Position numbers and translations under genes: made by a program. A model generated the notes under the pieces. It was not told the DNA's origin. It ran no database searches and was given only the letters and a program-made list of their open reading frames with translations. This document shows, piece by piece, positions 1 through 64,000 of a stretch of 64,000 nt of DNA; within the stretch, counting starts at the first letter, position 1, and each line of letters opens with the position of its first letter. This DNA comes from Candidatus Desulfofervidaceae bacterium (GTDB lineage: Bacteria; Desulfobacterota; Desulfofervidia; Desulfofervidales; Desulfofervidaceae), in the NCBI GenBank assembly GCA_027064585.1, contig JAMOPI010000020.1, positions 1-64,000 on the forward strand. The letters run 5' to 3'.

Positions 1-215
1 CTGTCAGAATGGCCATGGCCCAGGCGGTAAAACCAAAAGGGGCTTTTTTACTCCTAGACGATCCCTTTTTGACCTGTGATCAAGGGCGCACCTTGCGTCT
101 ATTAAAGGTCATAAAGGAACTTGCCCGGCAGTGCCAGATCATTCTAGCGACCAAGGAAACGTGGTTAAAGGCCTTTTTAGAACAGGAAGTAAACGTTATT
201 ACCTTAAATGGGTGA
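1..215 (+). CDS. C-terminal end of a YhaN/SMC-like ATPase (partial)
   Basis: The reading frame is open from the first bases of the window, so the gene begins upstream. The visible 70 residues look like the last part of an ABC/SMC-type ATPase nucleotide-binding domain: an LxxA-rich helix, then LLLDDPF (Walker B with the following acidic residue region), then a D-loop-like stretch, then a beta strand reading QIILATKE in the position of the H-loop strand. This order is typical of YhaN/SbcC-like DNA repair or recombination ATPases. The usual catalytic glutamate after DD is replaced by P-F, as in YhaN-type proteins. The stop codon abuts the transposase remnant that follows, so the last residues may have been altered by that insertion. 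Confidence 0.6.
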   Translation, partial: VRMAMAQAVKPKGAFLLLDDPFLTCDQGRTLRLLKVIKELARQCQIILATKETWLKAFLEQEVNVITLNG

Positions 216-698
216 TTTATTTGGGACATGGTAAGAAGAGGATTGAGGACTCTTACTACAGTAACTACAGACGGTGCGCCTGGTTTGATAAAGGCAGTGG
301 AGGCTGTTTTTCCAAAGAGTTTAAGGATAAGATGCTGGTATCATCGTATGCAGAACTTTTGCAGTAAAGTGCCAGAAGAGATTTGGCCAGAGATAAAAGC
401 AGAGATTATGGCCATAAGGGATGCGGCTGGATACGAACAGGGGAAACAACTGGCCTATGAATTTATTGAAAGATACAAAGACAAATTTCCTTCTCTTGTG
501 AGGGCATTTAAAGAGGATTTGGATGCCTTACTCAATCACTTAAGACTTCCATTTAGACACAGGAGATACGTAAGGACAACGAATTTAGTAGAAAGGAGCT
601 TTGAAGAAGAACGTAGGAAGACAAAGGTAATTCCATGTTTCTTGACAGAGAAATCAGCCTTAAAATTAGTCTTCTCAGTTCTTAGCCGAGTACATTAA
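216..698 (+). pseudogene. IS256-family (Mutator-type) transposase remnant, C-terminal half
   Basis: About 155 residues match the C-terminal half of IS256-type DDE transposases: a TTDGAPGL block carrying the second catalytic Asp, the C-x2-H signature (RCWYHRMQN), and the block NLVERSFEEERRKTKVIP carrying the catalytic Glu. The N-terminal half with the first Asp and the DNA-binding region is absent. Homology starts within a few codons of the preceding gene's stop. The extreme C-terminus (normally a W-rich helix) is also cut. No terminal inverted repeats are visible, so this is a dead insertion remnant. A short start at 228 is possible, but no function is expected. Confidence 0.85.
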
Positions 699-795
699 AC
701 TATAAAAGTAATGGAGAGCAATCCAGGAGTTCCCTCCTTGCCTCTTCCCCATTTTTAGGCTAAAAATTTAGTCTAATTCATAACAAGAGGTTTAA

Positions 796-1173
796 ATGAT
801 TTACGGCATTGGTATAGATGTTGTTTATATCCCTAGGGTAAAAAGGATGTGGCAGCGGTGGCAGCAGCGTTTTTTAAGGCGTATATTTACCCAGATTGAA
901 GTTGATTATTCCATGCGCAAGAAGTCTTTTCATTACGAGCTAGCCGCGCGCATTGCTGCCAAGGAAGCCTTTGCCAAGGCAGTGGGGCTTGGCTGGAGAG
1001 AAGGGCTGAAGTGGCGAGATATAGAAGTAGTAAACCTACCAAGTGGTCAGCCAGTGCTTAATTTATATGGACGAGCAAAGGAAATTTGTGAAAAAGAAGG
1101 CATTAAGGCCAGCTTTGTTTCTCTTACCCACGACCATGACTGCGCTGCGGCTGTGGTAGTACTGGAAAGATAA
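796..1173 (+). CDS. acpS: Holo-[acyl-carrier-protein] synthase
   Basis: Transfers the 4'-phosphopantetheine arm of coenzyme A to apo-acyl carrier protein in the cytoplasm. Visible signatures are GIDVV near the N-terminus (Mg2+-binding Asp), the AAKEAFAKAVG block with the second metal-binding Glu around residues 55-63, and SLTHDHDCAAAVVV near the C-terminus. The length of 125 residues is standard. An AGAGG sequence precedes the ATG. It is followed 15 bp downstream by the NAD(P)HX repair gene, the common acpS-nnr-tsaE order of many bacteria. It is probably the first gene of this operon, since about 100 bp of non-coding DNA separates it from the transposase remnant. Confidence 0.95.
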   Translation: MIYGIGIDVVYIPRVKRMWQRWQQRFLRRIFTQIEVDYSMRKKSFHYELAARIAAKEAFAKAVGLGWREGLKWRDIEVVNLPSGQPVLNLYGRAKEICEKEGIKASFVSLTHDHDCAAAVVVLER

Positions 1174-1188
1174 AAAGGAGGTAAACCC

Positions 1189-2757
1189 ATGAAACTTGTT
1201 ACGGCCAAAGAGATGAAGGCCATTGATCGGTTTACGATAGAGGAAGTTGGTATTCCTGGCGTTGTACTTATGGAAAACGCTGGCAGGGGGGCGTTTAAGC
1301 ATATCAAAGAGTATTTTTTAAGGCATCTGCAAGAAGCGGTTATTGGTGTGCTCTGTGGGAAGGGCAATAACGGTGGGGATGGATTTGTCGTCGCCCGTTA
1401 TTTGCACGAAGAGGGTTATTTAGTCCACACCTTTCTTTTTGGAAAAAAGGAGCAAGTAAAGGGAGAAGCAGCGGTTAATCTAAGAATTGCAGAGAAACTT
1501 GGCGTGCCAATTGTAGAAATTTTAGACGAAAATAGGTGGCGTGAGGCAAGGGAATATCTAATTGCCTGTGATTTGATTATAGATGCTATGCTGGGTACGG
1601 GTTTAAATAGTGAAATTCGTGGTTTGATTAAAGAAGCCGTCTCTTTTTTAAATGAAACCTTTCCTGGTCTCATTGTCTCTATAGACATACCTACTGGTTT
1701 AAGCAGTGACACAGGCCAGCCCCTTGGTGATGCGGTAAGGGCCGATTTAACTGTAACTTTTGGTTTGCCTAAGGTAGGCCAGATTATATATCCTGGTGCC
1801 CATTATGTGGGCAATTTAGAGATTGTAGATATTGGCATCCCGCCCCAGGTCATTGCTACCTTTGACTTAAGGCACCACTTGGTGACCACTGATGATATAA
1901 GGGACATCCTGCCGCCACGTCCAGTAGACATGCACAAAGGCAAGGCTGGGCATGTGCTTGTGTTGGCTGGTTCTCCGGGTAAGACCGGGGCGGCTACACT
2001 GGCCTGTTTAGGAGCCCTTAGGGTAGGAGCTGGACTGGTAACTTTAGGAATTGCAAAGAGTTTAAACCCTATCTTAGAAGTAAAACTAACTGAAGCCATG
2101 ACCCTACCCTTGCCTGAAACCGAAGAGCAAACTTTGACAAAAGAGGCATGGGATGAAGTAAAGGCTTCAGGCGTTCGTTATAAGGTCATTTGTCTTGGTC
2201 CTGGTTTGAGTACGCATCCGGCCGTAAAAGAATTGGTAAAAAGGGTCATCCTAGAAGCAGAAACACCTTTAGTAATTGATGCCGATGGTTTGAATGTCTT
2301 GGCTGGAGACTTGGACGTTTTAAAAGAGAAAAAAAACGATATCATTCTTACTCCTCATCCAGGTGAGATGGCACGTCTGGTAGGGCTTTCTGTACCAGAG
2401 GTACTTAAAGACAAACTTACCGTTGCTAAAAGATTAGCAACTGAATATGGCGTGATTGTGGTGTTAAAAATGGCCCGTACCATCGTGGCCACCCCAGAGG
2501 GTGAAATCTTTATCAATTCTACTGGCAATCCGGCCATGGCTAGTGGTGGAGTTGGAGACGTTTTAACCGGCGTCATTGGTGGGCTTTTGGCCCAAGGTCG
2601 GCCAGCCAAAGAGGCCGCAGTTTTAGGTGTTTTTTTGCATGGTTTGGCCGGTGATCTTTGGGTAGAAAAAAGGGGAAGAACCGGCCTTTTGGCTCAAGAA
2701 CTGGCCGATTATCTTCCCAAGGCACGGGAGGTAGTAGAAAAGGGCGAAGAAGAATGA
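1189..2757 (+). CDS. nnr: Bifunctional NAD(P)HX epimerase/dehydratase
   Basis: Repairs hydrated NADH and NADPH: the N-terminal half (about 1-215, YjeF_N) epimerises NAD(P)HX, and the C-terminal half (about 225-515, ribokinase-like fold) dehydrates the S form using ADP or ATP. Visible motifs are MENAGRGAF and CGKGNNGGDGFV in the epimerase half, LAGSPGKTGAATLAC, ILTPHPGEMARL, and NPAMASGGVGDVLTGVIGG with the catalytic GxGD in the dehydratase half. The length of 522 residues fits the fused form. A strong AAGGAGG lies 8 bp before the ATG. The stop overlaps the start of tsaE in an ATGA arrangement. Confidence 0.95.
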   Translation: MKLVTAKEMKAIDRFTIEEVGIPGVVLMENAGRGAFKHIKEYFLRHLQEAVIGVLCGKGNNGGDGFVVARYLHEEGYLVHTFLFGKKEQVKGEAAVNLRIAEKLGVPIVEILDENRWREAREYLIACDLIIDAMLGTGLNSEIRGLIKEAVSFLNETFPGLIVSIDIPTGLSSDTGQPLGDAVRADLTVTFGLPKVGQIIYPGAHYVGNLEIVDIGIPPQVIATFDLRHHLVTTDDIRDILPPRPVDMHKGKAGHVLVLAGSPGKTGAATLACLGALRVGAGLVTLGIAKSLNPILEVKLTEAMTLPLPETEEQTLTKEAWDEVKASGVRYKVICLGPGLSTHPAVKELVKRVILEAETPLVIDADGLNVLAGDLDVLKEKKNDIILTPHPGEMARLVGLSVPEVLKDKLTVAKRLATEYGVIVVLKMARTIVATPEGEIFINSTGNPAMASGGVGDVLTGVIGGLLAQGRPAKEAAVLGVFLHGLAGDLWVEKRGRTGLLAQELADYLPKAREVVEKGEEE

Positions 2758-3239
2758 AGCATGTTTATCAGTTTACCTATTTTGCCGCTACGCCTGAAGA
2801 TACCTTAAAATTAGGGGAAGTTATTGGTCAAAGGGTAAAGACAGGGGATGTTATTCTTCTTTGTGGAGGCCTAGGAGCAGGCAAGACCTGGTTGACAAAG
2901 GGTATTGCCAAGGGATTAGGGGTGCCTTCTTCCTATCCCATTACCAGTCCTACCTTTACTTTTGTCCATGAATATCCAGGACACATTCCTCTTTACCATA
3001 TTGACCTTTATCGGTTGGAAGGAGATATAGATTGGAACAGCCTTGGTTTAGAAGAATACCTTTATGGTAATGGGGTAACGGTAATTGAATGGGCAGAGAA
3101 GCTGCCAGTTGCTTTTGTGCCAGAGCGGTTTTTAAAGGTAGAGATTTTGTTTTATAAAAAGGGCAGAAAAATTAAACTTAGCACCAATATTGAACATCTA
3201 AAACAGATAGGATATGATTTAAAACTCATCAAAAGTTAA
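2754..3239 (+). CDS. tsaE: tRNA t6A biosynthesis ATPase TsaE
   Basis: ATPase partner of TsaB/TsaD in forming N6-threonylcarbamoyladenosine at position 37 of ANN-decoding tRNAs. The start at 2754 overlaps the nnr stop (ATGA) and gives 161 residues. A longer in-frame extension lies entirely inside nnr and is rejected. Visible motifs are the P-loop GGLGAGKTWLTKG (about residue 40), SPTFTFVHEY (switch region), HIDLYRLEG and VTVIEWAEKLP, all typical of the family. The position after nnr is a widespread gene pairing. The C-terminus (about 140-161) is Lys-rich and variable. Confidence 0.93.
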   Translation: MKHVYQFTYFAATPEDTLKLGEVIGQRVKTGDVILLCGGLGAGKTWLTKGIAKGLGVPSSYPITSPTFTFVHEYPGHIPLYHIDLYRLEGDIDWNSLGLEEYLYGNGVTVIEWAEKLPVAFVPERFLKVEILFYKKGRKIKLSTNIEHLKQIGYDLKLIKS

Positions 3240-3257
3240 TTAGAGAGGGTTACCGCA

Positions 3258-4469
3258 ATGCTTATTGTGCAGAAATACGGTGGAACTTCGGTAGGTAGTA
3301 TTGAGCGCATAAAGAATGTAGCTAAACGCGTGGCAAGTTATTTTGATAAGGGACATAAGTTGGTAGTCGTTGTTTCAGCCATGGCTGGACAGACAGACAG
3401 ATTGATTGCCTTAGCCCATGAGGTAACCGATGACCCTGATCCACGGGAGATGGATGCGCTTTTGGCGACAGGAGAACAGGCTTCAGCTGCTCTTTTAGCC
3501 ATGGCCTTGAAGGCCATGGGATATCCAGCTACTTCCTTAGTGGCCTTTCAGGCTCGTATTTTAACGGATGATGCCCACGGTCGGGCCCGTATAGATGAAA
3601 TTGACTCTTCCCGGCTGCAAAAGGAGCTTGATGAGGGCAAAATCGTCATTGTCGCTGGTTTTCAGGGTATTAATAGTCAAGGAAATATCACCACCTTAGG
3701 AAGGGGAGGCTCGGATACAACGGCTGTGGCCTTGGCCGCAGCCCTTAAGGCCGATGTATGTGAGATCTTTACCGATGTAGAAGGAGTGTTTACGGCTGAT
3801 CCTAGAGTATGTCCTCAAGCGAAAAAGATTGATCGTATTTCTTATGACGAAATGATGGAATTGGCTAGTTTGGGGGCAAAGGTTTTGCAAATTCGGTCGG
3901 TGGAATTTGCTAAAAAATACAAGGTGCCAGTACATGTGCGTTCATCTTTTAATGAGAAGGAGGGAACAATGGTCGTAGAGGCTGATGCTGAAATGGAAAA
4001 AATCGTTGTCAGGGCGGTTGCCCATGATAAAAACCAGGCCCGGATTACTATTAGGGGAGTTGTTGACCGTCCTGGTATTGCGGCACAAATCTTTGACCCC
4101 ATTGGGCAGGCAGGAATTATCGTAGATATGATCATTCAAAATACCAGTGAAGACGGGATTACTGACATTACCTTTACTGTACCCAAGGGGGATTTTAAAA
4201 AGGCCTTTAATATTGCCAAAGAAGCGGCTAATAAGATTGGGGCCGAAAGGGTATTGGGAGATGAGCATATTGGTAAAGTCTCTATCATCGGTGTAGGCAT
4301 GTGCAGTCACTCAGGAGTGGCGGCCAAAATGTTTAAGGTTCTGGCCCAGGCTGGGATAAATATTCTGATGATTAGCACCTCAGAGATTAAAATTTCATGT
4401 GTGGTAGATGAAAAAGAGGTAGAACGGGCAGTTAGGGTATTGCACGAAGCGTTTATTGAAGAGGGATAG
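3258..4469 (+). CDS. lysC: Aspartate kinase
   Basis: Phosphorylates L-aspartate, the first step to lysine, threonine and methionine. The N-terminal kinase domain shows [10 protein letters not shown], the [17 protein letters not shown] block, [19 protein letters not shown] and [13 protein letters not shown]. Two C-terminal ACT domains (about 270-403) indicate allosteric feedback inhibition by lysine and/or threonine. The length of 403 residues is typical. GAGGG precedes the ATG. Only 18 bp separate it from tsaE, so there is no room for a lysine riboswitch. The later lysine genes (dapA, dapB, dapL, dapF, lysA) lie far downstream at 41-50 kb. Confidence 0.96.
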
Positions 4470-4510
4470 AGAGATATTTAAATTTAAAGAAGAGGAAAAG
4501 AGGATAAAAT

Positions 4511-6100
4511 ATGCCCAAGGTAGAAATTTATGATACTACTTTAAGGGACGGAACGCAGGCAGAAAACTTTAGCCTGCAATTAGAGGACAAGTTAAGAATT
4601 GCCCAAAGATTGGATGAACTAGGCGTGCATTACATAGAAGGAGGGTGGCCTGGATCTAATCCTAAAGACGTTCTTTTTTTTAAGGAAATCAAACAATACC
4701 ACCTGAAAAATTCCCAGGTTGCTGCCTTTGGCAGTACCCACCACCCTAAACATCGGCCTGAAAACGATCCTAATCTTAAGGCCTTACTTGACGCTAAGAC
4801 AGAGGTTATTACCATCTTTGGTAAAACTTGGGACTTACATGTCAGAGATGCCCTTAAGATTTCTTTAGAACGTAACTTAGAAATTATTTATGATTCCCTT
4901 GCCTATCTGCGTCCGCATGTAAAAAGGCTCTTTTATGACGCCGAACACTTCTTTGATGGCTTTAAAGACAATAAAGAATATGCTCTGGCCACCTTAAAAA
5001 AGGCCATAGAGGCTGGTGCAGATTGCATTGTGCTTTGTGATACAAATGGAGGGACCTTGCCCTTTGAATTGGCCGAAATCATCACGCAGACAAAAAAGGA
5101 AATTCCAAACATTGTCTTTGGCATTCATGCCCACAATGATGCCGAGTGTGCCGTGGCCAACAGCCTTATGGCTGTCCATTTAGGGGCCACCCAAGTGCAA
5201 GGCACCTTAAACGGAGTAGGCGAGCGGTGTGGCAATGCCAATCTATGCTCAATTCTACCGGCCTTAAAGTTAAAAATGGGAATTGATTGCATTTCCGATG
5301 AGCAGTTAACGAGGTTGACCTATGTTTCCCGCTATGTTACCGAGTTGCTTAATCTGCCTCATCCCTCTTATATGCCTTATGTCGGTCGTAGTGCCTTTGC
5401 TCATAAAGGCGGCGTCCATGTTAGTGCGGTGCAGAGAAATCCAAGGACATACGAGCACATTTCGCCAGAAAAAGTGGGTAATGTAAGAAGGATCTTAGTA
5501 TCTGATCTGTCGGGAAAAAGCACCATCTTAAGTAAGGCCAAAGAATGGGGTATTGACCTTGATAGTACTGATCCTAAAGTAGGGAAAATCTTACAGGAGC
5601 TTAAAGAGCTAGAAAATCAGGGACTTCAATTTGATATTGCCGAAGAGTCCTTTAAATTGCGCATGTATGAGGCTGAAGGGAAGTTAAAGAGAGATAATTA
5701 TCTGCGTCTTTTGACCTACCGGGTGCAGGATTATAACACCTTGGACGGCCGGCCGGTGGCCGAGGCTGAAGTCTGGGTAGAGGTAAAAGGGGCAGAACGA
5801 CATGCCATTTCTTTAGGGCAAGGACCGGTTAATGCCTTGGATAAGGCCTTACGCAAGGCCCTTGAGGAATTTTATCCTTATCTGAAAGAAATGACCCTTG
5901 TAGACTACCGGGTGCGGGTACTGCCTGGGACCTCTGGCACCGAAGCTAAAATCAGGGTTCTAATTGAGTCAAAAGACAAAGAATGTGTCTGGCGAACAGT
6001 GGGGGTTTCACACGATATCCTAGAGGCTAGCCTTAATGCCTTGATGGATAGCATTATCTATAAACTATTTCGGGATGAATTTAAAAAGGAAGAATGTTAA
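4511..6100 (+). CDS. cimA: (R)-citramalate synthase
   Basis: Condenses pyruvate with acetyl-CoA to (R)-citramalate, starting isoleucine synthesis independently of threonine. The HMGL-like TIM barrel opens with YDTTLRDGTQAE, followed by YIEGGWPGSNPKD, the metal-binding GIHAHNDAECAVANS and NGVGERCGNANL. About residues 400-525 form a LeuA-type allosteric dimerisation domain, consistent with feedback control by isoleucine. The length of 529 residues and the IEGGWPGSNP block favour the cimA family over 2-isopropylmalate synthase. It is probably the last gene of the acpS-to-cimA run, since about 490 bp of mostly non-coding sequence follows. Confidence 0.93.
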   Translation: MPKVEIYDTTLRDGTQAENFSLQLEDKLRIAQRLDELGVHYIEGGWPGSNPKDVLFFKEIKQYHLKNSQVAAFGSTHHPKHRPENDPNLKALLDAKTEVITIFGKTWDLHVRDALKISLERNLEIIYDSLAYLRPHVKRLFYDAEHFFDGFKDNKEYALATLKKAIEAGADCIVLCDTNGGTLPFELAEIITQTKKEIPNIVFGIHAHNDAECAVANSLMAVHLGATQVQGTLNGVGERCGNANLCSILPALKLKMGIDCISDEQLTRLTYVSRYVTELLNLPHPSYMPYVGRSAFAHKGGVHVSAVQRNPRTYEHISPEKVGNVRRILVSDLSGKSTILSKAKEWGIDLDSTDPKVGKILQELKELENQGLQFDIAEESFKLRMYEAEGKLKRDNYLRLLTYRVQDYNTLDGRPVAEAEVWVEVKGAERHAISLGQGPVNALDKALRKALEEFYPYLKEMTLVDYRVRVLPGTSGTEAKIRVLIESKDKECVWRTVGVSHDILEASLNALMDSIIYKLFRDEFKKEEC

Positions 6101-6130
6101 TTTATATTCCGCAAAATTTGATGTAAAATA

Positions 6131-6280
6131 AAATTGGATTTTTCTGCCTTCCAACTCCGAATAAAAAGTCAGCGCCGAAGCGAGCGAAGTCAAGATTGGC
6201 TGCCAAATCCCGCAGGGCTTGCCCTTGACCGCATGAGTGAGAGGAAGTGCTACAATTATAATTGGACTTTGAAGGGAAAA
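6131..6280 (+). repeat. Degenerate copy of a MITE-like palindromic element (copy D)
   Basis: This stretch aligns closely with the reverse complement of 26757-26880. Shared blocks are CTTCCAAC, ATAAAAAGTCAGCGCCG, AGCGAGCG, a GC-rich hairpin ending GGCTTGCCCTTGACCGC, and CTACAATTATAATTGG followed by a TTTGAAGGG block. The terminator-like hairpins and at least one terminal inverted repeat of the full element are missing or too decayed to recognise. It lies just after cimA in the same orientation as copies A and B. It is read as a truncated member of the repeat family. Confidence 0.75.
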
Positions 6281-6420
6281 GTCTCTACAAGTTACATGGA
6301 ATTATGAGATTAACTTTAAGTTTTAAAGCTCTTTATTGGGAGAAAACGTCAAACTACAAAATATTATCGCAGAAGCCATAGAGAGGTACCTATACCCATT
6401 TTTACGAAGTATTTAAATTC

Positions 6421-6450
6421 TTGACAAAGACTTTAAAACAGGAGGATAAT
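6421..6450 (+). promoter_or_regulatory. Candidate sigma70-type promoter
   Basis: TTGACA at 6421-6426 and GATAAT at 6445-6450 are separated by 18 bp, close to the housekeeping consensus. It would drive the gene at 6591 with a leader of roughly 135 nt. The segment from 6281 to 6420 shows no gene. Confidence 0.55.
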
Positions 6451-6590
6451 ACTTAAAACTGGCGTTAATAAGCACATAGATAAATTCTGAAGTTTGGCGT
6501 TTGAGGACAGGAGGATAGTTGTAAAATTGATTGTCTTTCTGTAAACAGATATTTTATTTTGGAAAAATTTTCTATTTAGGGAGGAGGAAA

Positions 6591-7232
6591 ATGGTTGAAA
6601 GAAAAGAGGGTAAGTTAGGTGTGAAATTCAACGGTCCCAACTTTAATCTTGATTTTAATATAGAAGCTTCAGAGAGTTTTGTTAGAGACTTGGCTGAAAA
6701 GACATGGGATTTTCTAGAAAATAAGCTTATTCCTTTTTTACAAACACAATTAAAAATTGAAAAAAAAGTAAGAATATCTCAAGAGTCGGGTGGTGAAAGG
6801 AAAAAAGAGAATAAAGAGAACGAAGTAAAAGTTCCAGAAATAAAACCTAGTTTAGAATCAAAATTACCATTAGAAGAAACTAAAAAGTTTGAATCTAAAG
6901 CAGAATTTCAACCAACGCGATTTGAAGAAAAGAAGGTTACTGATCTAGAACTGCGGAAATTTTATGACAGAAAAAGACCAAAAACAAGGATTCAGAAATT
7001 GCTGGTCTTTGCCTATTATCTGAAGCATTTCAAGAATAAACCTGAGTTTACGAGCAATGATATTAAGCAGTGTTACCAGAGTATAGGTGAGAAGCTTCCT
7101 CCTAGGTTTACCCAGGATGTTTACGATGCTATTTCAAAATATGGGTATGTAGAAAGAGGAAATAAAAAGGGACTGTATCGGCTTTCGGATAAGGGAGAAC
7201 AGGCAGTGGATGTAATGGGTATGGAAGATTAG
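6591..7232 (+). CDS. Unrecognised protein with a C-terminal winged-helix-like domain
   Basis: No function is recognised. The start at 6591 is preceded by GGGAGGAGG with good spacing; an upstream in-frame ATG at 6531 has no such site. The 213-residue protein has three parts: a short N-terminal region (about 1-55) rich in hydrophobic/acidic alternation, a highly charged Lys/Glu linker (about 60-125) likely disordered, and a C-terminal domain (about 135-210) of helices ending in a turn and YVERGNKKGLYRLSDKGE, which looks like a winged helix with its wing. A DNA-binding or adaptor role is possible but is inference. It stands alone between two repeat-element copies, with its own promoter and terminator candidates. 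Confidence 0.7.
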   Translation: MVERKEGKLGVKFNGPNFNLDFNIEASESFVRDLAEKTWDFLENKLIPFLQTQLKIEKKVRISQESGGERKKENKENEVKVPEIKPSLESKLPLEETKKFESKAEFQPTRFEEKKVTDLELRKFYDRKRPKTRIQKLLVFAYYLKHFKNKPEFTSNDIKQCYQSIGEKLPPRFTQDVYDAISKYGYVERGNKKGLYRLSDKGEQAVDVMGMED

Positions 7233-7284
7233 GCTTTATTCTGGTAAATTTGGCCAACTTTACAGTTATCTGGATTTAAATTTA

Positions 7285-7314
7285 ACACCTGTGTTGTTCT
7301 CCACAGGCGTTTTT
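7285..7314 (+). terminator. Candidate intrinsic terminator
   Basis: CCTGTG and CACAGG form a stem (extended outward with one mismatch) around a loop of about 8 nt, directly followed by CGTTTTT. It lies about 55 bp after the stop of the gene at 6591. Confidence 0.6.
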
Positions 7315-7374
7315 ATTTGGGTTTCTTCTTAAAAACTGGACAAGATAAGTAAAAATAGAAAGGTGTTAAAGTGG

Positions 7375-7604
7375 TCCCAAAATCCGCGGTTGATTTATAG
7401 TATTCTGCAAAAATTGGTGAATTTTCCTTTTTCCTTCTGGCCTCAAAAAGAAATTTGCGCCGAAGCGAAGGCGCTATAATTATGATTGGGCTTGAGGAAA
7501 AGATAAATGCCTTTTACCCTTTAGATAAAAGGCGTTTTTTAAAAAAATCGCTTTATTACAGCCCACTTGTGGGCTCTATTGAAGGGCAATTATGGATTTT
7601 GGGA
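7375..7604 (+). repeat. MITE-like element, copy A
   Basis: A roughly 230-bp element with terminal inverted repeats: it opens TCCCAAAATCCG and closes CGGATTTTGGGA-like (TGGATTTTGGGA). Inside are CTATAATTATGATTGGGCTTGAGG, shared with copy B, and a terminator-like hairpin GCCTTTTA/TAAAAGGC (7509-7533) followed by six T. A second hairpin GCCCACTTGTGGGC lies at 7561-7574. It lacks the large GC-rich palindrome of copies B, C and D; only a short AGCGAAGGCGC block sits at that place. It encodes no convincing protein and lies immediately upstream of coaBC, where the hairpins would insulate transcription. Confidence 0.8.
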
Positions 7605-7666
7605 CTTTGCCTATATTTTAATGATGCTATAATAATCTGTAAGTTTCAAAATAAAGATGGTTGTCT

Positions 7667-8869
7667 ATGTTGAACCTTTTAAAGAATAAACATATTTTAC
7701 TTGGTATTACAGGTAGCATTGCGGCTTATCGGATGCCGGACTTAATCCGGCAGTTGCAGGCAAAAGGGGCAAAAGTCAAGGTCATTATGACCAAAGGGGC
7801 ACAGGCCTTTATTACACCCCTTACTTTTTCAGCCTTAACTGGACATCCAGTTTACACCGATGTGTTTCATTTCTATTCTGAACATCCAATCATCCATCTG
7901 GACTTAGCGCGTTGGGCAGATATCTTTGTCATCGCACCAGCTAGTGCTGATGTTATTGCCAAGCTAGCCCAAGGTATGGCTAATGATCTTTTAACCAGCA
8001 CTGCCTTAGGTTGTTCCAGACCTATTCTTGTTTGTCCTTCCATGAACCCTAACATGTATTTCAAGCCGGCGGTGCAGGCAAATCTTCGCCGTTTGACGCA
8101 AAATGGTTTTTATGTTATGCAACCAGCTAAAGGCAAACTTGCCTGTGGCACAGAAGGGCAGGGGCGGTTACCAGCCATAGAGGATATTATTGCTCGTATA
8201 GAGATGTTCTTTTTCCCCCAGGATTTGAGAAGATACAAAATATTGGTTACTGCCGGGCCTACCCAGGAAGCCATTGACCCGGTGCGCTTTATCACCAATC
8301 GGTCTTCAGGCAAGATGGGCTTTGCGATTGCCAAGTTAGCAGCCGCTAGGGGGGCAGAGGTCATTCTAGTTAGTGGTCCTACCCAATTGAGACCACCTTA
8401 TGGAGTTAATTTTATTTCCATTACCACCACACAAGAGATGAAGGAGGCAGTCTTTGAATGTTATCCAGAGGTAGATGCCGTCATTATGGCTGCGGCGGTG
8501 GCGGATTTTAGGCCTAGGTATACACCTCAAAAGATCAAAAAAGCCGACGGCCTTGCCCTTTATTTAGAAAAGACAGAGGATATCCTTTCCCTTTTAGGTC
8601 AGTACAAGAGACATCAACTTTTAGTAGGATTTGCTGCTGAGACCGGTGATCCCTTAGCAGAGGCTAAAAGAAAGCTTGAACAAAAACGCTTAGACCTTAT
8701 TATCGCCAATGATGTTACCCAACCTGGAGCCGGGTTCGGCACAGAGACCAATCAAGTAACCCTTATTTATCGTAACGGTGTACGGGAATGCTGGCCTTTA
8801 ATGTACAAAGAAGAAGTGGCCATGCGTTTGTTGGACAGAATAAAGGGGCTTTTATGCCGGATGTGTTAG
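7667..8869 (+). CDS. coaBC: Bifunctional phosphopantothenoylcysteine decarboxylase / phosphopantothenate-cysteine ligase
   Basis: Catalyses two successive steps of coenzyme A synthesis. The N-terminal flavoprotein domain (about 1-180) shows [16 protein letters not shown] and the CPSMNPNMY substrate-binding block; the C-terminal synthetase domain shows [29 protein letters not shown] and [15 protein letters not shown]. With the ATG at 7667 the protein has 400 residues, normal for the family; a TTG two codons upstream is an alternative, and no strong ribosome binding site is seen for either. Its end overlaps the start of the glycosylase gene, so the two are likely co-transcribed. Confidence 0.94.
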
Positions 8870-9519
8870 AGGAATTTAAAAAGTATCTTGAGTTTTTGCC
8901 CAGTTTAGGGTTTAAAGAAGTTTATCTATCTTTTCAAGCAAAGGAAGTTTTTGCCAAAATGCGTTCTAAAAAGGAATTATTGGAAGAAATTAGGCAAAAA
9001 TTGGGTGATTGTAAGCGCTGTAAACTTTACCAAACGCGTCATCATATTGTCTTTGGTGAAGGTAATCCAGAGGCCAAATTAGTCCTTGTCGGCGAGGCCC
9101 CAGGCAGGGAGGAAGACTTGCAGGGCAGACCCTTTGTCGGCGCAGCTGGTCAGCTTTTGACCAAAATGCTTAAGGCGATTGGACTCTCACGGGAAGAGGT
9201 TTATATCTGTAATGTCATTAAATGCCGCCCGCCTGGCAATCGTAACCCTCAACCCGACGAAATAGAGGCCTGTTTACCCTTTTTGTTAGAACAACTTAAA
9301 GTTATTAACCCAAAGGTTATATGCACTTTGGGCAGTATTTCTACCCGTACCCTTTTAAATACCAATACACCTATCTCTAGACTGCGGGGACAAGTTCATC
9401 AATGGCATAGTATAAAACTCGTTCCCACCTTTCATCCAGCCTATCTTTTACGCAATCCTGCTCAAAAAAGATTGGCCTGGGAAGACCTACAATTAATAAA
9501 AAAGGTGATAGAAGAATGA
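8854..9519 (+). CDS. Iron-sulfur uracil-DNA glycosylase (family 4-like)
   Basis: Removes uracil produced by cytosine deamination, an important repair task at high temperature. The four cluster-binding cysteines are visible as CKRC near residue 55, a Cys in CNVIKCRPP, and a Cys in AC at the start of the next helix. GEAPGREED with [12 protein letters not shown] is the catalytic motif A region, and [12 protein letters not shown] is motif B with the active-site His. Start at 8854 (AAGGGG upstream) gives 221 residues and overlaps coaBC by 16 bp; an upstream start inside coaBC is not needed. Its stop overlaps the following kinase start (ATGA). Confidence 0.93.
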
Positions 9520-11939
9520 AGAAAGACAGTCTTTGGCAAGTTGCAATTCCAGAGATAAAAAAATACTGGTCTTATATCTTTGATCTTCTTCCTTTTGCTA
9601 TTACTGTCCTTGATAAAAACTTTATGATTTTAGAGGCCAATCAGAGTACGCTAAACCTTTTAGGACTTCCCAAGAAAGAAGTAATTGGTAAGCCTTGTTA
9701 TACTTTATTTCATTTAACTACCGCTCCACCAGCCAAGTGTCCTTATAAAAGGATGTTGGAAACAAGCAATTTTAAAAAGACAGAGCAGGAGATGGAGGCC
9801 CTAAATGGGCGAAAATTTAAAATTACGATTATTCCTTTGCTTAATGAAAAGGGGAAATTGTTTAGGGTTGTTCATGTCGCCGAGGAAATTACCCTCTATG
9901 AAAGGACCCTAGCCGCTTTAAAGTACCGGTTGCAAATAGAAGAAGCATTGGCTCAGGTTTCAACCCTTTTAATTGCCAAAGGAGAGACCGAACTTAAGAC
10001 GGTATTAGGCATTATGGCCAAACCTATCAATGTTACCCGTGCTTTTATCTTTCAGGCCCAAGGAGATAAGGGGAGTAAAATTGCCGAGTGGTGTGCTTCA
10101 GATGTGCTACCTTTAATAGATAAACTCCAGAATTTGGATCCAAAACAGTTTCCCTGGTGGATGAAAAGATTTAGACAAAATAAAGAGATCGTCATCACAG
10201 ATGTTTCAACTTTGCCACCAGAAGCAAAGGCAGAAAGAGAGTTATTAGAGAAATACGGGGTGAAGTCTTTGTTGGCTGTGCCTATTTATGCCCAAAATCA
10301 ATTAATCGGAGTCTTGGGATTTGATGACATAAGAAAACCGAGAAAATGGTCAGAAGAAGACATAAAATTATTAAAAACAGCAGCCAGTATCTTGGGCAGT
10401 TTTATAGAACAAAAACAAATGCAAGAGGCCCTAAAAAAGAGTGAGCAAAGGTATCACGAATTAGTAGAAAGTTCGCCTGATATTATTTATAGTCATGATT
10501 TAGAAGGAAGATATACTTCCATCAATAAAGCCATAACTGAAATTTTAGGTTATTCTAAAGAAGAGTTTCTTACTAAAAGGATGGAGGACGTTATTGAGCC
10601 GGCCTATTTAAGTTTGGCCAAAGAAAAGATAAAAGAAAAGCTAGAAGGAAAGGCAGAGATAACTACTTATGAACTCCTTTGCCGGAAAAAGACAGGAGAG
10701 CCTGTCTGGCTAGAAGTAATTTCTCGGCTTAAAAAAGAAAACGGTAAACCAGTTGGAATTATGGGATTTGCTCGGGATGTTACCCAACGTAAAAGGATAG
10801 AACAAGAGCTTATTAAAACCCAAAAATTAAAATCCCTTGCTACCTTAGCCGGTGGTATTGCCCATGATTTTAATAATATTTTGGCTGTGTTGCTTAGTAA
10901 TATCTCTTTGGCTAAATACCATGTACAAAATGATCCAAAGGTGCGTGTGTATCTAGAGAAGGCCGAAAAGGCATGTCAACGTGCTAAGGGATTAACCCAT
11001 CAGCTTTTAACATTTGCCAAAGGTGGTGTTCCGGTAAAGAAACTTATGGTCATTTCGGAGTTTTTAAAAGAAACAGTTAATCTTTGTTTGCATGGTTCTA
11101 ACATAAAAGCAAAATTTGAAATTGCTGATAACCTTTGGCCTGTAGAAATAGATCCAGATCAAATTTATCAGGTTATTGCCAATCTCGTCATCAATGCAAA
11201 AGAGGCTATGCCTGAAGGAGGTATTTTAAATATCAAGGCAGAAAATGTAGTCTTGTCGGATAAAAAAACCGTACCCAATTTGATGCCGGGGAAGTATGTC
11301 AAAATTTCTTTTATTGATCAAGGACCGGGCATTCCTTCTCACCTTTTAGACCGGATATTTGATCCTTACTTTACCACCAAGCCAAAAGGAAGTGGTTTAG
11401 GATTGGCAATTGTATATTCTATCATTCAAAAACATAAAGGAGCTATTACTGTTTCTTCTGTTTTGGGAATGGGATCTACTTTTGTCATTTACTTACCTGC
11501 TAAGGAAAAACCTCTTAAAAAGAGGGTTGAGCATAAAGGTGAAATTAGGAAAAGAACAGCCAAGATTCTCATTATGGACGATGAGGAAGAAATCAGAAAA
11601 GTCTTAAGTGAAATGTTAAAGATATTAGGATATAAGATTGTTGCCGCTAAAGATGGAAGAGAAGTTTTTAGACTGTATAAACTCGCTAAAGAAAAGAAAG
11701 AACCATTTGATTTGGTGATTATGGATCTTACAGTTCCAGGAGGAATGGGTGGAAAGGAAGCCATTCGGCTTTTACAGGAATATGATCCTCAAGTTAAGGC
11801 GATTGTGTCTAGTGGATATTCAACCGATCCAGTTTTTGAAAAATATCAAGCCTACGGTTTTAAAGGTATTTTAAAAAAGCCTTATCGGCTTGAGGAGTTG
11901 GATGAGGTGATAAAAGAGGTGTTGGCCAAAGAAGAGTAG
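9516..11939 (+). CDS. PAS-GAF-PAS hybrid histidine kinase with receiver domain
   Basis: A cytoplasmic sensor kinase of 807 residues with no membrane segment. Order: PAS (about 15-120), GAF (about 150-300), PAS with PAC (about 310-425), dimerisation/phosphoacceptor domain with GGIAHDFNNIL (His near residue 450), ATP-binding domain with NLVINAKEAMPEGG (N box), DQGPGIP and GSGLGLAIV (G boxes), and a C-terminal receiver with acidic MDDEEE near 688 and phosphoacceptor Asp near 737 in VIMDLTVPG. No DNA-binding output module is attached, so signalling must pass to an unseen partner. The start overlaps the glycosylase stop, an odd pairing that says little about its signal. Confidence 0.92.
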   Translation: MKKDSLWQVAIPEIKKYWSYIFDLLPFAITVLDKNFMILEANQSTLNLLGLPKKEVIGKPCYTLFHLTTAPPAKCPYKRMLETSNFKKTEQEMEALNGRKFKITIIPLLNEKGKLFRVVHVAEEITLYERTLAALKYRLQIEEALAQVSTLLIAKGETELKTVLGIMAKPINVTRAFIFQAQGDKGSKIAEWCASDVLPLIDKLQNLDPKQFPWWMKRFRQNKEIVITDVSTLPPEAKAERELLEKYGVKSLLAVPIYAQNQLIGVLGFDDIRKPRKWSEEDIKLLKTAASILGSFIEQKQMQEALKKSEQRYHELVESSPDIIYSHDLEGRYTSINKAITEILGYSKEEFLTKRMEDVIEPAYLSLAKEKIKEKLEGKAEITTYELLCRKKTGEPVWLEVISRLKKENGKPVGIMGFARDVTQRKRIEQELIKTQKLKSLATLAGGIAHDFNNILAVLLSNISLAKYHVQNDPKVRVYLEKAEKACQRAKGLTHQLLTFAKGGVPVKKLMVISEFLKETVNLCLHGSNIKAKFEIADNLWPVEIDPDQIYQVIANLVINAKEAMPEGGILNIKAENVVLSDKKTVPNLMPGKYVKISFIDQGPGIPSHLLDRIFDPYFTTKPKGSGLGLAIVYSIIQKHKGAITVSSVLGMGSTFVIYLPAKEKPLKKRVEHKGEIRKRTAKILIMDDEEEIRKVLSEMLKILGYKIVAAKDGREVFRLYKLAKEKKEPFDLVIMDLTVPGGMGGKEAIRLLQEYDPQVKAIVSSGYSTDPVFEKYQAYGFKGILKKPYRLEELDEVIKEVLAKEE

Positions 11940-11942
11940 TTT

Positions 11943-12722
11943 TTAATCTTTTCTTTTGGCAAAAATTATTCCTCCCACAATCATTGCCATTATGGCAAAG
12001 AGTTGGGTTACGGAAAACCTATCAAATATGATTGGCCGTGGATCTCCTCTAAAGAATTCAATGATGAATCGTTGTAGTCCGTGCAAGAAAAGGTAAAGGC
12101 CGAACACAGATCCATAAGGAATGGTAGGGTCTAAAAGGCGGGCGGTAAAAAACCGCCTTTGTAGTTTAATTAGAATAATGGCTATAATGAAACAAGCAAA
12201 ACTGTGATAGAGCTGCGTGGGATGTAAGGGAATGCCAACAGGGGCAAGGGAGTGGGGGTCTTTAAAGACTACAGCCCAAGGCACATGTGTAGGTCTACCA
12301 TAACAACAGCCGGCTGAAAAACAGCCTAAACGTCCAAATCCCTGGGCTAAAGCTAACCCAGGGGCAACTAGGTCGGCTGCCTGCCAAAAGGAAAGATAGC
12401 GCTTCCGTAAAAAGATGATCCCTACAAAAAGACCTCCTAATATGCCTCCAATAAACACAAGCCCTCCTTTCCAAAGGGCAAATATGTCTAGAGGATGGTC
12501 TAAAAAGTAGCGAAGGTTATATATTACATATACTAACCGTGCTCCAATAATGCCTCCCATTACACACCAAAAGGCAAGATCAGAAACAATAGAGGGAGAA
12601 ATCCTTTCTCGTTTGGCCTCACTCATAATAAGAATCATGGCTGCAAAAAAACCAATAGCAATCCACAGGCCATAAGTGTAGATGGTAAACGGACCAATAT
12701 GAAATAAAATAGGATGCATCAA
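11943..12722 (-). CDS. lgt: Prolipoprotein diacylglyceryl transferase
   Basis: Inner-membrane enzyme that attaches diacylglycerol to the lipobox cysteine of prolipoproteins. The protein has 259 residues and about seven hydrophobic segments. Recognised blocks are IGPFTIYTYGLWIAIGF at the N-terminus, GRLGCFSAGCCYGRPT and PLHPTQLYHS, the family signature region. It is the last gene of the metG-surA-lspA-lgt run. Its start overlaps the end of lspA by 4 bp, placing two successive lipoprotein-processing steps together. It converges on the hybrid kinase gene with a 3-bp gap. Confidence 0.95.
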   Translation of the reverse strand: MMHPILFHIGPFTIYTYGLWIAIGFFAAMILIMSEAKRERISPSIVSDLAFWCVMGGIIGARLVYVIYNLRYFLDHPLDIFALWKGGLVFIGGILGGLFVGIIFLRKRYLSFWQAADLVAPGLALAQGFGRLGCFSAGCCYGRPTHVPWAVVFKDPHSLAPVGIPLHPTQLYHSFACFIIAIILIKLQRRFFTARLLDPTIPYGSVFGLYLFLHGLQRFIIEFFRGDPRPIIFDRFSVTQLFAIMAMIVGGIIFAKRKD

Positions 12723-13186
12723 TTTTTCTCCTTTAGCATTTTTAAAGCCAGCAAAAACATGCCAATGGTAACCGCACTATCGGCCACATTAAAGGCTGGC
12801 CAATGATAATGCTGCCAGTGGCAATCAATAAAGTCAACTACATTACCATATAAAAGCCTATCAGTAAGGTTTCCCAAGGCTCCACCTAACACTAAACCAC
12901 AACCCAGATTATTTAAAAAGGAAGGCCTTGTGTGCCAAAAATAATAAAGGATAATTCCAATAACCACCAGATTAAAAACAATGAAAAAGATTTGCTTCCC
13001 ACTATTTGCTTCTGCCCAGAGCCCAAAAGCAATGCCAGTGTTACGAATATGAACAAGATTTAAACAGGACATAATCTTTATTACCTTGGTATAAGGCGGG
13101 ATGTATTGTTTTATTAACAGCTTTGTCCCTTGATCCAACACCCAGATGGTAAAAACCGTTATAAAAAAAAGCCATCTCTTTTGCAT
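12719..13186 (-). CDS. lspA: Lipoprotein signal peptidase (signal peptidase II)
   Basis: Aspartyl protease of the inner membrane that removes signal peptides from diacylglycerated prolipoproteins. The 155-residue protein has four membrane segments. The conserved blocks are LVHIRNTGIAFGL, GGALGNLTDRL with one catalytic Asp and AFNVADSAVTIG with the other. It precedes lgt with a 4-bp overlap. An 82-bp gap separates it from the SurA-like gene. Confidence 0.95.
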   Translation of the reverse strand: MQKRWLFFITVFTIWVLDQGTKLLIKQYIPPYTKVIKIMSCLNLVHIRNTGIAFGLWAEANSGKQIFFIVFNLVVIGIILYYFWHTRPSFLNNLGCGLVLGGALGNLTDRLLYGNVVDFIDCHWQHYHWPAFNVADSAVTIGMFLLALKMLKEKN

Positions 13187-13268
13187 TTAAATCCGCCTTA
13201 GTTTTTCTTTGCCCTTAAGTATAAATGCGTATTGCGTAAATTCTCCATCTCAACTTTTGCGCTTTTCC

Positions 13269-14201
13269 TTATAACAATATCTTAATATACGCCTTCTGGC
13301 GGAGTTGTTCTAGCCAGCGTTTATAACGTTGTTCTACTTTCTTTTTATAAAGAATTTTATAAATTTGATTTTTTACTTCTGCTAGGGGCTTATCTGGTGT
13401 TTTTCTTTTTTCTACCAATTGCACAAGCTGATACCCTACATCTGTATCTAGCCAGGGGGTTACTTCGCCAGGTTTAAGTTTCTTAACAGCGTTTTTAATC
13501 TTTGGGGCCAGTTCCTTTTCTTTAAGCCAGCCTAGATCTCCTCCATCTTGAGCGGTTGGGGCCTGGGAATATCGCCTAGCTAGTTCACAAAAAGGAACGC
13601 CTTCCTTTAACAACTCCAAGATTTTCTTTTGGATTTTCTTTATTTGTTCTATTTCAGTCGGATCCTGTGGTTTTAAGAGCAAAATATGCCGTAGATGGTA
13701 TTCTGTATATCCCTTGTATTTATCTTTATGCGCTTCATAATATTTTTTTATCTCTTCATCCGTAACTGTAACTTTTCCTTGCACTTCTGAAGCCAACAGC
13801 TTTGACTTGACAATCTGTTCTTTTAACCACTGTTTGTATTCTTTAAAAGAAATCCCGTTTTTGGCCAGGTCTCGCTTGAGGTCTTCTAAGGTTGCTCCAT
13901 TCTGGACCAAAAGCTCTTTGATTGCCATATCAATCTCTTCTTCACTTACATGGATGCCTAACTTTTCTGCCTGTTGTAGGGCTAGCCTGCTATTAATCAA
14001 ATCCTCTAAAACCTTTCTTTTTACTTCTAAAGGCGGATTATCCTGATGCGTTAAATAGTTGGTCATTTCATTAAGTTCGGAAAGGGTAATCACATCATCG
14101 TTTACAATGGCTACAATACGGTCTATAACCTTGGCCGAAAGGGGAAGGATATAAGAAAAAAACAATAAACACATTATAAGAAAATGCAATATTTTACGCA
14201 T
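13269..14201 (-). CDS. SurA-like periplasmic peptidyl-prolyl isomerase
   Basis: A 310-residue exported protein that likely chaperones outer-membrane or secreted proteins. It starts with a signal peptide (hydrophobic LHFLIMCLLFFSYILPL, cleavage near residue 24). Residues about 25-160 match the SurA N-terminal helical domain (IVAIVNDDVITLSELNEM). One parvulin domain spans about 165-270, with YHLRHILL, DGGDLGWLKEKEL and VGYQLVQLVEKR. E. coli SurA has two parvulin domains; a single one is common in deltaproteobacteria. An AAGGAT site precedes the ATG. It lies 18 bp after metG in the same operon. Confidence 0.88.
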   Translation of the reverse strand: MRKILHFLIMCLLFFSYILPLSAKVIDRIVAIVNDDVITLSELNEMTNYLTHQDNPPLEVKRKVLEDLINSRLALQQAEKLGIHVSEEEIDMAIKELLVQNGATLEDLKRDLAKNGISFKEYKQWLKEQIVKSKLLASEVQGKVTVTDEEIKKYYEAHKDKYKGYTEYHLRHILLLKPQDPTEIEQIKKIQKKILELLKEGVPFCELARRYSQAPTAQDGGDLGWLKEKELAPKIKNAVKKLKPGEVTPWLDTDVGYQLVQLVEKRKTPDKPLAEVKNQIYKILYKKKVEQRYKRWLEQLRQKAYIKILL

Positions 14202-14219
14202 AACTATCCTTTTTGGATA

Positions 14220-16103
14220 TTATTTTACCTTTGCTCCTACTTCAATATCGCCATCTATGGTGGTAAGCACCATTTTTTCGTTAAAAGAGGCCGCCAGAAT
14301 CATACCCTCTGACAGGACTCCTCTAATTTTAGCTGGTTTCAAATTGGCTACCACCAGTACCTTTTTCCCAATTATCTCTTCTGGTTTATAGGCTTTGGCA
14401 ATACCTGCGACGACCGTGCGTTTTTCTTCACCTAGGTCTACCTCTAACTTAAGTAGTTTATCCGCATTAGGCAATTTTTCTGCTTTTATGATCTGTCCTA
14501 CCCGTATATCTAAACGGGCAAATTCGTCAATGCTGATCTGAGGTATTTTCTCTTTTTTCTTTTCGGTTTGTTTTTCTTTTTTATGCCTTTCTTTTCTTGG
14601 GAAAAGGGCCTTAGGTCTGACTACCTTTGTGCCTGGTTTTAATCCTCCCCATTTAATGCCTTCCTCCCAAGGAGGAGTTTTTACACTTAAGGCCGCTTCT
14701 ATTTTTACGGCCGTTTCTGGCATAACTGGGTGCAGGAGAAAGGCGATTAGGCGTAAGCCTTCGGTTAGGGTATAAAGCACCGTGTGTAGCCTTTCTTTTT
14801 TGTTTTCCTTGGCCAATGCCCAAGGAGCAGTAGTGTCAATGTATTTGTTTAGGGTGTTGATAAATTCCCAAAGATCATAAAGGGCCTTGTGAAAGGCAAA
14901 AGCCTTCATGTTTTCCACATAACTATTAATCGTCTTTTGGGCCTTTTCTTTAATAGCTACCTCTGCTTCACTGTCTTCTCCTGGTTCTGGTACAATGCCT
15001 TCATTGAACTTTAACATCATTGTCAGAGAACGATTGATCAGGTTGCCCAAGTCATTGGCCAGATCGGCGTTATAGCGTTCAATAAAGGCCTCTTCGCTAA
15101 AGTTGGCGTCTAGACCAAAGGTCATTTCTCTTAATAAGAAATAGCGAAAGGCATCGTTGCCATATTTGGCCGTCATTTCTAAGGGTGAAACTACATTTCC
15201 TAATGACTTAGACATCTTTTGTTCTCGCACATTCCAATAACCATGCACATGTAGGTGTTGATAGGGATCAATACCGGCGGCATGGAGCATAATGGGCCAG
15301 TAAATGCCATGCGGTTTTAAGATGTCTTTGGCAATGATGTGGTTGGCTACAGGCCAAAACTTTTTAAACATCTCTCCGTCTGGATAACCCAAGGCTGAAA
15401 GGTAATTGATAAGGGCGTCAAACCAAACATAGGTAACGAATTCTTCATCAAAGGGTAGGGGAATCCCCCAGGTAAGACGTTTCTTGGGCCGAGAGATGCA
15501 CAAATCTTCTAAAGGTTCACGCAAAAAGCCTAAGACTTCATTTCGGTATCTCTCTGGCTGAATAAAGTCTGGATGGGCATGGATATAGTCAATCAACCAC
15601 TGTTGATATTTCCTCATACGGAAAAAGTAGTTTTCTTCTTTTAACAAGACCGGCTCGGTTTTATGATCCGGGCACTTGCCATCTACCAATTCCTTTTCGG
15701 TCAAAAAACGCTCACACCCAAAACAGTATTTCCCCTCATATACACTGCGATAAATCTCACCTTTCTCATAAAGCCGTTGCAAGACATATTGCACAACCTT
15801 CTTATGGTAATCATAAGTGGTGCGGATAAATTTATCATACTGAATGCCCAACTTTTGCCAGGTTTCCTGAAAACAGGCGCTAATTTCGTCTACATATTCT
15901 TGGGGGGTCTTACCTAACTTTTGGGCAGCCTGGACAATTTTATCTCCATGTTCATCTGTGCCTGTTAAAAAGAAGGTTTCATAGCCTATAAGCTTATAAA
16001 AACGATTAACCGTATCTGCTATAATTGTTGTATAGGCATGGCCTAAGTGAGGCTTGGCATTTACATAATAAATAGGTGTAGTGATATAAATTCTTTTATC
16101 CAT
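14220..16103 (-). CDS. metG: Methionyl-tRNA synthetase
   Basis: Charges tRNA-Met. Class I signatures are visible: TTPIYYVNAKPHLGHAY (HIGH region), KMSKSLGNVV, and a metal-binding knuckle near residue 125 with CFGCERF and CPDH. About 525-627 is a C-terminal tRNA-binding (EMAP/Trbp111-like) domain with DIRVGQIIKAEKLPNADKL. The ATG at 16103 (627 residues) fits the family N-terminus. GGAG lies only 2-3 bp upstream, so a TTG four codons earlier remains possible. A perfect 26-bp palindrome lies 12 bp upstream of the start. Confidence 0.95.
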   Translation of the reverse strand: MDKRIYITTPIYYVNAKPHLGHAYTTIIADTVNRFYKLIGYETFFLTGTDEHGDKIVQAAQKLGKTPQEYVDEISACFQETWQKLGIQYDKFIRTTYDYHKKVVQYVLQRLYEKGEIYRSVYEGKYCFGCERFLTEKELVDGKCPDHKTEPVLLKEENYFFRMRKYQQWLIDYIHAHPDFIQPERYRNEVLGFLREPLEDLCISRPKKRLTWGIPLPFDEEFVTYVWFDALINYLSALGYPDGEMFKKFWPVANHIIAKDILKPHGIYWPIMLHAAGIDPYQHLHVHGYWNVREQKMSKSLGNVVSPLEMTAKYGNDAFRYFLLREMTFGLDANFSEEAFIERYNADLANDLGNLINRSLTMMLKFNEGIVPEPGEDSEAEVAIKEKAQKTINSYVENMKAFAFHKALYDLWEFINTLNKYIDTTAPWALAKENKKERLHTVLYTLTEGLRLIAFLLHPVMPETAVKIEAALSVKTPPWEEGIKWGGLKPGTKVVRPKALFPRKERHKKEKQTEKKKEKIPQISIDEFARLDIRVGQIIKAEKLPNADKLLKLEVDLGEEKRTVVAGIAKAYKPEEIIGKKVLVVANLKPAKIRGVLSEGMILAASFNEKMVLTTIDGDIEVGAKVK

Positions 16104-16115
16104 TTCTCCAACCAA

Positions 16116-16141
16116 CCAAACTGTTTTTAAAAACAGTTTGG
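16116..16141. promoter_or_regulatory. Perfect 26-bp palindrome upstream of metG
   Basis: CCAAACTG and CAGTTTGG flank a TTTTTAAAAA core, so the whole 26 bp is self-complementary. It sits 12 bp before the metG start and 35 bp after the Uma2 stop, both on the minus strand. It could be a transcription-factor operator or a hairpin in the metG leader. No T-run follows it, so it is not a standard terminator. Confidence 0.5.
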
Positions 16142-16169
16142 GCGAGGGTATTTATATTCCGCCCTTTGT

Positions 16170-16207
16170 GAGTGCCTCAGCCCTCGCTGGCGGTTTTTGA
16201 GACACTC
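16170..16207. repeat. Inverted repeat spanning the Uma2 stop codon
   Basis: GAGTGCCTCA (16170-16179) and TGAGACACTC (16198-16207) form a 10-bp stem with one wobble/mismatch, with an additional GCC/GGC pairing inside. It covers the last codons and stop of the Uma2 gene. There is no T-run on the minus strand, so it may protect the 3' end or be an element end. Confidence 0.45.
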
Positions 16208-16755
16208 GGCTTCTTTTCAAAGACTTCCCAAAGCTTTATTTCTATGTTTAAAGTATAAAGCTTCAAGGTTTCATCCCAATTAAACACCTCTGGTGTAGTA
16301 TATTTATCGCCTTTTAAGTAGAATCTCTCTATAATGTCTCCTTCAGGATAGACAATGATGTATTCTTTTACCCTACAGCGCTCATAAAGGTTCTTTTTTT
16401 CGCGTTTGTCTTTAAGCAAGGTTGAGGGTGAAGTTACTTCAATGATTAAATCAGGAGCACCTTGAATGTTATCCTCTGTTATCTTCTTTTTATCACACAC
16501 CACAAACACATCTGGTTGCACGACATTATACTCATCCAACACTACATCCGTAGGCGCAATGCCTGTGTAGCAGGGATTATTAGGATGAGTCTTGATCTGA
16601 AGATAAAAGTTTCCTACAATATTTTGATGCTTAATCTTAGGCGCAGGACTCATCGCATAGGCAACACCATCAATAATTTCCCACCGCTGGTCATCCTGCC
16701 AGGTTAAATAGTCATGATAGGTAAATAGCTGTTCGGCCTTTTGCGGAAGGGCCAT
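16177..16755 (-). CDS. Uma2-family (DUF820) putative endonuclease
   Basis: A 192-residue protein of the Uma2 family, whose members have a PD-(D/E)XK nuclease fold but mostly unknown roles. Visible blocks are YLTWQDDQRWEIIDGVAY (N-terminal), APTDVVLDEYNVVQPDVFVV with the conserved Asp residues, APDLIIEVTSPST with the Glu of the core, KKNLYERCRVKEYIIVYP, and the C-terminal IEIKLWEVFE. All core residues appear intact. A second full-length member lies at 49864 and a C-terminal relic at 44086. It sits between metG and the ricT-like gene. The last residues (SVSKTASEG) are encoded by an inverted repeat and look atypical. Confidence 0.85.
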   Translation of the reverse strand: MALPQKAEQLFTYHDYLTWQDDQRWEIIDGVAYAMSPAPKIKHQNIVGNFYLQIKTHPNNPCYTGIAPTDVVLDEYNVVQPDVFVVCDKKKITEDNIQGAPDLIIEVTSPSTLLKDKREKKNLYERCRVKEYIIVYPEGDIIERFYLKGDKYTTPEVFNWDETLKLYTLNIEIKLWEVFEKKPSVSKTASEG

Positions 16756-16764
16756 AAAGACCTC

Positions 16765-17565
16765 CTATAAATTTTCCCCCTTAATACTCTCACGCAATTT
16801 TTCTACTGGAATTTCTATCTCTTTTCCTTCTTCCGTTTCTATATACACTGACTGCCGTGGTAAGTTATATCTGACGACTTTACCTTCCAGATTGTCTGTC
16901 TTCACTTTTTCCCCTGCCGATGGTAGTCCCTCTTTGAAACTTTGATAGAGAGGGCATTCATAGGCAAGACAACACATGAGACGTCCACATAAACCAGAAA
17001 TCTTCTCTGGATTAAGCGAGACATACTGTTCTTTGGCCATCTTCACAGAGACAGGTGAAAATTTTTTTAAAAACAAACTGCAACACAGCTCTCGTCCACA
17101 CGGTCCAATGCCGCCAAGCATTTGTGTTTCGTTTCTTACCCCGATTTGCCGCAATTCAATCCGCATCCGAAAACGCCCTACTAGATCTTTGAGTAAACCA
17201 CGAAAGTCTACACGGCCATCGGCGGTATAGTAAAAAATTAACTTACTTCTGTCAAAAAGACATTCTACCCGTATCAGCTTCATTTCCAGACCATGGGCCT
17301 TGATCCGCTCTAAGCAAAATTGAAAGGCCGTTTTTTCTAAAGCGGCATTTTTGGCGTTTTGGGCTAGATCCTTTCTTGTCGCCTTTCTTTCAATCAAGGG
17401 GAGAGAAGAGGCAAAAGGGATGTCTAATACTTCTATCACTCTCCCTAAAGACAATCCCTTTTCCAATTTAGCTAAAACATAATCTTTCTCCTTAATTAGC
17501 TCATCGTCAGTGGCAAACTTATAAATGTGGTTATCTCCTCTAAACTTTACCCCAATTACCTTCAT
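16765..17565 (-). CDS. PSP1-domain protein, RicT (YaaT)-like
   Basis: A 266-residue cytoplasmic protein with the PSP1 domain: VKFRGDNHIYKF at the start, then FYYTADGRVDFRGLLKDL, GGIGPCGRELCCSLFL and KISGLCGRLMCCLAYE. The Cys-rich blocks correspond to the residues that bind an Fe-S cluster in Bacillus RicT, where the protein acts in RNA processing with RicA and RicF. No RicA or RicF is visible here. The location directly after tmk-holB is the widely conserved neighbourhood of this family. Function in Gram-negative bacteria is not established. Confidence 0.88.
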   Translation of the reverse strand: MKVIGVKFRGDNHIYKFATDDELIKEKDYVLAKLEKGLSLGRVIEVLDIPFASSLPLIERKATRKDLAQNAKNAALEKTAFQFCLERIKAHGLEMKLIRVECLFDRSKLIFYYTADGRVDFRGLLKDLVGRFRMRIELRQIGVRNETQMLGGIGPCGRELCCSLFLKKFSPVSVKMAKEQYVSLNPEKISGLCGRLMCCLAYECPLYQSFKEGLPSAGEKVKTDNLEGKVVRYNLPRQSVYIETEEGKEIEIPVEKLRESIKGENL

Positions 17566-17586
17566 CAGTTTAAACTCCGTTTCTTC

Positions 17587-18546
17587 TTAAGATAAAGCCA
17601 AATGTTCCAAAACCAGCCTTTTTTGGACATTTTGTCTAATTAGTTTCTTTGCCTCCTGCAATAATTCTATCTTCTTTTGGATCTTTTCTATAGACAAACT
17701 TTCTGCCAGTGTTTTTAATTCCGTGGCCAGGTCTTGGTTAATTAAAATTTCGTCTATTCCCTTTTTTAGGAATAACATGTCCCTTAAGAGGCCTTGATAT
17801 ATGTCAAAAAAAGAGAATAATTGACGTTGATCTTGGTAGTTTTTAGCCAATTCTTCTACAGAGGCCAGTAGTTCTCTTACAGAGACACCAGATCTTATCC
17901 ACAAAAGCGCTATTTTCAATTCCTCTTGTTTTTCTAACAACTGCATGGCCTTACCTAGGCTGCCTTCGGCGAGGGATGCTATTCTTGTTGCCTCATCCTC
18001 TTTTAATCCTTTCTTTTTTAACACTTTCTGAATAATTTTTAAAGGCAGGGGCCGAAACCGCACGATTTGACAACGAGAGACGATAGTCGGCAGAAGTTGG
18101 TTCTTGTCTTGGGCAATGAGGATGAGGGTAGTGTTTAAGGGCGGTTCTTCTAATGTTTTGAGAAAGGCATTGGCCGCATCTGGGGTCATAGCCTCGGCGT
18201 TGTCTATGATGACCATTCGCTTTTTGGCAAAGGCAGGTTTAAAGGAAAGGGTGTGCTGAATTCTTCTTATCTGTTCAATCTTAATCGTCTGTCCTTCCGG
18301 TGTTACCACCAAGACATCAGGATGAGTGTCTGCGTTTATCTTTTTACAACTGGCGCATATTTCACAGGCATCTCCGTCCTTTAGGGTAAGACAATTTAGA
18401 ACCTTGGCTAGGTTTAGGGCAAATAATTTCTTGCCAATCCCTTCTGAGCCAACAAAAAGATAGCTACTGGCCAAACGCCCCTGGGCCATTGCCCTTTTAA
18501 ACCAGGTGATGACTTGATCTTGTCCTAATATGTCCTTAAAGGCCAT
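17587..18546 (-). CDS. holB: DNA polymerase III delta' subunit
   Basis: Part of the clamp-loader complex. The 319-residue protein begins with FKDILGQDQVITWF and has a degenerate P-loop GSEGIGKKLFAL, a four-cysteine zinc module (C at 52, then CEICASC about 60-66), DNAEAMTPDAANAFLKTLEEPP and the sensor region IVSRCQIVRFRPLP with the SRC motif. The Lys in place of Ser/Thr after the P-loop Lys is common in delta' subunits. It overlaps tmk by 11 bp and precedes the PSP1 gene, a conserved trio. Confidence 0.92.
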   Translation of the reverse strand: MAFKDILGQDQVITWFKRAMAQGRLASSYLFVGSEGIGKKLFALNLAKVLNCLTLKDGDACEICASCKKINADTHPDVLVVTPEGQTIKIEQIRRIQHTLSFKPAFAKKRMVIIDNAEAMTPDAANAFLKTLEEPPLNTTLILIAQDKNQLLPTIVSRCQIVRFRPLPLKIIQKVLKKKGLKEDEATRIASLAEGSLGKAMQLLEKQEELKIALLWIRSGVSVRELLASVEELAKNYQDQRQLFSFFDIYQGLLRDMLFLKKGIDEILINQDLATELKTLAESLSIEKIQKKIELLQEAKKLIRQNVQKRLVLEHLALS

Positions 18547-19171
18547 ATTGTTTTATCCACTCTCTAATTTGTATTTGGATGTTTTCTATTGACTGGGTGG
18601 CATCAATGACTTTAATACGTTCTGGTTCCATTTGGGCCAGGCTTAAAAAACCCTCCCGCACCCGCTGATGAAAGGCCATTTTTTCCCCTTCTATCCGGTC
18701 CAAAGAACGCCCTCTTAGCCTTTTAAATCCTACCTCTACAGGGCAATCTAACAAAAAGGTTAAATCAGGTTTTGGCCATTTAAGCTGTTTAAAAAGGTTA
18801 TTTACCCATTCAAACTCTAGGCCCCGGCCATAACCCTGATAGGCTAGCGTGGAATCATGGTAACGATCGCAAAGCACGATTTTGCTTTCTTCTAGCCCTG
18901 GACGGATGACCTTTTCTACATGTTCGGCCCGCTCGGCTAGATATAGCAGAAGTTCTGTTTCTTTTGCCGGTGAAAAATTAGGAGAAAGTAAAATTTTTCT
19001 TATCTCTTGACCTAGAAGCGTACCTCCTGGTTCATAAGTTACACAAACACTATGTCCCCTTTCTTTTAACCAAGGGGCCAAAAGCTTAATCTGGGTGGTT
19101 TTGCCACAGCCTTCTATACCTTCAAAGGTGATAAAAAGGCCTACCTGTTTAAGGGAAGAAAGATGGTACAT
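18536..19171 (-). CDS. tmk: Thymidylate kinase
   Basis: Phosphorylates dTMP to dTDP. P-loop FEGIEGCGKTTQIKLL, CDRYHDSTLAYQGYGRGL (DRY motif) and the LID region RGRSLDRIEG are all present. The ATG used gives 211 residues and overlaps the preceding kinase gene by 31 bp. The family usually begins only a few residues before the FITFEG strand, so a start about 8-10 codons downstream is possible, but no ATG or GTG is available there. It is followed by holB with an 11-bp overlap. Confidence 0.92.
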   Translation of the reverse strand: MYHLSSLKQVGLFITFEGIEGCGKTTQIKLLAPWLKERGHSVCVTYEPGGTLLGQEIRKILLSPNFSPAKETELLLYLAERAEHVEKVIRPGLEESKIVLCDRYHDSTLAYQGYGRGLEFEWVNNLFKQLKWPKPDLTFLLDCPVEVGFKRLRGRSLDRIEGEKMAFHQRVREGFLSLAQMEPERIKVIDATQSIENIQIQIREWIKQYGL

Positions 19172-20922
19172 GTGGTGCCTTTATTCACCTCACTTTTGAT
19201 CTTAATGTTACCGCCATGGTCTTTAATAATGCGATAGGAGATCGTTAATCCCAATCCAGTCCCCTTCTTTTTGGTGGTGAAGAAGGGATTAAAAATGTCT
19301 TTTAATTTTTCTGCTGGAATACCACAACCGGTATCAGCTATCTCTATACGCACAAAATCCCCATTTATGGCGGAAGTTACCTTTAATCTTCCTCCTTTAG
19401 GCATGGCCTCAATGGCGTTTTTGATAATGTTGATCAAGACCTGTTTTAAAAGTTCTGGGTCTACAGAGATAGGAGACAGACGGTTGTCTAGTTCTACTTC
19501 CACCGTTATGTTCTGAGCCTTAGCGGTGTCATCAAATAGCGAAACGGTTTCTTTAATCAGTTGATTTATATTTACAATCTTTTTCTCCAACTTAATCGGT
19601 TTAGTAAAGTCACGCACATCACTTAATAGCTTTTCTAGGCGTTTTACTTCTTCCAGAATAACCTCCAACTTTTTTTGGGCCGGTCCTTCTATATTTCTTA
19701 TAAGTTGCTGGGCAAAACCACCAATGACGATAAGAGGGTTTTTAATTTCATGCATCAGATAGGAAGCCGTTTGCCCCACGGTTGCCAGTTTTTCGGCTTG
19801 TAAGAGGCGTTCTTCCATTTCCTTACGCCGGGTTTGATCACGCATAATCAGGGTAAAAAAGTGCTTGCCTTTAAAGGAAAATGGAGCCACAGAGGCGCGC
19901 ACAGGAAACTTAGTGCCGTTCTTTTTTATGCCAGTAACAGTGATAGGTTCTTCCTTTGTTTCTTTAAAATAGGCGTAAAATGCCTTTTCTTCCGCTGGGA
20001 TTAAGGTTTTGATATCTAAGTGTATAAGCTCATCCTGGTGATAACCAAAAACCTTAGCAGCTGCCCGATTGGCCTGATGAATGTGTAGGTTATCATCTAA
20101 AATGATGATGGCATCGCGTGCGGTTTCAAAGAGACTGTAGAACTTCTTTTCTGTCTCTTCTAAAGCAAAACTACATACCATAAATTCGGTAATATCCCGC
20201 TGTATGACCACGGCTTGGGCAGGTTTAGTTTTGAGATTTAAAGGATAGAGGGTTACTTCAATATACTTCCCCGTGTTATCTTTTTTGATTGTGTAAAGAC
20301 GACTTATCGGCTGCTTGTTGGTAAATACATCTCTTAAAGGACAAGGCCCTTGCATGGTGCAAGGTTTACAGAAAAAGATTTCCTCAGCTATCTCATAGCA
20401 TTTTCTTTTCTTTATTTCTTCCTTACATAGGCCTGTTTTTTCTAACACAGCCTTATTGGCAGTAATGATATTGTGTTCTTCATCAATGACTAAAATGTAG
20501 TTCTGCATGCAATTAAATATGTTTTCCCAGAAGATATTGGCCTGCTTTAAGGCTTCTAGGGCCTGCTTGCGTTTTTCTTCAATCTGAAAGATGTCCCAAA
20601 ACAACCGTGCGGTCACATGATCCACAAGTTGAATATGCACTGGCTTAGTCCGGGCAATTTCATGTAAGACATCATCTCTTCCTGTCAATTCAATGATGAG
20701 ATAAAGGTCAGGGATGCGATAAAGATCCTTATAGTCAGTGGTTGTAAAAAGGCCCTTCTGTTTGGCATAGATAAATCCCGGTGCCTTTGGATTAATATCT
20801 GCCACACCGATTACCCTGGCCCTGAATTGGGTGAAGATGTCTGATTCAAACATCTTTAACACCGCTAAGCCGCCTGGCCCTCCTCCTACTAAGGCCACCT
20901 TTAAGACATCTTTTTCAGCCAT
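19141..20922 (-). CDS. Histidine kinase with N-terminal Rossmann domain and two PAS domains
   Basis: A 593-residue soluble sensor kinase. Residues about 5-125 look like an NAD(P)-binding Rossmann fold of the homoserine-dehydrogenase/dehydrogenase type: VALVGGGPGGLAVL, IGVADINPKAPG and YLIIELTGRDDVLHEIA. A PAS domain (about 145-250) carries a Cys cluster (CKPCTMQGPCPL) that could bind metal or sense redox. A second PAS spans about 255-370. The phosphoacceptor His is near residue 391 in YLMHEIKNPLIVIGGF, followed by NIIKNAIEAMPKGG and GTGLGLTISYRI. No receiver is attached. Fusion of a nucleotide-binding domain to a kinase suggests sensing of a pyridine-nucleotide or small-metabolite state (inference). 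Confidence 0.88.
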   Translation of the reverse strand: MAEKDVLKVALVGGGPGGLAVLKMFESDIFTQFRARVIGVADINPKAPGFIYAKQKGLFTTTDYKDLYRIPDLYLIIELTGRDDVLHEIARTKPVHIQLVDHVTARLFWDIFQIEEKRKQALEALKQANIFWENIFNCMQNYILVIDEEHNIITANKAVLEKTGLCKEEIKKRKCYEIAEEIFFCKPCTMQGPCPLRDVFTNKQPISRLYTIKKDNTGKYIEVTLYPLNLKTKPAQAVVIQRDITEFMVCSFALEETEKKFYSLFETARDAIIILDDNLHIHQANRAAAKVFGYHQDELIHLDIKTLIPAEEKAFYAYFKETKEEPITVTGIKKNGTKFPVRASVAPFSFKGKHFFTLIMRDQTRRKEMEERLLQAEKLATVGQTASYLMHEIKNPLIVIGGFAQQLIRNIEGPAQKKLEVILEEVKRLEKLLSDVRDFTKPIKLEKKIVNINQLIKETVSLFDDTAKAQNITVEVELDNRLSPISVDPELLKQVLINIIKNAIEAMPKGGRLKVTSAINGDFVRIEIADTGCGIPAEKLKDIFNPFFTTKKKGTGLGLTISYRIIKDHGGNIKIKSEVNKGTTCTIFLPLNR

Positions 20923-21305
20923 TAATCGTTTTCCTCCCTACTAGATACTTTAACGATGGTTTTAACGTTGCCTCTAGGGTTAAAGTCCCCAATAACCTCT
21001 AAAAAGCGAGGTTTTAAAAGGTTATAAAGATCAGTATAAATCCGATTAGTTGCCTCTTCGTGAGAGATGTACTGGCTGCGATATTTGTTTAGATAAAGCT
21101 TTAAGGATTTGAGCTCTACGATATATTTATCTGGAATGTATTTAATGCGAATGGTGGCAAAATCAGGATAACCAGAACGCGGGCAGAGGCAGGTAAATTC
21201 AGGAAAGGTAATTTCTATGGTGTAATTTCGGTCCGGATAGGGATTGGGCCAGGGCTCAAGTTTGGCCTCAGCAATGGCCTTTTCACCGTATTTTAGTCCT
21301 GCCAT
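20922..21305 (-). CDS. queF: NADPH-dependent 7-cyano-7-deazaguanine reductase
   Basis: Reduces preQ0 to preQ1 in queuosine biosynthesis. The 127-residue length matches the short unimodular (YkvM) type. Visible are [16 protein letters not shown] with the thioimide-forming Cys and catalytic Asp, and [21 protein letters not shown], the substrate-binding E(S/L)K(S)xK region. It lies 11 bp after the FmdB gene and its stop overlaps the start of the kinase gene, so the three are likely one transcript. No other queuosine gene is in the window. Confidence 0.94.
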
Positions 21306-21316
21306 CGTTTTACTCC

Positions 21317-21637
21317 TTAAACGGCTGTCTTTTTGGCCTTGGTGAGTTTAGTTTCAATCTTTTCCTGCATGCGTTTGATCTTGTCATGCTTGATATATTG
21401 GGCGGCCTTTTGGGCAAATTTGGCCGCATCCTTGTATTTACCCCAGCGGATGTAATCATTAAACCGCTTTTCTACCCGTCTTATCGCTTCATCAGTGGTA
21501 ACTTTAAAGGCTACCATAGAAATCAACTTTTGGGTTTTCCCTCCACACCGGGGGCAGACAGGTAGGGGATCATTTACTCCCTGTAACTTTTCAAACACAT
21601 ACCCACATGACTTGCAGGCAAATTCATAAATGGGCAT
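21317..21637 (-). CDS. FmdB-family zinc-ribbon protein
   Basis: A 106-residue protein starting [18 protein letters not shown], then [13 protein letters not shown]: the CxxC...CxxC zinc ribbon of the FmdB/regulatory-protein family. The C-terminal half (about 50-106) is a Lys-rich helical tail with no recognised motif. Family members are putative regulators or zinc-binding adaptors of unknown function. It lies directly upstream of queF in the same operon. Confidence 0.85.
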
Positions 21638-21659
21638 GGCCTAATCCTCCTATTATATT

Positions 21660-21848
21660 TCATACAAATCCTCTTCTTCGTTTGTCCATATTTTTTTCTA
21701 AATTCTTTTGTTGAAGTAAAAGCCCCTCCTTTGTTTCTTTTCTTATTGATTTCTGTTTTAAAAATTCGGCGAAATCTATTACTTCCTGTAATAATTCATT
21801 TGGTAATTCAGTAATAATTTTAAGGGCTTCCTCTTTTAAAGTATGTAT
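21660..21848 (-). CDS. Small DUF2281/VapB-like antitoxin ORF without a standard start codon
   Basis: A 62-residue frame reads LKEEALKIITELPNELL, then QEVIDFAEFLKQKS, the helical signature of small DUF2281 antitoxins, and ends in a basic tail. A strong AGGAGG inside the end of hemL is placed correctly for translation, but the codon there is ATA; no ATG, GTG or TTG is in frame before the conserved helix. Either ATA initiates weakly or the ATG was lost by mutation and the gene is decaying. No toxin partner follows. The frame overlaps the last hemL bases. Confidence 0.5.
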   Translation of the reverse strand: MHTLKEEALKIITELPNELLQEVIDFAEFLKQKSIRKETKEGLLLQQKNLEKNMDKRRRGFV

Positions 21849-23140
21849 TATTTTCCCTCCTTTATCTCCTTAAATGTTTCTCTAGCACTCTCTATTGTTT
21901 TTTCAATATCTTCATCACTATGGGCCAAGGAGACAAAAGATGCTTCGTAGGCCGAAGGGGCAAGATAAATACCTCGTTTTAACATGCCGTAAAAGTACTT
22001 CACAAACATATCGGCATTGGTCTTTAATACACTGGCATAGTCCTTCACTGGCACTTCTGGTTCAAAGAAGAGGGAAAACATAGAGCCAATTTGATTTATC
22101 TGTAAGTTAATTCCTGCCTCTTCGGCTGCCTGTTTGATGCCCGCCGTCAATTTTTTTGTCTTTTCCTCTAATGCTTCATACACCCCAGGTCTTTGCAATA
22201 TCCTTATCGTAGCCACCCCTGCAGCCATGGCCAAAGGATTACCTGAGAGGGTACCTGCTTGATAGACTTGTCCTTCTGGGGCAATGCAGGTCATAATTTC
22301 CTTCTTGCCACCATAAGCTCCTACGGGTAACCCTCCACCAATAATCTTGCCCAGACAAGTTAAGTCCGGTTCTATGCCATAATAAGCCTGCGCTCCACCA
22401 AGGCTTACCCGAAAGCCAGTAATAACTTCATCAAAGATAAGCAAGCTGTTATATTGCTTGGTAATTTTTCTAAGTCCTTCTAAAAATCCCTCTTCAGGTA
22501 AAACTACTCCCATATTTCCAGCCACAGGTTCTACGATAACACAGGCAATCTCATTTCCTATGCTTGCAAAGGTTTCTTCTACGGCCTTCAGGTCGTTGTA
22601 GGGTAGAGAGATAGTATGCTTAGTCAAATCTGCTGGCACGCCTGGTGAGGCCGGAATACCCAAAGTAGCCAACCCTGAACCGGCCTTTACCAAAAAGCTA
22701 TCGGCATGGCCATGATAACAGCCATCAAATTTAACTACTTTGTCCCTCCCTGTATATGCCCGCGCTAGACGCACTGCACTCATGGTGGCTTCGGTGCCAG
22801 AATTAACCATACGCACCTTCTCTATTGAAGGAAAACCCTGTACAACCAACTCAGCCAACTCTACTTCTAATGCGGTCGGGGCGCCAAAGCTTGTGCCCTT
22901 TTCCGCCGTGGTCTTAATGGCCTCTACTACCTCTGGGTGGGCATGTCCAACAATCAATGGCCCCCAAGAGCAGACATAATCAATATATTCATGACCATCT
23001 ACATCATAAATCTTGGCTCCCTTTGCCTTTTCAATAAAAAGAGGCGTTCCACCTACCGAACGCCATGCTCTCACAGGGCTGTTTACCCCTCCTGGTAAAA
23101 ACACCTGCGCGCGCTGCCAGAGTTTATCTGAGTTAGACAT
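21848..23140 (-). CDS. hemL: Glutamate-1-semialdehyde 2,1-aminomutase
   Basis: PLP enzyme that makes 5-aminolevulinate for tetrapyrroles by the C5 route. Visible are [74 protein letters not shown] and [16 protein letters not shown] with the PLP Lys. The start at 23140 follows GGAGG with proper spacing and gives 430 residues; an in-frame upstream ATG is not supported. It is monocistronic-looking, or followed only by the small antitoxin-like frame. Confidence 0.95.
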
Positions 23141-23190
23141 AAATTCCTCCTTTTGACATATTTTGATTGAATAATACACCAAAAAGAAGT

Positions 23191-24327
23191 TTAAGAAAAG
23201 CAGGGATAGGGTAATACGTTATAATTACCTATCCGAAGTAAGAGCCAACAAATAAAGCCAGAAATGACAAGAAACAGGAATGAATATTTGTGAAATCTTT
23301 TTACCATTCCCTTCCTCTGGCAAAGGCGTAAAGCAATCAAATTGGCCAAAGAAGCAATCAAGGTGCCATTTCCACCGACATTTACCCCATAGGCAAGCAC
23401 TAACCAGTTATGAGTAAAAGAGCTACAGAGAACGGCAGTTGGGACATTGCTGATAATCTGAGACAGGAGGATGGAAGAAAGATACAAATGTAAGGGCCTA
23501 TTTACCCTTAAGAGGGCAAAAAACGATTTAATCCAAGGCAGAGTAGCTACTAAATTAAGGTCAACAAACATAAGCATAAAGAGCAAAACGAACTTCCAGT
23601 CACTCTGTTTGACAATGGTTGGAAAAAAAGTGAGATAGACCAAAAAAATAGTAATAAACGCATAATAATGTAAGTTTAACTCCAAGGCAACGATAAAGGA
23701 AAACAAGCTGATGAGGGAAATAATCAGGAGGGAAAGATGTTTAGAAGAAACCCTATTTGGATGAGGATGAAGAAGATGTGGCTTAAAACAAATTATCACC
23801 ATTATTGTCAATAAAAGCAATAAAATCAAGGTTAACGGTAGCATATTATAGAGAAAGACCCAAAAATCTATGTCCCAGTGGTGCCAGATAAAGAGATTTT
23901 GGGGATTGCCAAAAGGGGTAAGAACAGAACCTACATTGGCGGCAATGGCTTCAAAAATGATTATTTTAGAAAGGTCGTTTGTTAAAATGTCTTGAATGCT
24001 TAAGGTAACAGGAACAATGATAAATAGGGCAATATCATTGGTAAGCAAAGAGGCAAAAAAGGCCGTCGTAAAAATAAGGGCCAAGGTAAGAGATCTTTCT
24101 TGAGAAAAGCGTTGTAAGATCCGATAGGCAAGGCTATCAAAATAGCCAGATGTCTTAAGCCCTGTTGTAATAAGCAAAAAGCCACTGAGAGCAGCAATAG
24201 TACGCCAGTCTACATAATTAGGTAACAATTTAATAGGCTGGGGGAAGCAAAAAATAAGCCCTAGAAAAAGGAGGCTAAAGGTCAACAGTAGCCATTCTTG
24301 TTTAATCCACGTTTTAAAAAAATACAT
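23191..24327 (-). CDS. Ion-transporter-superfamily permease (ArsB/NhaD/SLC13-like)
   Basis: A 378-residue integral membrane protein with about 10-11 hydrophobic segments. The first repeat carries [15 protein letters not shown] and [16 protein letters not shown], and the re-entrant region [17 protein letters not shown], signatures of the ArsB/NhaD/CitT ion transporter superfamily. A second half with [12 protein letters not shown] and [18 protein letters not shown] mirrors them. Substrate (anion, arsenite, Na+/H+) cannot be told from sequence alone. It lies 50 bp upstream of hemL on the same strand. Confidence 0.85.
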
Positions 24328-24405
24328 AAGACAGATGGTAATCCTTATATTTTAAGCCCACTATACCAATTTTTAGACTGGCCGAAAAGGTGATTGTTCA
24401 AAATT

Positions 24406-24743
24406 CTTCAAAATCCGCAACTGATTTTTTAATAAGGGCATTTTAGACAAGAAAAAATAAAACGGAGACATCATTATTCCTCCTTCTAAAAAATTATATT
24501 CCAGGACCTCGCTTATACGGTTAAGGATTTTCACTTGCTACTCGCTATAGGCCTGCCCTTTGGGCAGGCGGTGCCCTTCGGGCTTGCCCTTGACCGCCAA
24601 GCGAGTGGAGGCGCTATAATTATGATTAGGCTTGAAGAAAAAGTAAGCATGTTTTCACCTTTTAGGTGAAAGGCGTTTTTTTAAAAATCGCTTTATGATA
24701 GGCAACCTATGCGATTTTTGAAGGACAATCACGGATTTTGGGA
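24406..24743 (+). repeat. MITE-like element, copy B
   Basis: About 338 bp with inverted termini: it opens TTCAAAATCCGCAACTGATT and closes CAATCACGGATTTTGGGA. Inside are a GC-rich palindromic block (CCTGCCCTTTGGGCAGG, GCCCTTCGGGC, ending TTGCCCTTGACCGCC), then GGCGCTATAATTATGATTAGG, a hairpin TTTCACCT/AGGTGAAA followed by GGCGTTTTTTT, and a second stem AAAAATCGC/GCGATTTTT enclosing ATAGG/CCTAT. It shares this architecture with copies A and C. It holds no gene. The interval 24328-24405 shows nothing else recognisable. Confidence 0.82.
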
Positions 24744-24765
24744 AGGGTTTGGGAGAATTAAAACG

Positions 24766-24794
24766 TTGACAAATCAAGAGTAAAGGTCTATTTT
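24766..24794 (+). promoter_or_regulatory. Candidate sigma70-type promoter for the PAP2 gene
   Basis: TTGACA at 24766-24771 and TATTTT at 24789-24794 are separated by 17 bp, 28 bp before the start of the PAP2-like gene and 23 bp after the end of repeat copy B. Confidence 0.6.
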
Positions 24795-24822
24795 ACCCTA
24801 AAATTTTAGAGAGGGGGATTTT

Positions 24823-25872
24823 TTGAATTCAAAAAGGTTAACCATTCCATATAAAATTGCTACCTTCAACGGATGGTTTAAAGAACCCGTCTTGCGGTTT
24901 TTTTATATATATCTCCTTTTTAACCTCTTTTTTGGCCTTTATGAAATTGGCAGGGGTAGCCTTTTAGGCCAATGCTATCTAAATATGGACTTTAAGTGCT
25001 ATTTATTCCAGTTTGCCTTTAGGAGCCACTGGTTCAGAGAATCACTAATCATAATTGGGGTTCTTCTCTTGCTTGAATATCTATTTAATCATTTTTTTCA
25101 TAAAAATTTATCTATTATTCCCCCAAAATGGAAAGTCAATTTATTTATTACATGGTTTAAATGGGTGGTTCCATTTTTATTAATAATACAATTATATTTT
25201 ACCTTTAAGCTTTATGGAAGCATCTATAATCACCACATCCCTCTATGGAAATGGGAAAGTCCATTTTGGTCATTGATGCACCCTATGTTTGCCGCATTGC
25301 CTACCTGGGTATATAAGTTTTTAGACATTGTTTATGTTCCGATTTGGGGATTTGCCCACTGGATCTTTCTTTTTGTAACTATATCGTCAAATGAGAAATT
25401 AAAGAGGAGGCTTTTTGGGGTATATGGCTTAAGTCTCATGCTATTTGGAATATTACACTGTCTATTTCCTGCCATTTCTCCTATTTATGCTGCTAAGAAT
25501 TATTTTAATTATTTACCTGATAAGCTCTTTAGTTGGCACTATCACAATCACTGTTTAGAACAGGAGAGGCTATTTTTGACCAAAGGAGTAGAGGCATTTA
25601 GCCTACTGAGGGGAAAGGCAATTACCCCTATTGCTGCCTTCCCCAGTTTCCATGTAGGCTATGCCCTTTTGTTACTCCTCATGGCCCGTGAATTCTCTGA
25701 TAATTGGCTGGTTCTAATGTCCTTCCTTTTTCTCATATTTATTATTTTAGGTAGCCTTATCTTGGGCTTTCACTATGTAGCAGATGACCTTGTTGGCGTC
25801 ATTGTTGTCTATCTTATCTATTCTTTTATAAGAAAGACAGAAGAAAAAAATAGCACCTCCTGCTCAGTGTAA
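24823..25872 (+). CDS. PAP2-superfamily membrane protein (inositol phosphotransferase/AUR1-like)
   Basis: A 349-residue membrane protein with six or more hydrophobic segments. The C-terminal part shows the PAP2 phosphatase motifs: AAFPSFHVGYALLLLLMAR (motif with catalytic His) and LGFHYVADDLVGVIVVY (second His and Asp). The layout resembles PAP2_3 proteins that act on lipid-linked phosphates or transfer phospho-head groups in the membrane. The TTG start follows GAGGGGG; no ATG is available near the N-terminus. It is AT-rich with long Phe/Leu runs, unlike its housekeeping neighbours, and together with the next gene it is bracketed by repeat copies B and C. Confidence 0.8.
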   Translation: MNSKRLTIPYKIATFNGWFKEPVLRFFYIYLLFNLFFGLYEIGRGSLLGQCYLNMDFKCYLFQFAFRSHWFRESLIIIGVLLLLEYLFNHFFHKNLSIIPPKWKVNLFITWFKWVVPFLLIIQLYFTFKLYGSIYNHHIPLWKWESPFWSLMHPMFAALPTWVYKFLDIVYVPIWGFAHWIFLFVTISSNEKLKRRLFGVYGLSLMLFGILHCLFPAISPIYAAKNYFNYLPDKLFSWHYHNHCLEQERLFLTKGVEAFSLLRGKAITPIAAFPSFHVGYALLLLLMAREFSDNWLVLMSFLFLIFIILGSLILGFHYVADDLVGVIVVYLIYSFIRKTEEKNSTSCSV

Positions 25873-25917
25873 ACTTTGTATAAAATACCCATGACGTTTT
25901 ATGTTAAATGGGGTAAA

Positions 25918-26544
25918 ATGTCTATAAAAAAGGTGTTGGGAATGCTCAAAACTATTTTCTTATCTAAGGAAGAATCATCTACTTTAAAGTCTCTAAAAAC
26001 AGTTTTTTCTTCTCCTTCTAAAGAAATTCCTGAAGAATATGATTTGTTGGAAAAAGGGCAGTATGTGGGCTCTAACATAGATGAGGTTGCTCAATTGGCT
26101 CTCCTCTTACGGCCATGGGTTAAACCAAACGCCCATGTATTAGACTTAGGGAGTGGAGATGGTAGGGTTGTCTTCACCTTAGCCATTTTATGGAAAAATG
26201 TATACATAACCGGTATTGAGTATAATTCAGCCCTCTTTAAATACAGCCAAAAAATAAAAGAAAACATTAGCCCAGAGCTAAAGAAAAGGGTAAAGTTTTT
26301 TAAAAAAGATTTTTTAGAAGAAGATTTTGGCCTTTACGACATTATTTTTTACTATTACTGGGGAACTTGGGAAGAAGATAAATTGGTAGAAAAATTAAAC
26401 AAAGAGGTAAACACTAAAGCCCTTTTAATTCTATATGGACATGGAATGGATAAAACAAAGCTAGAAAAGAACTTCTTGCAGGCCTATAAATTCATTGAAA
26501 ATCCAGAAATAGAGCCGTTTGCGTGTATTCTAGTAAAAATTTAG
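25918..26544 (+). CDS. Class I SAM-dependent methyltransferase
   Basis: About 208 residues with the Rossmann-type methyltransferase core: HVLDLGSGDGRVVFTLAI (motif I, SAM binding, about residue 75), ITGIEYNSALFKYSQK (motif II acidic residue), and DIIFYYYWGTWEEDKLVEKL (motif IV region). The substrate is unknown. Three starts are possible (TTG 25876, ATG 25891, ATG 25918); 25918 has a weak GGGG upstream and is chosen with low certainty. It follows the PAP2 gene closely, which suggests co-transcription and perhaps a lipid or wall-related methylation (inference). Confidence 0.78.
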   Translation: MSIKKVLGMLKTIFLSKEESSTLKSLKTVFSSPSKEIPEEYDLLEKGQYVGSNIDEVAQLALLLRPWVKPNAHVLDLGSGDGRVVFTLAILWKNVYITGIEYNSALFKYSQKIKENISPELKKRVKFFKKDFLEEDFGLYDIIFYYYWGTWEEDKLVEKLNKEVNTKALLILYGHGMDKTKLEKNFLQAYKFIENPEIEPFACILVKI

Positions 26545-26640
26545 GTTTTTAAACAAGATCTTAAAACAAAAGTTTCTCTTAACCGCTTGCGCAATACCTT
26601 CTATTATATCTTACAGTTACTAGAAAGGCAAATGAATTTG

Positions 26641-27117
26641 TTAACCCAAAATCCGTGATTGCCCTTCAAAAACCCCACAAGTTGCTTATCATAAAGCGAT
26701 TTTTTAAAAAATACCTTTCACCTAAAAGGTGAAAAACATTTATTTTCCCTCAAGCCCAATTATAATTATAGCGCCTTCGCTCGCTTATGCGGTCAAGGCC
26801 AAGCCCTACGGGTGGCCTTCGGCCAGCCTTGACCGCGCTCGCTGCGGCGCTGACTTTTTATTTGAGGTTGGAAGGAAAAAAGGAAATTTTCTTTTCCCTT
26901 TCTCCTTTCACAACTTCTTTTTTGCCCAAGGCCGAGTGTGGTCAAGGGCAAGCCCGCAGGGCGCAGCCTGCGCCAAAGGCGCAGGTCGGAACGAACGTAG
27001 TGAGTGAAGCCCCTTGACCACCTAACGAGGCCTTGGCGTATAATTTCTGTAAGGAAGGAGATAGGAAAATTCATTAATTTTTGGAATACTATAAATCAAT
27101 CACGGATTTTGGGGTTA
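26641..27117 (-). repeat. MITE-like element, copy C (longest, inverted)
   Basis: About 477 bp, bounded by TTAACCCAAAATCCGTGATTG and its near-perfect inverse CAATCACGGATTTTGGGGTTAA, so the terminal repeats span about 20 bp and include TTAA at both ends. It is inverted relative to copies A and B. It carries two GC-rich palindromes: a 10-bp GCGGTCAAGG/CCTTGACCGC stem (26789-26836) and an 11-bp GTGGTCAAGGG/CCCTTGACCAC stem (26938-27021) nested in CAAGGCC/GGCCTTG. The conserved CACCTAAAAGGTG hairpin and CCAATTATAATTATAGCGCC block lie between 26719 and 26775. Short open frames here on both strands are by-products of GC-rich repeats. Confidence 0.85.
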
Positions 27118-27131
27118 AGCAATCACCAAAC

Positions 27132-27623
27132 TTAAAACGCTATCACCAACTCTACCTTTCCGTTTTTTGCTGGCAAAGTAATTTTATAGGATACAGGTAG
27201 CTTTTTTACTTCAAAACTTCTATCTTTTAACTGTTCTATTTTGATCTTGAATTTTTGAGCTATTTTAAACCTAATTTTGCCTTTTGGCGTTTTAAACACC
27301 AGCATTTTACCGTCATACCAAAACGGATATGCTAGCTTTTGGGTAAACCTGAAGCTACCTTTTTTCTTATAAAATTCAAGGTAAAGCATATAAATATGCC
27401 CTTTATAATGGGTAATTCTAGAATTTGAAAGTTTGTATTCTCCATCAGCAAAACCACCTATAAAGTTGAAATTTGCCTTTGCTTTTTTAACTGTGAAATC
27501 AACGGTTTTTGCTAGTTTTTCTTCTTCAAGAAAAAATTGTTCTATATTTTCTGCCTTGACTATACTCACAATTCCCCACATGACATAAAAGAACAATATA
27601 ATTGAACTTATAAGGAATTTCAT
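27132..27623 (-). CDS. Exported protein of unknown function
   Basis: About 163 residues from the ATG at 27623. It opens with a signal peptide: MKFLISSIILFFYVMWGIV, with a likely cleavage site after VKA (about residue 26). The mature part is predicted mostly beta: repeated short strands with GEYKLSNSRI, GKMLVFKTPKGKIRF and LPVSYKITLPAKNGKVEL. This recalls small periplasmic lipid- or polymer-binding proteins, but no family is recognised. The site before the ATG (AAGAAG) is weak. It stands alone next to repeat copy C. Confidence 0.6.
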   Translation of the reverse strand: MKFLISSIILFFYVMWGIVSIVKAENIEQFFLEEEKLAKTVDFTVKKAKANFNFIGGFADGEYKLSNSRITHYKGHIYMLYLEFYKKKGSFRFTQKLAYPFWYDGKMLVFKTPKGKIRFKIAQKFKIKIEQLKDRSFEVKKLPVSYKITLPAKNGKVELVIAF

Positions 27624-27984
27624 TTTTCTTCTTACAGTGGTAAACACTTTTTTATTTTAGCATCACCGTTAGCCTGGTCAAGGCTGGCAGAGTTTGTTTA
27701 CCAGTTCTTTAAGACGACACCTTAAAGACGCTGATTGGTATAATTTTAAGTGTAAAAATTTATTCATAAAAAGGGATAAACTGTTTTGTCCTTTAATTTT
27801 TAGAAATGGTTAGTTGATAAGGGATAGTTTAATAGTAGTAAAATTTTGGGGTGAAATGGAAAGTAGAGGGAATAAGGGATGGCAGAGCTTACAATATAGA
27901 GTTTAGCCCTCAGATTTATTTTATCTGAACCATGTGGGATATAAGTTACGACGGCCGGCTGGCAGCAGACGGTGGATTCTCGAC
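27624..27984. other. Intergenic region without a recognised gene
   Basis: About 360 bp, AT-rich up to 27930, then a short GC-rich patch (27949-27975) just before the UbiB stop. It contains a CTGGTCAAGGCTGGC fragment at 27674-27688 resembling the GGTCAAGG core of the repeat family. A segment TTATCTGAACCATGTGGGAT near 27920 has the look of a CRISPR-type repeat but occurs only once. No credible coding frame is seen. Confidence 0.5.
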
Positions 27985-29673
27985 TCAAAATTTACCTGAG
28001 CGAAAAATGGCAATAAGGAGCAATATACCCATAATGCCAGCAATGGAAAAGCCTAAAAGACCTATGGCAGGAATGCCAAAGAAATAAGGAGGCGTATTGG
28101 CCAGGACGATAAGAGCCGATCCTACAATAAGGGCGGCTACGATGATGGCAAAGGCAAGACGGTTACTGACTTGATCTTGTTTGGCAATGAAATCTTCAAG
28201 ATGTTTATGTTCAAGCCTGATCTTAAATTCTCCCCTTTTAAAAAGCCTGACAATTTCCCTGATTTCTTGAGGTAATTCCTGCAAAAGGAAGATAAGCTCT
28301 CCCAGTCCCCTTTGCCACCTACGCGCCATCAGAAAGGGATTATACTTTTGGGAGACGATTTTTTTGATAAAGGGCTTTATGTGCGTGATGGCGTCAAACT
28401 CAGGGTCAAGGGATTTACCTAGCCCTTCTAGGGCTACTAGGGCTTTATTTAAAAGAAATAGATCAGGGGGAATTCTTAAATGGTGCCTTTCTACGATAGA
28501 AAGCACCTGCCGAAAGAGGTGCTTTAATCTAATTTGTTTAAGGGGCACACCATGATATTGATCCAAAAGCTCCCAGATATCTAGCTTAAGCTCCTTTAGA
28601 TTTACGTTTTCAGCCGGATACAGTTTTAAAAGCCAGCGGGTAGTTTCTTCTACATCCTTGTCTACAAAGGCACGCGCAAGTTGAGCCAATGTGTCTTTAG
28701 TTTCGCTATCTATACGGCCCATCATACCGTAATCTAAAAAGCAGATAATGTTACCAGGCAAAATAAAGATATTGCCAGGATGGGGGTCACCATGAAAAAA
28801 GTTATATTCAAAGACTTGCTTTAGAATTAAATTTGCTCCGCGGCGGGCGATAAGACGACAATCATAACCGCTAGCCTTAAGTTTTTCAACCTCAGAAATT
28901 TTGATGCCGTCAATAAATTCCATGGTCAAAATCTTTTCCGTAGAATAAGCTCGGTAGACCTTAGGAACATAAATCGTGGTATCGCCTATAAAATTTTTGG
29001 CAAAACGTTCTATATTAGCAGCCTCAAGGGTGTAATCTAGTTCCTTAGTAATACTTTTCGCAAATTCCTTGACAACACTTACTGGGTCATACCATTCAGC
29101 TTCTACAATATGCCGCTGTAGTAGCTTGGCAAGATAGAGCATAATTTCTAAATCTATTTCTATTATGCGTTTAATGTGGGGACGCTGTACCTTGACCGCA
29201 ACCTCTTCTCCTGTTTTTAAGCGGGCCCGATGCACTTGTCCCAAAGAGGCGGCGGCAATAGGTTTTTCTTCAAAGAAGGAAAAAATGACCTCTAATGGTT
29301 TTTTTAATTCTGATTCAATGATTTCTTTAACCTCGGCAAAGGAAAAGGGTGGTACCTTGTCCTGAAGCTTAGCCAATTCTTCTGCCAAACTTGGAGGGAC
29401 AAGGTCAGGACGGGTGCTTAAGAGTTGTCCTAATTTGATAAAGGTAGGTCCAAGTTCCTCTAGGGCCAACCGGATGCGTTCATAACGGGTGAGGTGAGAA
29501 ACTTCTGTTTTTTTGTAAAAGAAACCAATACCCTTCTCAAAAAACTGATAAAGACGAAGCTGACCCAGAATATCACCAAATCCATACTTAATCAGAATGC
29601 CTAAGATCTGCTGATAACGCCGGAAGTGCCGATAGGTACGGGTAACTGTATGTAGTTTTCTAAGGGATATCAT
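27985..29673 (-). CDS. UbiB/AarF/ABC1-family atypical kinase
   Basis: A 562-residue membrane-anchored protein of the UbiB family. Family motifs are present: [18 protein letters not shown] (KxGQ), [16 protein letters not shown] (Ala-rich loop replacing the P-loop), VAVKVQRP (Lys), [14 protein letters not shown] (catalytic loop) and FLDYGMMGR (metal Asp). Two hydrophobic segments at the C-terminus (about 505-560) anchor it to the membrane. In ubiquinone-making bacteria the family supports quinone biosynthesis; here, with only menaquinone genes visible, the role is open. The start overlaps the stop of the phasin-like gene upstream. Confidence 0.9.
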
Positions 29674-29981
29674 TTATCCTTACTTAATGTCTCCAAACAC
29701 CTCTCAATGGCCTCTAGCCGCTGCATGATTTCTTTTATTTCCTCCTTAGAAGGTAAATCAAGCTTACGAATGGCTTCCTGCACAAGGGATTCTACTTTCT
29801 TTTGTAATTCCTGCTGGGTCTCTTCGGACTTGTTCATAAGTATTTCTATAAATTCTTTCCCTTCTTTTTCTGAAATTGTTCCTTTTTTTATTAATTCATT
29901 AATTATCCCTTCGGCCTTTTCCTTAGTCATAAGGGTCAAACCAAGCCCTATAAAAAATCCCTTTTTTAACATTTCTAGCAT
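29670..29981 (-). CDS. Phasin-like helical protein
   Basis: A 103-residue protein, start at 29981 with GGAGG 6 bp upstream. It begins MLEMLKKGFFIGLGLTLMTK and continues as amphipathic Lys/Glu-rich helix with KAEGIINELIKKGTIS and a C-terminal coiled coil (LEAIERCLETLSK). This pattern is that of phasin/PhaF-like proteins (polyhydroxyalkanoate regulatory family). No PHA synthase is in view. Gene overlap (4 bp) with the UbiB-family kinase is a recurrent pairing and suggests that it acts with the kinase at the membrane (inference). Confidence 0.75.
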   Translation of the reverse strand: MLEMLKKGFFIGLGLTLMTKEKAEGIINELIKKGTISEKEGKEFIEILMNKSEETQQELQKKVESLVQEAIRKLDLPSKEEIKEIMQRLEAIERCLETLSKDK

Positions 29982-30094
29982 TTTTACCTCCTCCGCTTTT
30001 TTTTTAATAAATAAAATAACACATCCTGTTTTAAGAAGCAATGAAGAAAAACTTTGGGATGCGTGATGTGTAATGTGTAATGTGTTGAGTGTTT

Positions 30095-30124
30095 TTGAGA
30101 AATGTAGATGTAAGTCGGTATAAT
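30095..30124 (+). promoter_or_regulatory. Candidate promoter for rlmD
   Basis: TTGAGA at 30095-30100 and a consensus TATAAT at 30119-30124 with an 18-bp spacer, about 60 bp before the ATG of the methyltransferase gene. The surrounding intergenic region separates it from the divergent phasin-ubiB pair. Confidence 0.55.
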
Positions 30125-30186
30125 GGTAAAGTAATGACAGATTTAAAAGCTTGCCCTAAATAAAAATAGTTGTTATCCTTAATACC

Positions 30187-31494
30187 ATGCATATAGAGAT
30201 TGAAAAATTGGTTTTTGGTGGCTGGGGATTGGGAAGAGTAGGGGGAAAGGTTGTCTTTGTGCCCTATGTCATGCCAGGGGAGGTGGTAGAGGCAGAGATT
30301 GTGGCCGAAAGAAAGGACTATGCCTTTGCCGAACTAAAAGAGGTTATCTCTCCTGCCCCAGAAAGGCAAATACCGGTTTGCCCCCACTTTGGTTTCTGCG
30401 GGGGGTGTGATTATCAGCACATTCCGTATGCGCTTCAACTTAAATTTAAGAAAGAGCAGCTTAAGGAAGAAATTACCCACATCCTGGGGCAAGATATTGC
30501 TTCTGTAATAAAACCAATTTTGCCTTCTCCCAACGCCTTTTCTTACCGCAATCGGCTCAAATTGAGAGTAAAAAGAGAAGGATACCAGGTTAGACTTGGT
30601 GCTTATAAAAAGAATACCAGAGAATTTATCCCTATAAATGACTGTCCGGTAGCAGAAGAACTTATTCGCCAGTGTTTACCTGTTCTGCAAACGGTGTTAA
30701 GCCAACATGCGGCCATTGCCACACAAATTACAGGGGTAGAAGTGTTTTCTAGCCAGGACGAAGGCAAAGGATTTATTGTCTTTAAAACCCTGATAGGGAT
30801 AAATAAAAAGCTTCTTGTGAATATGGCCGAAGAATTGATGTCTTCTTTGCCTTTTTTGAAAGATGTCCTTTATGAGCACATGGCATTTGTCTATCCCCGT
30901 TCTTTATTTGAGAAGGGTTACACGCAAAGTGGGCTATTTTATGAGGTAGAGGGGTTTAGACTTATTCGCTATCCTGGCACGTTTTTTCAGGTAAATACTG
31001 GACAGAATAAAAACCTCGTAAGATATGTAAAAACACTGCTTGCACCTGATCGGAAAGAAGAAATTTTAGAACTCTATGCCGGTATTGGTAACCTTTCTCT
31101 TCCGCTGGCTAAGGTCAGCAAAAGGCTGGTAGGGCTAGAGACAAATTCCTTGGCCGTGAAAAATGCCAATTACAACGCACAGTTAAACAAGGTAAAAGCT
31201 ATATTCAAACGGATAGATGTAGAAACGGCCTTAGAAGAATTCTTAAAAGAAGATAATGCCTTTGATCATCTTGTCCTTGATCCACCTCGCACTGGGTGTA
31301 TACGCTCCCTTAAAACGGCATTGAGCCTCTTTCATCCGCACAAAATTGTATATGTATCTTGTCATCCCGCCACCCTGGCCAGAGATCTAAAGTTCCTCCT
31401 AGGACAAGGGTATCAGTTAAAGACAATTCAACCCTTAGATATGTTTCCCCAGACACAGCATATAGAAACAATTAGCCTTTTGACATTTGGCTAA
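30187..31494 (+). CDS. 23S rRNA (uracil-C5)-methyltransferase, RlmD/TrmA family
   Basis: Makes 5-methyluridine in RNA, most likely 23S rRNA. The 435-residue protein has an N-terminal TRAM domain (about 1-60), four Fe-S cysteines with CPHFGFCGGCDYQHI (about 74-86) and the later Cys in NDCPVAEE, and a methyltransferase domain with LELYAGIGNLSLPLA, LDPPRTGC and YVSCHPATLARDL (catalytic Cys). TFFQVNTGQNKNLV is also typical. Which uracil it modifies (1939, 747 or tRNA 54) cannot be fixed from sequence alone. It is transcribed on its own, divergent to the UbiB operon. Confidence 0.9.
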   Translation: MHIEIEKLVFGGWGLGRVGGKVVFVPYVMPGEVVEAEIVAERKDYAFAELKEVISPAPERQIPVCPHFGFCGGCDYQHIPYALQLKFKKEQLKEEITHILGQDIASVIKPILPSPNAFSYRNRLKLRVKREGYQVRLGAYKKNTREFIPINDCPVAEELIRQCLPVLQTVLSQHAAIATQITGVEVFSSQDEGKGFIVFKTLIGINKKLLVNMAEELMSSLPFLKDVLYEHMAFVYPRSLFEKGYTQSGLFYEVEGFRLIRYPGTFFQVNTGQNKNLVRYVKTLLAPDRKEEILELYAGIGNLSLPLAKVSKRLVGLETNSLAVKNANYNAQLNKVKAIFKRIDVETALEEFLKEDNAFDHLVLDPPRTGCIRSLKTALSLFHPHKIVYVSCHPATLARDLKFLLGQGYQLKTIQPLDMFPQTQHIETISLLTFG

Positions 31495-31499
31495 AAAAT

Positions 31500-31520
31500 C
31501 TAACTGATAACATGCGTTAG
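31500..31520 (-). terminator. Weak candidate terminator
   Basis: CTAAC and GTTAG form a 5-bp stem; on the minus strand it is followed by ATTTTTT. It lies about 90 bp after the stop of the PAC2 gene and just after the rlmD stop, so it could act on either strand, but the stem is short. Confidence 0.3.
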
Positions 31521-31606
31521 CAAAAAATAAATAACACCGTCAGGCTAATAACCACAAAACTTACACCTTTTACGCATCACCCATTTGCGCATTTACTCTT
31601 TCACAC

Positions 31607-32374
31607 CTAATGCAATGTCTCTGATCCCTTAGGTTTTGCCAATTGTTGTCCTTTTTCCTGTACGGTCTTAAGATAATTGTCTACTTCACTTTCCATGTAT
31701 TTAGCTAATTCATCCAAATCAGAGGTGTCCACAGGAAGGTCTGTCAGAAGAGAAAGGGCCTCTATAATCGCCTTCGTAGCCTTTGGATTTTCTATCTGGA
31801 CGGTGTAAAAGGGAATTTCTCCTAAAAGGCAAATACACTCAAATCCCTTTTCCTGAGCCACTCCCAAAAGAGACCCATTCATACCGCTGATAGTTCCCCG
31901 TTTCATAGGCCGAAAGTTATATTGGCTGAGAGTGTTAATGATGTCTTCACTTGAGGCCACCGTCCAAATACCAGGTGTATCTTTATGGCTGATTTCTACC
32001 GGCATGGCTGCCGCGGTGATAATCCTTTTTACCCCATGTAAACGGGCAAACTCTAAGATAGTATTGGCAAGGGCATATTCCCTTCCAGGAACTGGTTGCG
32101 CCTCACCGATAAAGATAAGTAAAGACTTATCCTCTAGCTGGGAGTAATAAAATTCGTTTCTGGGCACAAAAATTGGCTCAATTAAACCTGCTTGAATAGA
32201 AATGCCAGGTAATTGAAAGAGTTCATCTGAAGGGATTACTGCTATCTTTTCCGTAGGTAAGTGTTCCTTAAGGTATTTACCCACACTCAGGGCGACATAG
32301 CCCATGCCTGGCCAACAGGCAAAAAGCACTGGCGTCTCAAAGTCTTTTTTAAATACCTCTATACTTAAACTCAT
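31607..32374 (-). CDS. PAC2-family (proteasome-assembly-chaperone-like) protein
   Basis: A 255-residue protein from the ATG at 32374, preceded by AAGGAGG. Visible are PVLFACWPGMGYVALSVGKY, LLIFIGEAQPVPGREYALA, IITAAAMPVEISH and GSLLGVAQEKGFECICLLGE, the ATP-grasp-like PAC2 pattern common in archaea and some bacteria. In eukaryotes relatives assist proteasome assembly; the bacterial role is unknown. The C-terminal tail (about 225-255) is helical and charged. It is 13 bp downstream of the methyltransferase gene in a three-gene run with DUF1015. Confidence 0.85.
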   Translation of the reverse strand: MSLSIEVFKKDFETPVLFACWPGMGYVALSVGKYLKEHLPTEKIAVIPSDELFQLPGISIQAGLIEPIFVPRNEFYYSQLEDKSLLIFIGEAQPVPGREYALANTILEFARLHGVKRIITAAAMPVEISHKDTPGIWTVASSEDIINTLSQYNFRPMKRGTISGMNGSLLGVAQEKGFECICLLGEIPFYTVQIENPKATKAIIEALSLLTDLPVDTSDLDELAKYMESEVDNYLKTVQEKGQQLAKPKGSETLH

Positions 32375-32387
32375 TTTTCCTCCTTTT

Positions 32388-33119
32388 TTACCATTTATAG
32401 TATGCTGCCACTTCTGGCGTGTAGCGCTTTTCTGCTTCATAGATGACAAGAGGTGGCAAAACAGTTGTTTCTTCTTTCCCTCCTTTGATTGCTTCTACCA
32501 AAACAAAATTAGCCTCTTTATTCTGATAAGGATGCACAAAGCGCACTTTCTTTGGTTCTAGCCTATCCTCCTTTAATACTGTCAAAAGTCGCATCATCCG
32601 ATAGGCTGGATAAATAAGATAAAGTCTTCCTTTTTCTTTTAACATAATTTTTGCCACTTGCACAACCTCTTTTACCGACCCTTTAAGCTCATGGCGAGCA
32701 ATGGCCGACTCTAAAACAGGATTAATTCGCCCTGTGCCAAGGGCGTAATAGGGTGGATTGCTAACGATGACATCAAAAGTTTTTTTCCAGAGAAAATGAG
32801 GGACATCACGCATATCTGCCTGTATAACAGCAATTTTGTCCTCACATTGATTTAGCTCAATGTTCTTTTGGGCCAGTTGGGCCAATGGGCCCTGTAGTTC
32901 TACGGCGACAATTTTACCTACAGTAGGATATCTAAGGGCTAGGATTAAGGCAATAATACCATTACCTGTGCCCAATTCTAATACCCATTCTTTCTTTTTT
33001 ATTTGCACAAAATGGGCTAAAATAAAGGTGTCTATGGCAAAACGGTAACCACGCTTGTGTTGATAGACTTTTAATTTTCCTCCTGCCAAAATGTCAAGGG
33101 TATGGTTTTGCCTAAGCAT
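32388..33119 (-). CDS. TrmN6-like (COG4123) N6-adenine methyltransferase
   Basis: A 243-residue SAM-dependent methyltransferase resembling the tRNA1(Val) A37 N6-methyltransferase family. Visible are GYRFAIDTFILAHF (N-terminal signature), VLELGTGNGIIALILA (motif I), and DVIVSNPPYYALG with the NPPY catalytic motif for amino-methylation. The C-terminal KKVRFVHPYQNKEANFVLVEA is also characteristic. Its start abuts the DUF1015 stop with a 1-bp overlap, so the two are co-transcribed. Confidence 0.87.
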   Translation of the reverse strand: MLRQNHTLDILAGGKLKVYQHKRGYRFAIDTFILAHFVQIKKKEWVLELGTGNGIIALILALRYPTVGKIVAVELQGPLAQLAQKNIELNQCEDKIAVIQADMRDVPHFLWKKTFDVIVSNPPYYALGTGRINPVLESAIARHELKGSVKEVVQVAKIMLKEKGRLYLIYPAYRMMRLLTVLKEDRLEPKKVRFVHPYQNKEANFVLVEAIKGGKEETTVLPPLVIYEAEKRYTPEVAAYYKW

Positions 33120-34405
33120 TAGTATTGAAGGTCATTAATTACCAGGCCGGTAAGTAATTTGGGATAAAAACAAGTAGACTTTCGGGGCATCAAATATGAA
33201 GAAAGCACTACTTCTTTAAGCTGTTCTGCTGGGGTAGAATTAAGTAAAAAGGCTAGCCTGTATTGGTTGTTACGGATTAATGCAATTGCCTTGGTGTTAG
33301 TATAGACATATTCAATAAAGTCTTCCTGGTTAAAGTGTTCCTCTTTAAGCCCTAGAATGCGTTTTAAAATAAGCTTGGTTAGCACCATGACATCTAGTTT
33401 TCTTAGAACTTCTGGCAATTGTGGTGCCCAAATTTCACTTTTTAACACAAAGATGTAAAAATGAGACTTGTCATCGCCACAATAACAGCCAATAGCCTGT
33501 TTTTGTTTTTTTCTTTTAAAAGTATGTAAGGCCTGCCAGAATTCATCCTCTTGGGTGTAGGTTTTGACTTCAAAAAAGTCCTTTATTCTGTCCAAAAATG
33601 TAGCCAAAGAAAAATTTGGCAGAGAATGCTGCGGAAGCAGACGGTGAATGGGCAAAATCGTCAGCTGATCGTCGTTTAAATTGCTTAAATACATAGAGAC
33701 AAAATGAAAGGGAGCATCCTGAGAGGCATTGGGAAGCTCTTTTGCCATTTCTTCTTTATAGGCGAGGGCAGTGCGATAACGGTGATGACCATCGGCAATG
33801 ATGACCTTTTTATTCTGCAGAAGCCTTTTTACCTTCTCAATCACTTTTTTATCTTCAATCTGCCAAACCCGATGAAGAACTCCCTCATGTTTTACGGAGA
33901 TAAAAGGAGGTCTTTTTTGGACAATAGGGTTTAAAAAGGCAAAGACTTCATCTTCTGGGTCATCGTAAACACCATAAACCTGACTAAAGTTGGCTTGGGT
34001 AACCTTTAATAGCCTTAACCTTTCTGAAACCGTTTTAGAAAAAGTTTTCTCATGAGGTAGGATAATGCCCTTATCAAAAGATTCTATGCGCACGCGAGCA
34101 ATAAATCCTTTTTGCTGCTTTCTTATCCCGTTGATCGTATATTCCATATAATAAGGGAAAATGGACTCTTGGGGGATAGGTGTTAAAATCTGGTCTCTTA
34201 ACCACTGCTTATAATAGGCAGCTGCCTTTTCTATCCAATTCTTTTCTTTACCTAAAATTAAACGAACGATATTGTAAGGACTTTTTCTTAATAAAGCTTC
34301 TCGTTCATCATCTGTAATTACATCATAAGGAGGACTAATGACATCTTCTATCTTTACCTTGTCTTGATTATAAATAACTCCCTTAAACCCTCTGATTTCT
34401 ACCAT
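33119..34405 (-). CDS. DUF1015-family protein
   Basis: A 428-residue cytoplasmic protein of the DUF1015 family, found widely in anaerobes and of unknown biochemical role. Recognised blocks are FKGVIYNQDKVKIEDVISPP, YDVITDDEREALL, IILPHEKTFSKTVSERLRLL, IADGHHRYRTALAY and LPIHRLLP. The ADGHHRY box with adjacent acidic residues looks like an active or metal site. It heads the run DUF1015 - methyltransferase - PAC2 on the minus strand, divergent from uppP. Confidence 0.88.
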   Translation of the reverse strand: MVEIRGFKGVIYNQDKVKIEDVISPPYDVITDDEREALLRKSPYNIVRLILGKEKNWIEKAAAYYKQWLRDQILTPIPQESIFPYYMEYTINGIRKQQKGFIARVRIESFDKGIILPHEKTFSKTVSERLRLLKVTQANFSQVYGVYDDPEDEVFAFLNPIVQKRPPFISVKHEGVLHRVWQIEDKKVIEKVKRLLQNKKVIIADGHHRYRTALAYKEEMAKELPNASQDAPFHFVSMYLSNLNDDQLTILPIHRLLPQHSLPNFSLATFLDRIKDFFEVKTYTQEDEFWQALHTFKRKKQKQAIGCYCGDDKSHFYIFVLKSEIWAPQLPEVLRKLDVMVLTKLILKRILGLKEEHFNQEDFIEYVYTNTKAIALIRNNQYRLAFLLNSTPAEQLKEVVLSSYLMPRKSTCFYPKLLTGLVINDLQY

Positions 34406-34520
34406 TCTTTGCTCCTTAAAACAGTGCGCTAAATAACATATTGAAAGAATTTTAGCAAGGCGTCAAAATTTTATTTCACTTCTTGACTTTCTCTTCCTGG
34501 CATGGTTTAAGTCACAATTT

Positions 34521-35297
34521 ATGATGCATACTAAATTAATATTACAAGCCATTTTTTTAGGTATTTTACAGGGGGTAACCGAATTTCTGCCGATTAGTAG
34601 CTCTGGTCATCTAGTTATTGCTCAGCATTTTTGTCCTGAAATTGCCCGTTTTCCGGTAAGTCTGGATGTCATCCTTCATTTAGGCACATTGTTGGCCCTT
34701 TGTGTCTATTTTTGGAAGGATTTGATAGAAATGCTTTTGCATCCACGACTGGGTATTCCTGTTGTGGTTGCCACCTTTGTTACCGCAGGGGTGGTGTTAC
34801 CCTTTAAAAAGATTGTTGAATCCTTTTTTTCTTCTCCCCAGCTAGCCTGTCTTATGTTATTTGTCACAGGCACCCTCTTGTTCATTGCCACGAAAAAGAA
34901 GGGAAATGACTGGGAACAAGTAAGAGTATTGGATGCAGTTAAGATTGGTTTGGCTCAGGCCATAGCGGTCATTCCGGGTATCTCTCGCTCTGGTACGACG
35001 ATTGTGGCTGGGGTTTTATTTGGCCTTAAGGCAGAAACAGCCGCACGGTTTTCTTTTTTAATTGCCATTCCCGCCATCTTAGGGGCTGGCGTGCTTGAAC
35101 TATCTGATTTGCACGGTTTCCCTTTATCTCTTCTTCTATCTTATTTTCTAGGCTTTCTTGCTTCATTTTTCTCTGGCCTATGGGCTATAAAGTGGCTCCT
35201 TAGGCTTCTTAGCCATACCCAAAATGCCCTTAAATATTTTGCCTATTACTGTTGGTTAGCAGGGATTATCTTTTTGATATTGATTAGATTTGTTTAG
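34521..35297 (+). CDS. uppP: Undecaprenyl-diphosphatase
   Basis: Inner-membrane enzyme that recycles undecaprenyl diphosphate for cell-wall synthesis. The 258-residue protein shows the two hallmark blocks GVTEFLPISSSGHLVIAQ (about 17-33) and AVIPGISRSGTTIVAGV (about 155-170), with about seven membrane segments. Two ATGs occur in tandem and no clear ribosome binding site precedes them. TTGACT at 34483 may be part of its promoter, but the -10 is poor. The gene is followed by xerC after 67 bp. Confidence 0.95.
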   Translation: MMHTKLILQAIFLGILQGVTEFLPISSSGHLVIAQHFCPEIARFPVSLDVILHLGTLLALCVYFWKDLIEMLLHPRLGIPVVVATFVTAGVVLPFKKIVESFFSSPQLACLMLFVTGTLLFIATKKKGNDWEQVRVLDAVKIGLAQAIAVIPGISRSGTTIVAGVLFGLKAETAARFSFLIAIPAILGAGVLELSDLHGFPLSLLLSYFLGFLASFFSGLWAIKWLLRLLSHTQNALKYFAYYCWLAGIIFLILIRFV

Positions 35298-35364
35298 TTT
35301 CCCTTTGTTAATAAACCGTAAATGATGACTTGATTTTCAGCCTATTTGTGTTATTTAAAGTTTT

Positions 35365-36243
35365 ATGGAGACCTTTATAGAGGATTTTTTACATTATTTG
35401 CAATATGAGAAAAATTTTTCTCCGCATACTTTACGCGCCTACACACAAGATTTAGAGAGTTTTATCTCTTTTCTTGAAGAAAAAGGCCTTAATTCTTTTA
35501 AACAAGTTACCTCAGAGCACATCCGTAGCTATCTGGTAGAAATGATGCGCCGTTATAAATGCCGGACGGTCAGCAGACGCCTCTCGGCCTTGCGTTCGTT
35601 TTTTAAATATTTGCTTAAAAAGGGCAAGATTGAAAGACAACCAACTGAGGCCATTTTTAATCCCAAGCTGAGTAGGAATTTACCGCATTTTCTTACCGTA
35701 GATGAGACCTTTGCTCTTTTAAAAACACCAAAAGAAGATAACGTTTTATCTAAGCGGGACAAGGCCATTTTAGAATTGCTTTATGCCACAGGCATGCGGG
35801 TAAGTGAGTTGGCAGGATTAAATTTGGAAGACATTGATTTAAAAGAGGGTATTATCAGAGTCTATGGCAAGGGGAGAAAGGAAAGGCTTGTCTTTTTAGG
35901 GGAGCCGGCTAAAAGGGCACTAGAGGCATATTTAAAAGAAAGGCCAAGGCTTTTACGAAATAACTCCAAGGCCGTTTTTTTAAGTGCGAAAGGCACACGC
36001 CTGACAACACGCAGCGTGCATCGTATTGTCAAAAAATACGGTATGTTAGGAGGAATTTGCAAAAACATTTATCCTCACCTTTTGCGTCATAGCTTTGCCA
36101 CCCATCTTTTAAATCAAGGGGCAGATTTAAGGACTGTACAAGAGCTTTTAGGACATGCCAATTTAGGTACAACCGAAAAATACACGCATGTTACGGTAGA
36201 AAGATTGATGGAGGTCTATGATAAAACACATCCAAGGAGCTAA
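35365..36243 (+). CDS. xerC: Tyrosine recombinase XerC/XerD-type
   Basis: Resolves chromosome dimers at dif. The 292-residue protein has the SAM-like N-terminal core-binding domain (about 5-90) and a catalytic domain with [12 protein letters not shown] (Arg), [12 protein letters not shown] (Lys), [15 protein letters not shown] (His-x2-Arg), [16 protein letters not shown] (His and the Tyr nucleophile). Position just before hslV-hslU reproduces the xerC-hslV-hslU order known from Firmicutes and others, which supports XerC over an element-borne integrase. No dif site was recognised nearby. Confidence 0.92.
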
Positions 36244-36244
36244 G

Positions 36245-36778
36245 ATGATAAGAAGTACGACTATTTTAAGTGTGAGGCGGGATAATGTTGCCGTCATGGC
36301 CGGTGATGGCCAGGTGACCTTTGGTCAGAGTTATATTATGAAACATAAGGCACATAAAGTGCGCCGGCTTTACCAAGGCAATGTTCTCGCTGGTTTTGCA
36401 GGCGCAAGTGCCGATGCCATGACCCTGTTTGAAAAGTTTGAACAAAAGCTAGAGCAATATAATGGTCAGTTAAAACGGGCGGCAGTAGAGTTGGCTAAAG
36501 ATTGGCGCACTGATAGGATTTTGCGCCGCCTTGAGGCCCTTTTGCTTGTGGCCGATAAAACATCAACTCTGATTATTTCTGGTAATGGCGATGTAATTGA
36601 ACCAGATGACCCTGTCGCGGCTATTGGTTCAGGAGGTCCCTATGCCTTAGCCGCAGCGAAGGCCTTGCTTAAACACTCTTCCCTTTCTGCACCTGAAATT
36701 GCTCAGGAAGCCATGCAGATTGCGGCAAGTATCTGTCCTTATACCAATACTGAACTTGTACTTGAAGTCCTTAAATAA
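36245..36778 (+). CDS. hslV: ATP-dependent protease peptidase subunit HslV
   Basis: Proteasome-like threonine peptidase of the HslUV complex. The start at 36245 gives 177 residues beginning [17 protein letters not shown]; cleavage before the first Thr of TTIL would expose the catalytic N-terminal threonine. [26 protein letters not shown] and the Gly-rich [15 protein letters not shown] follow the family. The ATG lies just after the xerC stop. It is followed by hslU after 14 bp. Confidence 0.95.
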
Positions 36779-36792
36779 AGGAGGCCAAAAAT

Positions 36793-38151
36793 ATGTCTTA
36801 TTTAACCCCTAAGGAAATAGTAGCTGCTTTAGACAAATATATCATTGGCCAGGACAAGGCCAAAAAGGCCGTGGCCATTGCCTTACGCAACCGCTGGCGG
36901 CGGAAACAGGTACCGCCTCCTTTAAGGGATGAGATTGCTCCCAAAAATATCCTCATGATTGGTCCAACAGGTGTGGGCAAAACGGAGATTGCGAGACGCC
37001 TGGCTGCTTTGGCCAATTCTCCCTTTTTAAAAGTAGAGGCCACTAAGTTTACTGAGGTTGGATATGTAGGGCGAGATGTAGAATCAATGATCAGGGACTT
37101 GACTGAAGTGGCTGTAAATATGGTCAGAGAGGAAGAAACAAAAAAGGTCATGGCCAAGGCTAGGGAAATGGCCGAGGAACGACTTTTGGATATTTTGTTA
37201 CCCCGTCCACCTAAAACTCCTGTACCCGAAGAAGTACATTTAGAACTCGTACGCCGAGAAACAAACTATGATGCCGTAAGGGAGAAGATGCGGATTATGT
37301 TACATGAAGGAAAACTGAAAGATCGGTATGTGGAACTTGAGACGACAGAAAAGAACCTGCCCGTAATAGAAATTTTTTCCGTAGCCGGGTTGGATGAATT
37401 GGAGACAAGTTTTCGGGAAATGTTTGAGTCTATGATGCCTAAAAGAACCAAACGTCGGAAAGTGAAAGTGCCAGAAGCCTTAGAAATTTTGACTGAAGAA
37501 GAAGCACGGAAGCTAATAGATATGGATAAAGTGATTAATATTGCCAAAAAGCGGGTAGAGGAGTCAGGTATTATCTTTATTGATGAGATTGATAAGGTAG
37601 CTGGCACTGCCTCTGCCAAAAGTGGACCAGATGTATCACGGGAGGGTGTGCAACGAGATTTATTACCCATTGTTGAGGGAACAACGGTTAATACTAAGTA
37701 TGGTATGGTGCGCACCGACCACATTTTGTTTATTGCGGCCGGTGCCTTTCACATGTCAAAACCATCTGATTTGATTCCAGAACTGCAAGGGCGTTTTCCC
37801 ATCCGGGTGGAACTTGATCCCTTGGGACAAAAGGAGTTTGAACGCATTTTGACTGAGCCAGAAAATGCCTTGGTCAAACAATATAAGGCGCTTATGGCCA
37901 CTGAAGGTATTGAGCTTGAATTTACCAAAGAGGCCATTGCCAAAATTGCTGAGATTGCTGTCATGGTAAATGAACGTACCGAAAACATTGGGGCACGTAG
38001 GCTTTACACCATCATGGAAAGGCTTTTAGAAGATATTTCCTTCTCTGCGCCAGAGATGAAGGGGCAAAAGGTAGTGATTACCCCTGAATACGTAGAGGAA
38101 AAGCTGCAAGATACAGTCAAGGATGAGGACTTAAGCCGCTACATCCTTTAG
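36793..38151 (+). CDS. hslU: ATP-dependent protease ATPase subunit HslU
   Basis: AAA+ unfoldase that feeds substrates to HslV. The 452-residue protein has [17 protein letters not shown] (Walker A), the pore loop region [19 protein letters not shown], an inserted I domain (about 110-240), [12 protein letters not shown] (Walker B) and [20 protein letters not shown] (sensor 2). The C-terminal EDLSRYIL tail, which inserts into HslV to activate it, is intact. AAGGAGG precedes the ATG. Confidence 0.97.
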
Positions 38152-38160
38152 GAGAAAGAG

Positions 38161-39042
38161 ATGGAAGACATTAAAAGACGGGCCGCGGTTCTTATTGAAT
38201 CTCTTCCTTATATACGCGAGTTTTACCAAAAGACCTTTGTTATTAAATACGGCGGCCACGCCATGGTAGATGAAGAGTTAAAGCAAAACTTTGCCCTGGA
38301 TGTGGTGCTTTTAAAATATATTGGCCTTAACCCCATTGTAGTGCATGGAGGAGGGCCACAGATTGGCGAGGTCTTAAAAAAGATGGGCATTCAGTCACGG
38401 TTTGTTGGCGGGATGCGGGTGACAGATGATGCTACCATGGATGTAGTGGAGATGGTGCTTGTGGGTAAGGTAAATAAGGAAATTGTCAATTTGATCAATC
38501 AGGCTGGTGGCAGGGCCATTGGTTTAAGTGGCAAAGATGGCTGTCTGATAGAGGCAAGAAAGATTGTGTTTAAAAATGAAGACTTGCCGGATAAGCCGCC
38601 TGAGATTATTGATTTGGGACATGTGGGTGAAGTAGTGCGGATTAATAAAGACATTTTAAGACTATTTGAACGCCCGCAATTTATCCCGGTCATTGCCCCA
38701 GTCGGGGTAGGGCAGAGGGGAGAAACATTTAACATTAATGCCGATTTAGTCGCCGCCAAGATAGCCGGTGCCCTTAAGGCAAAAAAACTTATTCTTTTGA
38801 CGGATGTACGTGGGGTATTGGATAGTAAAGGCAACTTAGTGTCCTCTATGACTATAGAGGATGCAGAGCGATTAATTAAAAATAAAGTCGTTTCTGGAGG
38901 GATGATTCCCAAATTAAGGGCAGCCATAGAGGCAGTAAAAGAAGGAGTAGAAAAGGCCCACATTATTGATGGGCGTATTTTGCATGCGGTGTTATTAGAA
39001 TTGTTTACAAGTAAAGGTATAGGGACAGAAATTGTGAGCTAA
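38161..39042 (+). CDS. argB: Acetylglutamate kinase
   Basis: Phosphorylates N-acetylglutamate in arginine biosynthesis. The 293-residue protein shows [47 protein letters not shown] and [16 protein letters not shown], all standard. An N-terminal helix ([14 protein letters not shown]) is the extension found in arginine-sensitive hexameric enzymes, suggesting feedback inhibition. It begins the arg-lys-dap run, 9 bp after hslU. Confidence 0.97.
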
Positions 39043-39053
39043 GGAGTTTTGCC

Positions 39054-40232
39054 ATGGATTGGGTAGAAAAAGACAAAAAGTATATTATGAACACCTATCC
39101 CCGCCATCCCATTGTCGTCACCAAGGCCAAGGGATATAAGGTTTGGGATGAAAAGGGGAAGGAGTATATTGACCTTTTTGCTGGCATTTCCGTATGCAAC
39201 CTTGGCCACTGTCACCCTGAGGTGATAAAGGCGGTAGAGGCCCAGATCTATCGGCTGTTTCACATTTCCAACCTCTATTACACCATTCCCCAGATAGAAT
39301 TGGCTGAACTTTTAGTCAAACACTCGTTTGCGGATAAGGTCTTTTTCTGTAACAGCGGGGCAGAAGCCAACGAAGGGGCGATCAAGTTGGCCAGAAAATG
39401 GGGTAAACAATTTTCTCCTCCTAAATACAAAATCATTACCCTAGAAGGTTCTTTTCACGGCCGCACTTTAGGCACCATTGCCGCTACTGGCCAAGAAAAG
39501 GTCAAAAAGGGGTTTGAGCCGCTTGTACCTGGATTTGTGCATGTGCCTTTTGATGATATTAAGGCGATTGAGGCGGCCATAGATAAAGAGACCTGTGCCG
39601 TTATGGTAGAACCCATCCAAGGAGAGGGTGGGGTGCGTATTCCATCTGCCCATTATTTAGAAAGGATCAGAAGGATCTGTGATGAAGAAAACCTCCTTTT
39701 AATTTTTGATGAAGTGCAAACAGGCATGGGCCGCACAGGCTATCTCTTTGCCTATGAACATGAGGATGTAAGGCCTGACATCCTTACCCTAGCCAAATCT
39801 TTAGCCAATGGTCTGCCCATTGGGGCCATTTTAGCCAGGAAGGAAGTGGCTGAGGCCTTTAAAGTAGGTAGTCATGGCAGCACCTTTGGTGGCAATCCTG
39901 TTTCTTGTGCCGCCGCCAAGGCAGTAATGAAGGTGCTTACCGAGACAGAAATTTTGGAATATACGAGACAATTAGGAAACTTTTTGAAAGAAAAACTTGA
40001 AAAACTTAAAGAAAGGCACGAAATTATCAAAGAAATTCGCATAAGGGGACTTATGGTTGGGGTAGAGTTAGAAAAAAAGGCCGCTCCGATTGTAGAGGCC
40101 TGTTTAGAAGAAGGATTTCTTATCAATGCCGTGCAGGAAAAGGTACTTAGGTTTTTGCCGCCACTTATCATTGAAAGAGAAGCACTGGCTGCCTTTATAG
40201 AGGTGCTTGATGGTATTTTGGGAAGATTTTAA
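39054..40232 (+). CDS. argD: Acetylornithine aminotransferase
   Basis: PLP enzyme of arginine synthesis, able in some bacteria to serve also in lysine synthesis. The 392-residue protein shows FCNSGAEANEGAIKLARKWG, GSFHGRTLGTIAATGQ, LLIFDEVQTGMGRTG and LAKSLANGLPIGAILAR with the PLP Lys. Its end overlaps the start of the MNT gene by 23 bp. Because a dedicated LL-DAP aminotransferase is present nearby, argD is probably specific for arginine here (inference). Confidence 0.95.
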   Translation: MDWVEKDKKYIMNTYPRHPIVVTKAKGYKVWDEKGKEYIDLFAGISVCNLGHCHPEVIKAVEAQIYRLFHISNLYYTIPQIELAELLVKHSFADKVFFCNSGAEANEGAIKLARKWGKQFSPPKYKIITLEGSFHGRTLGTIAATGQEKVKKGFEPLVPGFVHVPFDDIKAIEAAIDKETCAVMVEPIQGEGGVRIPSAHYLERIRRICDEENLLLIFDEVQTGMGRTGYLFAYEHEDVRPDILTLAKSLANGLPIGAILARKEVAEAFKVGSHGSTFGGNPVSCAAAKAVMKVLTETEILEYTRQLGNFLKEKLEKLKERHEIIKEIRIRGLMVGVELEKKAAPIVEACLEEGFLINAVQEKVLRFLPPLIIEREALAAFIEVLDGILGRF

Positions 40233-40533
40233 GGCTCTAAAAGAGGCAATTATTAAGTGTTTTCTTCCTGTTAAGCCTAAAAAAATCTATCTTTTTGGCT
40301 CTTTTGCCAGAGGAGAGGCAGATGTTTATAGCGATATAGACCTGATTATTGTCTATGAGACAAAAAAACGGTTTTTAAAAAGACTTGAAGAGCTGTATCT
40401 TTTATGGGATCTTCCCAAGGCAGTAGATATTCTAGCTTATACACCCGAAGAGTTTGAGAGGTTGAAAAAAGAAGGTGGTTTTGTCGCACAGGCTATAAAA
40501 GAGGGAAAGCTTATTTATGAAGCAAACATTTAG
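40210..40533 (+). CDS. Minimal nucleotidyltransferase (MNT) antitoxin-like protein
   Basis: A 107-residue protein with the nucleotidyltransferase core GSFARGEADVYSDIDLIIV, matching GSx10DxD. Such MNT proteins pair with HEPN toxins; some neutralise the toxin by adenylylation. The ATG at 40210 has GAGGTG upstream inside argD; a TTG lies one codon earlier. It overlaps argD by 23 bp and the following HEPN frame by 17 bp, so it is embedded in the arginine operon and translationally coupled. The active-site residues are intact although its presumed partner is broken. Confidence 0.85.
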   Translation: MVFWEDFKALKEAIIKCFLPVKPKKIYLFGSFARGEADVYSDIDLIIVYETKKRFLKRLEELYLLWDLPKAVDILAYTPEEFERLKKEGGFVAQAIKEGKLIYEANI

Positions 40534-40933
40534 AGAAGCAAAAAGATGGTTTTTACAGGCAGAAGATGACTTACGGTTTGTAGAATGGGTGAAAAAAGAG
40601 AGTCTTTTTTAAGGCTGCTTTATGGCGCAGCAGAGTGGAGAAAAGGCATTAAAGGCGTGTCTTTATGCTATGGGCAAAAGAGTGGTTATAGGACATTCCC
40701 TTTTTGAATTTGCGCAGATGCTGGCTGAAGAGGATAAGGAGTTTTTAAAAATAATGAATCCCGCCAAAAGGCTTGATAGATATTATATTCCAACCAGGTA
40801 TCCTAATGGACTGCCTGGGGGAATGCCGTTTCAGGTATACACTCAAGAGGATTTAAACCAAGCCTTTACTGACGCAAAGGCCGTGGTGGAGAGGGCAAGA
40901 GAATTTTTAATCAAAAAAGGAGTCTTACCGTGA
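40517..40933 (+). pseudogene. HEPN-domain toxin-like gene interrupted by an in-frame stop
   Basis: The frame starts MKQTFREAKRWFLQAEDDLRF, the usual start of HEPN partners of MNT proteins. It meets TAA at 40610-40612 and then continues in the same frame with GCFMAQQSGEKALKACLYAM, the hallmark HEPN helix, to a stop that overlaps the argF start. There is no shift of frame, so a single nonsense substitution or sequencing error explains it. A restart at 40622 would give a 103-residue fragment without the first helix. Loss of the toxin with retention of its antitoxin is expected to be tolerated. Confidence 0.82.
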
Positions 40934-41844
40934 AAAGGGATATTACAAGTCTGCTTGATTTAAGTAAAGAGGAAATGATTTATTTAATTGACAGGGCAAT
41001 CACGCTAAAAAATGCCTTAAGAGAAGGAAAGATAAGCGAACCTTTAAAGGGCAAAACCCTGGCCCTTATCTTTGAAAAGCCCTCTACCCGCACACGGGTG
41101 TCTTTTGAAGTAGCTATGTATCACTTGGGTGGACAGGTAGTGTTTTTGACCAAGGATGTAACGCAAATGTCTAGAGCAGAGCCTGTTAAGGATACCGCCA
41201 GGGTGCTTTCTCGTTATGTAGACATTATTGCCATGCGCACCTTTAGCCAGGAACTTATTGAAGAAATGGCCAAGTGGGCTAGCGTGCCGGTCATAAATGC
41301 CCTTTCTAACAAATATCATCCCTGCCAGGTGCTTTCAGACTTAATGACGGCTAAAGAGTTTAAAGGAAAAATTGAGGAGCTGAAAATAGCCTGGGTAGGG
41401 GACGGCAATAATGTTGCCCAAAGCTGGATTAATGCCGCTAGCAGGCTTGATTTTATCCTGCACATAGCCTGCCCCAAAGGGCATGAGCCAGATCCAGATG
41501 TATTAAGACTTGCTGAAGAGAAAGACAATATCATTCTTACCCATGATCCAGTAGAGGCGGTTAAAGATGCAGATATTGTGAATACCGATGTCTGGGTAAG
41601 TATGGGGGAAGAGACACAGAGAAAAGAAAAAGAAGTCTTTAGGGCTTATCAACTTAATTTAGAGCTCCTCAGTCACGCCAAATCTGATGCTATTGTTATG
41701 CATTGTCTGCCTGCGCATCGGGGAGAAGAGATTACGGATGAAGTCATTGAAGGGCCCCAATCAGTGGTATTTGAACAGGCAGAGAATAAGTTACATCTCC
41801 ATAAGGCTATCTTAGAGTGGCTGGTGTTAAGTAACGAAAGTTGA
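40930..41844 (+). CDS. argF: Ornithine carbamoyltransferase
   Basis: Makes citrulline from ornithine and carbamoyl phosphate. The 304-residue protein shows FEKPSTRTRVSFEVAMYHLG (carbamoyl-phosphate loop), NKYHPCQVLSDLMT, and HCLPAHRGEEI (ornithine-binding). The GTG start, with GGAG 7-8 bp upstream, overlaps the HEPN stop (GTGA). Together with argB and argD it forms part of the arginine set; argC, argJ, argG and argH are not in the window. Confidence 0.96.
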   Translation: MKRDITSLLDLSKEEMIYLIDRAITLKNALREGKISEPLKGKTLALIFEKPSTRTRVSFEVAMYHLGGQVVFLTKDVTQMSRAEPVKDTARVLSRYVDIIAMRTFSQELIEEMAKWASVPVINALSNKYHPCQVLSDLMTAKEFKGKIEELKIAWVGDGNNVAQSWINAASRLDFILHIACPKGHEPDPDVLRLAEEKDNIILTHDPVEAVKDADIVNTDVWVSMGEETQRKEKEVFRAYQLNLELLSHAKSDAIVMHCLPAHRGEEITDEVIEGPQSVVFEQAENKLHLHKAILEWLVLSNES

Positions 41845-41861
41845 AAAAAGAGGGGTATTCT

Positions 41862-43118
41862 ATGCACCACTTTCAATATCAAGATGGAAGACTTTGTGCT
41901 GAGGATGTGCCTTTAGAAAAGATTGCAAAAGAGGTGGGCACGCCCTGTTATGTTTACAGTCATGCCACTTTAAGTCATCACTTCAAGGTCTTTGATGGGG
42001 CGTTTGACGAAGTGCCTCATCTTACCTGTTATTCGGTTAAGGCGTGCAGCAACATTGCCATCATTCGCCTGTTTGCCAAGATGGGTGGAGGTGTGGACAT
42101 TGTTTCAGGGGGAGAGCTATTTCGGGCCTTAAAGGCAGGGGTACCCTCGCAAAAAATTGTCTTTTCAGGCGTAGGAAAGACAAAAGAAGAAATGAGGATG
42201 GCGTTAAAGGTAGGTATTCTCATGTTTAATGTTGAATCTGAAGCAGAGCTTTTTGCCTTAAACCAAGTGGCTAAAGAGATGAATAAGATTGCCCCCATTG
42301 CCCTGCGTGTTAATCCAGATGTTGACCCTAAGACCCATCCCTATATTTCTACAGGCCTTAAAAAAAATAAGTTTGGCATTGATATCAGCATTGCCAAACA
42401 ACTTTATCTCAAGGCAAATGAGCTGTCTAATATTAATGTTATTGGCATTGACTGCCATATTGGCTCGCAGCTTACAACTCTATCGCCCTTTTTGGATGCC
42501 TTAGAACGGGTAAAGAGACTTTATAAAGAACTTGTTGCCAAGGGTCTAGACTTAAAATACTTGGACCTAGGTGGTGGTCTTGGCATTCCTTATCACGAGG
42601 AAGAACCTCCACATCCAACCGAATATGCCAAGGCAATTATGGAAGCGGCAAAGGATTTACATTGCACTCTCATTTTTGAACCAGGCAGGGTTATTGTCGG
42701 TAATGCCGGTATCTTATTAACAAAAGTGCTTTATTTAAAACAAAACCAGGAGAAAAACTTTGTTATCGTGGATGCGGCGATGAATGACCTGGCCAGACCA
42801 AGCCTTTATGATGCCTATCATGAAATTTTTCCCGTAAAAAAGGAAGCCAGGGATACCTTTGTCGCCGATGTCGTTGGGCCGATTTGTGAGTCAGGCGACT
42901 TTTTGGCCAAGGATAGAAAGATGCCCAAAGTAGAGGCAGGAGAGCTTCTGGCCGTAATGAGTGCTGGTGCCTATGGTTTTAGCATGAGTTCAAACTACAA
43001 CTCGCGCCCGCGGGCAGCCGAAGTGTTGGTAAAGGGTGATGAATATTTTATTATCCGCGAAAGAGAAAGTTATGAGGACTTAGTAAAACTAGAAAAAATA
43101 CCTGCATGGATGGAATAG
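41862..43118 (+). CDS. lysA: Diaminopimelate decarboxylase
   Basis: Last step of lysine synthesis: decarboxylates meso-diaminopimelate. The 418-residue protein shows CYSVKACSNIAIIRL with the PLP Lys, DIVSGGELFRALKAG, LDLGGGLGIPYHEEEP, GPICESGDFLAKDR (active-site Cys) and SAGAYGFSMSSNYNSRPR. The ATG at 41862 has GAGGGG 7-8 bp upstream; a TTG overlapping the argF stop is less likely. Confidence 0.96.
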   Translation: MHHFQYQDGRLCAEDVPLEKIAKEVGTPCYVYSHATLSHHFKVFDGAFDEVPHLTCYSVKACSNIAIIRLFAKMGGGVDIVSGGELFRALKAGVPSQKIVFSGVGKTKEEMRMALKVGILMFNVESEAELFALNQVAKEMNKIAPIALRVNPDVDPKTHPYISTGLKKNKFGIDISIAKQLYLKANELSNINVIGIDCHIGSQLTTLSPFLDALERVKRLYKELVAKGLDLKYLDLGGGLGIPYHEEEPPHPTEYAKAIMEAAKDLHCTLIFEPGRVIVGNAGILLTKVLYLKQNQEKNFVIVDAAMNDLARPSLYDAYHEIFPVKKEARDTFVADVVGPICESGDFLAKDRKMPKVEAGELLAVMSAGAYGFSMSSNYNSRPRAAEVLVKGDEYFIIRERESYEDLVKLEKIPAWME

Positions 43119-43121
43119 GAG

Positions 43122-43937
43122 ATGAAGAACCTTACCTTCTACAAAATGAGTGGCAGTGGCAATGATTTTATTCTCATAGACGGGCGGAGTTTGGATTTGA
43201 CTAAGTTTAATTTAAGTGAGCTGGCAAGAAAACTCTGCCATCGCACCTTTGGCATTGGTGCAGACGGATTGATTGTTTTAGATAAAAGCGATAAGGCAGA
43301 CTTTAAGTGGCATTTTTTTAATGCCGACGGTAGCGAGGCAGAAATGTGTGGCAATGGCGGAAGGTGTGCCGCCAGACTTGCTTATTTACTTGGTATGTGT
43401 GAAGACAAACTTTCCTTTGAAACAAAGGCAGGCATTATTAGGGCAGAGGTAGATGGCAGTAAAGTTAAGCTAGAATTGACCCCGCCCTTTGACCTAAAGC
43501 TCAATCTTAACCTTCAAATTGAGGGTAAGGACTATCTGCTTCACTTTGTGAATACAGGTGTGCCGCATGCGGTGTTTGTGGTGAAGGACCTAGAAAATGT
43601 GCCTATAAAGGAACTAGGCAGAAAGGTGCGTTTTCATGAATATTTTAAGCCTGCTGGGACGAATGTGAATTTTATAAAAATTCTAAAAGACGATTACATC
43701 AAAATCCGCACCTACGAAAGGGGTGTAGAGGATGAAACCCTTGCCTGTGGCACAGGCTCAGTCGCCGGTGCTGTTATTGCCTATAAATTGGGTAAGGTTA
43801 AACCACCCATTAAAGTAGAAACAAGAAGCGGAGAAATCCTAGAGATATTTTTTGATGAAAGGCTAAAAGAAGTATTTTTAAAGGGAGAAACAAGGTTAAT
43901 TTGTAGGGGAGAGGTTTTAGAAGAGGCGTTTATATAA
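43122..43937 (+). CDS. dapF: Diaminopimelate epimerase
   Basis: Interconverts LL- and meso-diaminopimelate using two cysteines, visible in MCGNGGRCAARLAYL and ETLACGTGSVAGAV. The N-terminal KMSGSGNDFILIDGR is also typical. Length 271 residues, standard. It follows lysA by 3 bp. The 220-bp gap after it carries a Uma2 relic before the AAA ATPase gene and no recognised terminator. Confidence 0.96.
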   Translation: MKNLTFYKMSGSGNDFILIDGRSLDLTKFNLSELARKLCHRTFGIGADGLIVLDKSDKADFKWHFFNADGSEAEMCGNGGRCAARLAYLLGMCEDKLSFETKAGIIRAEVDGSKVKLELTPPFDLKLNLNLQIEGKDYLLHFVNTGVPHAVFVVKDLENVPIKELGRKVRFHEYFKPAGTNVNFIKILKDDYIKIRTYERGVEDETLACGTGSVAGAVIAYKLGKVKPPIKVETRSGEILEIFFDERLKEVFLKGETRLICRGEVLEEAFI

Positions 43938-44085
43938 GGGTTGATGGGTTTATGAGTTAATGGGTTAAGGAGTATATGAGTTAGGGGTGAGGAATGGAGT
44001 ATTAGTGGAATTACTGGTTAAAGTTAGGTTTACGGCTATGACGGTATTAGAAAGGGCGTAAGGGTCAGTTAACTAAGACAAAAAG

Positions 44086-44169
44086 ATGTCAATGAAAGCA
44101 TTTGACATGGAAATAAACTTGTGGGAAATATTTGGGAAAGAATTAAAGGAAAAAAGAGATGAGAATTAA
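44086..44169 (+). pseudogene. C-terminal relic of a Uma2-family gene
   Basis: A short frame ends with FDMEINLWEIFGKELKEK, closely matching the C-terminal end of the two intact Uma2 proteins in this window (IEIKLWEVFE at 16177-16755 and IEIPLWEIFG at 49864-50433). Nothing of the nuclease core precedes it. Its last 11 bp overlap the start of the AAA ATPase gene. Confidence 0.6.
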
Positions 44170-45544
44170 GATTGGAAACTTGGCACGGATTAAAGAGGCA
44201 AGTATTGCCTTAAAACCTTTGACGATTTTTATTGGGAAAAATAACACAAATAAAAGTTATGTTGCGCATGTATTTTATGCGTTGTTTGATTTGATGAGTG
44301 TAAAATGGGAAAGAAATATAGAAAAAAAACATATTGCAGAAATTGTCAAGCAGTTAAGACCTTTTTTGGAAACTTCTGAGGAAAAACAAGGTGAGCAAGT
44401 ATTTTATTCCTTTTCTTTTAAAAAAGATAAAGAATGTTTGCGCCAGTTTATGCAAATTTTTAAAAAAATATGGATTGAGATTTTTCCATTATATATTAAC
44501 AATCCTACCTTGAAACAGGTTTTGATAGAATTGGAAGATTTTCCTTATCTGTTTAAAAAATATCAAAAGATTTCTCCTAAATTTTCTTCTTTACACAAAA
44601 GTGATGTTGAACAAATACCATCTATAATTATATTTAATTTTTTTAGACTCAGCCTTATTGAGCTTCTTAGCGCTTATTTTGGTTTTAACATCCCAGTGCA
44701 ACCTTTTTATTTCCCTGCTTCGCGAACAGGCTTTGCGCTTGCGTTAGAGGATATTATTAGCGGTATCATCCGGAGACTAACAGGTATATCTATTACTAAA
44801 TTGACAGAACCGACAATAGACTTTCTAAAAAATTATAATGATATTAAGCTAGAAAGGTTTCAGCCTGAGAGATTGCGTTGGGGCAAGAAAAAAAGAGAGA
44901 GTTCTCTCTCTTTAAAAAAAATAACTTCTTTTTTTGAAAAAAAACTATTAAATGGAAAAGTTATCTTAACAAAGCCAATGAAAGAGATTGAAGCATATAG
45001 TAAATTCGTATATAAACCCCAAGGGGTGAAAACAGCTTTGGAATTTCACTGTGTTTCATCTCTGGTTACAGAACTTGCCCCTATTTATTCTTTTTTGACA
45101 CAATTACAAGATGTAAAAGACACCTTTTTCATCATAGAAGAGCCGGAATCTCACCTTCACCCTTCTGCCCAGCTAGAAATGGTAAAATTTTTAGGCATAC
45201 TTGTCAGAAATGGAGCAAAGGTGTTGATTACTACCCATAGCGATTATATTTTACACTTTGTTAATATTTTAATAAGAAGTTCCCAGTTGACCAAGGAGGA
45301 AAGGAAGAATTTAAAGTTTAAGAGGAAAAAGCTGGATTTAGACCCCTGTTTTTTGAAGCCTGATGAAGTTGGGTGTTATTTATTTAAGGAAAAAGGAAAA
45401 GAAGTAGCAGTAGAGGAAATAGAAATTACAGAAGACGGAATTACAACTGATTGTTTTGAAAAAATATTAGACGAAATCGTTGGTATCTCTAATAAACTGG
45501 ATGAAATTATCTTTAAGAGGATGCTAGAAAATGCTTCTGGGTAG
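44159..45544 (+). CDS. AAA-family (OLD/RecF-like) ATPase of an accessory two-gene module
   Basis: A 461-residue ATPase of the ABC-ATPase/OLD-like group. It starts with KIGNLARIKEASIALKPLTI and a variant P-loop IGKNNTNKSYVAHVFY, in which Asn replaces the Gly before Lys-Ser. A variable helical middle (about 50-310) is followed by FFIIEEPESHLHPSAQLEMV (Walker B and signature), the D-loop region and VLITTHSDYILHFVNIL (H-loop). The C-terminal portion lacks a clear Toprim domain. Codon use is AT-rich compared with flanking dap genes. It overlaps the next gene by 14 bp, so the two act together, probably in defence or DNA handling (inference). Confidence 0.82.
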   Translation: MRIKIGNLARIKEASIALKPLTIFIGKNNTNKSYVAHVFYALFDLMSVKWERNIEKKHIAEIVKQLRPFLETSEEKQGEQVFYSFSFKKDKECLRQFMQIFKKIWIEIFPLYINNPTLKQVLIELEDFPYLFKKYQKISPKFSSLHKSDVEQIPSIIIFNFFRLSLIELLSAYFGFNIPVQPFYFPASRTGFALALEDIISGIIRRLTGISITKLTEPTIDFLKNYNDIKLERFQPERLRWGKKKRESSLSLKKITSFFEKKLLNGKVILTKPMKEIEAYSKFVYKPQGVKTALEFHCVSSLVTELAPIYSFLTQLQDVKDTFFIIEEPESHLHPSAQLEMVKFLGILVRNGAKVLITTHSDYILHFVNILIRSSQLTKEERKNLKFKRKKLDLDPCFLKPDEVGCYLFKEKGKEVAVEEIEITEDGITTDCFEKILDEIVGISNKLDEIIFKRMLENASG

Positions 45545-46001
45545 GCTCCAGCAGATTTTAGAGGAAAAAACAAATTGCGAGGAAAAGACGAAAAAACAAT
45601 TTTGCAAGGTAATAATAGATCTGCCTGCAAAAATTTTTGATACAGAAAATGACAAGGGAAAGCAATTGTTGGAAAAACATGGAATGAAAAAATATTGTGA
45701 TTGTGTGATTCTGCTGTTAGAAACTAATTGGATTTTAGTAATAGAAATTCTTTGTGGTGAGCTTATACCTAAAGAGTTAGACAGTAAAAAACAGCAGGTG
45801 ATAACCTGGCGTAAAATATTACAGCAAGAACTTACAAAGGTAAAAGTTTGGGGTCTTATTATCTTCTTTAAACATTCTTTAAAAGAATTTCAACGGCAAC
45901 AACTTAATTTAAGAAGAAAAGGCATATTTTTAGAGCAGTTTAAGAGGAGTAGGTTTCCTCATATTAAATTAACTGAACTTTTAAAACTTACTTTAACTTA
46001 A
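45531..46001 (+). CDS. Partner protein of the AAA ATPase, possible degenerate nuclease fold
   Basis: A 156-residue protein with no certain family. The segment MKKYCDCVILLLETNWILVI followed by EILCGEL and a helix (KQQVITWRKILQQEL) resembles the strand-strand-helix core of PD-(D/E)XK nucleases, with Asp in the first strand and Glu in the second; the usual Lys after E-x is Leu, so activity is uncertain. The basic C-terminal half (LNLRRKGIFLEQFKRSRF) could bind nucleic acid. It overlaps the ATPase gene and ends 15 bp before dapA. Confidence 0.65.
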   Translation: MLLGRLQQILEEKTNCEEKTKKQFCKVIIDLPAKIFDTENDKGKQLLEKHGMKKYCDCVILLLETNWILVIEILCGELIPKELDSKKQQVITWRKILQQELTKVKVWGLIIFFKHSLKEFQRQQLNLRRKGIFLEQFKRSRFPHIKLTELLKLTLT

Positions 46002-46015
46002 ATAAGGAGGTCATT

Positions 46016-46888
46016 ATGTTTAAGGGTGCTATTACGGCCTTGGTTACGCCTTTTAAAGATGGGAAGGTAGACGAAGAGGCCTATCGCGATTTAATTGAAT
46101 GGCAGATAGAGCAGGGCATAGATGGACTTGTGCCTGTAGGCACGACCGGCGAATCGGCCACTTTATCGCATGAAGAGCATCGGCAGGTGGTAAAGATCTG
46201 TGTGGAAACGGTAAAGGGAAGAGTGCCAGTCATCGCGGGTGCTGGTTCTAATTCTACGGCCGAGGCATTGGGACTAGTTGAATTTGCCAAAGAAGTAGGG
46301 GCAGACGCAGCCTTGCTGGTAACACCATATTATAACAAGCCTACGCAAGAAGGCCTTTATCAGCATTATAAGTTTTTGGCGGAAAAGACAGGTTTTCCTC
46401 TTGTGCTTTATAATGTGCCTGGACGTACCAGTGTAAATCTGTTGCCTCAAACTGTGGCGCGTTTGGCAGAAATTAAAAATATCGTGGCTATCAAAGAGGC
46501 CTCTGGTTCTTTAAAGCAAGTAAGTGAAATCATTAAACTTTGTGGGGATAAAATTACCGTGCTTTCTGGCGATGACTTTACCGCCTTTCCTACGATGGCG
46601 GTAGGGGGTATGGGCGTCATTTCGGTGGTGAGCAATATTGTGCCTCAGGATGTGGCGGCGATGTGTAAGGCCTTTTTGGATGGAGATATAAAGAAGGCCC
46701 AAGCATTACATTATAAGCTCTTTCCCTTGGCCCAGGCCATGTTCTTAGAGACTAATCCCATTCCGGTAAAAACGGCCCTTGGACTTATGGGCAAAATAAC
46801 GCCGGAGTTGCGTTTACCGCTTTACCAGATGTCTGAGGCAAATCTGAATAAGTTAAAAGAAACTTTACAAAATTATGGTTTGATTTAA
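46016..46888 (+). CDS. dapA: 4-Hydroxy-tetrahydrodipicolinate synthase
   Basis: Condenses pyruvate with aspartate semialdehyde, the entry to the diaminopimelate branch. The 290-residue TIM barrel shows PVGTTGESATLSHEEH, PYYNKPTQEGLYQHY, LVLYNVPGRTSVNLLP with the catalytic Tyr, and IVAIKEASGSL with the Schiff-base Lys. AGGAGG precedes the ATG. It is followed by dapB after 12 bp. Confidence 0.97.
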   Translation: MFKGAITALVTPFKDGKVDEEAYRDLIEWQIEQGIDGLVPVGTTGESATLSHEEHRQVVKICVETVKGRVPVIAGAGSNSTAEALGLVEFAKEVGADAALLVTPYYNKPTQEGLYQHYKFLAEKTGFPLVLYNVPGRTSVNLLPQTVARLAEIKNIVAIKEASGSLKQVSEIIKLCGDKITVLSGDDFTAFPTMAVGGMGVISVVSNIVPQDVAAMCKAFLDGDIKKAQALHYKLFPLAQAMFLETNPIPVKTALGLMGKITPELRLPLYQMSEANLNKLKETLQNYGLI

Positions 46889-46900
46889 AGGGGTGCAAAG

Positions 46901-47707
46901 ATGACAAAGGTAATTGTAGCTGGTATTAGTGGGCGCATGGGAAGCACCATTGCCAGGTTGGTGCATCAAGACAAGGAATTGGAGCTAACAGCTGGCTTTG
47001 AGCGGCCAGATCACCCTAAGGTAGGAGTGGATATAGGTGAAATTATCGGGGTGGGGGCATTGGGTATAAAGGTCGCTTCTAACTTGGAAGAAGTACTCGC
47101 TAAGGGTGATGTGATTATTGACTTTACCTTTCATACAGCTTCTGTTAATCACTTAAAAATTGCTAAGGAACATAACAAACCTGTCGTTATCGGCACAACA
47201 GGGTTTACACCTGAAGAGATGGCTGAGATAAAAGGAATGGCCGATCAGGTAAGGTGTGTCTTGAGCCCAAATATGAGTGTGGGGGTTAATCTCTTGTTCA
47301 AATTAGTGCCTCAGGTGGCGAAGGTTTTAGGCGAAGACTATGACATTGAAATCGTAGAGATGCATCATCGTCTTAAAAAGGATGCCCCAAGCGGGACGGC
47401 AATGAAGCTGGCCCAGCTTGTAGCTGAGGCCATAGGAAGGGATTTAGAAAAAGTAGGCGTTTATGGGCGTAAAGGATTGATTGGCGAGAGGAAAAAAGAA
47501 GAAATTGCGGTATTGGCCTTGCGGGGTGGTGATGTTGTGGGTGAACATACAGTTTATTTTGCCGGCTTGGGGGAAAGAATTGAAATTACCCACCGGGCCT
47601 CATCCCGTGAGACCTTTGCCAGAGGGGCCTTACGGGCAGCCAAGTGGATTGTAAAACAGGAGCGAAATGGCATTTATGATATGCTTGATGTGTTAGGGCT
47701 TAAGTAG
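46901..47707 (+). CDS. dapB: 4-Hydroxy-tetrahydrodipicolinate reductase
   Basis: NAD(P)H-dependent reductase. The 268-residue protein shows VAGISGRMGSTIARLV (dinucleotide binding), VIGTTGFTPEEM, SPNMSVGVNLLFKL and EIVEMHHRLKKDAPSGTAMKL with catalytic His and Lys. Its last 182 bp (47526-47707) are repeated without gaps at 48396-48577. The complete copy appears intact and of normal length, so it should be functional. Confidence 0.96.
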   Translation: MTKVIVAGISGRMGSTIARLVHQDKELELTAGFERPDHPKVGVDIGEIIGVGALGIKVASNLEEVLAKGDVIIDFTFHTASVNHLKIAKEHNKPVVIGTTGFTPEEMAEIKGMADQVRCVLSPNMSVGVNLLFKLVPQVAKVLGEDYDIEIVEMHHRLKKDAPSGTAMKLAQLVAEAIGRDLEKVGVYGRKGLIGERKKEEIAVLALRGGDVVGEHTVYFAGLGERIEITHRASSRETFARGALRAAKWIVKQERNGIYDMLDVLGLK

Positions 47708-47745
47708 GAAGTAACTTTAGGGTTTTCACAACAGGAGGAAAAGGC

Positions 47746-47967
47746 ATGAAGGATATACGAACGGAGTATAAAGAGAATTTTTTAAGGATAGAAATTCCTT
47801 ATTCTTTGATTTATGAAAATAGATCAATTACAGAATTTATAAAGTATTTAGGGGTTAAAAAGATAATTTCCAAATCTCAAGCAACAGATGAAGACATTAA
47901 AAAATTGTCTCATGAAATAAAACGGAAAATTTGGGAAGAAACTCAAGATTGGTTTTTGAACGAATAA
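47746..47967 (+). CDS. Putative antitoxin of a PIN-domain toxin
   Basis: A 73-residue protein preceded by AGGAGG. It reads as short strands followed by helix: LRIEIPYSLIYENRSITEFI, KKIISKSQATDEDIKKLS, and a C-terminal KRKIWEETQDWFLNE. It lacks an obvious AbrB or ribbon-helix-helix motif, so the type is not recognised. It is called an antitoxin because it precedes the PIN gene by only 3 bp, the standard VapBC order. It lies inside the dapB-flanked insert. Confidence 0.65.
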   Translation: MKDIRTEYKENFLRIEIPYSLIYENRSITEFIKYLGVKKIISKSQATDEDIKKLSHEIKRKIWEETQDWFLNE

Positions 47968-47970
47968 GTA

Positions 47971-48577
<607 letters not shown>

Positions 48578-48681
48578 AAAGTAGCCCTAAGGTTATTTAT
48601 AAGACAATTATAAGACAAGCCAGTAAATTTATTTCCATTGATGAGCTGAAAAAGGAATTTTATGCACAATAGGAGGCAAAA

Positions 48682-49848
48682 ATGGATTTTCCGTATGCAG
48701 AAAGGCTACAGCAACTTCCACCCTATCTCTTTGCGGAGCTGGATAAGGCCAAGGAGGAGGCGATTGCCAAAGGGATGGATGTAATTGATCTAGGCGTGGG
48801 AGACCCAGATATTCCTACCCCACCGCATATCGTAGAGGCCCTAAAAAAGGCCGCTGAAAATCCGGTTAATCATCGTTACCCAAGCTATGTGGGTATGCTT
48901 TCCTTTCGGCAGGCGGTGGCCGAGTGGTATGAAAGGCGTTTTGGCATAAAGCTTGATCCTAAAAAAGAGGTTCTCACTTTAATTGGTTCAAAAGAGGGCA
49001 TCGCCCATCTGCCTTTAGCCTTTATCAATCCAGGTAATGTTTCCCTTGTGCCTACGCCTGCCTATCCTGTTTATCACATTGGCACTCTATTTGCTGGGGG
49101 TAAAAGCTATTTTATGCCTCTTTTAGAAGAAAATAACTTTTTGCCTGATTTAGACAAAATTCCGCCTGATGTCGCCAGGCAGGCCAAGATTATGTTTTTA
49201 AATTACCCGAATAACCCTACCGCCGCTGTCGCCGAGGAAGAGTTTTTTGAAAGGGTAATTGCCTTTGCCAAGAAGTATGAAATTCTTGTCTGTCATGACG
49301 CTGCCTATACCGAGCTTTATTATGATGGCTATAAGCCTATCAGCTTCTTAAATGTCCCTGAGGCAAAGGAAGTAGGGATAGAGATTCATTCTCTCTCAAA
49401 GACCTATAACATGACTGGCTGGCGTATTGGCTTTGCGGTAGGTAACGAAAAAGTAATTGCTGGCTTAGGTAAAATTAAAAGCAATGTGGATTCTGGTGTC
49501 TTTCAGGCCGTACAAGAGGCCGGTATTGTTGCCTTAAAAACTGATGAAAGTATTATAGAGGCTAACCGTAAGGTTTATCAAGAAAGAAGAGATTTAATGG
49601 TAGAAGGCCTGCGAGAAATTGGAATTGAGGTCAACCCACCCAGAGCTACCTTTTATTTATGGACAAAAGTGCCAAAAGGATATACCTCAGCCAGTTTTTG
49701 TGCCCTTTTATTAAAAGAGGCAGGTATTGTCGTTACTCCAGGCAATGGGTTTGGCGAAACAGGAGAAGGCTATTTTCGCATTGCCCTAACGGTGGATAAG
49801 GAGAGATTAAAAGAAGCAATAAATCGTCTTAAAAAACTTGGTTTTTAG
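48682..49848 (+). CDS. dapL: LL-diaminopimelate aminotransferase
   Basis: Converts tetrahydrodipicolinate directly to LL-diaminopimelate, bypassing the succinyl or acetyl branches. The 388-residue fold-type I PLP enzyme shows ADKxAEAI-like N-terminal [49 protein letters not shown] and [18 protein letters not shown] with the PLP Lys. With dapA, dapB, dapF and lysA in the same run it completes the short aminotransferase variant of lysine synthesis. TAGGAGG precedes the ATG. The 100 bp between it and the dapB repeat hold an antitoxin-like tail. Confidence 0.95.
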
Positions 49849-49863
49849 GAAAAGTAGAAGACG

Positions 49864-50433
49864 ATGCTTCTTGCCAAAAAGTTAAAATATACCTATGCTG
49901 ATTATTTAACTTGGGAAGAAGGAAGATGGGAAATTATAGAAGGTGAAGTGTATGATATGACACCTGCACCTAGTCCAAGACACCAAGAAATTGTTTTAAA
50001 TTTGGGTATTGTTTTAAAAAAAAGACTAAAAGATACTTCATGCAAGACTTTTATTGCCCCCATAGATTTAGTTTTATCGGATACTGATGTCGTCCAGCCT
50101 GATATAGTTGTTGTTTGCGATAAGCATCAAATTACAGAAAAAAATATAATGGGTCCTCCTAAATTAGTCATAGAAGTGCTTTCATTTTCCACGGCGCAAA
50201 AAGATTTAATTATCAAAAAAAGGCTTTATGAAAAATACAAAATAGAGGAATATTTAATCGTACATCCTCTTGAAATGTATATTGAACAATACTGCCTTCA
50301 GGAGAATATCTATGGAGTCGCAAGTATATATACGCCGCATGATATTTTAAGTCTGTGTAGCTTAGAAGGAATAGAAATTCCCTTATGGGAAATTTTTGGT
50401 ATAGAAAGAAGGGATAAACAAAAAAATGCCTAA
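49864..50433 (+). CDS. Uma2-family (DUF820) putative endonuclease
   Basis: A 189-residue Uma2 protein, clearly related to the one at 16177-16755: YLTWEEGRWEIIEGEVYDM, APIDLVLSDTDVVQPDIVVV (core Asp), PPKLVIEVLSFSTAQKDL (core Glu), KRLYEKYKIEEYLIVHP and IEIPLWEIFG. All core residues are kept. The start lacks a strong ribosome site and the stop overlaps folK by 8 bp, so it is embedded in the dap-folK run. Higher AT content than its neighbours suggests acquisition. Confidence 0.85.
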   Translation: MLLAKKLKYTYADYLTWEEGRWEIIEGEVYDMTPAPSPRHQEIVLNLGIVLKKRLKDTSCKTFIAPIDLVLSDTDVVQPDIVVVCDKHQITEKNIMGPPKLVIEVLSFSTAQKDLIIKKRLYEKYKIEEYLIVHPLEMYIEQYCLQENIYGVASIYTPHDILSLCSLEGIEIPLWEIFGIERRDKQKNA

Positions 50434-50911
50434 GGCATTCATTGGCATTGGCTCAAATTTGGGGGACAAGCGGGCCCAGTGCGAAAGGGCAGTGGCCTGG
50501 CTTTCCGCCCTGCCCAAGACAGAGGTCAAAAGGACTTCTTCTTTTTATCTCACCGAGCCGGTGGGAGAAAGGGCCCAGCCGTGGTTTGTTAACATGGTAG
50601 CCGTATTGGAAACAAAACTTGATTGTAAGGAATTATTTTTTTGGCTCAAAAAAGGGGAAACCCTGCTTGGACGTTTACCTACCTGGCCAAAAGGGCCAAG
50701 GTTGATTGATTTGGACTTACTTTTGTACGATGACTGTGTGCTTAAAACACCCTTTTTAACTGTGCCTCATCCGCAGCTGCATAAACGGGCCTTTGTCTTA
50801 GTGCCCCTGACCGAGATAGCACGGGAAGAAAGGCATCCCTTATTAAAAAAGACCTTTGCTGAGCTTTTAGATGACTTGCAATTTAAAGAATGGGTGATTA
50901 AAATCAGATGA
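50426..50911 (+). CDS. folK: 2-Amino-4-hydroxy-6-hydroxymethyldihydropteridine pyrophosphokinase
   Basis: Pyrophosphorylates the pterin precursor of folate. The 161-residue protein shows AFIGIGSNLGDKRAQCERAV, SSFYLTEPVG, and GPRLIDLDLLLYDD (metal-binding Asp pair) followed by PHPQLHKRAFVLVPLTEIA. In place of the usual RxWGPR it has TWPKGPR. Other folate genes are not in view. It overlaps the Uma2 stop and the next small gene by 4 bp. Confidence 0.94.
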   Translation: MPKAFIGIGSNLGDKRAQCERAVAWLSALPKTEVKRTSSFYLTEPVGERAQPWFVNMVAVLETKLDCKELFFWLKKGETLLGRLPTWPKGPRLIDLDLLLYDDCVLKTPFLTVPHPQLHKRAFVLVPLTEIAREERHPLLKKTFAELLDDLQFKEWVIKIR

Positions 50912-51165
50912 TTCGTATTTTATTCTACATCCTGATTATTTGGGGTATTTATTACCTAGCTAAGGGCTATTTTAAGCCAAAAGAAGAGAAAAAAAGAAAA
51001 CAAACTAGCCCTTGGCAGATAGAAGATGAGTTAGTGCAGGATCCAATGTGTGGTATATATATCCCTAAGAGCAAGGCGATAAAGGCCAAGATAAAGGGAA
51101 AGGTGTATTACTTCTGTTCTAAGGAGTGCAAAAAGAAATACATTAAACAACTCAAAGGGAGGTAG
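50908..51165 (+). CDS. Small membrane protein with YHS/TRASH-like metal-binding domain
   Basis: An 85-residue protein. Residues about 3-20 form one transmembrane helix (ILFYILIIWGIYYLAKGYF), then a basic linker, then QDPMCGIYIPKSKA and KGKVYYFCSKECKKKYIKQL, a Cys pattern (C-x-CxxxC) like YHS/TRASH metal-sensing or metal-handling domains. It is linked to folK by an ATGA-type overlap. The domain probably faces the cytoplasm. Function is not known; binding of heavy metal or iron is a reasonable guess. Confidence 0.75.
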   Translation: MIRILFYILIIWGIYYLAKGYFKPKEEKKRKQTSPWQIEDELVQDPMCGIYIPKSKAIKAKIKGKVYYFCSKECKKKYIKQLKGR

Positions 51166-51168
51166 GAG

Positions 51169-51822
51169 ATGAAGTTCTTTGTGGATACGGCCAATGTAGA
51201 TGAAATCCGTCAGGCCAAAGAAATGGGTATGGCGGATGGTGTTACAACCAATCCCTCTTTAGTGGCTAAAGAGAAGCGACCTTTTCGTCAATTGATTGAA
51301 GAGATATGCCAGATTGTAGATGGCCCTGTGAGTGTAGAGGTCATTAGTCAAGACGCTGAAGGAATGGTAAAGGAGGCCCAAGAGCTGGTAAAGATTGCGG
51401 AAAACATTGCTATTAAGATCCCCATGACGATAGAGGGGATGAAGGCGACCAAGATTCTTTCTGATGAGGGTATTAATGTCAATGTTACCCTTGTCTTTTC
51501 CCCTTTGCAGGCCCTTTTGGCGGCCAAGGCTGGAGCTGCCTTTGTCAGTCCCTTTGTCGGTAGACTTGATGACATTGGCCATAATGGCATGCAATTAGTA
51601 GAAGAGATTAAAAAAATCTATGATAATTACGCCTTTTCTACTGAAATCATTGTGGCCAGTGTAAGGCATCCCTTACACGTATTAAAGGCCGCCCTTATTG
51701 GGGCAGACATTGCTACTATTCCTTTTAAGGTCATTAAGCAATTGGCCAAGCATCCTTTAACCGATATTGGGCTAAAAAGATTTTTAGATGATTGGCAGAA
51801 GGTGGCAGATAAGATTTTATAG
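51169..51822 (+). CDS. Transaldolase-family protein (small, Fsa/TalC type)
   Basis: A 217-residue class I aldolase, acting either as transaldolase of the pentose phosphate pathway or as fructose-6-phosphate aldolase. [47 protein letters not shown] with the Schiff-base Lys, [19 protein letters not shown] and [14 protein letters not shown] follow the family. True discrimination between the two activities depends on a few residues and is not attempted. AGGTAGGAG precedes the ATG. The end overlaps the following gene by 35 bp. Confidence 0.92.
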
Positions 51823-52363
51823 TCTAACTTTTAGTATCTTAATCGGTTTTGCCCTTTTAGGCGGGGCAAGGGCAGACATTTACATTTATAAGGACAAAGA
51901 TGGTATTTTACACTTTACCGATACGCCCCGCCATTACGGTTATCGCCTTTATTTACGGGAGCATCCACAGGTAAAAAGGAATGAAGTAAGTAATGAGCTT
52001 ATCAGAGAAATTGCCTTAAGATATAACTTACATCCAGCCTTGGTCAAAGCCGTGATTAAGGTAGAATCAGACTTTGATCCCAAGGCTGTATCTGCAGCCG
52101 GGGCAATGGGCCTTATGCAATTAAAACCAGAAACAGCTAGAGAAGTGGGAGTGAAAAACCCCTTTTCTCCTAAAGAAAATATTGAAGGTGGAGTAAGATA
52201 TTTAAAAAAGTTGCTTTATCGGTTTGGGGGAGACCTTAAACAGGCCCTAGCGGCCTATTATGCTGGTCCAAAGGTTGTACAAACGAATATAGACCGTCCG
52301 GATATCAAGGCGTATGTAGAAAAGGTACTATATTACTATCGCATTTATCGTAATCATTTTTAA
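51788..52363 (+). CDS. Lytic transglycosylase with DUF4124 domain
   Basis: A 191-residue exported enzyme that cleaves peptidoglycan. It has an N-terminal signal peptide (basic residues, then [18 protein letters not shown], cleavage near residue 29). A DUF4124 segment follows ([17 protein letters not shown]). The SLT domain spans about 80-180 with [14 protein letters not shown] (catalytic Glu), [22 protein letters not shown] and [12 protein letters not shown]. The start within the transaldolase gene gives a good signal peptide, although its ribosome site is weak. Confidence 0.9.
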
Positions 52364-52366
52364 AAG

Positions 52367-52924
52367 ATGGCTCAAAATATTTGGACACTCGCAAATCATT
52401 TAACCCTTTTGCGCTTAAGCGCTATTCCTTTATTGCTTGTCCTCCTTTCTTTTCCGCAAAAACTCCCTTCTTTTTTGGCCGCTTGTGTTTTTCTGATTGC
52501 TTCTTTAACGGATTTACTAGATGGTTTCCTTGCTAGACAGCGCAAACAGGTAACGACCTTAGGCAAGCTTTTAGATCCTTTGGCCGATAAACTACTTGTC
52601 AGTGCTGTCCTGATCATGCTCATTCCCTTAAAAAGGGTGCCAGCCTGGATGGTATTTCTTATCATCGGACGAGAGATTGCCGTAACCGGCCTAAGAGGTA
52701 TTCTTTCCCGTAAAGGTATTGTCTTAAGTGCCAGTAGGTGGGGGAAGTGGAAATTTACCTTTCAAACCATTTCCCTCACTTGCCTTATCCTCCACTACCC
52801 CTACTTTGACCTTAACTTTCATAAAATTGGCATTTTCACCCTCTGGCTGGCCCTTATCCTTACCTTGTTTTCAGGTTATCAGTATTTTAAACGGTTTTAT
52901 CTTTATCTGAAGGAAGAAGACTAA
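52367..52924 (+). CDS. pgsA: CDP-diacylglycerol-glycerol-3-phosphate 3-phosphatidyltransferase
   Basis: Membrane enzyme that makes phosphatidylglycerol phosphate. The 185-residue protein has the CDP-alcohol phosphotransferase motif DGFLARQRKQVTTLGKLLD followed by PLADK, i.e. DGx2ARx8Gx3Dx3D, and about five membrane segments. GREIAVTGLRGIL favours the PgsA group over phosphatidylserine synthase. It is packed 3 bp after the transglycosylase gene. Confidence 0.92.
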   Translation: MAQNIWTLANHLTLLRLSAIPLLLVLLSFPQKLPSFLAACVFLIASLTDLLDGFLARQRKQVTTLGKLLDPLADKLLVSAVLIMLIPLKRVPAWMVFLIIGREIAVTGLRGILSRKGIVLSASRWGKWKFTFQTISLTCLILHYPYFDLNFHKIGIFTLWLALILTLFSGYQYFKRFYLYLKEED

Positions 52925-52926
52925 AC

Positions 52927-54075
52927 ATGAACCGTTCTTCGGCCCTTAAATTTATTTTCCTCCTTGGCCTGGTGAGTCTGTGTGGAGATGTGGTCTATGA
53001 AGGGGCAAGAAGTAGCATTGGTCCCTTCCTTGCCCTCCTAGGAGCCAGTGCCGCGGTTGTGGGTATCGCAACGGGTATAGGGGAGTTTTTAGGATATAGT
53101 TTACGCTTAGGCACAGGTTACATCGCTGATAGGTACAAAAGTTACTGGCTCCTTACCTTTTTAGGCTACGGTCTGATCGCCGCTATTCCTTTCTTGGCCT
53201 TAACCGGTAATTGGAAGATAGCTGTCTTGCTTATTATCCTTGAACGTATGGGCAAGGGCATAAGAAGTCCGGCCAGGGATACCCTGCTTTCCCACGCCAC
53301 GAAAGAGATGGGCAGTGGCTTTACCTTTGGTCTGCACGAGGCCCTTGACCAGATCGGGGCCTTCTTAGGACCACTACTTATGGCAGGCGCATTTTATCTC
53401 TTTCACAGTTACCGTCTGGGATTTGCCTCCTTGGGCGTGTTTGTCTTTTTTACCCTCTTTTTTCTTAGCCTGGCCAAAAGACATTATCCTATGGCTTCTG
53501 AGCAAATAAAGAAAAAGAGAGAAAAAGACAAAGAAAAACTTCCCTCTGCCTTCTGGGCCTATCTCTTTTTTAGTCTTTTTTCCGTCCTTGGGTTTGTTAA
53601 TTTTCAACTCCTTTCCTATCATTTTCAGGCCCAGACGGTAGTGCCTGCTGGTCAAATTCCCCTCTTTTATGCCTTGGCCATGGGGGTAGATGCCATCATT
53701 GCCCTTCTTACAGGCAAATTATACGACCACATTGGCCTAAAATGTCTTCTCTTATTGCCCTTAATGACTATAGGGCTGGGTATCTTTGCCTTTCTTAAAG
53801 ACTACGATCTTGCCTTTGGGGCCGTAATTATATGGGGTTGCATCATGGGTATGCAAGAGACAATTATGCGGGCGGCCGTAGCTGACCTGACCCCTTTAAG
53901 CCGCCGCGGCACGGCCTATGGACTCTTTAATACTGCCTATGGTTTGGCCTTTTTTATAGGAAGCAGCACGATCGGTTTCTTGTATAGCCTTTCTCACACC
54001 GCTATTATTACTTTTGTTGTCCTAGCCGAAGCCATGGCCATGTTCTTCCTATGGCGTTTGTTAAAAACCCATTAA
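52927..54075 (+). CDS. Major facilitator superfamily permease
   Basis: A 382-residue membrane protein with about 11-12 hydrophobic segments and a charged central loop (KKKREKDKEK, about 195-205). The N-terminal GDVVYEGARSSIGPFLALLG and RMGKGIRSPARDTLLSHA are typical of a drug/sugar efflux-like MFS subgroup. A C-terminal repeat includes SRRGTAYGLFNTAYGLAFF. Substrate is unknown. It ends the plus-strand run and converges with a 4-bp overlap on the SPOR gene. Confidence 0.87.
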   Translation: MNRSSALKFIFLLGLVSLCGDVVYEGARSSIGPFLALLGASAAVVGIATGIGEFLGYSLRLGTGYIADRYKSYWLLTFLGYGLIAAIPFLALTGNWKIAVLLIILERMGKGIRSPARDTLLSHATKEMGSGFTFGLHEALDQIGAFLGPLLMAGAFYLFHSYRLGFASLGVFVFFTLFFLSLAKRHYPMASEQIKKKREKDKEKLPSAFWAYLFFSLFSVLGFVNFQLLSYHFQAQTVVPAGQIPLFYALAMGVDAIIALLTGKLYDHIGLKCLLLLPLMTIGLGIFAFLKDYDLAFGAVIIWGCIMGMQETIMRAAVADLTPLSRRGTAYGLFNTAYGLAFFIGSSTIGFLYSLSHTAIITFVVLAEAMAMFFLWRLLKTH

Positions 54076-54647
54076 CGCAAGGGCATGGGTCTGGTGGGTT
54101 GATAGTTTTGGGTAGCCAGTTGGTTGTAATATGACAGAGCCTTTTTTAAAGAATAGGGCCCGACAAACACCCGATAAAAGATTTCATCCTTTATCTTTGC
54201 GCTGGTAATATAGCTTCTATAGCCCTGCCTTTTTAATTTTTCTTGCATACGCAGGGCGTTTTGTTTATTTTTAAAGGCCCCCACCCGGATGCTATACTGC
54301 GGCTGTGAAGAAGGTTTTGGAGAGGCAGTTTTTAGACTTGGTTTTGGTTTGACCTCTAATGAAGATTTTGGCGAATGGGTTATACTTTTTACCTTTTTAT
54401 TTCCTTTTTTAGGCCTTTTGGGGGTTACAGCCTTTGCCTTTTTACCTACCTGACTTGATGTTTTTGAAGACGAAGCGCCAAAGGGTATCTTAATTTTAGG
54501 CAAATCCGGCAGATAAATTACCTCCTGTCCCACCCATACCCCAAGCCCAAACATCCACACTAAGGCGAAGCAAATGCCAATGATCCAGCCAATTATCTCT
54601 TTGCGAGAAAGCTTATAATATTTTTCTTCTGTCTTTTTGCGTGCCAT
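54072..54647 (-). CDS. SPOR-domain envelope protein
   Basis: A 191-residue inner-membrane protein. A single transmembrane segment (IIGWIIGICFALVWMFGLGV, about 15-35) is followed by a Lys/Ser/Pro-rich linker and a C-terminal SPOR domain (about 118-190) with YSIRVGAFKNKQNALRMQEK and YRVFVGPYSLKKALSYY. SPOR domains bind denuded glycan at septa, so a role in cell division or wall remodelling is likely. It lies directly after argS, sharing one base. Confidence 0.88.
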   Translation of the reverse strand: MARKKTEEKYYKLSRKEIIGWIIGICFALVWMFGLGVWVGQEVIYLPDLPKIKIPFGASSSKTSSQVGKKAKAVTPKRPKKGNKKVKSITHSPKSSLEVKPKPSLKTASPKPSSQPQYSIRVGAFKNKQNALRMQEKLKRQGYRSYITSAKIKDEIFYRVFVGPYSLKKALSYYNQLATQNYQPTRPMPLR

Positions 54648-56302
54648 TACATCTTTTCTGGAGCAGATACACCTAAAAGGTTAAGGCCAGTCTTTATCAC
54701 TGTTTTTACTGCCTGGGCCAAGGCAAACCGGGCCTGAGCAATGGGGTCTGGCATACCTAAAATGCGGTGTTTATTGTAATAGCGGTGGAATTCACCGGCC
54801 AGCTCGGTCAGGTAATAGGGTAAGCGGTGTGGTTCTAGGGTTCTGGCTGCCCCTTCTATGACCTCTGGAAACTGGGCAAGCATCTTCATGAGCCTTACTT
54901 CCTCAGGTTCGGTAAGGGGTGAGAGGTCTATTTCCTCTAAAGGCGGAAAGGAAATCCCCTTTTCCTTGGCCATCTTTTCGATACTACATACACGCGCATG
55001 GGCATATTGCACATAAAACACGGGATTTTCCATGTTTTGGCTTTTGGCCACCTCTAGATCAAAATCCAGATGGCTATCACAAGAGCGGGTAAGAAAGATA
55101 AAACGGGCGGCGTCTTTACCCACTTCTTCCAACACCTCCTTTAAAGGCACAAACTCACCCGCGCGCGTAGACATGGCTACTGGCTTGCCTCCGCGTTTTA
55201 GGTGCACAAGTTGAATCAGCAAAATTTGCAACTTCTCCGGATCATACCCCATTGCCTGCATGCCTGCCTTTACCCTGGCGACATAACCGTGATGATCTGC
55301 GCCCCAGATATCTACCAAGAGATCAAAACCACGCTCCATTTTATTTTTGTGATAGGCCAAATCAGAGGCAAAGTAGGTCGTTGCCCCATCGGCCTTCACT
55401 AAGACCCTATCCTTTTCATCTCCAAACCGGGAAGAGGCAAACCAAAGGGCCCCATCCTTTTCATAAGCAAGACCCTGCTCTTTAAGCCAAACAAGCAGTT
55501 CTTTAACCGCCCCGCTTTCCACCAAGGTCTTTTCGCTAAACCAGTTATCAAACTGGACGCCAAAGCCATCTAAGACCTCTTTTATCTCCTTTAAGATTCT
55601 CTCTCCCGCGTAACGGGAAAAGGCCAAAATGGCCTCTTCTTCTGGCATGTGCTTGTATTTATCTCCCTCCTTTTCAAAAACCTCCTTGGCCAGATCTTTT
55701 ATGTATTCACCCTGATAAAAGTCCTTAGGAAACGCGTGTTGTTCACCTAAAAGCTCCAGATAGCGCAGATAGACCGAATGTCCTAAAATACGCATTTGCC
55801 GACCAACATCGTTGATATAATACTCCCGACGAACATCATAACCAGCAAAGGCCAAAATATTGGCCAGAGAATCACCTACCGCTGCTCCTCGGCCATGTCC
55901 AATATGTAAAGGTCCTGTAGGATTAGCACTAACAAACTCTACTAAGACCTTTATATTCTGCGGATCACCTCGTCCATAATCCTCTTTTTTGGTGATTATC
56001 TCTTTTACTACTTGCTGCCAGGCGGTTTCTTTTAAAAAGAAATTAATAAAACCAGGCCCGGCAATTTCAACCTTTTCTAGCCAAGCGGTAGCCGGCAGGT
56101 GGTTGACAATCAATGCGGCAATTTGCCTTGGGGCGCGTTTAAGGCTGCGCGTAAGCAAAAAGGCAACATTGGTGGCAAAGTCCCCATGGGCCTCTACCTT
56201 GGGCACCTCAATATTAAAAATGGGAATATCTATCTCTTTCCCTTCCTCCTTTTGCACCTTCCTTAAGGCTGAAAGAATGAGCTCTTTAATCTTCTCCTTC
56301 AT
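54647..56302 (-). CDS. argS: Arginyl-tRNA synthetase
   Basis: Charges tRNA-Arg. The 551-residue protein has the N-terminal Add-1 domain, VEFVSANPTGPLHIGHGRGA (HIGH motif), YYINDVGRQMRILG, YFASDLAYHKNKMERGFD, a KMSKS-equivalent region reading AMSTRAGEFV, and a C-terminal DALR anticodon-binding domain (about 435-551). The missing canonical KMSKS lysine pair is normal for this family. Its start overlaps the small Cys-rich gene by 17 bp. Confidence 0.95.
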   Translation of the reverse strand: MKEKIKELILSALRKVQKEEGKEIDIPIFNIEVPKVEAHGDFATNVAFLLTRSLKRAPRQIAALIVNHLPATAWLEKVEIAGPGFINFFLKETAWQQVVKEIITKKEDYGRGDPQNIKVLVEFVSANPTGPLHIGHGRGAAVGDSLANILAFAGYDVRREYYINDVGRQMRILGHSVYLRYLELLGEQHAFPKDFYQGEYIKDLAKEVFEKEGDKYKHMPEEEAILAFSRYAGERILKEIKEVLDGFGVQFDNWFSEKTLVESGAVKELLVWLKEQGLAYEKDGALWFASSRFGDEKDRVLVKADGATTYFASDLAYHKNKMERGFDLLVDIWGADHHGYVARVKAGMQAMGYDPEKLQILLIQLVHLKRGGKPVAMSTRAGEFVPLKEVLEEVGKDAARFIFLTRSCDSHLDFDLEVAKSQNMENPVFYVQYAHARVCSIEKMAKEKGISFPPLEEIDLSPLTEPEEVRLMKMLAQFPEVIEGAARTLEPHRLPYYLTELAGEFHRYYNKHRILGMPDPIAQARFALAQAVKTVIKTGLNLLGVSAPEKM

Positions 56303-56471
56303 TCTCCTTCTCCTCTACCTTCTCCTCCTTTTCTTTTAAAGTGACATCATAGACAAAATCCGGACACCGAAAACTGCCTGCCTCTTGCTGAATACTAAAC
56401 TTCTTCTTACAAAACTCTCGCCAGGCACACACGGCGCAGAGTTTTACTGGAGATTCAATCGTATCAGACAT
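56286..56471 (-). CDS. Small four-cysteine protein of unknown function
   Basis: A 61-residue protein starting MSDTIESPVKLCAVCAWREF, then CKKKFSIQ and FRCPDFVYDV: a C-x2-C-x5-C...C arrangement suited to a zinc or Fe-S site. The tail is Glu/Lys-rich. GGAGG lies about 9 bp before the ATG. The gene overlaps argS by 17 bp and so is probably co-translated with it. The family is familiar as a small conserved protein of deltaproteobacteria, but no function can be named. Confidence 0.7.
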   Translation of the reverse strand: MSDTIESPVKLCAVCAWREFCKKKFSIQQEAGSFRCPDFVYDVTLKEKEEKVEEKENEGED

Positions 56472-56547
56472 GCTAAAGCCTCCTTGGATAAAAATATACC
56501 TCAATTATAGCAGGCTGAGTCATGGAGATGCAAGGGGAGGGACGAAA

Positions 56548-57246
56548 CTAAACCTTTCCCACATATATACTTACAATCCCACCGGTCAAATAGCGATGTT
56601 TTATTTGGCTAAAACCAGCCTGGCGCATCAGCTGCATCCATTCTTTAGGGGAATAAAATGCCTGAATAGAGGCCGTTAGGTGCTGATAGGCCTCTTTGTC
56701 TTGACTGACTAATCCTCCGATCTTAGGTAAAAGATAATTTAAATAGGCAAAATAAAGGGCCCTGAAAGGAGGGAGGGGTGGATGAGAAAATTCCAAAATA
56801 ACGGCCTTTCCGCCTGGCTTTAAGACGCGTTTCATTTCTTTAAGTCCTTTAAGACGATCGGCAAAATTGCGCACACCAAAGGCCACCATGATGGCGTCTA
56901 CACTATTATCTTTTAAAGGCAAGCAAAGGGCATTTCCCGCTACTGCTAATACATCTTTATCCTGCCACTTAGTTTTCCCATAAATGAGCATGGGCAGGGC
57001 GAAGTCTAAAGCAATGATTTTCCCTTTAAAAGATGTCCATCTCTTTAAGGCCTTGCTCAAAGGCAGGGTGCCAGCACATAAATCCAATACCTTTTTACTT
57101 CCTTCCAACCACCTTACTGCTTGCCAGCGCCAGTAATGGTCAAGCCCCAAACTGAAAAGGGAATTTAAAAAATCATACCAGCGGCTAATCTTACTGAACT
57201 TCTCCTTAATAAACGCCTGATCCGTATGGCGGTCTTTGAGAGACAT
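56548..57246 (-). CDS. ubiE: Demethylmenaquinone methyltransferase (UbiE/MenG)
   Basis: SAM-dependent C-methylation, the last step of menaquinone synthesis. The 232-residue protein shows FSKISRWYDFLNSLFSLGLD, VLDLCAGTLPLSKAL (motif I, with a Thr-Leu replacing the usual Gly-Asp-like part), VAFGVRNFADRLKGLKEM and PKIGGLVSQDKEAYQHL, all characteristic of UbiE/MenG. It lies 42 bp after mqnA, so the cluster covers both ring formation and the final methylation. Confidence 0.93.
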   Translation of the reverse strand: MSLKDRHTDQAFIKEKFSKISRWYDFLNSLFSLGLDHYWRWQAVRWLEGSKKVLDLCAGTLPLSKALKRWTSFKGKIIALDFALPMLIYGKTKWQDKDVLAVAGNALCLPLKDNSVDAIMVAFGVRNFADRLKGLKEMKRVLKPGGKAVILEFSHPPLPPFRALYFAYLNYLLPKIGGLVSQDKEAYQHLTASIQAFYSPKEWMQLMRQAGFSQIKHRYLTGGIVSIYVGKV

Positions 57247-57288
57247 AAAAATCCTTTAGCAAATTAGGTGAAAGATGTCAAATTATGT

Positions 57289-58101
57289 TCAGCTAAAAGA
57301 AGCAAACTCAATTTTAGGCACAACCTTTATCTGCCCGTTTTTTTGAAGATAGGTAAAAAATTGTTTAAGCCCTTCTAAATGTAAGGCAGTTAGATCATAA
57401 TCTAGGTGTTGCCAGTATTGCCTAAGATCAATGGCCTCATGGGCATAAAGCCTAGCCAGTTGTTCAAGATGTGATAGTCCCCATTTCTTAGAAAGACAAA
57501 GAAGACGCCATAGTTCTTTTACCTCTTTTTTCTGCCAGGCTTCTTTTCTTACGGCAAAGACGCCAAAGACAAAGGGCAGTCCTGTCCATTTTTGCCAAAG
57601 TTCGCCTAGGTCAAGCTGATATGGATAAATCCCCTTTGCCTTTATCCTTAAGGCCGCATCTCCGATGGCCAGTCCAGCCACCGCCTGACCGTTTAATTGG
57701 GCAATTTCCCCTGGCCGATACTGGGCCTCAATACAAAAATATTCTTTCAAAAGTAACTTTAAAAGAGCAATAGATGTAGCTGATTGCCGGGTAATAAAGA
57801 TGGGCTGCTTGTGTAATTTTTCAATAGGTACTTGGCTAAAGAGGATGACACTTTTTACCTCCCCTTTAGCAGAAATGGAAAGATCTGGCAATAAAAATAC
57901 TTCTTCATTTAGATCTACATAGGCAATAGATGAAATTGGGGCCATATCACATTCTGCCTTTTTAAGGCGTTCATTTAAACCAGAGGGGACATCTACAAGC
58001 AGCTCAAATTGAATTTCTTTTTGGATTTCTCCCTTTTCTAAGGCATGATAAATAGGCACACAGTTTAAAAAGGGAAACTTGCCAAGTTTTATTTTATCCA
58101 T
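57289..58101 (-). CDS. mqnA: Chorismate dehydratase
   Basis: First step of the futalosine route: chorismate to 3-[(1-carboxyvinyl)oxy]benzoate. The 270-residue periplasmic-binding-protein-like fold opens with KIKLGKFPFLNCVPIYHALEK and continues with PSGLNERLKKAECDMAPISS, ITRQSATSIALLKLLL and AVAGLAIGDAALRI. Its start overlaps the end of the deaminase gene by 13 bp. Confidence 0.94.
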   Translation of the reverse strand: MDKIKLGKFPFLNCVPIYHALEKGEIQKEIQFELLVDVPSGLNERLKKAECDMAPISSIAYVDLNEEVFLLPDLSISAKGEVKSVILFSQVPIEKLHKQPIFITRQSATSIALLKLLLKEYFCIEAQYRPGEIAQLNGQAVAGLAIGDAALRIKAKGIYPYQLDLGELWQKWTGLPFVFGVFAVRKEAWQKKEVKELWRLLCLSKKWGLSHLEQLARLYAHEAIDLRQYWQHLDYDLTALHLEGLKQFFTYLQKNGQIKVVPKIEFASFS

Positions 58102-59288
58102 TTTAACCTGCCCCTTGCGCCTGTGTATATAACCGCTTCTGCCAATTCTTTAAGACCGATGTTTCCTACCAAAGGAAGGAAAATCAGTTCTGCCCATGCC
58201 CCTGGAAACATAGTGCCAAATCTATGTCCCTGCCCCAAGGCCATACTGCCTCGCCAGGTGGCCATTTCCAACAATTCACTGGCTGAGAAGGCATTTTTTT
58301 CATAAAGAAAGACCATTTCTTTAAACAGATTTAAATCCTGATTGCTTGCCAGACTGTCTGTGCCAAGACAAAGAAGAAGCCCACTTTGTTTTAAAAGGGG
58401 CCACGGGGCGTGATTTAAATTTAAATAATAGTTGCTTCGGGGACAAAGACAAATCTTTACACCATAACGCTGCAAAATCCTTATATCTTCTGCGTTTATT
58501 TCCACACAATGCACACATAAAGTCTGTGGGGTAAGTAAGCCAAGCTCGGCTAGATAAGGTACAGGTCTTTTTTGGGGTGGTCTAAAGTTATCTGGCAAAA
58601 GCCCCTTTTCTTCTAAAAGTGCTCTTAAAGCCCCTTTGCCTTCTAATAAAAACTCGTTTTCTGCTTCACTTTCCGCCACATGGATAGAAAAAATTTGTTT
58701 ACGGCTTAAGGCCACTTCCTTTATTTTTGGTAAAAATTCCGGATGAACGCTATAAGGGGCATGCGCAGCTGGATAAATTGGTGATTGGTGGTTAGTTTCA
58801 TGCAAAAATTTCCCAAAAATAGACCATCTTTTGTTTGCTATTTCTTTTTTTAGGCCTAAAAATTCATAAAAAGTAACTTCATTTATTTGCTTGTTTGGAT
58901 TTATCAGCGGGAAGTTTTTGATATTGCCCACAAGCCCTGTGCCTGCCTGTTTAAGCATCTGATGGGCATTCTTTTCTGCTTGCTGCACTTGCTCGGTCGT
59001 GAGAGTTTGCTTTTTCTCAATAACGGCTTTAAGCCAGGTGACAAAGTCCTCTGCGGGCAGGTTTGTAAAAGGAGGAATTTCCAAATGGGCATGGGCATTG
59101 ACCAGGGCAGGCATTAATACACCTTCACCGTGGTCAATTAATTCTCCTTTTATGCCCTTTTCTTTTAGGTCGTCATAAGTACCTGCCCGTAAGATTTTTC
59201 CCTCTGCCACTGCCACCGCCCCATTTTCTATCGGCGGCTGCACAATGGGCAATATCCATTTGGCACGGTGAGTGAAAATTTTATTCAT
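58089..59288 (-). CDS. mqnX: Aminodeoxyfutalosine deaminase (MqnX-type amidohydrolase)
   Basis: Deaminates 6-amino-6-deoxyfutalosine. The 399-residue amidohydrolase shows MPALVNAHAHLEIP (HxH metal site), FSIHVAESEAENEF, LCVHCVEINAEDI and CLGTDSLASNQDLNLFKEM (metal Asp). The start at 59288 follows GGGAG; a start 7 codons earlier is weaker. The family includes other deaminases (cytosine, SAH), but the position between mqnC and mqnA makes the futalosine role most likely. An MNT relic ends at its start codon. Confidence 0.88.
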   Translation of the reverse strand: MNKIFTHRAKWILPIVQPPIENGAVAVAEGKILRAGTYDDLKEKGIKGELIDHGEGVLMPALVNAHAHLEIPPFTNLPAEDFVTWLKAVIEKKQTLTTEQVQQAEKNAHQMLKQAGTGLVGNIKNFPLINPNKQINEVTFYEFLGLKKEIANKRWSIFGKFLHETNHQSPIYPAAHAPYSVHPEFLPKIKEVALSRKQIFSIHVAESEAENEFLLEGKGALRALLEEKGLLPDNFRPPQKRPVPYLAELGLLTPQTLCVHCVEINAEDIRILQRYGVKICLCPRSNYYLNLNHAPWPLLKQSGLLLCLGTDSLASNQDLNLFKEMVFLYEKNAFSASELLEMATWRGSMALGQGHRFGTMFPGAWAELIFLPLVGNIGLKELAEAVIYTGARGRLKWIK

Positions 59289-59455
59289 ATTCTCCCTTTC
59301 TTTGTTCATCTTTGAGAATCTCCTGAATTTGTTTCATAATATAAGACTTTAAGTGAGGACTGATTCCTTCCGGCGTAAGAAGGTCAACCTTTTTACCAAT
59401 GCCTTTTTAACAAAGCAATGATTTTTGGTCTATCAAGACGGTTTTCTTTCTTCAT
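59281..59455 (-). pseudogene. MNT nucleotidyltransferase relic with internal deletion
   Basis: From an ATG with GAGGAGC upstream the frame reads MKKENRLDRPKIIALLKRHW and then stops. One frame over, the sequence continues KKVDLLTPEGISPHLKSYIM to a stop overlapping the start of the deaminase gene. The first part matches the N-terminus and the second the C-terminus of MNT-domain proteins. The catalytic GSx10DxD centre is absent, so a deletion with frameshift is inferred. Confidence 0.65.
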
Positions 59456-59467
59456 TCCTAGCTCCTC

Positions 59468-60520
59468 TTACACCCACTCATATAACATATTTCTCCTCTG
59501 TGGTCTAAAGCCAGCCTGTTTGATTAGGTAGCGCATTTCTTCTTCTTTCATGCGAAACCGCACACCTGTGGCCGCGACAACATTTTCTTCAATCATTAAG
59601 CTTCCCATGTCATTGGCACCAAAAAAGAGGCTTAATTGCCCAATCTTTGCCCCTTGCGTGACCCAAGAGGCCTGAAGGTTAGGCACATTGTCAAGCACAA
59701 TGCGGGCAATGGCCAGAGTTTTTAGGTATTCATACGCCCCTACAGCTCGCAGGTGGCTTAAGGCCGTATTTTTAGGCTGAAAAGGCCAGAGGATAAAGGC
59801 CGTGAAACCGCCTGTTTTGTCCTGTAACTCCCTTATCTTAAGCATGTGTTCTATGCGTTCGGCATAGGTTTCAATATGCCCAAACATCATCGTCGCGGTT
59901 GTTCTTATACCAAGCTGATGGGCCGTTTCCATAACCTTTAACCAAGTAGCACTATCACACTTGCGAGGCGAAAGTTTTTTCCTCACCCGGTCTACCAAGA
60001 TTTCTGCCCCACCACCTGGAATGGAGTTAAGCCCGGCTTGTTTAAGTCTTTTAAGCGTTTCTTCAATGCTTAGGCCTGAGTTTTGAGCAATATGGGCTAC
60101 TTCTGGGGCTGAAAGTCCATGAATCCAGATTTGCGGATAATTGCTCTTAATCCAAGAAAGCAGCTCTTCGTATTCAGCAATCGTCCAGTCAGGATGAAGC
60201 CCCCCTTGCAGTAAAATTTGAATGCCCCCTAAGGCAATCGTTTCTTCTATCTTTTGCGCCAGCTCTTTTTTGCTTAAAACATACGCTTCTTTGTGTCCTT
60301 TAGGCCGCCAGAAGGCACAAAACTTACAACCTGAAATGCAGATATTAGAGTAATTGATATTTCTGTCAACGATATAAGTTACTACCGGCTCTGGATGTAA
60401 ACGCCAGCGCACTGTATCCGCTAAATACCCAAGTTCATGTAAATCCCAGTTAAAAAGAGAAATGGCCTCTTCTTTCTCTATCCGCTCACCCGCAAGGATC
60501 TTTTCTTTAAGTCTTTTCAT
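59468..60520 (-). CDS. mqnC: Cyclic dehypoxanthine futalosine synthase (radical SAM)
   Basis: Radical SAM enzyme that cyclises dehypoxanthine futalosine. The 350-residue protein has NICISGCKFCAFWRPKG with the CxxxCxxC cluster motif, TIALGGIQILLQGGLHPDW, GLNSIPGGGAEILVDRVRKK and HIETYAERIEHMLKIRELQD. It resembles the second radical SAM enzyme mqnE (61329-62426) throughout; the QGGLHP block and overall length favour MqnC here. Its start overlaps hepT by 14 bp. Confidence 0.92.
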   Translation of the reverse strand: MKRLKEKILAGERIEKEEAISLFNWDLHELGYLADTVRWRLHPEPVVTYIVDRNINYSNICISGCKFCAFWRPKGHKEAYVLSKKELAQKIEETIALGGIQILLQGGLHPDWTIAEYEELLSWIKSNYPQIWIHGLSAPEVAHIAQNSGLSIEETLKRLKQAGLNSIPGGGAEILVDRVRKKLSPRKCDSATWLKVMETAHQLGIRTTATMMFGHIETYAERIEHMLKIRELQDKTGGFTAFILWPFQPKNTALSHLRAVGAYEYLKTLAIARIVLDNVPNLQASWVTQGAKIGQLSLFFGANDMGSLMIEENVVAATGVRFRMKEEEMRYLIKQAGFRPQRRNMLYEWV

Positions 60521-60944
60521 CTTTACGCCTCTTTAAGAAGACTAAAATCAGCTCCTTAAAATACTCCATGTCCTTTAAATGCCGTTTAAAGATGCCATAG
60601 ACAATGGCGTCATCTATCTTTTCATAATGGTGCACCAAGATATTTCTAAAGCTACTCATTTGTTTGAACAGGTCTAAGTCCCGTTTGGGGATAATCTCAT
60701 TTTCGGCAAGAACGACAAAAATATCCCGATAACTTTGCGGTGTTCTTAAGCCCTCATCAGAGATAATATGCTGGGCAATGTCCATAATTTCCTCTAAACA
60801 AAGGTGCAATGTCCTTTCTACAAACCGCCTGGCCCGTAAATCATGCTGATAGACTTCCCAGTTAATGTCTTTAGCCGATTTTAAATCATTTATGTATTCC
60901 TGTAGCATTTCAAGTTTTCTTAAAATAAGCGCCCTATCCACCAT
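60507..60944 (-). CDS. hepT: HepT-like HEPN (DUF86) toxin
   Basis: A 145-residue all-helical HEPN protein. SSFRNILVHHYEKIDDAIVY carries the RNxxxH(x)Y active motif of HepT ribonucleases; here it reads RNILVHHY. TLHLCLEEIMDIAQHIISDE is the other conserved helix of the DUF86 group. It is preceded by its MntA partner with an 11-bp overlap and itself overlaps mqnC by 14 bp, so toxin translation is tied to the menaquinone operon. Confidence 0.9.
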   Translation of the reverse strand: MVDRALILRKLEMLQEYINDLKSAKDINWEVYQHDLRARRFVERTLHLCLEEIMDIAQHIISDEGLRTPQSYRDIFVVLAENEIIPKRDLDLFKQMSSFRNILVHHYEKIDDAIVYGIFKRHLKDMEYFKELILVFLKRRKDEKT

Positions 60945-61329
60945 ATCTAAGCCTTACATATTGCTCCTGTAACCAGCGAAAGTCTTCATATTCCTTCATT
61001 GTCCAGACTTTAAATCTGGTTAAAACCTCTTTGTCCTTACAAAACAAGAGCACACCATGTTTTAATACCTGATGCCGCAAAAGGGCCGAGGCCGAATTTA
61101 AAATGACTAAATCTGCCGGCCTTTTTGTTACTTCTTCTATTTCTCCCATAAGCCTAAGCTTATCAATTTTTCCCTTTACCCAGATCGCCACATCTACATC
61201 GCTTTTTTCTGTCTCTTTTCCTTTTGCCTGGCTGCCAAAGAGATAAGCAAAGACAATCTGGGGATGCAGGGAAAGAATGGATGTAAGAGATAAGACAAGT
61301 TCATTTTTAGACATCTTTTCTTTCCGCAT
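60934..61329 (-). CDS. mntA: MntA-like nucleotidyltransferase antitoxin
   Basis: A 131-residue protein with AYLFGSQAKGKETEKSDVDV followed by AIWV, the GSx10DxD nucleotidyltransferase centre. In characterised HepT-MntA pairs the antitoxin adenylylates a Tyr of the toxin's RNxxxHxY motif. The ATG overlaps the mqnE stop by one base (TAATG); a second Met five codons on is an alternative start. The pair separates mqnE from mqnC. Confidence 0.9.
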   Translation of the reverse strand: MRKEKMSKNELVLSLTSILSLHPQIVFAYLFGSQAKGKETEKSDVDVAIWVKGKIDKLRLMGEIEEVTKRPADLVILNSASALLRHQVLKHGVLLFCKDKEVLTRFKVWTMKEYEDFRWLQEQYVRLRYGG

Positions 61330-62426
61330 TAAACAACCCTTTTTGTTACCGCCCTAAACAGTCCGTCTCTTTCTACCGGTTCATAACCTGCCTCTTTGAT
61401 CATAGCTTCTAGCTCGCTTCTGGTCAAACATTGGGGAGAGGTGGCCTGGGCCATGTGGGTGATCTTTTCTTCTATGATTGTGCCGTCAATATCATCGGCT
61501 CCAAAACTTAAGGCCACCTGGGCCAGTTTAGGTGTAAGCATGATCCAGTAGGCCTTGATATGAGGAATGTTGTCTAACATCAATCTTGAAATGGCAATGG
61601 TCTTTAAGTCATCCACGGCCGTTGGGCCTGGTAGATGTGAAAGCTTTGTGTTTTTCGGATGAAAGGAGAGGGGGATAAAGCATAAAAAACCACCGGTTTC
61701 ATCCTGCGCCTCTCTTAAGGCGATAAGATGTTCTAGGCGTTCTTCAATTGTCTCAATATGACCATAAAGCATTGTGCAATTACTTGGTATGCCTAATTGA
61801 TGCGCCAGCTTAGCAATAGAAAGCCATCTTTCAGCAGATAGCTTTTTAGGACAAAGCTCCTGGCGCACCCGGGAAGAAAAGACTTCTGCTCCCCCTCCAG
61901 GTAGCATTTGTAGGCCGGCCTCTTTTAGAATCTGCAAGACTTCTTCTTCAGATTTGCCTGAAATTCTAGCAAAATGGGCAATCTCGGTGACGGTATAGGC
62001 CTTAATCACTACCTCTGGTCTTAACCTTCTAACCATTTTGACAATTTCTACATAATAATCAAAGGGCAAGTCTGGATGCACACTGCCGACGATATGAATT
62101 TCTTTAATTGGTTCTTGCAGGCGCTCTTTTATTTTTTGTTCTATCTCCTCAAGGCTTAAGGTAAAGCCTTCTTTGTGGCCTTTAGGCTTACCAAAGGCGC
62201 AAAATTTACAAAGATTAATGCACTCATTGCTGTAATTTATATGCTGGTTGTAAACATAATACGCCTTTTTGCCATGTAGTCTTTCGCGTTTTAAGTTGGC
62301 CAGATAACCAACGGCCAAAAGTGGGGCCTGATAAAGCCTAAGCCCGTCCTCAAAACTAAGCCTTTTATCCGCCATAACCTTCCTTTCAATGTCCTCTAAA
62401 CCAGCCCTTTTTATCAATTCTTCCAT
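61329..62426 (-). CDS. mqnE: Aminofutalosine synthase (radical SAM)
   Basis: Radical SAM enzyme that joins the mqnA product to an adenosyl group. About 365 residues from the ATG at 62426, which has GGAGGG 8-9 bp upstream. The cluster motif is in NECINLCKFCAFGKPKGHKE; IKEIHIVGSVHPDLPFDYY (VGSxHP) distinguishes it from mqnC, and LQMLPGGGAEVFSSRVRQEL and NCTMLYGHIETIEERLEHL follow. Its start shares one base with the tetR stop (TGATG), so regulator and enzyme are co-translated. Confidence 0.93.
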   Translation of the reverse strand: MEELIKRAGLEDIERKVMADKRLSFEDGLRLYQAPLLAVGYLANLKRERLHGKKAYYVYNQHINYSNECINLCKFCAFGKPKGHKEGFTLSLEEIEQKIKERLQEPIKEIHIVGSVHPDLPFDYYVEIVKMVRRLRPEVVIKAYTVTEIAHFARISGKSEEEVLQILKEAGLQMLPGGGAEVFSSRVRQELCPKKLSAERWLSIAKLAHQLGIPSNCTMLYGHIETIEERLEHLIALREAQDETGGFLCFIPLSFHPKNTKLSHLPGPTAVDDLKTIAISRLMLDNIPHIKAYWIMLTPKLAQVALSFGADDIDGTIIEEKITHMAQATSPQCLTRSELEAMIKEAGYEPVERDGLFRAVTKRVV

Positions 62427-63091
62427 CAATTTGCCCTCCCCTTGCAAGCATCGGCGAGTCCCTTTTTAACCAAAGAAAGCCAAGAGGAGATAATTTCATC
62501 AAGCCTCTTTTCATCGGCCTGATAGATGCCCACCGCATCCAAATAAGGCAAAACATAGGCCTGTAAAAGCCGCTCCATCATGGCATCCAGCATAAAGGCG
62601 GCCATTTCCAGATCAATATCCTTACGGATCTCTCCCTTTTTCTGGGCCTCTTCAAGTAAGGGCAAAAGATATTCCCTTGAATAAAAACGAATGGCCTTGA
62701 TCAAATGCTGCCGTCCTGGCACTCTATCTTCAAAGAGGATCTTTAAATAAATATGATAAATGGCAGGGTGTTCTTTAATAAAACGAATACCGGCCTTTAA
62801 GGAGGCCTTAAGCTTCTCAAAAAAATCACCTTCCGCCGTTTCAATCGGCTTTAATACCTGCTTGGCTAGCTTGATGCCATAAGAAAAGATATAAAGAAAA
62901 AGATGCTCTTTGTTGTGAAAATATTGATAAATAGAGCCCTTAGCAATGCCAAGCCTCTCTACGATGCGGTTGATGCTTGCCTTGTGATAACCGGCCTGGG
63001 CAAACTCCTCTATGGCCACCTCTGTTAATTTGGCCTGCTTTTCTTGAGGCAGACTAAAAAATGTCTTGCGGGGAGTATACTCTTCTTTCAT
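62426..63091 (-). CDS. TetR-family transcriptional regulator
   Basis: A 221-residue regulator with an N-terminal helix-turn-helix (about 15-60: AIEEFAQAGYHKASINRIVE, RLGIAKGSIYQYFHNKEHLF) and a helical ligand-binding C-terminal domain. It is the first gene of the mqn cluster and directly precedes mqnE. An 18-bp inverted repeat lies immediately before its ATG over a promoter, so autoregulation and control of the menaquinone operon are likely (inference). The ligand is unknown. No ribosome binding site is visible, consistent with a very short leader. Confidence 0.9.
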   Translation of the reverse strand: MKEEYTPRKTFFSLPQEKQAKLTEVAIEEFAQAGYHKASINRIVERLGIAKGSIYQYFHNKEHLFLYIFSYGIKLAKQVLKPIETAEGDFFEKLKASLKAGIRFIKEHPAIYHIYLKILFEDRVPGRQHLIKAIRFYSREYLLPLLEEAQKKGEIRKDIDLEMAAFMLDAMMERLLQAYVLPYLDAVGIYQADEKRLDEIISSWLSLVKKGLADACKGRAN

Positions 63092-63109
63092 GATGACCAG
63101 GTAGTCATC
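63092..63109. promoter_or_regulatory. Candidate TetR operator
   Basis: GATGACCAGGTAGTCATC is an 18-bp inverted repeat (GATGAC/GTCATC arms) touching the tetR start codon and overlapping the -10 box of the promoter candidate. This location is typical for autorepression. Confidence 0.6.
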
Positions 63110-63135
63110 TTAATAGGGAGAGCCTAAAAAGTCAA
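63107..63135 (-). promoter_or_regulatory. Candidate promoter of the tetR-mqn cluster
   Basis: On the minus strand TTGACT (63135-63130) is followed after 17 bp by TAAGAT (63112-63107). Transcription would start within about 10 bp of the tetR ATG, giving a nearly leaderless message. Confidence 0.5.
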
Positions 63136-63209
63136 GTTTGGGTTTATTGAGTTCATGGGGTTTATGGGGTTTGTTGAGTTTGTCAGTTTCTGAATGTCAA
63201 GTCGGCACG

Positions 63210-63569
63210 CTATTTCTGAAAGAACATCCTTACGGCAAGCAGGATTAAGATAGCAGCAAAAATCTTTTTAAAGATAGGTGTAGGTACATGTTCCAAAAGC
63301 CTGGCCCCTATCTGGGCGCCAATGATACCACCGATGCCCAGCAAAATGCCCAGTTTATAATCCACATTCTGCAACTTGCTATGGGCAAAGACGGCCGAAA
63401 GGGAGATAATAACAATAGCCATAAAGGATGTGCCCACGGCCTTTTGGGCCTCATAGCCCAAAAAGAGCAGCAGAGGCACCATCAAAAATCCACCCCCAAG
63501 CCCACTAAAACTGGCCAAAATACCTACAATTATGCCTAAAAAGATAAATAGAAGTACTTGCAAACGCAT
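63210..63569 (-). CDS. Half-size TauE/SafE (TSUP) family permease
   Basis: A 119-residue membrane protein with four hydrophobic segments, preceded by GGAGG. FLGIIVGILASFSGLGGGFL followed by MVPLLLFLGY and AVGTSFMAIVIISLSAVFAH is the signature of one TSUP repeat; full-length members have two. Half-size members exist and are expected to dimerise. The substrate may be sulfite, sulfonate or another anion. It is separated from tetR by about 120 bp and follows the cobalamin gene by 38 bp. Confidence 0.83.
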   Translation of the reverse strand: MRLQVLLFIFLGIIVGILASFSGLGGGFLMVPLLLFLGYEAQKAVGTSFMAIVIISLSAVFAHSKLQNVDYKLGILLGIGGIIGAQIGARLLEHVPTPIFKKIFAAILILLAVRMFFQK

Positions 63570-63607
63570 GTTTCCTCCAGTTTTTGGTATATGCAAAAAT
63601 GCGCGCT

Positions 63608-64000
63608 TTAATACTCAAAGCCTTTTCTGGCCTTTATTCCTTGTGTGTAATAGTGCTTTATCTCCTTCATCTCTGTGACTAAATCAGCTACTTTACACAA
63701 CTCTTTGGGTGCATAACGGCCAGTTAAAACCACTTCTACCTGATCAGGTTTTTCTTTAAGGATTTTTAACACCATCTCTAATGGCAAAAGGCCTAGGTGG
63801 AGGGCAACGTTAATTTCATCCATAATGACCAGGGCATAATCTTCCGAAGATATGGCCTTAGCGCATTCCTCTAAGCCGTGCTGGGCCAAGGCAATGTCTT
63901 CTTCTGTTGGTTGGGTTACAAACCCCTTCCTTCCAAAGGCCTTTATGGTAATAAGGTCTTTAAACCGAGCCAAGGCCTTATGTTCACTGGCTTCAGCCGT
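63608..64000 (-). CDS. cobO: Cob(I)alamin adenosyltransferase, CobA/CobO type (partial)
   Basis: Adenosylates corrinoids. The frame stays open to the window edge, so the N-terminal P-loop part is missing and the visible 130 residues are C-terminal. They show KAFGRKGFV (the GxGF-like region), YALVIMDEINVALHLGLL (Walker-B-like DE(I/L)N), VEVVLTGRYAPKELCKVADL and VTEMKEIKHYYTQGIKARKG, which match the CobA/CobO/BtuR family almost residue by residue at key positions. An internal Met at 63973 is not the true start. Confidence 0.92.
   Translation of the reverse strand, partial: TAEASEHKALARFKDLITIKAFGRKGFVTQPTEEDIALAQHGLEECAKAISSEDYALVIMDEINVALHLGLLPLEMVLKILKEKPDQVEVVLTGRYAPKELCKVADLVTEMKEIKHYYTQGIKARKGFEY

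What the first reader, a model, noticed from the sequence alone, without database searches (positions are those of the whole stretch)
6131..7604. Interspersed MITE-like family with conserved termini and built-in terminators
Copies at 6131-6280 (partial), 7375-7604, 24406-24743 and 26641-27117 share termini CCCAAAATCCG..., a CTATAATTATgATTGGGCTTGA block, a terminator-like hairpin with T-run, and a second hairpin. All lie between genes. No transposase with matching ends is in the window, so they are non-autonomous. The central block contains a TATAAT-like box, so they may both stop and start transcription of neighbours.
Basis: seen in the sequence. Interest (0 to 1): 0.62.

Follow-up and report, generated by a model that had tools for sequence, protein, structure and literature searches.

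The report
IS1380-derived MITE family carrying hairpin cassettes
About 70 short, gene-less jumping elements sit between genes in this sulfate-reducing bacterium; they are crippled relatives of a known jumping gene (IS1380 family), they usually sit just upstream of their neighbours' own promoters rather than replacing them, and they carry a folded DNA/RNA hairpin that also turns up in filamentous phages and small plasmids.

Summary
The terminus CCCAAAATCCG occurs 89 times in the 1.92-Mb genome (control 0); the central block occurs 71 times and is absent from a same-genus relative. Three window copies are inward TIR pairs at 7376-7603, 24407-24742 and 26645-27113, the last with a GTTAA target duplication. 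The fourth (6101-6319) is not a partial copy: it is a second class with different ends. Parent found: the same termini bound decayed IS1380-family transposase fragments in this genome and an intact IS1380 transposase in a Desulfobia MAG. The elements' right ~100 bp is the parent's 5' end, which supplies the terminator. So this is a non-autonomous, IS1380-derived MITE family in Candidatus Desulfofervidaceae. The start half is not supported: hexamer spacing is 19-20, class B shows no orientation bias, and promoter-like sites are enriched outside the element, next to the genes. Class A copies concentrate between divergent genes (26/43; about 25% expected). The core holds two copies of a covarying three-way-junction hairpin, absent from Rfam, also found downstream of pIV in inovirus-like contigs, in RepL plasmids and in an IS21-like element.

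The parts
7376..7603 (+). class A element: IS1380-type TIRs, hairpin module 2 (truncated), block, terminator, right end
   Evidence: TIR pair, block and hairpin+T-run
24407..24742 (+). class A element, left TIR degraded, right TIR intact
   Evidence: alignment to other copies
26645..27113 (-). full-length class A element: TIRs, modules 1 and 2, block, terminator
   Evidence: exact TIR pair; 86% identical over 469 bp to the C37 copy
26640..26644 (.). target-site duplication GTTAA, left
27114..27118 (.). target-site duplication GTTAA, right
6101..6319 (+). class B element (own ends TTATAGT...ACTATAA, degenerate; no IS1380 ends, no terminator)
26792..26834 (-). module 2 three-way-junction hairpin GGTCAAGG...CCTTGAC
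   Evidence: (R1 E=2.3e-17)
26921..27045 (-). module 1 hairpin (diverged second copy)
6166..6262 (+). module 2 and block in the class B copy
26685..26762 (-). stretch with the terminator-like hairpin and T-run, from the parent IS 5' end
7510..7541 (+). terminator-like hairpin with T-run (approximate coordinates)
24652..24680 (+). terminator-like hairpin with T-run

Best explanation
The repeats are non-autonomous transposons (MITEs) mobilised in trans by an IS1380-family transposase that acts on the 17-bp TIR CCCAAAATCCG(C/T)GATTG and makes 5-6 bp target duplications. The right ~100 bp is the parent's 5' end and carries a terminator-like hairpin. The interior came from an older element (class B) with two hairpin modules. 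They spread in this lineage as genomic parasites and persist mainly where they do least harm: between divergent genes and just upstream of host promoters. Shown: copy number, termini, TSDs, the shared 5' end, decayed parents, position bias. Inferred: trans-mobilisation, terminator activity, neutrality.
For: 89 TIR hits, 0 control. About 40 inward TIR pairs; 6 of 42 with exact 5-6 bp TSDs, 0.3 expected. Same TIRs bound IS1380 transposase remnants at C9, C31, C28 and C10. MITE bases 375-474 match DNA beside decayed transposase in G002, G003 and G005. Intact IS1380 transposase (NF033539, 8.5e-96) with a 17/17 right end in Desulfobia sp.. Seventy-one core copies here, 0 in the same-genus genome. 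Position: 26/43 divergent, about 25% expected, p=9e-7. Promoter-like sites in element-gene gaps 14/35, 4.1 expected; element ends 1 and 3, against 3.4 and 3.9 expected.
Against: No intact IS1380 copy was found in this genome, so present mobility is unproven; the draft may lack it. Most pairs lack an exact TSD. The left end beyond the TIR does not match the parent's 3' end. The excess in divergent spacers could also reflect selection for a function.
Confidence: 0.87

Rival explanations
1. The elements are regulatory devices kept by selection: their TATAAT box starts and their hairpin stops transcription of neighbours (insulator or mobile promoter).
For: Hairpin plus T-run in 45/46 class A copies, 39% in shuffles; TTGACC and TATAAT nearly always present. 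Class A copies are upstream of the right-hand gene in 38/44.
Against: Hexamer spacing is 19-20 nt, not 16-18. Class B, which lacks the terminator, shows no orientation preference (10/20). Promoter-like sites lie outside the element. Orientation in tandem spacers, 11 vs 5, is not significant.
Confidence: 0.12
2. The element is primarily a small structured RNA gene spread by transposition; the core or the block-to-terminator stretch is transcribed as an sRNA.
For: Core folds far better than shuffles (z=-8.7); compensatory changes in module 1 and in the hairpin across hosts.
Against: No Rfam match. Hairpins can also act as DNA. Many copies lack one module or are truncated. No promoter support.
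Confidence: 0.1
3. The repeats are REP/ERIC-like palindromes or recombination debris, not transposons.
For: GC-rich palindromes, intergenic only, many partial copies.
Against: Sharp 17-bp TIRs, TSDs above chance, and a transposase family with the same ends.
Confidence: 0.03

Closest known systems
IS1380-family insertion sequences (NF033539 / PF13701)
   Same: 17-bp TIR, 5-6 bp TSD, and 5' end sequence shared with decayed members in this genome and an intact member in Desulfobia sp.
   Different: No transposase gene; interior replaced by hairpin modules
Bacterial MITEs with promoter or terminator motifs (Correia elements, MITEAba12, SPRITE; reviewed in PMC10969869)
   Same: Short, multicopy, intergenic, TIR-bounded, nested with other repeats
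   Different: IS1380 parent; the review does not mention IS1380; no support for an internal promoter here
TIMEs, mosaic Tn3-derived MITEs (PMC4133298)
   Same: Mosaic non-autonomous elements mobilised in trans
   Different: Different transposase family; here three TIR sets are layered on one core

Membership tests
MITE | Short (<600 bp), no transposase gene, multicopy | tested here: met
   137-496 bp elements, 71 cores
MITE | Terminal inverted repeats | tested here: met
   About 40 inward pairs
MITE | Target-site duplication | tested here: met
   6 of 42 exact 5-6 bp, 0.3 expected; most copies show no exact one
MITE | Mobilised in trans | not testable with these tools
   needs a transposition assay
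IS1380-derived | Ends match an IS1380-family element | tested here: met
   Same TIR around transposase remnants and an intact transposase; 100 bp of 5' end shared
IS1380-derived | Intact IS1380 transposase in the same genome (needed for present mobility, not for descent) | tested here: not met
   Only fragments; 38-contig draft
Rho-independent terminator | Stem-loop followed by T-run | tested here: met
   45/46 class A; activity not tested
sigma70 promoter | -35 and -10 hexamers spaced 16-18 | tested here: not met
   TTGACC-N19/20-TATAAT
Known Rfam RNA family | Match above gathering score | tested here: not met

The most novel reading that the evidence does not exclude
The core's hairpin belongs to an undescribed, widespread structured cassette, consensus GTCAAGGC-[variable stem]-ACCCGNAGGGCTTGGCCTTGAC, a three-way junction. 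Mobile elements repeatedly acquire it: IS1380-type MITEs in three Desulfofervidaceae genomes, an IS21-like element between istA and istB, inovirus-like genomes 21-40 bp after pIV, RepL plasmids, and plasmids near rep genes. It may act on single-stranded DNA (strand-initiation or packaging signal) or in mRNA.
Probability: 0.4. Interest if true: 0.65.

Novelty: new member of a known kind. Interest (0 to 1): 0.45.

Why it matters
It gives a high-copy MITE family in an uncultured sulfate reducer a parent transposase, and shows that a conspicuous TATAAT box and terminator in a repeat need not mean regulation of neighbours. If the shared hairpin is a real functional cassette, it links inoviruses, rolling-circle plasmids, IS21 and MITEs through one structured element and gives a concrete target for tests of single-strand replication or packaging.

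Tried and rejected
An empty-site comparison with the same-genus genome failed because the upstream gene is not syntenic there. RNAalifold on the terminator alignment gave no sensible hairpin because the alignment is poor; stems were counted per copy instead. Folding of the class B window copy is no better than shuffles (z=-0.9). A relaxed hairpin pattern in viral contigs gave 57 hits; I estimate that chance alone gives tens, and the covariance model confirmed only some of them. Phage records gave no match. Searching papers for the hairpin sequence found nothing.

Full report
Observation. CCCAAAATCCG occurs 89 times exactly in the 1.92-Mb genome and never in the reversed control. The block GCTATAATTATGATTGGGC occurs 71 times with up to 3 mismatches, control 0. 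Inward-facing TIR pairs number about 40, with sizes clustering near 137, 230-330 and 450-496 bp. Exact 5-6 bp direct repeats flank 6 of 42 pairs, against 0.3 expected from shuffled flanks; the window copy at 26645-27113 has GTTAA on both sides.

The fourth copy is different. At 6101-6319 the ends are not CCCAAAATCCG. It belongs to a second class (B) with degenerate ends TTATAGTATTCCGC...GCGGTTAACTATAA and no terminator. Of 71 copies, 46 are class A (IS1380 right end with terminator), 20 class B and 5 unassigned. Class B without IS1380 ends also exists in another genus of the family (G004:C169), so it is probably the older unit. Class A reads as class B placed next to an IS1380 left TIR, with its right end replaced by the IS1380 5' end (inference). 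Some class B copies are further enclosed by a third TIR pair, AGGCTGTTTGAAAA.

Parent. Elements with the same TIRs at C9:24269-25272, C31:20575-21380, C28:161412-161986 and C10:93440-94165 contain remnants of an IS1380-family transposase (PF13701 E=1.5e-22; NF033539 4.4e-37; N-terminal pieces). The right 100 bp of the MITE matches DNA beside decayed transposase genes in three related genomes, so the terminator-like hairpin is inherited from the parent's 5' end. A Desulfobia MAG (L170) carries an intact IS1380 transposase (8.5e-96) with a 17/17 right end and a left end with three mismatches. Contig ends of the 6.5-Mb relative G041, which I take to be Desulfatibacillum alkenivorans because one of that species' records has the TIR at the same contig position, carry the same TIR next to an IS1380 C-terminus.

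Host. TIR hits in named records include Candidatus Desulfofervidaceae MAG AUK281, which matches relative G004. Copies of the block are absent from the same-genus genome G001, which points to lineage-specific spread.

Does it regulate neighbours? A hairpin followed by a T-run is present in 45/46 class A copies, against 39% of shuffled sequences, so 'stop' is plausible. 'Start' is not supported. TTGACC and TATAAT are spaced 19-20 nt. Class B copies face the downstream gene in 10 of 20 cases. Promoter-like sites are enriched in the host DNA between class A elements and the start codon (14/35 at 9 of 12 or better, 4.1 expected) and not in the element ends. Class A copies lie between divergent genes in 26/43 cases against about 25% of spacers (p=9e-7); class B does so in 5/20. 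Genes here are mechanical ORF calls scored by codon usage, and the null comes from 464 kb of the same genome. The simplest reading is tolerance of insertion between or just upstream of native promoters; selection for a function is not excluded.

The core. It contains two related hairpin modules. Module 1 keeps pairing through two-sided changes (4 pairs, 25 cells, 0/500 shuffles on cells), although two subfamilies contribute most of them. Module 2 is about 85% identical over up to 60 nt to intergenic hairpins in plasmids. A covariance model (R1) finds it in 12 of 148 relatives, including 17 copies in G002: two lie between istA- and istB-like genes of an IS21-like element (gene names are my reading of the sequence), and several others lie in repeats flanked by IS1380-type ends. 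In viral contigs it lies 21-40 bp after a pIV/secretin-like gene, same strand, upstream of a Rep-like gene, in at least seven inovirus-like genomes (gene names again read from sequence). In plasmids it is near RepL, RepC or RepA genes in several cases. Across 28 distinct sequences 9 of 16 pairs show two-sided changes (0/500 shuffles on cells; the alignment was fitted to the structure). Rfam has no match. Caveats: the plasmid and virus collections are mobile by definition, and the first seven viral examples were found with a pattern that fixes part of the stem. Its function is not shown.

Verdict. An ordinary kind of element (MITE) with a clearly identified parent family, one misassigned copy and an over-read promoter. 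The unexpected part is the shared hairpin cassette.

Noticed in passing
window 26792-26834 and loci L392, L395, L396, L397, L398, L415, L420, L432, L403, L404: A three-way-junction hairpin shared by the MITE core, inovirus-like genomes (21-40 bp after a pIV-like gene in most) and RepL plasmids; no Rfam match.
   Followed up: partly
L465 603-649, L466 (G002): The same hairpin lies between istA- and istB-like genes of an IS21-like element present in two copies.
   Followed up: partly
L241, L242, and G000:C17, C24, C9 copies: A third TIR family AGGCTGTTTGAAAA...TTTTCAAACAGCCT encloses some class B copies; parent transposase not identified.
   Followed up: partly
window 6101-6319 and G000 class B copies: Class B ends are compatible with a TA target duplication (TA-TAGT...ACTA-TA), as in IS630/Tc1-mariner elements; not tested further.
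   Followed up: no
L016 2222-2557 (G000:C9): An IS3-family transposase C-terminal fragment is embedded in the decayed IS1380 element.
   Followed up: partly
L081-L083: The IS1380 end of the 6.5-Mb relative G041 has its own hairpin plus T-run just inside the TIR, suggesting terminators at IS1380 ends may be common.
   Followed up: no
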